Of a DNA stretch of 23,318 nucleotides, positions 1 to 23,318 are shown in pieces. Every line of letters starts with the position of its first letter. Positions within the stretch are counted from its first letter, which is position 1. The notes beneath the pieces were generated by a model, which was not told the origin of the DNA, ran no database searches, and was given only the letters and a program-made list of their open reading frames with translations. The DNA comes from a virus. Location: positions 1 through 23,318 of the IMG/VR virus record IMGVR_UViG_3300044811_000119; one strand, given 5' to 3'. Both the position numbers and the translations under genes were made by a program.

Positions 1-189
1 ATGAGGGCAGCACCCGCGCGGACCAACAGGCTCGACCTGGCGGCGCTTGCGCAGCGCCTGCGCGATCTTGCCGACCGGGCACGGCGCCTGCCGCCGCCGT
101 CGCATCGCGATCCGAACGCCTTTCACGAGGCGCGCGACGATCTCGGCGCGGATATCGAGATCGTCGCCCGGCAGATCGCCGGGAGATAA
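1..189 (+). CDS. Small helical protein of unknown function upstream of the terminase genes
   Basis: This is a 62-residue ORF opening with ATG at the first base of the window, so a longer N-terminus outside the window cannot be excluded. The product is rich in Arg, Ala and Leu and looks like two helices (about residues 10-30 and 42-60) joined by a Pro-rich turn. It has no signal peptide or membrane segment. Its stop lies 11 nt before the next gene in the same direction, so it probably belongs to the packaging operon. I do not recognise the family; small unassigned proteins next to small terminases are common in phages. The reading frame is credible because its codon positions are strongly GC-biased like the neighbours; the function is unknown. 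Confidence 0.5.
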   Translation: MRAAPARTNRLDLAALAQRLRDLADRARRLPPPSHRDPNAFHEARDDLGADIEIVARQIAGR

Positions 190-200
190 CCACGAGGATC

Positions 201-434
201 ATGACGATGGACAATTTCACCTTCACGCTCGGCAAGGACGCGATCGAAGTCATCGGCGAGGCGCTCGACACTGCGCCCATGGCGCGCCGCAGGAGCAATC
301 CGGTCGTCGCCGCGATGCAGGAGCAGATCATCGCGCAGCACGGCGGGCCGGCGCAGGCTGCGCCGCGCAAACCGCGCCGCAAGCGCGAGCCGCTGGCCGG
401 CGAGGCGGCGGCGGAATTGCCCGCGGGCGGATGA
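201..434 (+). CDS. Small hypothetical phage protein
   Basis: This is a 77-residue product. Two in-frame ATGs, at 201 and 207, compete as start; GAGG at 194-197 lies 3 nt before the first and 9 nt before the second, so 207 is at least as likely. The N-terminal part (FTFTLGKDAIEVIGEAL) looks folded. The C-terminal third is basic and Ala/Pro-rich (PRKPRRKREP) and probably disordered, possibly nucleic-acid binding. It sits between the 62-aa gene and the small terminase on the same strand with short gaps, which suggests a packaging or accessory role. No family was recognised. Confidence 0.5.
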   Translation: MTMDNFTFTLGKDAIEVIGEALDTAPMARRRSNPVVAAMQEQIIAQHGGPAQAAPRKPRRKREPLAGEAAAELPAGG

Positions 435-446
435 GAGAGCCGGGCC

Positions 447-1001
447 GTGAACAAGCGCACGTGGAAACTCACCAAAAACCAGAAGGCCTACATCGTGGTG
501 CGGCTCGCCTGTTACGACTCGCCGCCCGCGATCGCGAAGAGCCTGAAAGAGGATTTCGGCATCGAGATCACGCGGCAAGCGCTCGAACGGTACAATCCGG
601 TGCGCGCTGCCGGGCGCGCGTGTTCGGAACAATGGGCGACGCTGTTTTATGAAACACGCGGCAAGCTCATCGAGGGCAGGGCGGATATCGGCGCGGCGCA
701 CAAAATGGTGCGCCTCCGCTGGCTCGACCGGATGGCGCACCGGGAAATGACCGACGGAAATACCGTGAAGGCGCGCGGCTTGCTCAAGCAGGTGGCCGAG
801 GAAATGGGCGAGAGTGGCAAGCGCAAGCATGAAGAAGTCGGCGCCAACATCAGCGAGCTCAGCGACGCCGAACGCGAAGCGCGCATCGACGCCGTGGCAG
901 CAAGGCTTGGTCTGGTCAGACGTGGTGGAGCTCGAATGCCTGGCGACAGCGACGGAGCGGCAGAAGAGCCGCAACCGCCTGACGAGCCTCTATCCGGATG
1001 A
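447..1001 (+). CDS. Terminase small subunit-like protein (DUF2280-like)
   Basis: This 184-residue protein lies directly upstream of the large terminase and overlaps its 5' end in another frame, the usual place for the DNA-recognition subunit. Residues 1-50 (KNQKAYIVVRLACYDSP, AIAKSLKEDFGIEITRQALE) read as a helix-turn-helix-like unit like that of the DUF2280 family found beside phage terminases. The middle is helical (YETRGKLIEGRADIGAAHKM) and the C-terminus is charged and Pro-rich. A GTG start at 447 is preferred because the conserved segment begins immediately after it and a GAGAG stretch lies upstream. In tailed phages this subunit binds the packaging site and stimulates the large-subunit motor. 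The family assignment is from remembered motifs, so it is moderately sure. Confidence 0.7.
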   Translation: MNKRTWKLTKNQKAYIVVRLACYDSPPAIAKSLKEDFGIEITRQALERYNPVRAAGRACSEQWATLFYETRGKLIEGRADIGAAHKMVRLRWLDRMAHREMTDGNTVKARGLLKQVAEEMGESGKRKHEEVGANISELSDAEREARIDAVAARLGLVRRGGARMPGDSDGAAEEPQPPDEPLSG

Positions 1002-1617
1002 AGGCCCGCTGCGGCGCGAGCTTTACGCCAAGCATATGCAGTTCTTCGCGGCCGGCCGCACCCACCAGGAGCGCTGCATGATGGCGGCGAACCGCGTCGG
1101 CAAGACGTTCGGCGTCGGCGGCTATGAAACGACCTTGCATCTGACCGGCCGCTATCCGGATTGGTGGGAGGGGCGGCGCTTCACCGGGCCGATCGAGGCC
1201 TGGGTCGCGAGCGACACCGCCGAGACCACGCGCGACATCGTGCAGGCCGCACTGATGGGGCCGATTGCCGAACCCGGCGCCGGGCTCATCCCGGCCGACG
1301 CGATCATCGGCGAGCCGAGCCGGCGCTCCGGCGTCACCGGCGCGTTCGACACCGCGCGTATTCGCCATGCATCAGGCGGCATGAGCCTGCTCGGGTTCAA
1401 GTCCTACGACCAGGGCCGCAAGAAATTCCAGGGCACCGCGAAACACGTGGTGTGGCTTGACGAGGAACCGCCCGCGGAGGTCTACGACGAATGCATGCTG
1501 CGGCTGATGACGACGGACGGCTTGATGCTGTGCACGTTCACGCCGCTCCAGGGGCTGACCGAGATCGTGCAGCGGTTCATGCCGCAGCTTGCGGGGCGGG
1601 CGAGGCTCCATCCGTGA
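922..1617 (+). CDS. Terminase large subunit, N-terminal ATPase fragment
   Basis: This is the ATPase half of the DNA-packaging motor. The Walker A motif is ANRVGKT (about residues 56-62 from GTG 922) and the Walker B with catalytic acid is VVWLDEEPP (about 177-184). The preceding RYPDWWEGRRF block is typical of this terminase family. The open frame extends back to ATG 814, but that stretch is a shadow of the small-subunit gene; GTG 922 or 925 or TTG 907 fit the family length better. After LTEIVQRFMPQLAG the frame ends at TGA 1615-1617, just before the position where homologues continue with the link to the nuclease domain. That continuation is found in another frame from 2157. The gene is therefore interrupted; on its own this fragment could not package DNA. 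Confidence 0.85.
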   Translation: MVELECLATATERQKSRNRLTSLYPDEGPLRRELYAKHMQFFAAGRTHQERCMMAANRVGKTFGVGGYETTLHLTGRYPDWWEGRRFTGPIEAWVASDTAETTRDIVQAALMGPIAEPGAGLIPADAIIGEPSRRSGVTGAFDTARIRHASGGMSLLGFKSYDQGRKKFQGTAKHVVWLDEEPPAEVYDECMLRLMTTDGLMLCTFTPLQGLTEIVQRFMPQLAGRARLHP

Positions 1618-2147
1618 TTTGCCGGAAGGGACTGGCGCGCCCGTAGTTGTCACGATCACTTTGGAGGATCTAACCACAGCGCTGGCGGCAGCTGTCTGCG
1701 AGCTTATTTACGCTGTGGTCTATTGCGGCCGATCGGGAGATCGTTTCAGCTACAAAAGCCAAGCGAGTCAAATCGAAGCGGTCTCCCAAGGCAAGGAAGG
1801 GTCATGGATAATAAGTTGCTTGCTGTGCTGGTGTGTCTGCTCGCACTTTTCGCGGGCATCGGCCTCTGCGATGGCTGCAGGGCGGCAAGACTCGCAGCGG
1901 TAAATCACAGCGGAAGTAGCGCACCTCCACACGCCGTAACTAGCGCACCCAAATACGGCGCACCTGCGCGGCGGCAGCTTCGAACGCCAGCGCAGGAAGC
2001 GCCTAGCCTTACGACTGAAGTCCGGCGCTGTGAGGTCGTCGATAGGTCCGGCGCCTTCCAACGATGCCCTCGTCGAGTTGTCTGGCGCGCTAAACCCGGC
2101 TGGCAGCCATACCTCACGAGAAGGGCACGACCAGATCTATGGATTGA
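1618..2147 (+). mobile_element. About 0.5 kb insert splitting the large terminase (intron or small cassette; class unresolved)
   Basis: Homologous terminases run almost directly from the FTPLxGLTEIVQRFMP block into TRFCVQATWDDVPHL; here about 530 nt separate them. The two halves are in different frames, and stops close the frames between them. A short stretch in a third frame (RDLPEGTGAPVV, about 1611-1646) might be residual terminase linker, which would place the true left edge nearer 1650. The insert looks poorer in GC than the flanks. I found no clear inverted-repeat ends, target duplication, transposase, homing endonuclease, group I core or group II domain V. Edges are approximate. Confidence 0.5.
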
Positions 2148-2160
2148 GTCCAGCGCATGA
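1804..2160 (+). CDS. Small exported or membrane protein inside the terminase insert
   Basis: This is a 118-residue ORF whose ATG is preceded by AAGGAAGGG (1794-1802), a good ribosome site only about 1 nt from the start, so spacing is tight. Residues 4-24 form a strong hydrophobic segment (LLAVLVCLLALFAGIGLC), consistent with a signal peptide or membrane anchor. The rest is Pro-, Arg- and Ala-rich with later cysteines (RRCEVVD, FQRCPRR). The stop at 2158-2160 overlaps the first codon of the terminase C-terminal frame (ATGA). It lies wholly within the insert, so it probably arrived with it. No family was recognised. It may be a real cargo gene or a chance frame in the insert. Confidence 0.35.
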   Translation: MDNKLLAVLVCLLALFAGIGLCDGCRAARLAAVNHSGSSAPPHAVTSAPKYGAPARRQLRTPAQEAPSLTTEVRRCEVVDRSGAFQRCPRRVVWRAKPGWQPYLTRRARPDLWIESSA

Positions 2161-2906
2161 CCCGCTTCTGCGTCCAGGCGACATGGGACGACGTCCCGCA
2201 TTTGAGCAAAGCGCAGAAAGCATCGTTGTGGGACGCGATTCCGGAGCATCAGCGTGACGCGCGCACCAGAGGCATTCCGATCCTCGGCTCCGGCCGCGTA
2301 TTCCTCACGCCGGAGGAGAAGATTGTCTGTGAGCCGTTCGATCTGCCGCGCAGCTTCGCGCGCATCACCGGCGTGGACTTCGGCATCGATCATCCGTTCG
2401 CGGCGGCGCGCTGTGCGTGGGACCGCGACAACGACGTCTGGTACGTCACCGCGACCTATCGCGAGAGGGATGCGACGCCGCCAATTCATGCTGCCGCGTT
2501 GCGGCCGTGGGGCACCTGGGTGCCGGTCGCCTGGCCGCATGACGGCCTGAACCGCGACAAGGGCTCGGGCGATCAGCTCGCCGCGCAGTATCGCGCGCAC
2601 GGGCTGAACATGCTGCACGCGCATGCGACGCACGAAGAGGGCGGCAGCGGCGTCGAGGCCGGAATCCTCGACATGATCGAGCGGATGCAGACCGGCCGTT
2701 TCAAGGTGTTTCGCGGGCTGTCGGACTGGTTCGAGGAATACCGCCTCTATCATCGCAAGGACGGGCTGATCGTGAAGCTCGCCGACGATCTCATGTCGGC
2801 GACGCGCTACGCGTTGATGATGCGGCGCTTCGCCGAGGTAGAGCCGTCGCGGAGACAACCGCCGCTCAATCCGTTCGGCAGCGCCGGGGGATGGATGGGG
2901 ACGTGA
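2157..2906 (+). CDS. Terminase large subunit, C-terminal nuclease fragment
   Basis: This is the second half of the split packaging terminase. It opens with the family block TRFCVQATWDDVPHL and HQRDARTRGIPILGSG. It then gives the RNase H-like nuclease domain: GVDFGIDHPF (first catalytic Asp, about residues 73-82), a central DGLNRDKGSGDQ segment and the terminal DDLMSATRYALMM acidic motif (near residue 220). The ATG at 2157 is probably only the first in-frame ATG after the interruption: the frame is open from 2148 just after a TGA, and no strong ribosome site is seen. The 3' end overlaps the longest portal frame by 16 nt. The domain cleaves concatemers during headful packaging, but as a separate polypeptide it lacks the ATPase. 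Confidence 0.85.
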   Translation: MTRFCVQATWDDVPHLSKAQKASLWDAIPEHQRDARTRGIPILGSGRVFLTPEEKIVCEPFDLPRSFARITGVDFGIDHPFAAARCAWDRDNDVWYVTATYRERDATPPIHAAALRPWGTWVPVAWPHDGLNRDKGSGDQLAAQYRAHGLNMLHAHATHEEGGSGVEAGILDMIERMQTGRFKVFRGLSDWFEEYRLYHRKDGLIVKLADDLMSATRYALMMRRFAEVEPSRRQPPLNPFGSAGGWMGT

Positions 2907-4960
2907 GCCACAGGGCTGAAAGCACAATGTCAAAATCGACGAAACGAAAGCCGCAGAAGCCGGACGTCGGCGGGAGCTATGGTGAAACCGCAGACATGAC
3001 CGGCGCGGCCGCGCAAACGGTGCAAGAGGGCAAGCCGGATAAGGACGATGATATTCACCGCACCGCGATCCGGCGCTGGCAGGCCGGATACGACCGCGAC
3101 CGCGACAACATCGACGATGCCTATGAGGACCTCGAGTTTCTCGAAGGCGACCAGTGGCCGAAGGATGCCGTAGCGCTGCGTGAGAACGAGAAGCGCCCGG
3201 TACAGACCTTCAATCGCATGCCGCAATTCGTGCGCCAGATCACCGGCGACATGCGGCTCGCACGCCCCAGCATCAAGGTCGTGCCGGTCGATTCCGGATC
3301 GGACAAGGAGATCGCGCGTATCCGCGCCGGGCTGATCCGCTACATCGAGAACCGATCCGATGCGCAGGCGGCCTACTATCACGGCGGCGACCAGCAGGTT
3401 GCGGCCGGCGTCGGCCACTGGCGCGTCATCAAGGAGTATGCCGGCGACACGACGTTCAACCAGGAGCTTCGCATCGTCGCGATCGAGGACGGCATTTCGG
3501 TGATCTGGGATCCGGACGCGGTGCTGCCGAACAAGGAAGACGCGAAATACTGCTTCGTGCCGGTCGACATGTCGCACGACACGTTCAAGGAGAAATTCCC
3601 CGATGCAGCGCTCGCCGATTTCGAGGACAACGCGAAGGCGATCTCGTCCGGCTGGTACGGCACGGACTTTATTCGCGTCGCCGAATACTGGGTGAAGAAG
3701 CCGGTAACGCGCCTGCTTGCACTGATGGCGGATGGGCGCATCGATGACATCACCGACGACTGCGACAAGGCCGAGCGCTACCGCGAAGACGGCGTTCGGG
3801 TCGAGGAGCGCGAGAGCTTCACGATCTGCCGCTACCTGATCTCGTTCGCCGCGATCCTCGAGGGCCCGGTGGAATGGCCGGGCCGCTACATTCCGATCGT
3901 GCGCTGCCCGGGTGAGGAAACCCGCATCGGTCGCAAAACCAAGCGTCGAGGCATCATCCGCTTCGCCAAGGACGCCCAGCGCGCCTACAATTACGGCCGC
4001 TCGACCCAGACCGAGATCACCGCGCTGCAGCCGAAATCGCCGTTCATCGGCACGGAAGACAATTTCAAGGACTACCAGGCGTACTGGAATCTCGCGAACG
4101 TCAAGGCGTTCCCGTATCTGCCGTACAAGCCCGATCCGCGGAACAGCGGCGTCCCGCCGCAACGCGTGCAGCCGCCGGTGTCGTCGCAGGGCGTGAACGA
4201 AACGGTCCTGCTGGCGGCCGAAGACATGAAGGGCGTGATCGGCATCTACGACTCGGCACTCGGCGCGCAATCGAACGAGGTGAGCGCCCGCGCCATCATG
4301 GCGCGCGATCGCCAGGGCGACATCGGCTCGTTCGTCTATCAGGACAATTGGGGTCGCGCGATCCGCCACACCGCGACGATCGTGAACGATCTCATCCCGC
4401 ATGTGTACGACGTCGAGCGCACGATCCGCATCCTCGGCGACGACGGCAGGGAAGAGCTGATCGCCATCAACAAGGCCGTGGCCGGCGACGGCCTGGAAGA
4501 GACCGAGCGCGTGCTCAACGACGTGACGATCGGCGCCTATGACGTCGTGTTCCGTCCGGGCCCGAGCTTCTCGTCGCGGCGCGAGGAGGCGCGGGAAGGC
4601 ATGATGGCGTTCCTGCAGTCCTCGCCCAATGCCGCGCCGCTCGTGCTCGACCTGATCGCGGAGTCGCAGGACTGGCCGAACGCCGACAAGATCGGCAAGC
4701 GGCTCGAGCATCTGTTGCCCGATCCGATCCGCGCGCGCGAGGCGGCCGAACGCGGCGAGCCGTTGGCACCGCAGCCTCCGGATCCCGCGCAGGCGGCGGC
4801 GATGCAGGCGGCCGCGATGCGGCTGCAGGCGGAATTGCAGCAGCTGCAGCTCGAGAACGAGGGCAAGGCGCTGGACAACGAGAAGCGCCGGATCGAGCTC
4901 GCCGCGATGGTGCGCGACAGACAGGCGGCGGCCGGAGTCGCGGACAGCGGCCGTACATAG
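2891..4960 (+). CDS. P22-type portal protein
   Basis: This is a 689-residue protein from ATG 2891. The alternative ATG 2927 (MSKSTKRKP) gives 677 residues, begins where charged family-like sequence starts and has AGGG upstream; either may be used. The length is close to P22 gp1 (725). Recognisable blocks are the early DLEFLEGDQWP and NRMPQFVRQITGDMR (about residues 75-120), the central RRGIIRFAKDAQRAYNYGRS, and ALQPKSPFIGTEDNFKDYQ (about 350-400). The C-terminal tail (about 620-680) is an Ala/Gln-rich coiled coil, like the barrel region of P22 portals. The dodecameric portal is the DNA channel at the head vertex and the docking site for terminase and tail. It follows the terminase directly. 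Confidence 0.92.
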   Translation: MDGDVSHRAESTMSKSTKRKPQKPDVGGSYGETADMTGAAAQTVQEGKPDKDDDIHRTAIRRWQAGYDRDRDNIDDAYEDLEFLEGDQWPKDAVALRENEKRPVQTFNRMPQFVRQITGDMRLARPSIKVVPVDSGSDKEIARIRAGLIRYIENRSDAQAAYYHGGDQQVAAGVGHWRVIKEYAGDTTFNQELRIVAIEDGISVIWDPDAVLPNKEDAKYCFVPVDMSHDTFKEKFPDAALADFEDNAKAISSGWYGTDFIRVAEYWVKKPVTRLLALMADGRIDDITDDCDKAERYREDGVRVEERESFTICRYLISFAAILEGPVEWPGRYIPIVRCPGEETRIGRKTKRRGIIRFAKDAQRAYNYGRSTQTEITALQPKSPFIGTEDNFKDYQAYWNLANVKAFPYLPYKPDPRNSGVPPQRVQPPVSSQGVNETVLLAAEDMKGVIGIYDSALGAQSNEVSARAIMARDRQGDIGSFVYQDNWGRAIRHTATIVNDLIPHVYDVERTIRILGDDGREELIAINKAVAGDGLEETERVLNDVTIGAYDVVFRPGPSFSSRREEAREGMMAFLQSSPNAAPLVLDLIAESQDWPNADKIGKRLEHLLPDPIRAREAAERGEPLAPQPPDPAQAAAMQAAAMRLQAELQQLQLENEGKALDNEKRRIELAAMVRDRQAAAGVADSGRT

Positions 4961-4981
4961 CCGGCCGACAAGGTCGTGCCG

Positions 4982-6217
4982 TCAGCGCGAACGGGGATCG
5001 AAGCGGATCGGGCAGCTCGCCATGCCGCGGATGACCAGCGAGTCGGTCCAGGCTGGTTCGGCGTCCTTGAGGACAATGTTCGTCAACCGCTCGACCAGGA
5101 TCGGCAGTGCCACCTCGCCTTCGAGACGGGCAAGATGTGCGCCGAGGCACAGATGGATGCCCGATCCGAAGGCAAGCTGCCGGTTGGCTTCGGGCCGGCG
5201 CAGGTCGAGCCGCTCCGGCGTTGCGAACACGGTCGCATCATGATTGGCGCCCGCGATGAACAGATAAGCGCGTTCGCCTTTTGCCAACCGCCGTCCGGCG
5301 AGGTCGAGGTCGGCATTCACGATCCGCAGCTGGGCGATACTGGGACCCTCCCAGCGCAGGAGTTCATTGAGGGCATTGCGCAAGAAGGACGGATTGCTCC
5401 AGTGGGACCGGAAGTCCGCATGCTGATCTGGATGGCGCACCAGCGACCAGAACGCGTTGGCGAGGAAGTGCGTCGTTGTCTCGTGTCCGGCGAAAAGCAA
5501 GAGGACGCAGGAGGCGAGCAGCTCTTCGAGCGAGAGCCTGTCTTCGCCGTCATGCGCCGCAATCAGGTCGTCGATAATGTCCTGTCCGGGCGTGCGGCGG
5601 CGCCGTTCGACAAGGGCGGCGAAGTAGTCAAGCATGGAGGCGAGGCTTGCGGCCGCGACGGCGTATTTGTCGGACCGGATCCGCGCAGACAAGACGAAGG
5701 TCGCCAGATCGTCGGACCAGCGCTTGAGGTCGTCGACGTCCTCGCGCGGCACGCCGAGCATGTCCGCAATGACCGTCGCCGGCAGTGGATATGCGAAATC
5801 GGCGATAACATCCATTTGGCCGGCGCCGGCGACCCGGTCGAGCAAGTCGTGGACGATGCCGGCAATGTCGGGGCGCAGAGCCTCGACGGCACGGCGCGTG
5901 AACGCTTTCGCGACGAGGTCGCGCAAGCGCGTGTGGCTTGGCGGATCGTTGAACACCATCCAAAGGCTAAGGCAATCGCCAAGCACGACGACATCGTCCT
6001 TGCGCGCCCGGCTTTGCGCGGCGACGAAGGGGCGGATGCGGTCGGAGGAGAATCGATCATCCTTGAACGCACGCTCCACGTCGGCAAACGTGGTGAGACA
6101 CCAGGCGCCGAGGCGGTCGTTCCAATGAACCGGATCGGCGTGATGAAGACGCCGCAGCAGCGTATACGGATCGCGAATTGCACCGGGACTGGCAAAATCG
6201 ACCTGCTGAGCCGTCAT
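4982..6217 (-). CDS. Cytochrome P450 monooxygenase (bacterial soluble class)
   Basis: This is a complete 411-residue P450 on the strand opposite to all flanking virion genes. Every hallmark is present: the I-helix oxygen-activation motif AGHETTT (residues 243-249), the K-helix ExxR (E285, R288), and the haem-ligand loop FGSGIHLCLG (350-359) with Cys357 as thiolate ligand. The start ATG 6217 is preceded by GGGGAGAGC; the frame is open further to 6280 but adds non-family sequence. There is no membrane anchor, so it should be soluble and need ferredoxin and reductase partners, none of which is encoded nearby. The substrate cannot be read from sequence. The gene fills the space between portal and scaffold, ending 21 nt from the portal stop. 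It looks like host-derived cargo with intact motifs, so probably functional. Confidence 0.95.
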   Translation of the reverse strand: MTAQQVDFASPGAIRDPYTLLRRLHHADPVHWNDRLGAWCLTTFADVERAFKDDRFSSDRIRPFVAAQSRARKDDVVVLGDCLSLWMVFNDPPSHTRLRDLVAKAFTRRAVEALRPDIAGIVHDLLDRVAGAGQMDVIADFAYPLPATVIADMLGVPREDVDDLKRWSDDLATFVLSARIRSDKYAVAAASLASMLDYFAALVERRRRTPGQDIIDDLIAAHDGEDRLSLEELLASCVLLLFAGHETTTHFLANAFWSLVRHPDQHADFRSHWSNPSFLRNALNELLRWEGPSIAQLRIVNADLDLAGRRLAKGERAYLFIAGANHDATVFATPERLDLRRPEANRQLAFGSGIHLCLGAHLARLEGEVALPILVERLTNIVLKDAEPAWTDSLVIRGMASCPIRFDPRSR

Positions 6218-6406
6218 TCTTTGCTCTCCCCGGCCAGATGTCCGGTGTGGCATCGGGCCCGTCATGACGCAAACGCCCACTGAAGCGATATCCGGAATGG
6301 CGCCCGGGCAGTCGGCGTCCTTTTTATACTAGTCCCGCGGGCCGTCCCGCGTCCCACTTCGCCGTGCAGGCGTCCGACGACCGGGCGCCGCCGCGTTTCG
6401 AAGAGA

Positions 6407-6424
6407 GCCGCCCGTTCGGGCGGC
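6407..6424 (+). promoter_or_regulatory. Perfect hairpin upstream of the scaffold gene
   Basis: A 7-bp perfect stem GCCGCCC/GGGCGGC with GTTC loop is followed by ATTTTGTCTT and then the AAGGAG ribosome site of the gene at 6447. It resembles a weak Rho-independent terminator or an RNA-processing stem between the P450 locus and the head operon. Confidence 0.5.
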
Positions 6425-6446
6425 ATTTTGTCTTCAAGGAGCACAC

Positions 6447-7319
6447 ATGTCCGAGGTGGTTGAAAACCAGTCCTTTGCGCCGGCCGAAAGCGCGCCTGCC
6501 GCTGGCGAAGCTTCAACGCCTGCCGATTCCTTCGGGGAGCCGCAGACGCAATGGGCAGAGACGCCGGAAGAGCCCGCGCAGCAGAATGCCGCGTTCGGCG
6601 ACGACGGCGAGGATGAGGAACGAGGAAAGCGGCCTTCGCGCTCGCAGCGTTTGCAGCGCAAGGCGCAGCTTCTCGCGGCCGAGAACGAACAGTTGCGCCG
6701 CCAGCTTGGCGCCGGCGTGCGTCCTCCATGGGATGCCGCGGCGGACATGAGCGGGGGCGAACAGCCGCCGCGGGAAGCCGATTTCAACGGCGACCATCTC
6801 GCATATCTGCGGGCGCACCAGGCCTTCGGCCTGGGGCAGGCGGCACGCGAGGCGGTACGATCGCAAGTCGAGCGGGAGTATGCGCACCGCGCCGCCGCGC
6901 ATGAAGCCGCGGACCACCGTGAGCGCGTCGTTGCGCATTACGAGCGGGTCGACGAGCTGAAGGATCGCGTCGGCGACTTCGACAACGCGATGAAGGTCGC
7001 CGCCACGATCAACCTGCGGCCCGACGTCGCGCGGGAAATCCTCGGTTCGGAGAAATCCGCCCTCATCCAGTATCACCTTGCCAAGAATCCCGACAAAGCG
7101 CGCGAGTTGAACGGCCTCTCGAGCCGCGAACTCGTGCGCGCCATCGGGCGTCTGGAAGGCGCGGTCCGTCTGCCCGCCGCGCGACGCGCAACCTGGGCGA
7201 CGCCGCCCGTGCACCCGCTCACCGGCGCCACGTCTGCATCCTTCGATCCGTTCAAGGCCGAGATGGATGAATTCGCGGCGCACTGGAATGCGCGGGAAGC
7301 CGCACGACGGCGCGCCTGA
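6447..7319 (+). CDS. Capsid scaffold-like protein
   Basis: This is a 290-residue, highly charged protein immediately before the coat gene, the classical scaffold position. Residues 1-65 are acidic and Pro/Ala/Glu-rich (EDEERG). Residues 65-90 are a basic coiled coil (RLQRKAQLLAAENEQLRRQL), and residues 120-200 are a long helical region. The C-terminal end is basic (WNAREAARRRA), as expected for the coat-binding tail of P22 scaffolds. A good ribosome site (AAGGAG, 6437-6442) sits 4 nt before the ATG. Scaffold proteins line the prohead interior and leave before or during packaging. Identification rests on position and composition; sequence similarity to P22 gp8 itself is not evident. Confidence 0.75.
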   Translation: MSEVVENQSFAPAESAPAAGEASTPADSFGEPQTQWAETPEEPAQQNAAFGDDGEDEERGKRPSRSQRLQRKAQLLAAENEQLRRQLGAGVRPPWDAAADMSGGEQPPREADFNGDHLAYLRAHQAFGLGQAAREAVRSQVEREYAHRAAAHEAADHRERVVAHYERVDELKDRVGDFDNAMKVAATINLRPDVAREILGSEKSALIQYHLAKNPDKARELNGLSSRELVRAIGRLEGAVRLPAARRATWATPPVHPLTGATSASFDPFKAEMDEFAAHWNAREAARRRA

Positions 7320-7333
7320 AATCATCCAACGAC

Positions 7334-7380
7334 CGGCCCGCCTGAAACGGGCCGTCACAACGCGGAGCGCAGGCTCCGCG
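7334..7380 (+). promoter_or_regulatory. Tandem hairpins between scaffold and coat genes
   Basis: There are two adjacent perfect stems: 7334-7354 (7 bp, CGGCCCG/CGGGCCG, loop CCTGAAA) and 7361-7380 (8 bp, CGCGGAGC/GCTCCGCG, loop GCAG). They end just before the coat ribosome site AGAAGGA at 7382-7388. They could stabilise or define the 5' end of the coat message, or act as a partial terminator; no T-run follows. Confidence 0.5.
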
Positions 7381-7393
7381 AGAAGGACAAACG

Positions 7394-8629
7394 ATGGCTC
7401 AGAATGTGTTGACCGCGGACGTCATCGCCAAGGCGGCGCTGATGGTCCTCGAGAACAATCTCATCGGCGCGAACCTGGTCTATCGCGGCTATGAGGACGA
7501 GTTCGACCGCAACGGCTACAAGATTGGCGATACCGTGATGGTGCGCCGCCCGGCCCAGTTCACAGTCCGCCGCGGCGAGACCGCGCAGATCCAGGAAGTG
7601 AAGGAAGGCAAGTTCCCGATCACCGTCAACATCCTCGACGGCGTGGACTTCAAGTTCTCCTCGACCGACCTGACGCTGCGCATCGAAGACCTCGCGGATC
7701 GGGTGATGAAGCCCGCGCTGCTCCAACTCGCCAACAACATCGATATGGAGGTGTGGAAGCTCTACAAGTCCGTACCGAGCTGGGCCGGCACGCCGGGCCA
7801 GACCATCAACAGCTTCGCGGATTTCGGCAAGGGCCCGGAGCGGCTCGACAAGATGGCGGTGCCGCAGGATGAGCGCGCCGGCGTCATGTCGGCGACCGAC
7901 TACTGGGGCATGCTCGGGTCGCAGACCTCGCTGTTCATGCAGAGTCCGGCGGGCGATGCCTATCGCCGCGCCAAGCTCGGCATGATCGGAAACGTCGACA
8001 CGTACATGGCGCAGAACGTGCAGACGCACATCGTGGGCGACGCGGCCGGTACCGGCACGCCGCTGGTCAACGGCGGCAATCAGGGCGTCACGTACGAGTC
8101 CGTGAAGGACACCAATACGCAGAACCTGATCGTCGACGGCTTCGGCAACAGCAAGACGCTGAAGCAGGGCGACGTGTTCACCATCGCCAACGTGTTCGCG
8201 ATCAATCCGGTCACCAAGGCGACGGAGGACTATCTCCAGCAGTTCGTCGTGATGTCCGACACGGTGACGCATGCGGCGGGCGGCGATACCACGATCCCGA
8301 TCTCGCCGGCGATCATCACGTCGGGCGCGTATCAGACGGTTTCTGCCGCGCCCGCGGACAATGCCGCCGTCACGGTGCTCGGCACGGCCTCGACCGGCTA
8401 CAAGCAGAACCTGGTGTTCCACAAGAACGCCTTTGCGCTGACGATGGTGCCGCTCGAGCTTCCCGCCGGCGCAAGCGGCGCCGCGCGGCGCAGCTACAAC
8501 GGCCTGTCGGTGCGCGTGGTGCCGACCTGGGACGGCGTGAACAATACGTCGTTCTGGCGGCTCGACGTGCTCTACGGCGCCAAGGCGATCGACACGCGGC
8601 TCGCGACGCGGCTGTCCGGCACGCCGTAA
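7394..8629 (+). CDS. P22-type major capsid (coat) protein
   Basis: This 411-residue protein (P22 gp5 has 430) has the layout of the P22 coat family: an N-terminal arm with ALMVLENNLIGANLVYRGYE (about 15-34) and a GDTVMVRRP strand (about 46-54). A VDFKFSSTDLTLRIEDLADR block (about 83-102) is followed by the helix LLQLANNIDMEVWKL. An inserted beta domain (about 220-300) precedes the C-terminal FHKNAFALTMVPLELP and FWRLDVLYGAKAIDTRLATR segments, which end the family fold. It builds the icosahedral head. It is the third gene of the head set, with a strong ribosome site (AGAAGGA) behind a double hairpin. No frameshift or truncation is visible. Confidence 0.93.
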   Translation: MAQNVLTADVIAKAALMVLENNLIGANLVYRGYEDEFDRNGYKIGDTVMVRRPAQFTVRRGETAQIQEVKEGKFPITVNILDGVDFKFSSTDLTLRIEDLADRVMKPALLQLANNIDMEVWKLYKSVPSWAGTPGQTINSFADFGKGPERLDKMAVPQDERAGVMSATDYWGMLGSQTSLFMQSPAGDAYRRAKLGMIGNVDTYMAQNVQTHIVGDAAGTGTPLVNGGNQGVTYESVKDTNTQNLIVDGFGNSKTLKQGDVFTIANVFAINPVTKATEDYLQQFVVMSDTVTHAAGGDTTIPISPAIITSGAYQTVSAAPADNAAVTVLGTASTGYKQNLVFHKNAFALTMVPLELPAGASGAARRSYNGLSVRVVPTWDGVNNTSFWRLDVLYGAKAIDTRLATRLSGTP

Positions 8630-8654
8630 TCATCAACCCGAAACAGATGCGCTG

Positions 8655-8680
8655 CCGGCACGGGCTATCGCTCGTGCCGG
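8655..8680 (+). promoter_or_regulatory. Hairpin between coat and head-fibre genes
   Basis: There is an 8-bp perfect stem CCGGCACG/CGTGCCGG, extended by a G-T and a G-C pair toward a six-base loop. It lies 26 nt after the coat stop and 28 nt before the next ATG, with no T-run. It is a candidate RNA-processing or partial-termination element. Confidence 0.45.
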
Positions 8681-8708
8681 TTCGCGCGTCGCATGAGGAG
8701 AAGACACA

Positions 8709-8945
8709 ATGCCAGTTCGTCAGCTTTCCGACGGCTCGCCCGACGGCCAGTCGCTCGGGCAGTCCACCGCCGACAAGGTGAGCCTCTACGGCGTTGCGCC
8801 GATCGCGCAGCGCGCCGGCGCCGCGCAGGCCACGTCGCTGGTCGGCACGGCCTCGTCCACCGCGATCGACACCAACACCAAGGCGGCGATCATCGAGATC
8901 ATGAACACGCTGACCGCGCTCGGTGCGTGGAAGGGCTCTGCGTAA
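8709..8945 (+). CDS. Small head-fibre or decoration-like protein
   Basis: This is a 78-residue protein with an excellent ribosome site (GAGGAGAAG, 8695-8703). The sequence pattern is that of the small head-fibre-like proteins found after the coat gene in many phages: a Ser/Gly/Asp-rich N-terminus, the segment SLYGVAPIAQRAGAAQATS, then a short helix (KAAIIEIMNTLTALGAW) at the end, which probably trimerises. It probably decorates the outside of the capsid and is dispensable for assembly in such phages. The assignment rests on the pattern and genomic place. The gene marks the edge after which the 9036-10425 cargo begins. Confidence 0.6.
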   Translation: MPVRQLSDGSPDGQSLGQSTADKVSLYGVAPIAQRAGAAQATSLVGTASSTAIDTNTKAAIIEIMNTLTALGAWKGSA

Positions 8946-8957
8946 AAAGGAACGTCT

Positions 8958-8989
8958 CGCGGCGCGCTGGAGCGATCCAGCGTGCCGCG
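8958..8989 (+). promoter_or_regulatory. Strong 13-bp hairpin after the head-fibre gene
   Basis: The arms CGCGGCGCGCTGG and CCAGCGTGCCGCG pair over 13 bp with one G-T wobble around the loop AGCGAT. It begins 13 nt after the head-fibre stop and ends 46 nt before the cargo start at 9036. The 3' flank TTGTTCGGG is only weakly T-rich. It may reduce read-through into the cargo genes, and it lies exactly at the junction of core and cargo. Confidence 0.6.
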
Positions 8990-9035
8990 ATTGTTCGGGC
9001 GCGGCTTTGACATTCAACGAACCAAGAGCACCGAA

Positions 9036-9998
9036 ATGATGCAAGGCGTGTTCTACGATACGGCGGGACGCTATTTCGTGCCGCCAGAGGGCGTGACGCT
9101 CGCTACCTTGGGCGCGCCGCCGTATTCGCCGCCAGGTGAAGATTGGGACGGTGAGGTTCCGGGCGTAGAAGTGTCTGGCCCCACCGGCTTGAGCTCGTTT
9201 GGTGCGATGCCCTGGGCCGCCGTCGAAACAGCGGCGCCGGGCGCGGCGATCTCCTTCGCCGACATGGTCCGAACGATCAGCCCCGTCGCTGAACCGGACG
9301 TGTGGCGCGAGGACAATCGCGCGCCGTTCTGGATTCCGGACGACGCGCGCGCGGGCCCGTCGTTCGACGACCTGGCCGGGACAATCGATCCCCGCGCCGT
9401 TGCGCTCGGCGTAGTCCGCATTCCCGGGTTGCCGGAAGACGCGACGGAATGGGGCTGGCACGACAGGTCACCAGGCCGCGGCGGCGAAGCCGAGCGACTC
9501 GCGTCCATGTGGAACCGGATTTTCGGTTTGGAACTGGCGACGGAGTATACTCCGCACGAAGGAGGGGGACCGCGCGGTCTCACCATTACGGGGGGAGGCG
9601 TAGGAGGCGGAAGGCGGGGCGGAGGTAGCAGCGGCAGCGGTAGGGCCGCCGGGGCATCAGGCAGCAGCGATAAATACATTCCCGGCGCAGACGCCGCCGG
9701 AGAAGGGCCAAATGGCGTGATCCTGAACGGGATTGTTTACAGGGGCGGCGGACCAAATCCCGGGAACTGGAAAGCGAAGCCTGGGCAGGATCATTCGACC
9801 CGGGACACGGTCTCCAACCCCTGGCCGATGCCGAGCACCGGACCAGTCTTTCGAGTCCGCAAGCCGATTACTGAGGTGGATGCCGCAAAACTCCCGCCCG
9901 GAAGCGTGGTTCGTGATAATGATCCGCCCGGGCATGTTAACATCGACGGCTCGCTGTTGTGGGATCTGATCCAGAAGGCAATCAAGAGGAGGCCGTGA
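9036..9998 (+). CDS. Modular cargo protein with repeated virion-locus motif and toxin-like C-terminal domain
   Basis: This is a 320-residue protein from ATG 9036 (ATG 9039 also possible; an upstream GTG at 8982 lies inside a hairpin and is unlikely). Residues 1-130 share a domain with the gene at 11677: GRYFVPPEG near the start, then ISFADMVRTISPVAEPDVW (72-90) and a second weaker copy SFDDLAGTIDPRA (109-121). Residues 175-212 are a Gly/Ser linker. The C-terminal domain (about 221-320) holds YRGGGPNPGNWKAKPG, STRDTVSNPWP and KLPPGSVVRDNDPPGHV. This resembles C-terminal toxin modules of polymorphic toxins, perhaps with an ADP-ribosyltransferase-like (Tse2-like) YRG motif, but that is recall, not proof. 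An immunity-like gene follows after 1 nt. No signal peptide is visible. Confidence 0.65.
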   Translation: MMQGVFYDTAGRYFVPPEGVTLATLGAPPYSPPGEDWDGEVPGVEVSGPTGLSSFGAMPWAAVETAAPGAAISFADMVRTISPVAEPDVWREDNRAPFWIPDDARAGPSFDDLAGTIDPRAVALGVVRIPGLPEDATEWGWHDRSPGRGGEAERLASMWNRIFGLELATEYTPHEGGGPRGLTITGGGVGGGRRGGGSSGSGRAAGASGSSDKYIPGADAAGEGPNGVILNGIVYRGGGPNPGNWKAKPGQDHSTRDTVSNPWPMPSTGPVFRVRKPITEVDAAKLPPGSVVRDNDPPGHVNIDGSLLWDLIQKAIKRRP

Positions 9999-9999
9999 C

Positions 10000-10425
10000 A
10001 TGTCGAATCCGCTTGATAGAGCTTTGATGGCCTTATTGGCGGAGACGGCCAGCGCGATGTCGACACTTCTGCTTGCGCTGCACGCAAATCCCAAGATTGC
10101 CGAGGTAACGCGGGGCTTGGACATCACGAAATATGAGAGCCCACTGGCCGAAGAGGAAAACTCTTATACGTTCGAGTCATATGTGGAAACCGAGACGCGC
10201 GACGGCAACCAATTCTATTGGTTGCTGGATATTAAGAGGAGGCCAGACGGCTGGATGGTTGAAAGGCGGATCGACAAGCAATTCGACGGCGGCGCCCAAA
10301 GCGTGCGGGATTTTGAAGATTTCAGGTGCGAGGATTTCGACGAGCTCGCCAAGAACCATGCGGACCTGATGAACGAATTCATCAAATCCGCAGATAATTT
10401 CGATTTCTCGATCGAGTCGGAATGA
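10000..10425 (+). CDS. Small acidic protein, candidate immunity protein for the 9036 product
   Basis: This is a 141-residue, strongly acidic protein with one N-terminal hydrophobic helix (about residues 8-28) and then mixed beta/alpha sequence (YTFESYVETE, QFYWLLDIKRRPDGWMVERR, DFEDFRCEDFDELAKNH). Its ATG is 1 nt after the stop of the toxin-like gene, with a very strong ribosome site (AAGAGGAGG, 9984-9992), so the two are translationally coupled. Its GC content is visibly lower than that of the neighbours, pointing to separate origin. Acidic, small, directly downstream partners are typical of immunity proteins, but no immunity family was recognised. It could instead be a chaperone or adaptor for loading the upstream protein. 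Confidence 0.6.
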   Translation: MSNPLDRALMALLAETASAMSTLLLALHANPKIAEVTRGLDITKYESPLAEEENSYTFESYVETETRDGNQFYWLLDIKRRPDGWMVERRIDKQFDGGAQSVRDFEDFRCEDFDELAKNHADLMNEFIKSADNFDFSIESE

Positions 10426-10510
10426 CTCACGAAATTCGGCCACCTTCGGAGTTGACGGCCTGAAGAAGTAGCGCCGGTCTCTGCGGCTGCCGCCCACCAA
10501 CGGAAATGCC

Positions 10511-10552
10511 ATGTCCATTCGTCTGCGCCGCGCTCCCGCGGAGCGCGCATGA
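10511..10552 (+). other. Possible 13-codon leader ORF overlapping the glycosyltransferase start
   Basis: The frame ATG 10511 to TGA 10550-10552 encodes an Arg-rich 13-mer (MSIRLRRAPAERA). Its stop overlaps the next start as ATGA. It runs through the hairpin at 10529-10547, so its translation would open the ribosome site of the following gene. It may also be the remnant of a gene lost when the upstream cargo entered. Confidence 0.3.
10529..10547 (+). promoter_or_regulatory. Hairpin masking the ribosome site of the glycosyltransferase-like gene
   Basis: A perfect 8-bp stem CGCGCTCC/GGAGCGCG with CGC loop ends one base before ATG 10549. The GGAG of the 3' arm is the only ribosome site, so it is paired in the stem. 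Confidence 0.55.
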
Positions 10553-11232
10553 AAGTCGTGTTCGCGACGCCCTCACTGCATGGCCCTACGGCGCCCTACA
10601 TCGCGGCATTGGAACAATCCGTTCCCTTGGTGAAAGGCGCCGGATGGGACGAGGCCTATGTGCAAGAGGTCGGCTGTCCGTACATCTCGGCCGCGCGGGC
10701 GACGATGACACGGCGCGCGCTCGATGCCGGTGCCGACGTGATCGTCTATCTCGACTACGATCTCTCCTGGAAGCCGGGCGATCTGCTCACGCTTCTGGAA
10801 ACGCCGGGCGATGTCGTCGCCGGCACCTATCGTTTCAAGAAGGACGAGGAAGAATACATGGGCGTCGTGCGCGTGGACGCGGACGGCCGCCCTGCGGTGC
10901 GCATGAACGGCACGATCGCCGCAACGCGCGTCCCGGCAGGATTTCTTAAAATCACCCGAGAAACGATCAACCGCTTCATGGAAGCCTATCCCGATCTGTG
11001 CTTCGGGCCGCGCTTCAATCTCTCGGTCGATCTGTTCAACCACGGCGCCCACAAAGGCGTGTGGTGGGGCGAGGATTACGCGTTCTGCCGCAACTGGTGC
11101 GAGGCAGGCGGCGAGATCCAGCTCGTTCCCGATCTCGACGTCACGCACCACGCGCAAGATCGCGCGTACCCCGGCAATTTCCACCAATTTTTGCTGCGCC
11201 AGCCGCAGCCCAGAGAGCAGAGCGATGACTGA
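10549..11232 (+). CDS. Glycosyltransferase-like protein (GT-A fold type)
   Basis: This is a 227-residue protein. The N-terminus MKVVFATPSLHGPTAPYIAAL looks like a nucleotide-sugar binding Rossmann-like start. VIVYLDYDLSW (residues 64-74) carries a DxD motif (D69, D71) that would bind metal and the sugar nucleotide. A later WWGEDYAFCRNW segment (about 173-184) resembles the GEDxxFCxRW acceptor region of bacterial and phage GT-A enzymes. A C-terminal HHAQDRAYPGNFHQF follows. It is complete and soluble. It lies among head and tail genes, so modification of a virion protein or host surface is plausible; DNA modification is less likely from position. The start is fixed by ATGA coupling to a small leader and by a GGAG in a hairpin. 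It overlaps the next gene by 8 nt. Confidence 0.7.
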   Translation: MKVVFATPSLHGPTAPYIAALEQSVPLVKGAGWDEAYVQEVGCPYISAARATMTRRALDAGADVIVYLDYDLSWKPGDLLTLLETPGDVVAGTYRFKKDEEEYMGVVRVDADGRPAVRMNGTIAATRVPAGFLKITRETINRFMEAYPDLCFGPRFNLSVDLFNHGAHKGVWWGEDYAFCRNWCEAGGEIQLVPDLDVTHHAQDRAYPGNFHQFLLRQPQPREQSDD

Positions 11233-11602
11233 GTTGTTCCGCACCCGCAACGATCTGATCGACGAGGCGCTGACGAACCTGTTCGCCGATGGCGGGGCTG
11301 GGCAGGCGCCTGACGCTGAGAGTCAGGCGACGGTCGATCGCAAGGTCGACGGGATGCTCGCCGAACTGCGTGCGCGCGACATCTGCGATGTCGTGAACGA
11401 CCGGCAGATTCCGACCGCGTGGTTCAACCCGCTCGCCGAACTGCTGGCGAATGAATGCGCGACCGCATTCGGCGCACAGAAATCCGCTGCGCTGCGCGAA
11501 GACGCAATGGCGCGACTGAAGGATATGGCGCGCAACGAGCCGATGCGGCTACTGGGGACCGATCCGATGCTGCGCGCCGGCGTGCGGGGGTGCGGATCGT
11601 GA
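11225..11602 (+). CDS. Head-completion or tail-accessory-like protein (P22 gp4-like position)
   Basis: This is a 125-residue, mainly helical protein. Typical features are a start with FRTRNDLIDEALTNLFA, then a central ATVDRKVDGMLAELRARDICDV helix, IPTAWFNPLAELLANECA, and a short helix at the end. Proteins of this shape lie between coat and DNA-stabilisation genes in P22-type phages and form the first ring under the portal. The ATG at 11225 overlaps the end of the preceding gene by 8 nt. The last residues (RAGVRGCGS) look like a disordered tail. The exact family is not certain; the assignment is from gene order and helical pattern. Confidence 0.6.
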   Translation: MTELFRTRNDLIDEALTNLFADGGAGQAPDAESQATVDRKVDGMLAELRARDICDVVNDRQIPTAWFNPLAELLANECATAFGAQKSAALREDAMARLKDMARNEPMRLLGTDPMLRAGVRGCGS

Positions 11603-11608
11603 CTGCCC

Positions 11609-11627
11609 TGCTTCCTCAGAGGAAGCA
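11609..11627 (+). promoter_or_regulatory. Hairpin at the border before the second cargo block
   Basis: A perfect 8-bp stem TGCTTCCT/AGGAAGCA with loop CAG lies 6 nt after the tail-accessory stop. There is no T-run. Like the hairpin at 8958 it lies at a core/cargo junction. Confidence 0.5.
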
Positions 11628-11676
11628 CGCCGGCGCCGCCCGTTTCGATCGTCCAGAACACAAGAGGCATGATACA

Positions 11677-12229
11677 ATGGATCGCACGCTGGACGACATC
11701 GAAGGCGGCTATGTGATCGTGCCGCCGGGCGAAGGCATCTCCCTCGCCGAAATCGACAAGCTGGCCTACCCGACGATGGGCTACGCCACAGGGCAAGAAC
11801 GTCCGGCCGCGCTTTTTGTCGTGCGCCCGTTGCGGCACGACGATCCGGAGGGCTTGGGTGGTTCGGGACGATACGATGGCGGCATCTCGTTCGACGATCT
11901 TCTCCGCACCATTAATCCAAAAGCAAATCCGAACGTCTGGACGAACGCGGACAGCGCGCCGTACTGGCACATGGGTGTTTCCTCACCTTCTCGGACCGAC
12001 AGGTCCGGCGATGCGCGCGTGTTCGCTCCGACATTGCCGGGGGCGCCGCCTGCCGAGCGACCGGTGACGCGACGTACTAAAGTTTACAGCGACCGGCATC
12101 CGTCACAAGGACGCGGCGTTCGATCCCGCGAAGCGGCACACTCACAATATCTTCGCGACTATCGCCGGCGCCGGTGCCGTGCCGGTTCTCGCGGCATCGG
12201 GGTCGGAGACGAATCCCAGCCCGCGATGA
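11677..12229 (+). pseudogene. Frameshifted relative of the 9036 cargo protein, C-terminus lost
   Basis: From ATG 11677 (ribosome site AAGAGG, 11662-11667) residues 1-100 match the N-terminal part of the 9036 product: GGYVIVPPGEG corresponds to GRYFVPPEG, and ISFDDLLRTINPKANPNVW (70-88) shares about half its residues with the 9036 motif. In the starting frame the sequence becomes Arg-rich and non-protein-like after RPVTRR and runs to 12279. From about 12068 a +1 frame gives far better sequence (FTATGIRHKDAAFDPAKRHTH, then a hydrophobic IFATIAGAGAVPVLAAS) ending at TGA 12227-12229. I infer a one-base indel near 12066-12072. No toxin domain remains downstream, so it is an orphan or decayed module, or the frameshift is a sequence error. 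Confidence 0.55.
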
Positions 12230-12449
12230 CATGGGGGCCAAACGGCTCACCATATTTCTCGAAATGGCGTTCGCAGTAGTAGTCCCAGACCCACTGGGCA
12301 TCATAGGTCGCATCATCGCGCGGGTGGTTGTTGCGCTCGGCGCGCATCGCATCGAACGAGTTCCTGAGGATATCCTTGTCCATCAGGAATGACGCGCGAT
12401 CGAAGTCGATCACGCTGCCGCTCCAGGCCAGAACATAGGTGTGAAACAC
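12159..12449 (-). CDS. Small unrecognised protein convergent with the second cargo gene
   Basis: On the minus strand, GTG 12449 with AGGGG 6 nt upstream opens a 96-residue frame; ATG 12383 is an alternative start. The sequence is protein-like: VIDFDRASFLMDKDILRNSF and then YDAQWVWDYYCERHFEKYGE, rich in aromatic and acidic residues. The last 20 residues are Arg/Pro-rich and overlap the + strand cargo frame (12159-12229). The frame stays open to 12689, but the upstream part has no protein character. A plausible promoter precedes it (12482-12509). I do not recognise the family. As the only gene beside the broken module it could be an immunity or regulatory partner, or an unrelated small gene. 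Confidence 0.5.
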   Translation of the reverse strand: MFHTYVLAWSGSVIDFDRASFLMDKDILRNSFDAMRAERNNHPRDDATYDAQWVWDYYCERHFEKYGEPFGPHVIAGWDSSPTPMPREPARHRRRR

Positions 12450-12481
12450 GAGAAGCCCCTGTCGCGGCGTTCTTACTGTGA

Positions 12482-12509
12482 AGAATAGCACGCGAGCACT
12501 AACGCGCAA
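12482..12509 (-). promoter_or_regulatory. Possible sigma70-type promoter for the minus-strand gene at 12449
   Basis: On the minus strand TTGCGC (-35-like, 12504-12509) and TATTCT (-10-like, 12482-12487) are separated by 16 nt, about 33 nt upstream of the GTG start. The match is partial (3/6 and 4/6), so it is only a candidate. Confidence 0.3.
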
Positions 12510-12524
12510 AACCGAGGAAGCCCA

Positions 12525-12549
12525 CAAGCCGCGCCGGTTCAGCGGCTTG
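12525..12549. other. Inverted repeat in the gap before the gp10-like gene
   Basis: The arms CAAGCCGC and GCGGCTTG (8 bp) are separated by 9 nt, followed on the + strand by GGCAAGAAAAAATG. Neither strand shows a T-run in the place required for an intrinsic terminator. Apart from this, a possible promoter and a 34-codon ORF, nothing was seen in 12450-12767. Confidence 0.4.
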
Positions 12550-12666
12550 GGCAAGAAAAAATGTGACCGCACGGACGGCGCCGGTGCGGCCGTTGGTGCT
12601 GTGTGTTGACCGCCGAGCAAGTGCACGTTGCGCACGCTTTCCGTCGCTCTTTTCCTTGGAGAAGCC

Positions 12667-12771
12667 ATGGTCATTCTCGACGCCTTCACGGGCGCAGCCG
12701 GGCATGCGTTGCCCCAACGCTCGCTTCGCGCTCAGATCCAACCGATCGGCGACACGCGGGGCAGCCGATGA
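12667..12771 (+). CDS. Possible 34-residue protein coupled to the gp10-like gene
   Basis: ATG 12667 is preceded by TTGGAGAAGCC (strong GGAGAAG, 12657-12663) and the frame ends in TGA overlapping the next ATG (ATGA at 12768). The peptide begins MVILDAFTGAAGHALPQRSL; its DAFTGA recalls the first residues of the product at 14251 (MGLFDAFTGAP). It is either a genuine microprotein or the remnant of a gene truncated by the upstream cargo, now serving to couple translation. No family was recognised. Confidence 0.4.
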   Translation: MVILDAFTGAAGHALPQRSLRAQIQPIGDTRGSR

Positions 12772-14189
12772 CTGCCGTCCCGTTCCCCGTCACCTCCGCG
12801 CCTGGCGCGCGGCCGCAGGAGAGCGCCGGCCGGCTGGTCAACGCCTATGCGGTGAAGACCGAACAGGGCGCGCGCGGTCCGCTGAAATGGGTGCGCGCAC
12901 CGGGGCTGCGTGAGCTCGTGACGATTGGCGGCCGCGCGCGCTATCGCGGTTTCATCGAAATCAACGGCAGCGTGCTGGCGGCGCTGGAAGACCGTGCGGT
13001 GCTGATCACGAAATCCGGCAGCGTCACGAGCGTGACCGATCTCGGCGCCCTCGACGGCACCGACCTCGTCACCATCGCGAAGAATAATGCGGCGCCGGTG
13101 GCGAATATCGTCGCGGTGACGGAAGAGGGTGCGTTCAATCTCTACACCGACGACGTGCCGGACAATTTCGCCGACGCGGACCTGCCGCAACCGAACAGCG
13201 TCAGCGGGGTGAAGGGCTACTTCGCCTTCACGATCGCGGATGGACGGCTGTTTGCGAGCGATCTGAATTCCGTCAATCTCAACTCGCTGAGTTTCACCAC
13301 GGCGCCGGGTCACCTGCTGCGCGGCGTGTCCTATCGCGGCGAATGGTTCGTGTTCGGCGACAATTTCTGCCAAGTCTATCGCGACGCGGGCCTTTCGCCG
13401 TTCCCGTTCGACCTCGTCGCCACGATCCCGATCGGGTTAGCGGGCACGCATGCAATCGCCGGATGGGAGCCGGGCTTCACCGGCACGATGGCGTGGGCGG
13501 CGCAGGACGACGTCGTCTACAAGCTCAACGGTTACACGCCGCAGCCGGTCTCGACCGAGGACGTGTCGCGCGACATCGCGGCGACGCCGGACAAGAGCGT
13601 GCTCGAAGCGTCCGTGTACATGTCGAACGGCAATGCCTTCTGGGTGCTGACGCGTCCGGGGTTCTGGAGCTGGACGCTCAATCTCACGACCGGCACGTGG
13701 GCGCAACGCATATCGTACGATCACGAGAGCTGGCGTGCCGCGCGCACTGTGAAAGCCTTCTCGACCTGGCTCGCGGGAGATCGCGGCAGCGGCAAGCTGT
13801 TCGAGATCGGCGCGGACGCGTTCCGCGAAGGCAACGATCCGCTGGTGTTCGAGGTCGTGTCGGGGGCGGTGCTCTCGTCGCCTAATCGCCTTGCGATCGG
13901 TCGCCTCGACGTCGACATGGTCGCGGCGGCCGGGCGTGCGGCGGGCGAAGAGAACGAGAGCGACCCGCAGGTCGAGATCTCGTGGTCGCTCGACGGCGGC
14001 TACCGCTGGAGCAATCCGGTGTTCCGCTCGATCGGCCGGGAAGGCGAATCCCGCAAGACGATTTCGGTCAACCGGCTGGGCCTCGCCGGGCCGAAGGGCA
14101 TCATGATCAAACTGCGCGTCTCCGATCCCGTGCACGTCACGCTATTCGGAGCGGCACTGACACTCATCGATCAAAGGGCGCCGAAGTGA
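12768..14189 (+). CDS. P22 gp10-like packaged DNA stabilisation (tail hub) protein
   Basis: This 473-residue protein (P22 gp10 has 472) shows the family pattern. The N-terminal VTSAPGARPQESAGRLVNAY block (about 7-26) is followed by repeated beta blades with RYRGFIEINGSVLAALEDRA, the central LLRGVSYRGEWFVFGDNFCQVY (about 183-204) and MAWAAQDDVVYKLNGYTPQPVST. The C-terminal beta-rich part ends SDPVHVTLFGAALTLIDQ. The ATG at 12768 is chosen because homology starts there and because of the ATGA coupling; the open frame extends to 12603. In P22 it forms the hexameric ring that closes the portal channel after packaging. It is intact and flanked by the ejection-type gene. Confidence 0.88.
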   Translation: MTAVPFPVTSAPGARPQESAGRLVNAYAVKTEQGARGPLKWVRAPGLRELVTIGGRARYRGFIEINGSVLAALEDRAVLITKSGSVTSVTDLGALDGTDLVTIAKNNAAPVANIVAVTEEGAFNLYTDDVPDNFADADLPQPNSVSGVKGYFAFTIADGRLFASDLNSVNLNSLSFTTAPGHLLRGVSYRGEWFVFGDNFCQVYRDAGLSPFPFDLVATIPIGLAGTHAIAGWEPGFTGTMAWAAQDDVVYKLNGYTPQPVSTEDVSRDIAATPDKSVLEASVYMSNGNAFWVLTRPGFWSWTLNLTTGTWAQRISYDHESWRAARTVKAFSTWLAGDRGSGKLFEIGADAFREGNDPLVFEVVSGAVLSSPNRLAIGRLDVDMVAAAGRAAGEENESDPQVEISWSLDGGYRWSNPVFRSIGREGESRKTISVNRLGLAGPKGIMIKLRVSDPVHVTLFGAALTLIDQRAPK

Positions 14190-14250
14190 TGCAGCGCACA
14201 TACGAGCCGTGTGATGGCCGCGCACCGCGAAACAAATAGGAGCAAGACAC

Positions 14251-15249
14251 ATGGGCCTTTTCGATGCATTCACCGGTGCCCCCGCGGAAGCGGCGGCGGA
14301 AGCCTCGCGCAACTATCTCGGCACCGCGCAGAACAACCTGGTCAACGCGACGGCGTTGACGCGCGATCAGATCGAGCGGCTGCTGCTCGCCGGATACGCG
14401 AATGCGGGCGGCCATCTCGGCGCCGCCTATGACGCCGCGGGCGACGCGCAGCGCGGCGGTGCCGACAGCGCGCTCGGCTATGTCGACAGCGGACTGGGCG
14501 ATGCGCTGCAGACGCTGCAGGCCGCGCGCGGCGACCTGACCGCGAACGGTGGCGCCTACGCGCCGCTTGGCGAACTCGCGGGTCGCTACGGCGAGGGATC
14601 GCGGCTCTACGCCGACGCGCTCGGGATCAACGGGGCGGAAGGAGCGGCCCGCGCCAGGGCGGCGTTCCAGGGCGGACCGGGTTGGACGACGCAACTCGAC
14701 ACGTCGGTCGACGCGCTCAACCGGCGGCGCAATGCCGCGGGCTCGCTGTTCTCCGGCAATGCCGACGCGGACGCGATCAAGCTCGGCAGCGATTACGCCG
14801 ACAAGGGATGGCAGCAATGGCTTGCCGGCCTGTCGCCCTACAATCAGCTCGAGTCGAGCGCGACCTCCGCTGCGGCGAGCGGCAATGCCGGCATCAACAG
14901 CACGCTCGCCAATCTCGGGGTCACTGAGGCGAACCTGCGCAACGATGCCGGAAAGACGCGCTCGACGATCGCTACGAACGAGGGCGTGTCGCTCGCCGAT
15001 ATCGCAAACCGCTATTACGGCGGGCTTGCGGGCCTCGATACCGCAGGAGCCGCGGCGCTTGGTGGCAACCTTTCGGAAGCGAACAAGGCGGTGATCGGCA
15101 TCGGCACGAACTTCGCGCCGCAGATCACCAAGACCTACAAGGACGCGGCCGATGCCCAGATCGCGGGCAGCGGCTTGTTCTGGAAACTGCGCCAGGATTT
15201 GGAGAAGTCCTTGATCAACGGCGCCGGGCGGGGCGGCCAACCCTGGTGA
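14251..15249 (+). CDS. DNA ejection (internal virion) protein
   Basis: This is a 332-residue, Ala/Gly-rich and mainly helical protein. The start is well defined by TAGGAGCAAGACAC before ATG 14251. The hallmark is the segment FQGGPGWTTQLDTSVDALNR (about 132-151) followed by RRNAAGSLFSGNADADAIK and YNQLES, the pattern seen in phage proteins annotated as DNA transfer or ejection proteins in short-tailed phages. An N-terminal glycine-rich amphipathic stretch (MGLFDAFTGAP) resembles membrane-active starts. Its position right after the gp10-like gene matches the P22 gp7/gp20 region, where proteins leave the virion with the DNA and form a conduit across the envelope. The exact orthologue is not assignable. 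Confidence 0.72.
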   Translation: MGLFDAFTGAPAEAAAEASRNYLGTAQNNLVNATALTRDQIERLLLAGYANAGGHLGAAYDAAGDAQRGGADSALGYVDSGLGDALQTLQAARGDLTANGGAYAPLGELAGRYGEGSRLYADALGINGAEGAARARAAFQGGPGWTTQLDTSVDALNRRRNAAGSLFSGNADADAIKLGSDYADKGWQQWLAGLSPYNQLESSATSAAASGNAGINSTLANLGVTEANLRNDAGKTRSTIATNEGVSLADIANRYYGGLAGLDTAGAAALGGNLSEANKAVIGIGTNFAPQITKTYKDAADAQIAGSGLFWKLRQDLEKSLINGAGRGGQPW

Positions 15250-15414
15250 ACAGTTCAGTGAATGCCGGGAACGATCGACGCCGCGCATAGAGCAGCAGCG
15301 CCGGCAATCCCGCAATACCCGCTCGTCCAGACAGGCGCTGGCGCATTTCACCCAGCGTATCTCGGCTTCTTCGGGGCAATTGCCGCCCGTTCTCTTATCA
15401 TTCTGGAGTTTCGC

Positions 15415-16521
15415 ATGGGCATTCTCTGGCCTCACTCGAACACCGTCGCCCGCACGAATGCGGACCGCCGCGCGCCCGGCGCGCTTGTGTATTTCTTCGA
15501 AGCCGGCACCACGACGCGGCGCACGACCTATCAGGATGCCGACCTGACCACGCCGCACGCGCACCCGGTGGTCGCGGACGCGTATGGCCGCTTCCCGGCC
15601 GTCTTCATCGATTTCGGGTCCTATCGCGAGCGGGTGAAGACTGCGGGAAACACGCAACTGTGGGACACCGACGACATTCCGAATCCGGCGCCACCCGATG
15701 CGACGGAAGGCGTGCCGGATGAGCAGTTGCTCCAGACCGGCGAGGTGTTCTTCAAATTCGCGAATGGCGTTCGCACCGGCGCGGTGCGTGCGAACGGCCG
15801 CAAGATCGGCAACGCCGTCTCGGGCGCTGACGAGCGCGCGAATGCGGACTGCGAGGCGCTGTTTATCGAACTCTACCAGTCGATGGATAACGCGGCCTGT
15901 CCGGTTTTGCCCGGCGGGCGCGGTGCCAATGCGCCGGCCGACTTTGCGGCGAACAAGACGATCACGCTGCCGGACCTGCGCGGACGCACGCCGTTCGGCC
16001 TCGAGACCATGGGCGCGGCGGCGGCGGGGCGCATGTCCTCGACCGTGCCGGGCTACGCCGCCGCGACCAACGGCACGCTGCCGGGCTACGCGGTCGGGCT
16101 CAATACGCAACAGCTCACGGTTTCAGAACTGGCGACGGTGACGCCTTCGGGCACCATTGCGCAGATCACGCCGGCCGGCACCATCGGGCAGATCACGCCT
16201 GCGGGTTCTGTATCGCCGTCGTCCTATACGCCGGCCGGCTCGGTCTCGACCTCGATCAACGGGCAGGGCTCGGGCGTTCCGATCCTCTCCGGGTCCGGGT
16301 TCAATCTTCCCGCGACCGGATCGATGTCGTTCACGCTCCTGACCGCGGCGTCATCGTTCACCGGCACTCCGCAGAACTTCTCGTTTTCAGGCACGCCGTT
16401 CACGCCGGTCTTTACCGGCACGCCGTTCACCCCTGCGTTCACCGGAACGCCGTTCGGCTCCAATGCCGCACACAACAACGTGCCGAATGCGGTGCTCGGC
16501 ACCTGGTACATCAAACTGTGA
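15415..16521 (+). CDS. Tail-collar domain fibre protein with two repeat tracts
   Basis: This is a 368-residue protein from ATG 15415, with CTGGAG upstream at 15402-15407; the longer frame from 15262 adds unlikely sequence. Residues 1-85 contain VYFFEAGTTTRRTTYQDADL and ADAYGRFPAVFID, a block common at the base of phage tail fibres. Residues 108-200 form a tail-collar domain (GEVFFKFANGVRTGAVRANG and ITLPDLRGRTPFGLETMG). The collar end (AHNNVPNAVLGTWYIKL, 352-368) is separated from it by about 150 residues. These hold repeats of TPxGTIxQI/TPAGSV (243-279) and FTGTPFTP (315-346). It is probably a trimeric adsorption fibre, and the repeats probably build a stalk loop. Confidence 0.75.
   Translation: MGILWPHSNTVARTNADRRAPGALVYFFEAGTTTRRTTYQDADLTTPHAHPVVADAYGRFPAVFIDFGSYRERVKTAGNTQLWDTDDIPNPAPPDATEGVPDEQLLQTGEVFFKFANGVRTGAVRANGRKIGNAVSGADERANADCEALFIELYQSMDNAACPVLPGGRGANAPADFAANKTITLPDLRGRTPFGLETMGAAAAGRMSSTVPGYAAATNGTLPGYAVGLNTQQLTVSELATVTPSGTIAQITPAGTIGQITPAGSVSPSSYTPAGSVSTSINGQGSGVPILSGSGFNLPATGSMSFTLLTAASSFTGTPQNFSFSGTPFTPVFTGTPFTPAFTGTPFGSNAAHNNVPNAVLGTWYIKL
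16141..16251 (+). repeat. Short coding repeats TPxGTI/TPAGSV in the collar fibre
   Basis: Four degenerate copies of a unit around T-P-A-G-[TS]-[IV] are spaced 9 to 11 residues apart. The units are near-identical in DNA (ACGCCGGCCGGC recurs), indicating recent duplication. Confidence 0.6.
16357..16452 (+). repeat. Short coding repeats F[ST]GTPFTP in the collar fibre
   Basis: Four copies of F-[ST]-G-T-P, the last three continuing as F-T-P or F-G, recur every 8 to 10 residues. The DNA of the last three (GGCACGCCGTTCAC-type) is nearly identical. Confidence 0.6.
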
Positions 16522-16530
16522 GGCGCTGAC

Positions 16531-16869
16531 ATGGCAGGCAGCATCGGAGCAATCGAAACGACTGGGACGCGTGAGACGTTCGAGCAATCGTTCGGGCTCA
16601 CCGATCCCGAGACCGGCGACGCGATCGATCTAGCCGACGTGTCGGCCATCGTGTTCGACATCATCGATGCCGAGACGCTGGCTGTCGTGCTCACGGCGAC
16701 GATCGGCTCCGGCGTCACGCTGGAAGATGACGACGACGGCGCGGTGTTCACGGTGCGGTTCGAGTCCGCGTCGATGGATATCCCGGCAAAGACCTATGAC
16801 GTCCGGTGCGTGATCACCAAGGACGGCAACGATATCGAGCTGTTTGGCACTCTCCCGGTGGTGAGCTAA
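16531..16869 (+). CDS. Small beta-rich tail-associated protein
   Basis: This is a 112-residue protein with GAGG 7 nt before the ATG. The sequence alternates beta strands and acidic turns: ETFEQSFGLTDPETGDAIDL, VSAIVFDIIDAETLAVVLTA, VTLEDDDDGAVFTVRF and YDVRCVITKDGNDIELFGTL. This is a common small phage protein type placed before fibres; the pattern resembles the N-terminal domain of BppU-like baseplate proteins that describe a value and its limits. Its stop TAA abuts the next ATG without any gap, so it is co-translated with the fibre gene and may be its attachment or chaperone subunit. The assignment is tentative. Confidence 0.55.
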   Translation: MAGSIGAIETTGTRETFEQSFGLTDPETGDAIDLADVSAIVFDIIDAETLAVVLTATIGSGVTLEDDDDGAVFTVRFESASMDIPAKTYDVRCVITKDGNDIELFGTLPVVS

Positions 16870-18108
16870 ATGACAACGATCCGCATCCAAGCACTTCCGA
16901 AGTTTCCTGCGAGCGTCGAAGCGGGCGACGGCATGATCATCACGCGCAGCGCGGGCGTGTTCACGTTCGCGGTTGATCCGGATTTCGCACCGAATTTCAG
17001 TTCGGGAACACCGTACACGGTCGGCGATTTGCTGTTCGCCGATGGCGCGAATTCGGTTGACGCGCTGGCCGATGTCGCAACCGGCAACGTGCTTTTATCT
17101 GGCGGCGCGGGCGCAGCGCCGTCCTTTGGCAAGGTCGGGCTGACGACGCATGTCAGCGGGACACTTCCTGTTGCAAATGGCGGCACTGGCGTAACTTCGG
17201 CGACCGGAACGGGAAGTGCGGTTCTATCCGTTGATCCGACCTTGACCCTGCCGAATGCGACCGGGCTTCCGATCAGCACGGGCGTTTCGGGGCTTGGCGC
17301 TGGCGTCGCCACATTCCTTGCAACTCCATCCAGCGCCAATCTGCGCAGTGCGCTTACCGATGAAACCGGCACGGGCGCAGCAGTCTTTGCAACATCGCCG
17401 AGTCTTACAACGCCTAACCTTGGTGTCGCCAGTGCGGGTTCGATAAACGGGCTCGTGATCGCAGCGAGCGCAGGATCGCTCAATATCGCTGGCGGCAGCG
17501 CGTTTGTCGTCAACAACGGGATGACGCTCGCTGCGACGCCGGGTGCGACCATCACGTTCCAGGGAACCGACACCTATGTAGGCCGATCCACGACCGACAC
17601 GCTGACCAACAAGACGTTCAACAGTGCCGCCACGGGCAACACGCTTCAGGTGAGCGGCGTTACAGTGTCGCGCGGGCAATTCCCTGGCACCAGCGCGAAC
17701 GACAATGCGACTGCCGGCAATATCGGAGAACTGATTGAAAGCAGCATTGCGTCGGGCTCCGCTGTTTCCATGACGACGGCCACGCCAGCGAATATCACAA
17801 GCATCTCCCTGACCGCCGGCGATTGGGATGTGTGGGGTAATGTCTGGATCACGCTAAATGGCGGGACGACGACGACACAGCTTATCGGTGCAATCAACAC
17901 AACGTCTGCAACTTTGCCAACCGCGCCGGGGGCTGGTGCTTATACCCAACTCAACACGGGCACAGTTGGACAGCCGTGGGGCTGGCCGGCTGGTCAACGC
18001 CGCATAAGCATCTCAGGCACGACCACTGTTTATCTTGTCGGGCAGGCCAGCTTTAGCGGCTCGACGCTCTCGATGTATGGCTATATCGGCGCACGCCGGG
18101 TTCGCTGA
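16870..18108 (+). CDS. Tail fibre protein (VANGGTG-type stalk)
   Basis: This is a 412-residue Gly/Ser/Thr/Ala-rich protein without membrane segments. The middle carries a module common in phage tail fibres: SGTLPVANGGTGVTSATGTG (about 96-115), SVDPTLTLPNATG, ATSPSLTTPNLGVASAGSI and DTLTNKTFNSAATGN. The C-terminal 130 residues are a beta-rich domain (ISLTAGDWDVWGNVWITLNG, then TTVYLVGQASFSGSTLSMYGYIGARRVR) of the type that ends fibres as a small receptor-binding jelly-roll. The ATG directly follows the preceding TAA, and its own TGA overlaps the next ATG (18108). It is probably a trimeric adsorption fibre cooperating with the spike downstream. Confidence 0.72.
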   Translation: MTTIRIQALPKFPASVEAGDGMIITRSAGVFTFAVDPDFAPNFSSGTPYTVGDLLFADGANSVDALADVATGNVLLSGGAGAAPSFGKVGLTTHVSGTLPVANGGTGVTSATGTGSAVLSVDPTLTLPNATGLPISTGVSGLGAGVATFLATPSSANLRSALTDETGTGAAVFATSPSLTTPNLGVASAGSINGLVIAASAGSLNIAGGSAFVVNNGMTLAATPGATITFQGTDTYVGRSTTDTLTNKTFNSAATGNTLQVSGVTVSRGQFPGTSANDNATAGNIGELIESSIASGSAVSMTTATPANITSISLTAGDWDVWGNVWITLNGGTTTTQLIGAINTTSATLPTAPGAGAYTQLNTGTVGQPWGWPAGQRRISISGTTTVYLVGQASFSGSTLSMYGYIGARRVR

Positions 18109-19670
18109 TGAAGATCCCCGGTCTTCCGTTTTGCCCCGACACCTCCGCGCTGGTTGCGGCGAACGCCGGCCCTGCGTCGGTCGAATGGTACAATTATTGG
18201 CGCAAGCTTGGCGATCCCGAGCGGATACCGTTCATCAGCATCGAGTTCTATGGCGCCAAACCCGACGGGTCGAATAGCTATGGCGCTTTCATCAGAGCGA
18301 AAGAGGCCGCGGTCGCGAATGGTAGCAATACCATCTTTATCCCGCCGGGAACTTGGGACATCGCGACAACCCTAGTTCTCGACCTGAGCGATTTTGCGCT
18401 CGTGGGGCTCGATCGCAAAACCACCAGAATCCGCGCGCTCGACGGCGCAGTGCTGACTAACCTGGTGCATCTCGGCGTCACATCGGGCGACAACTGGAAC
18501 ACTCAATTGTCCGTCCGGGGCATCACCTTCGACGGCAACGGGACCTGCTCCGATAGCGTCCTGAAGTCGCGCAATGTCGGGTACAGCGACATTCACGAAA
18601 TCCGCTGTACGGGCGGTTCAGGAGATGGCTTCAAAACCGAAACCCGAACCAGCGATATCAACACGCTCCAGGTTCGAAATGTCTACTCCGATATCATCGC
18701 CGATACAAACGGCGGAAATGGTATCCAAACAATCGGCGAGAAGGACGGGCAATTCGACAAACTGTTCGCCTATGGTAATACGGGCGACGGCATAATCTTC
18801 CGCGCGTTCAAATTCGGGACGACGCTTGCCGAAACGACTACCTGTGTAATCGGTACGCTGCTGGCGCGAGACAACGCTGGCGATGGCGTTGTCCTGGATG
18901 GCACCGAGAAGTTCACCATCGCGGTTATCGTCGCGACGCTTAATTTCGGTCGTGGCGTGCGTATTCGCAGCAGCGATACGGGGGTCGGCGTTGCCGGAAG
19001 CAATGCTTTCAATATGGGCCAGATCACCTGTCGAGGCAATAGGCTCGGCGGGTTTATCGCTGCCGACAACGCGCAACTGAACGGCGGACAAATCAGCAGT
19101 CTTAAGATCATCGGCGGCGCGGCAAACCCGTCTACTGCGTTCCGTCTCGATGGCGTCGCGGGCCTTCAGATCGGGCAGTTGTGGATCACCATTACTCCCG
19201 GAACGGCGATGCTGCTACAGGCCGGGACGCCGCTCGGTGGAGGTTCAAGCGTTTGTAGCAATATCTTCATCGGCAAGGCCGTTCTGACCGGCAACGGCGA
19301 CGTGGCGTCATCTGACAATCACGGCCTCAAGATCAACAACGCATGCCACGACATCGCAATCGAAACCCTGCACAGCACGAACGCGCAGACGGTCGGCGGG
19401 AATTACGAGCTATCGGTTTCAAACACTGCCGAACGCATTACGATACAGAATGCCTATCTGTCTGCCGCCAACAATGGCAACGAATACGAGAACATTGATC
19501 GGGTGACGATTGGCCGCCTCAGCCTTCGCGGTGCCGAGCCCGTTGCGCTCATTCACGCAGGAGCGCTCGTCACCGTACCCGGGCATGTTGTTCTTGCCAG
19601 GGATAGCGGCGATGGCGACTTGAAGGCGCGTTTCCCCAACGGAACCACGGCCACCGTCGCGGCCAACTGA
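18108..19670 (+). CDS. Tail spike with right-handed beta-helix (pectate-lyase-like)
   Basis: This is a 520-residue protein. A short N-terminal anchor (about 1-45) is followed by EFYGAKPDGSNSYGAFIRA and NTIFIPPGTWDIATTLVL, the standard opening of pectate-lyase-3-type beta helices in phage spikes. The central region (about 130-440) is a ladder of short strands with Asn/Asp/Gly turns (SVRGITFDGNG, YSDIHEIRCTGGSGDGFK, IGTLLARDNAGDGVVLDG, MGQITCRGNRLGGFIAADN), the mark of a parallel beta helix. Such spikes bind and often cleave surface polysaccharide; catalytic residues cannot be assigned from sequence alone. It is the most distal tail protein in the series and overlaps the fibre stop as TGATG. 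Confidence 0.78.
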   Translation: MKIPGLPFCPDTSALVAANAGPASVEWYNYWRKLGDPERIPFISIEFYGAKPDGSNSYGAFIRAKEAAVANGSNTIFIPPGTWDIATTLVLDLSDFALVGLDRKTTRIRALDGAVLTNLVHLGVTSGDNWNTQLSVRGITFDGNGTCSDSVLKSRNVGYSDIHEIRCTGGSGDGFKTETRTSDINTLQVRNVYSDIIADTNGGNGIQTIGEKDGQFDKLFAYGNTGDGIIFRAFKFGTTLAETTTCVIGTLLARDNAGDGVVLDGTEKFTIAVIVATLNFGRGVRIRSSDTGVGVAGSNAFNMGQITCRGNRLGGFIAADNAQLNGGQISSLKIIGGAANPSTAFRLDGVAGLQIGQLWITITPGTAMLLQAGTPLGGGSSVCSNIFIGKAVLTGNGDVASSDNHGLKINNACHDIAIETLHSTNAQTVGGNYELSVSNTAERITIQNAYLSAANNGNEYENIDRVTIGRLSLRGAEPVALIHAGALVTVPGHVVLARDSGDGDLKARFPNGTTATVAAN

Positions 19671-19677
19671 ACTGCGG

Positions 19678-19703
19678 TTGCACGGTCTCTCTCCGCCGTG
19701 CAA
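19678..19703 (+). promoter_or_regulatory. Hairpin between tail spike and methyltransferase
   Basis: A perfect 8-bp stem TTGCACGG/CCGTGCAA with a 10-nt pyrimidine-rich loop lies 8 nt after the spike stop. The candidate GTG start 19698 is inside it, which favours ATG 19713 as the methyltransferase start. Confidence 0.5.
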
Positions 19704-19712
19704 TCTCTGCGC

Positions 19713-20513
19713 ATGCTACGGCGCCTGCACGCGAACGGTTTCGATCAGGTAGACGCGATCCTTACCGGGCTCGCGCGCAGTGGATGGTGGCTGGAGCGAG
19801 GGGCCAAGGTTCTGGATTTCGGGTGCGGCGCCGGCGATCTCGTCTATCAGCTTCGCGATCGCGGTTTTGACGCCTACGGCTTCGACCTGTTCGACACCGC
19901 CAAGCCGCGCAGTCCCGGCGATGCGGCACTGTTCGCATTCCACGAGGTGACCCGCGTCAATCCGGCCGATACCCGCATCGCCGACGCCGACATTACGCTG
20001 CCCTATGAGACCGCGACGTTCGACCTCGTCGTCTCGATGACGGTGATCGAACACTGCTATGCGCTGGACGGCATGATGCGGGAATGCGCGCGAGTGCTGA
20101 AGCCGGGGGGCATCTCGCTACACCTATACCCGAGCCGCAACCAGGCGATCGAGCCACATTTCTTCGTCCCGTTCGGCGGACGCGTCCAGGCAGATTGGTG
20201 GCTGCTGCTGTGGGCGCGTCTCGGCGTGCGCAATGAATTCCAGCAGGCCATGACGGCGGCCGAGGCGGCCTCCCACAACCGCTTTTATCTCGATTCCGGG
20301 ATCGCGTACCGCCCCGACGCGGAGGTCATGCGTATCGCATACAATCATTTCGGGGTAGTCGCCTTCGCGGACAGGACTTTCCACCGTTCTGATCCGCTCA
20401 AGAGCAGGCTATCGAGATTGTGGGCGGCGCTGCTCAGCAAGGATGTGTGGCATCAGCTATCGCTGCTCATTCCCGGCCGCGTATTGCTGGCGAGGATGCC
20501 GAATCACCGCTAG
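19713..20513 (+). CDS. SAM-dependent methyltransferase (class I)
   Basis: This is a 266-residue protein from ATG 19713. Motif I is VLDFGCGAGDLVYQL (about residues 33-47), with the motif II acidic end at YGFDLFD (about 55-61). FDLVVSMTVIEHCYALDGMM (motif IV, post-I region) and RVLKPGGISLHLYP (motif V/VI) follow, the pattern of small-molecule or sugar methyltransferases, not of DNA methylases (no DPPY/NPPY). The C-terminal third contains substrate-domain sequence with HNRFYLDSGIAYRP. It is soluble. It follows the tail spike and ends on a CTAG palindrome shared with the convergent gene. It may alter host surface glycans or a virion glycan together with the glycosyltransferase at 10549; this is inference. 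Confidence 0.75.
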   Translation: MLRRLHANGFDQVDAILTGLARSGWWLERGAKVLDFGCGAGDLVYQLRDRGFDAYGFDLFDTAKPRSPGDAALFAFHEVTRVNPADTRIADADITLPYETATFDLVVSMTVIEHCYALDGMMRECARVLKPGGISLHLYPSRNQAIEPHFFVPFGGRVQADWWLLLWARLGVRNEFQQAMTAAEAASHNRFYLDSGIAYRPDAEVMRIAYNHFGVVAFADRTFHRSDPLKSRLSRLWAALLSKDVWHQLSLLIPGRVLLARMPNHR

Positions 20514-20758
20514 CACCATTGCTCCAGCGCGTTGATACATGCCTCTATAGGATCCGCCGGAATGTAGTTGGGGACCCGCTTGTAGACGAGCAGGGCGCCG
20601 TCGAGCGAAGCGCTGGGCCGCGAACCTGCGAGCTTCAGCCACTGGGCCGACGGCATCAATCCCTGCTTGCCGCAGACAAGATCAGCGATCTTCCGATCGA
20701 TGGCGGCTGATGCGCCGCCCGCGTGCAATTGTGCAATGATTTCGAGCGAATCCATCAT
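20510..20758 (-). CDS. Small conserved-type phage protein, unknown function
   Basis: This is an 82-residue product on the minus strand. Its TAG stop is the minus-strand reading of the CTAG whose + reading stops the methyltransferase. The start is ATG 20758, one nt after the stop of the next minus-strand gene (ATG 20755 also possible). The N-terminus is helical (MMDSLEIIAQLHAGGASAAI). The C-terminal half has SASLDGALLVYKRVPNYIPA, a pattern I associate with small proteins of rhizobial prophages, but I cannot name a family. Together with the upstream gene it forms a two-gene leftward unit embedded in the rightward late region. Confidence 0.55.
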   Translation of the reverse strand: MMDSLEIIAQLHAGGASAAIDRKIADLVCGKQGLMPSAQWLKLAGSRPSASLDGALLVYKRVPNYIPADPIEACINALEQWC

Positions 20759-20759
20759 G

Positions 20760-20936
20760 TCAGTTCGGTGTTAGCGTCGTCATGACGTGCCCCGTGGAGC
20801 ATTCGAACGTTAGAAGAATGGCGGCTGGGTTGTCCTCGGGCACTTCACTGCGAGTGAGAGTCATGAGGGCGCGGCACCGTACGCACCGGACTTCGGCTTC
20901 CTGACGCCGGGTTATTCGGTCGGGCTTCTGCCGCAT
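20760..20936 (-). CDS. Small zinc-ribbon-like protein
   Basis: Start ATG 20936 gives 58 residues; the frame is open to a TTG at 21029 (89 residues), which is possible because AGGTCACC precedes it. The core is VRCVRCRALMTLTRSEVP and AAILLTFECSTGHVMTTLTPN, that is C-x2-C and then a later single Cys and His, suggesting a degenerate zinc ribbon with one ligand replaced (CSTGH). Such small zinc-ribbon proteins are often nucleic-acid binding. It is translationally next to the gene at 20758 (1 nt apart), the two forming a leftward operon. The function is unknown. Confidence 0.6.
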   Translation of the reverse strand: MRQKPDRITRRQEAEVRCVRCRALMTLTRSEVPEDNPAAILLTFECSTGHVMTTLTPN

Positions 20937-21039
20937 GGCCGCAGGAGCATCGCTAAGGTCGCTGATTAAGTCCAGCCGTTTTCTGCGTGGACCAGGGGAA
21001 ACGCTTGGCTTCCGGCTTTTCAAATCCAAGGTGACCTAA

Positions 21040-21318
21040 ATGCGACTTATCCTCGCCACGCTGGTGATCGCCGGCGCGCTTTTGCTCTTCGTTGCCGAAT
21101 CGGTTGCGCACGCGTCCGAGGCGCCCGACCGGCTCGCCGTTGCCCAGGCGGCACCACGGCGACCACGTGTTGCACGCGGTGCGCTGCGCGATCCCGATCC
21201 AGTGCAAGGCGGCAAAGCCCCGATCGAAGCAGCGCCGAAAGTAAGGAACGATCATGACCGAGACTGCGACCGTCAGCCTGACGGGACTGAAGCTCATCCA
21301 ATCCTTCGAAGGCTGTGA
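21040..21318 (+). CDS. Small exported protein at the head of the lysis region
   Basis: This is a 92-residue frame starting 7 nt after AAGGTGA (21028-21034). Residues 1-25 are a clear signal peptide or signal anchor (MRLILATLVIAGALLLFVAES, then AHASEA with a likely cleavage after ASA-type residues). The rest is Pro/Arg/Ala-rich and presumably disordered. Its last 65 nt overlap the endolysin start in another frame, and the tail there (RDCDRQPDGTEAH) is not protein-like. The ribosome site argues for a real N-terminus. It could be a lysis accessory or holin-like protein given its place, but only one membrane segment is visible and no family was recognised. Confidence 0.45.
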   Translation: MRLILATLVIAGALLLFVAESVAHASEAPDRLAVAQAAPRRPRVARGALRDPDPVQGGKAPIEAAPKVRNDHDRDCDRQPDGTEAHPILRRL

Positions 21319-22048
21319 GAAGAAAGCCGGTCGTGGCCACTTCCGTGCCTACGTGGATCCCGTCGGCGTCCTCACCATCGGGTGGGGCCACACCAACGCC
21401 ACCGGCCGCAAGTTCTCGGCCGACAGTGTCTGGACCCAGGTCGAATGCGATGCCGCGCTGCGCGAGGACATGGCGAAGTTCGAGAGCGGCGTCCGCTCGC
21501 TGGTGAAGGTCGAGATCGAGCAGTGTCAATTCGATGCGCTGGTCTCGTTCGCCTACAATTGCGGCATCGGCAATCTGAAATCCTCGACGCTGCTGCGCAA
21601 AGTAAACCGGCGCGACTTTTCCGGCGCGGCGCGCGAGTTCGCCAAGTGGAACAAGGCGGGCGGCCGCGTGCTGAAGGGTCTCACGCGCCGCCGCGCCGCC
21701 GAGGCGACGCTGTTTCAAGGCGCCGGCTGCATCGAGGTCGACGCGCGCGAAGACGGCCCGATGGCGCAACAGGTCGATGCGCCGACGTCGCCCGGTATCG
21801 TCGAGACGACCGTCAATTCGAAGATCGGCCGCACCGGCCTGGGCCTTGGTCTCGGCGACGCGGCGCAAACGATCGACGCTGTGGGAGACGCCGCCGAGAA
21901 GGCGCAATCCGCGAAAGACACCGCCGAGTCGCTTGGCATCTGGGACATCGCAACGCAGGCGCTGCAGTCGCCGCGCGTGCTGTTCGGCGTCGCGGCGCTG
22001 ATCGCGATCGGCTTGCTGATCTGGTGGAGGCACCGCGACCATTCATGA
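21254..22048 (+). CDS. Endolysin, GH24 lysozyme with C-terminal membrane segment
   Basis: This is a 264-residue muramidase. The GH24 catalytic triad is readable: Glu19 (LIQSFEG), Asp35 (AYVDPVGVL) and Thr41 (TIGWGHT). The D to T spacing is the standard five residues, while the E to D interval is 15 residues instead of the usual eight, because a basic loop (CEKKAGRGHF) is inserted. Family sequence continues with VSFAYNCGIGNLKSSTLLRK and the basic RVLKGLTRRRAAEATLF ending of the catalytic domain (about residue 155). A linker (160-240) and a membrane segment with basic end follow (VLFGVAALIAIGLLIWW, 242-258; RHRDHS). It degrades peptidoglycan at lysis. The stop overlaps the i-spanin start as ATGA. 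Confidence 0.9.
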   Translation: MTETATVSLTGLKLIQSFEGCEKKAGRGHFRAYVDPVGVLTIGWGHTNATGRKFSADSVWTQVECDAALREDMAKFESGVRSLVKVEIEQCQFDALVSFAYNCGIGNLKSSTLLRKVNRRDFSGAAREFAKWNKAGGRVLKGLTRRRAAEATLFQGAGCIEVDAREDGPMAQQVDAPTSPGIVETTVNSKIGRTGLGLGLGDAAQTIDAVGDAAEKAQSAKDTAESLGIWDIATQALQSPRVLFGVAALIAIGLLIWWRHRDHS

Positions 22049-22428
22049 TCGCAAAACTGCTGTTGTTCATTCCCGGCGCAGGGCCGTTTCTCGCCGCCGG
22101 GTGGCGATTGCTGACAACGTCGGCCGGCCGCCGCGTTGCGATCCTCGCGCTTGGCGTTGCGGCATCGTTCGCCTTCGGCTGGTCGCTCAAGGGCAGGCTC
22201 GACCGCAGTGCGACGTTGCAAGCCGTCATCGCGAAGCAGAGCATCGACCTGCAGGCCGCGAGGGATACGGCCGAACAAGCCGCCGCGACGGCTGCGGCGC
22301 TCTGGGACACCGACTCGAAAAACCAGGAGATCATCCGTGATCTACAGAACCGTCTCGCCAGGCAACCGCAGAGCAGCGCTTGCACTCTTGATGATGCTAC
22401 CGCTCGCGGCTTGCGCCGGCTCAGGTAG
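22045..22428 (+). CDS. Inner-membrane spanin (Rz-like)
   Basis: This 127-residue protein starts at ATG 22045, overlapping the endolysin stop (ATGA). A hydrophobic N-terminus (residues 3-20) and a clear membrane helix (VAILALGVAASFAFGW, 31-46) are followed by a coiled-coil-like periplasmic region (DLQAARDTAEQAAATAAAL, QEIIRDLQNRLARQ). The C-terminal LDDATARGLRRLR resembles the end of many Rz-type proteins. It should span the periplasm with the lipoprotein encoded within its 3' end and fuse the membranes at the last lysis step. The longer frame from 21382 is a shadow of the endolysin. Confidence 0.75.
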   Translation: MIAKLLLFIPGAGPFLAAGWRLLTTSAGRRVAILALGVAASFAFGWSLKGRLDRSATLQAVIAKQSIDLQAARDTAEQAAATAAALWDTDSKNQEIIRDLQNRLARQPQSSACTLDDATARGLRRLR

Positions 22429-22633
22429 CGAGTTGAAAGGCGTCATTCGCCGCGATCTCCCTGCCGCGCCAGCCTATCTGCAGCCGGTCACGGTGCTGGA
22501 GCCGAAGGCCGGCGAGAATGCGCTGTCGGTCGCCGCGCGCGAGCGGGCAGGGCGGCTGAAGGCCAACACCGTCATACGCAGCGCGCGCGCCCAGTGGGAG
22601 AAGCTGCGTGCTGCTTACAAGGCGTCGAAATAA
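22337..22633 (+). CDS. Outer-membrane spanin lipoprotein (Rz1-like), starting inside the i-spanin gene
   Basis: This 98-residue product lies in the other frame from the i-spanin and overlaps its last 92 nt. GTG 22337 has GGAG (22326-22329) 7 nt upstream. The N-terminus is a lipoprotein signal (RRAALALLMMLPLAACAGSG) with lipobox LAAC and acylated Cys26. The mature part is Pro-containing (RRDLPAAPAYLQPVTVLEP) and then helical and basic (RAGRLKANTVIRSARAQWEK), as in alphaproteobacterial Rz1-like proteins. The longer frame from 22136 reads across the i-spanin without meaning. It partners the i-spanin to disrupt the outer membrane. Confidence 0.75.
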   Translation: MIYRTVSPGNRRAALALLMMLPLAACAGSGSELKGVIRRDLPAAPAYLQPVTVLEPKAGENALSVAARERAGRLKANTVIRSARAQWEKLRAAYKASK

Positions 22634-22635
22634 TC

Positions 22636-22946
22636 ATGGCCGGAAAGCTCGACGACATCAGCGTTTCGATCGGCAGCCTGCTGGCCAAGGTGGAAAATCT
22701 CGGCGCCAGCATCGCGGCGAACCGCAGCGAGGCGGATCGGCGGCACCAGGAGAATACCGACCGGCTCAACCGGATCGACGAGGTGCTGAAACCCGTTGCC
22801 GCCGCGGTCGCCAACATGGAGCGATCGTCGACGACTACCGGACCAACCGCAACAAGGCGCTCGGCCTGCTGCTTGGCCTCGCCGGCATCGCCAGCATGCT
22901 CGGATTCTTCGCGTCCGAGTTCAGGGCGATGCTGTTCGGGAAATAA
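22636..22946 (+). pseudogene. DUF1515-like small membrane protein with a frameshift
   Basis: ATG 22636 opens MAGKLDDISVSIGSLLAKVE, a helical N-terminal region with RSEADRRHQENTDRLNRIDE, running into VAAAVANMERSS. The sequence then loses protein character, but from about 22822 the neighbouring frame continues with IVDDYRTNRNKALGLLLGLA and a membrane helix ending FRAMLFGK at TAA 22944-22946. DUF1515-type proteins have an MEP(x)VxDYxxxKN link at this point, so I infer loss of one C in GAGC(C)GATC near 22821. The whole would be 103 residues with one C-terminal membrane segment. It may be a lysis accessory; it is mutated unless the sequence has an error. No slippery site is visible. Confidence 0.6.
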
Positions 22947-23033
22947 TGTTGCGAGCATGTGGCACGTCTCATGTTATTAAACCGGCCGCTGGTCTTTTCC
23001 GACTAATCTCCCTGCGTCCACACGCAGTCACCT

Positions 23034-23073
23034 GCCCGCGTCAGCTTCGGCTGGCGCGGGCGATTTTCCGTTT
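23034..23073 (+). terminator. Strong intrinsic terminator of the late operon
   Basis: A 12-bp stem GCCCGCGTCAGC/GCTGGCGCGGGC (one G-T pair) with a UUCG tetraloop (23034-23061) is followed by GATTTTCCGTTT. It is the best terminator in the window and lies 88 nt after the last lysis gene. Confidence 0.85.
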
Positions 23074-23165
23074 CTGAAATGCCGTTCATAAATGGATTTT
23101 GTGCGCGCCGTTCTTGATTTTTTAAGCGAAGTCTGCCACATCATGCGCGATCGTTAGAGGATGCC

Positions 23166-23318
23166 ATGCGTTCGTTACACGCGCACGTCAACGCCCAGAC
23201 CGCCGCCGCGCTGTCGTTTAGTCGACAGACCGGTTGGAGCGGTATGCGTTCGTGCGCGCTGGATTTGTATGGCGTCCTGACGAGCAAGCCCGAACATGGG
23301 CTGAGACTACCAGATTAA
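23166..23318 (+). CDS. Small ORF of unknown function after the terminator
   Basis: ATG 23166 with AGAGG 5 nt upstream (23156-23160) opens a 50-residue frame whose TAA is the last codon of the window. The sequence (MRSLHAHVNAQTAAALSFSR, later GMRSCALDLYGVLTSKPEHG) is soluble and not family-like to me. It lies beyond the late terminator in a more AT-rich stretch (about 23070-23130), so it would need its own promoter and may belong to another transcript or to host DNA. The good ribosome site is the main argument for it. Confidence 0.4.
   Translation: MRSLHAHVNAQTAAALSFSRQTGWSGMRSCALDLYGVLTSKPEHGLRLPD

Follow-up and report, generated by a model that had tools for sequence, protein, structure and literature searches.

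An intact cytochrome P450 gene between the portal and scaffold genes of a P22-like podovirus

Giant viruses, a herpesvirus, and Mycobacterium phage Adler were already known to encode P450s (PMC9405906; PMC9317374), the Adler enzyme being credited in both papers to Lamb et al. (2019); at the time of PMC9405906, no viral P450 was reported to have a redox-partner gene next to it. P22-like temperate podoviruses are known to carry morons: the variable toxin cassettes of APSE lie in a toxin–holin–lysozyme module and are associated with lysogenic conversion, and the portal and scaffold genes of APSE are adjacent, 50 nt apart (PMC8579659). The P450 gene reported here resembles the APSE cassettes as variable cargo of a P22-type phage, but is encoded on the opposite strand, in the interval that separates portal from scaffold. 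Our structure search added one further viral protein, CypX of an uncultured Caudovirales phage (A0A6J5NCR8), which shared 23% identity with our P450 by fold alignment. Tailed-phage P450s are already known, though in very few cases, and to our knowledge none of them has a known role. Like the Adler and CypX genes, the present gene is encoded in a tailed-phage genome; it differs from them in belonging to a P22-like podovirus, in occupying a defined virion-operon junction, in occurring in two lineages, and in having had its selection measured.

The window, that is, the whole 23,318-nt stretch of IMG/VR record IMGVR_UViG_3300044811_000119 analyzed here, encodes on its plus strand a P22-type portal (2891–4960; PF16510, P22_portal, E = 8e-181), a scaffolding protein (6447–7319; PF09306, E = 1.4e-7; PHROG 8865, E = 3e-32), and a P22-type coat protein (7394–8629; PF11651, E = 7e-52). 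With these three genes in this order, the phage is, by its gene content, a P22-like podovirus. The P450 gene occupies positions 4982–6217 of the minus strand; profile match, motifs, fold, and dN/dS all describe a complete and intact gene for a protein of 411 aa. Its frame begins with an ATG at 6217, preceded by a good Shine-Dalgarno sequence, GGGGAGAGCAAAGA, and ends with a stop codon complementary to 4982–4984, exactly 21 nt from the portal stop (4958–4960). A longer alternative start, GTG at 6280, was excluded because the other lineage has a 2-nt deletion between it and the ATG. The earlier note on this DNA, made from its letters alone, had placed an intact P450 opposite the virion genes at 21 nt from the portal stop, and both its coordinates and its motifs proved right.

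The protein matched the Pfam p450 profile (PF00067) with E = 7e-28 and a score of 98 bits (cut-off, 22.8), and a phmmer search of the PDB gave E = 1.7e-71; comparisons with NCBIfam, Pfam, and the PDB agreed on a cytochrome P450. None of the NCBIfam equivalog cut-offs was reached, and therefore no specific function could be transferred. The I-helix motif AGHETTT starts at residue 243, conforming to the AGxET pattern of the superfamily, and the K-helix ExxR motif is present as ELLR (residues 285–288); AGHETT and ELLR were invariant in the alignment. The heme-binding pattern FxxGxxxCxG is represented by FGSGIHLCLG (residues 350–359), with Cys357 as the axial ligand. The AlphaFold model (pLDDT 87.0, pTM 0.88) predicts a P450 fold with confidence; the protein would be a soluble bacterial P450 monooxygenase. 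The best Foldseek match in the PDB was P450BioI (CYP107H1; PDB IDs: 3ejb, 3ejd, and 3eje), of which entry 3ejd, the complex with acyl carrier protein, aligned with E = 9e-29, a TM-score of approximately 0.86, and 32% identity. Unlike P450BioI, the phage P450 has no biotin genes nearby. P450 families are conventionally named at identities of at least 40%, and the values of 32% to P450BioI and 36% to CYP107X1 place the phage protein outside the CYP107 family. From the P450BioI/CYP107-like fold of the model, we would guess at a fatty-acyl or terpenoid-type substrate. CYP107 macrolide and polyketide oxidases also occur among the fold neighbors, as might be expected of a defense or competition gene whose product, by modifying a toxic or antibiotic-like molecule of host, plant, or competitor origin, protects the lysogen or alters a phage-exclusion signal. 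However, fold similarity at 31–36% identity does not predict substrate, and we consider such a role improbable.

The rarity of phage P450s, asserted in the earlier note, was borne out by our searches: PHROGs contained no match to the window P450, the only match in INPHARED (50,697 phage records) was weak and came from an unverified record (MT835505.1, 26087–26314), and a profile scan of IMG/VR, which relies on short peptide patterns and overlooks more distant P450s, returned only three sister contigs. The P450 of Adler was not recovered by tblastn with the window P450. In MT835505.1, the P450-like ORF adjoins genes that look actinobacterial; as its surroundings appear bacterial, we rejected this match as probable bacterial contamination. 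Such rarity might suggest that the gene is a passive hitch-hiker or an assembly artefact, with host DNA either fused to a phage contig or left behind within it. Against this, the three sister contigs (3300026095_000525, 3300048895_000237, and 3300006931_000347) carry the same P450 with 98% amino-acid identity, on the minus strand and again at the portal–scaffold junction, so that both junctions are common to four contigs. On these data, the identical portal–P450–scaffold arrangement rules out an assembly chimera, one of the two outcomes that the earlier note had named as refuting its reading; the other was degeneracy of the gene in related phages. Because the sister contigs are 99.85–99.98% identical to one another and approximately 95% identical to the window, the four records represent two lineages only, and these were the only carriers among a first set of 81 portal loci.

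Comparison of the two lineages showed that the P450 gene is kept by purifying selection. We counted 26.5 synonymous and 8.5 non-synonymous changes and no stop codons (dS = 0.089, dN = 0.009, dN/dS = 0.10; Fisher P = 4e-10), and none of the eight amino-acid replacements fell in the motifs. Similar ratios were obtained for the virion genes (portal, 0.12; coat, 0.10). A dN/dS of 0.10 excluded a decaying host fragment and, with it, degeneracy in the relatives compared. In codon usage and GC content, the P450 gene resembled the other genes of the phage (r = 0.86; 64% GC), which likewise speaks against host DNA in the contig, and the artefactual origin is in our judgment barely credible.

Cellular homologues were sought by a scan of a genome collection and by whole-genome searches. 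The closest were proteins of metagenome-assembled genomes (MAGs) with 54–55% identity. In the phylogenetic tree, the phage pair fell inside a mostly alphaproteobacterial group, in which two P450s of Alphaproteobacteria (51% identity; support 96/87) were its sister group, in agreement with the alphaproteobacterial link that the earlier note had proposed to check by phylogeny. At E = 1e-60, a homologue was found in 62 of the 385 sampled alphaproteobacterial genomes (approximately 16%) versus 7 of 369 gammaproteobacterial genomes. By sequence, the P450 gene is thus of alphaproteobacterial affinity. The sister alphaproteobacterial genes (G208 and G301; loci L177 and L178) and the MAG genes (L013 and L014), at 51–55% identity, have the motif WMVFNDPPxHTRLR in common with the phage P450, and no ferredoxin was seen adjoining them; they differ in being chromosomal and in lying approximately 0.4–0.6 changes per site from the phage clade. 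Plasmid homologues reached 43% identity at most. The acquisition is old, because the best cellular sequences are only 54–55% identical, and the phage-like codon usage and GC content also suggest a long residence in the phage. A recent transfer from a sampled host was ruled out, no cellular relative exceeding 55%. Most cellular homologues are stand-alone genes whose flanks contained no conserved neighbor, and hence gave no clue to the substrate from the neighborhood; the lack of a consistent pathway among these neighbors also weighs against the action on a toxic or antibiotic-like molecule considered above. A prophage search of the 385 alphaproteobacterial genomes, aimed at the host, retrieved only distant portals (39–40% identity).

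To place the junction in context, a portal profile search gave 389 relatives, the best 80 of which were kept. At the 75 loci where the positions of portal and scaffold were both identifiable, the gap between them was shorter than 400 nt in 41 and at least 400 nt in 34, the four P450 carriers being among the latter. With so many long gaps, cargo at this junction is recurrent and the P450 no isolated case. In a more distant portal set, 21 of 40 measurable loci likewise had gaps of at least 400 nt, filled mostly with tail-like or structural-type genes on the plus strand. The premise that portal and scaffold are normally adjacent therefore holds for P22, APSE, and 41 of the 75 relatives, but not for the other 34, while the clean P450 insertion between the two genes claimed alongside it was confirmed at the junction itself. 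Many of the inserts in the 75 relatives are also plus-strand small or structural-type genes. Minus-strand inserts were found in L115 (3300045256_000810), where positions 8163–10159 encode an Fe/Mn superoxide dismutase and a D-2-hydroxyacid dehydrogenase, and in L087, where a 260-aa ORF at 13343–14125 had no Pfam matches. The N-terminus of the L115 superoxide dismutase resembles a Tat signal.

These data show that the portal–scaffold junction is a tolerant, variable, and recurrent cargo site. The superoxide dismutase at the same junction suggests stress protection and would suit a P450 with a role in defense. Both the shared junction and the oxidative enzymes of L115 point to a site of cargo that lends itself to systematic searches for phage genes with an effect on host chemistry. 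A stronger version, which we regard as speculative and unlikely, would make the junction a dedicated dock for redox and metabolic cargo (the P450, the superoxide dismutase with the 2-hydroxyacid dehydrogenase, and others), insulated by a double hairpin; temperate podoviruses would then supply soil bacteria with new oxidative chemistry, for example for the breakdown of plant or antibiotic compounds.

The junctions of cargo-free relatives consist of the portal stop, approximately 10–20 nt, a hairpin (HP1), and a T-tailed, terminator-like hairpin (HP2) just before the scaffold start. Both hairpins are retained in the window, and sequence homologous to that of cargo-free junctions (GAGCTTCGC..GCAGG) begins again at approximately 6356; because of this, the inserted cassette would span approximately 4961–6355, from the portal stop as its left edge, and comprise the P450 gene with approximately 140 nt upstream of it. 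No direct repeats of at least 7 nt were found at the cassette ends. On the P450 strand, the upstream part contains a conserved AT-rich sequence, TAGTATAAAAAG. A weak candidate for the core of the P450 promoter, TAGTATAAAAA (6321–6332, minus strand), is located 104 nt ahead of the P450 start codon; it is conserved between the lineages, lies within the cassette, and is missing from cargo-free junctions. A consensus promoter scan found no sigma-70 site. A convergent hairpin in the gap between the P450 and portal genes (4962–4981) was no better than shuffled sequences.

HP1 lies at 6369–6389 on the plus strand (GGCGTCCG-ACGAC-CGGGCGCC), and its form, with 9-bp arms and a 5-nt loop, recurred in the majority of the 20 relatives that were inspected. 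The arms vary between loci yet remain paired (92.7% of cells over 19 sequences), with two-sided compensatory changes in 9 of 16 pairs; none of 500 shuffles reached the observed values, and pairing was lost when the partner was slid. HP2 (6407–6424, plus strand; GCCGCCC-GTTC-GGGCGGC followed by ATTTTG), which resembles an intrinsic terminator before the scaffold gene, had a z-score of −4.3 and was paired in 99% of cells across 19 sequences. This covarying double hairpin (6369–6424) is conserved at the portal–scaffold junction throughout the phage group and possibly serves in attenuation or termination of the late operon.

We consider the P450 gene to be most probably a moron, an independent cargo gene in a tolerated virion-operon junction of a P22-like podovirus, encoding a host-reduced monooxygenase that probably acts in the lysogen; we assign this reading a probability of roughly 60%. 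It is the most economical one because the gene opposes the late genes, has a cassette of its own, comes without a redox partner in the window, and belongs to a group in which an integrase was present in 9 of the 19 relatives searched. No integrase or repressor gene was found in the 23-kb fragment or in the three related fragments. The fragment without integrase, the 10 of 19 relatives in which none was found, and the selection on the gene would also suit a lytic auxiliary metabolic gene, active in productive infection rather than lysogeny and shifting host lipid or signal chemistry toward virion production. However, the gene is convergent with the portal and runs against the late operon, so that late expression would interfere, and integrase carriers do occur among the relatives; we regard a lytic role as unlikely, if somewhat less so than one in defense.

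As a moron, the P450 gene would be transcribed leftward from the AT-rich upstream site of its own cassette, and such transcription, opposing the late genes, would be most useful when these are silent, in the lysogen or early in infection. The heme enzyme would draw electrons from a ferredoxin and ferredoxin reductase of the host. Pfam scans of the main ORFs of the window detected no ferredoxin, flavodoxin, or reductase, in line with the earlier expectation that host partners are needed. The enzyme would then hydroxylate a small hydrophobic compound, and the product may give an advantage to the host cell and thereby to the phage. It is thus probable that the P450 changes the chemistry of the bacterium that the phage infects; the host benefit and the host redox supply are assumptions on our part, because a homologue at E = 1e-60 was present in only approximately 16% of the alphaproteobacterial genomes sampled. 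As the gene is intact, selected, repeatedly sampled, and precisely delimited, its function is directly testable.

The large terminase gene of the window (814–2906) is split into an ATPase ORF (814–1617) and a nuclease ORF with its own ATG (2157–2906), separated by approximately 540 nt that hold a signal-peptide-like ORF. The terminase of the sister contig L005 (4533–6863) has a different insert of approximately 780 nt at the same point, and the gene of L151 is undivided. A group I or II intron in the terminase insert was ruled out, as there was no Rfam match. A small minus-strand ORF at 12159–12383 weakly resembles the anti-CRISPR protein AcrIC5 in a manner that depends on the chosen start (28.1 bits for the long ORF and 17.5 bits for the trimmed ORF; cut-off, 27), and the region around it differs in L004. 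Downstream of the tail genes, positions 19698–20513 encode a SAM-dependent methyltransferase (PF08241, E = 1.8e-16).
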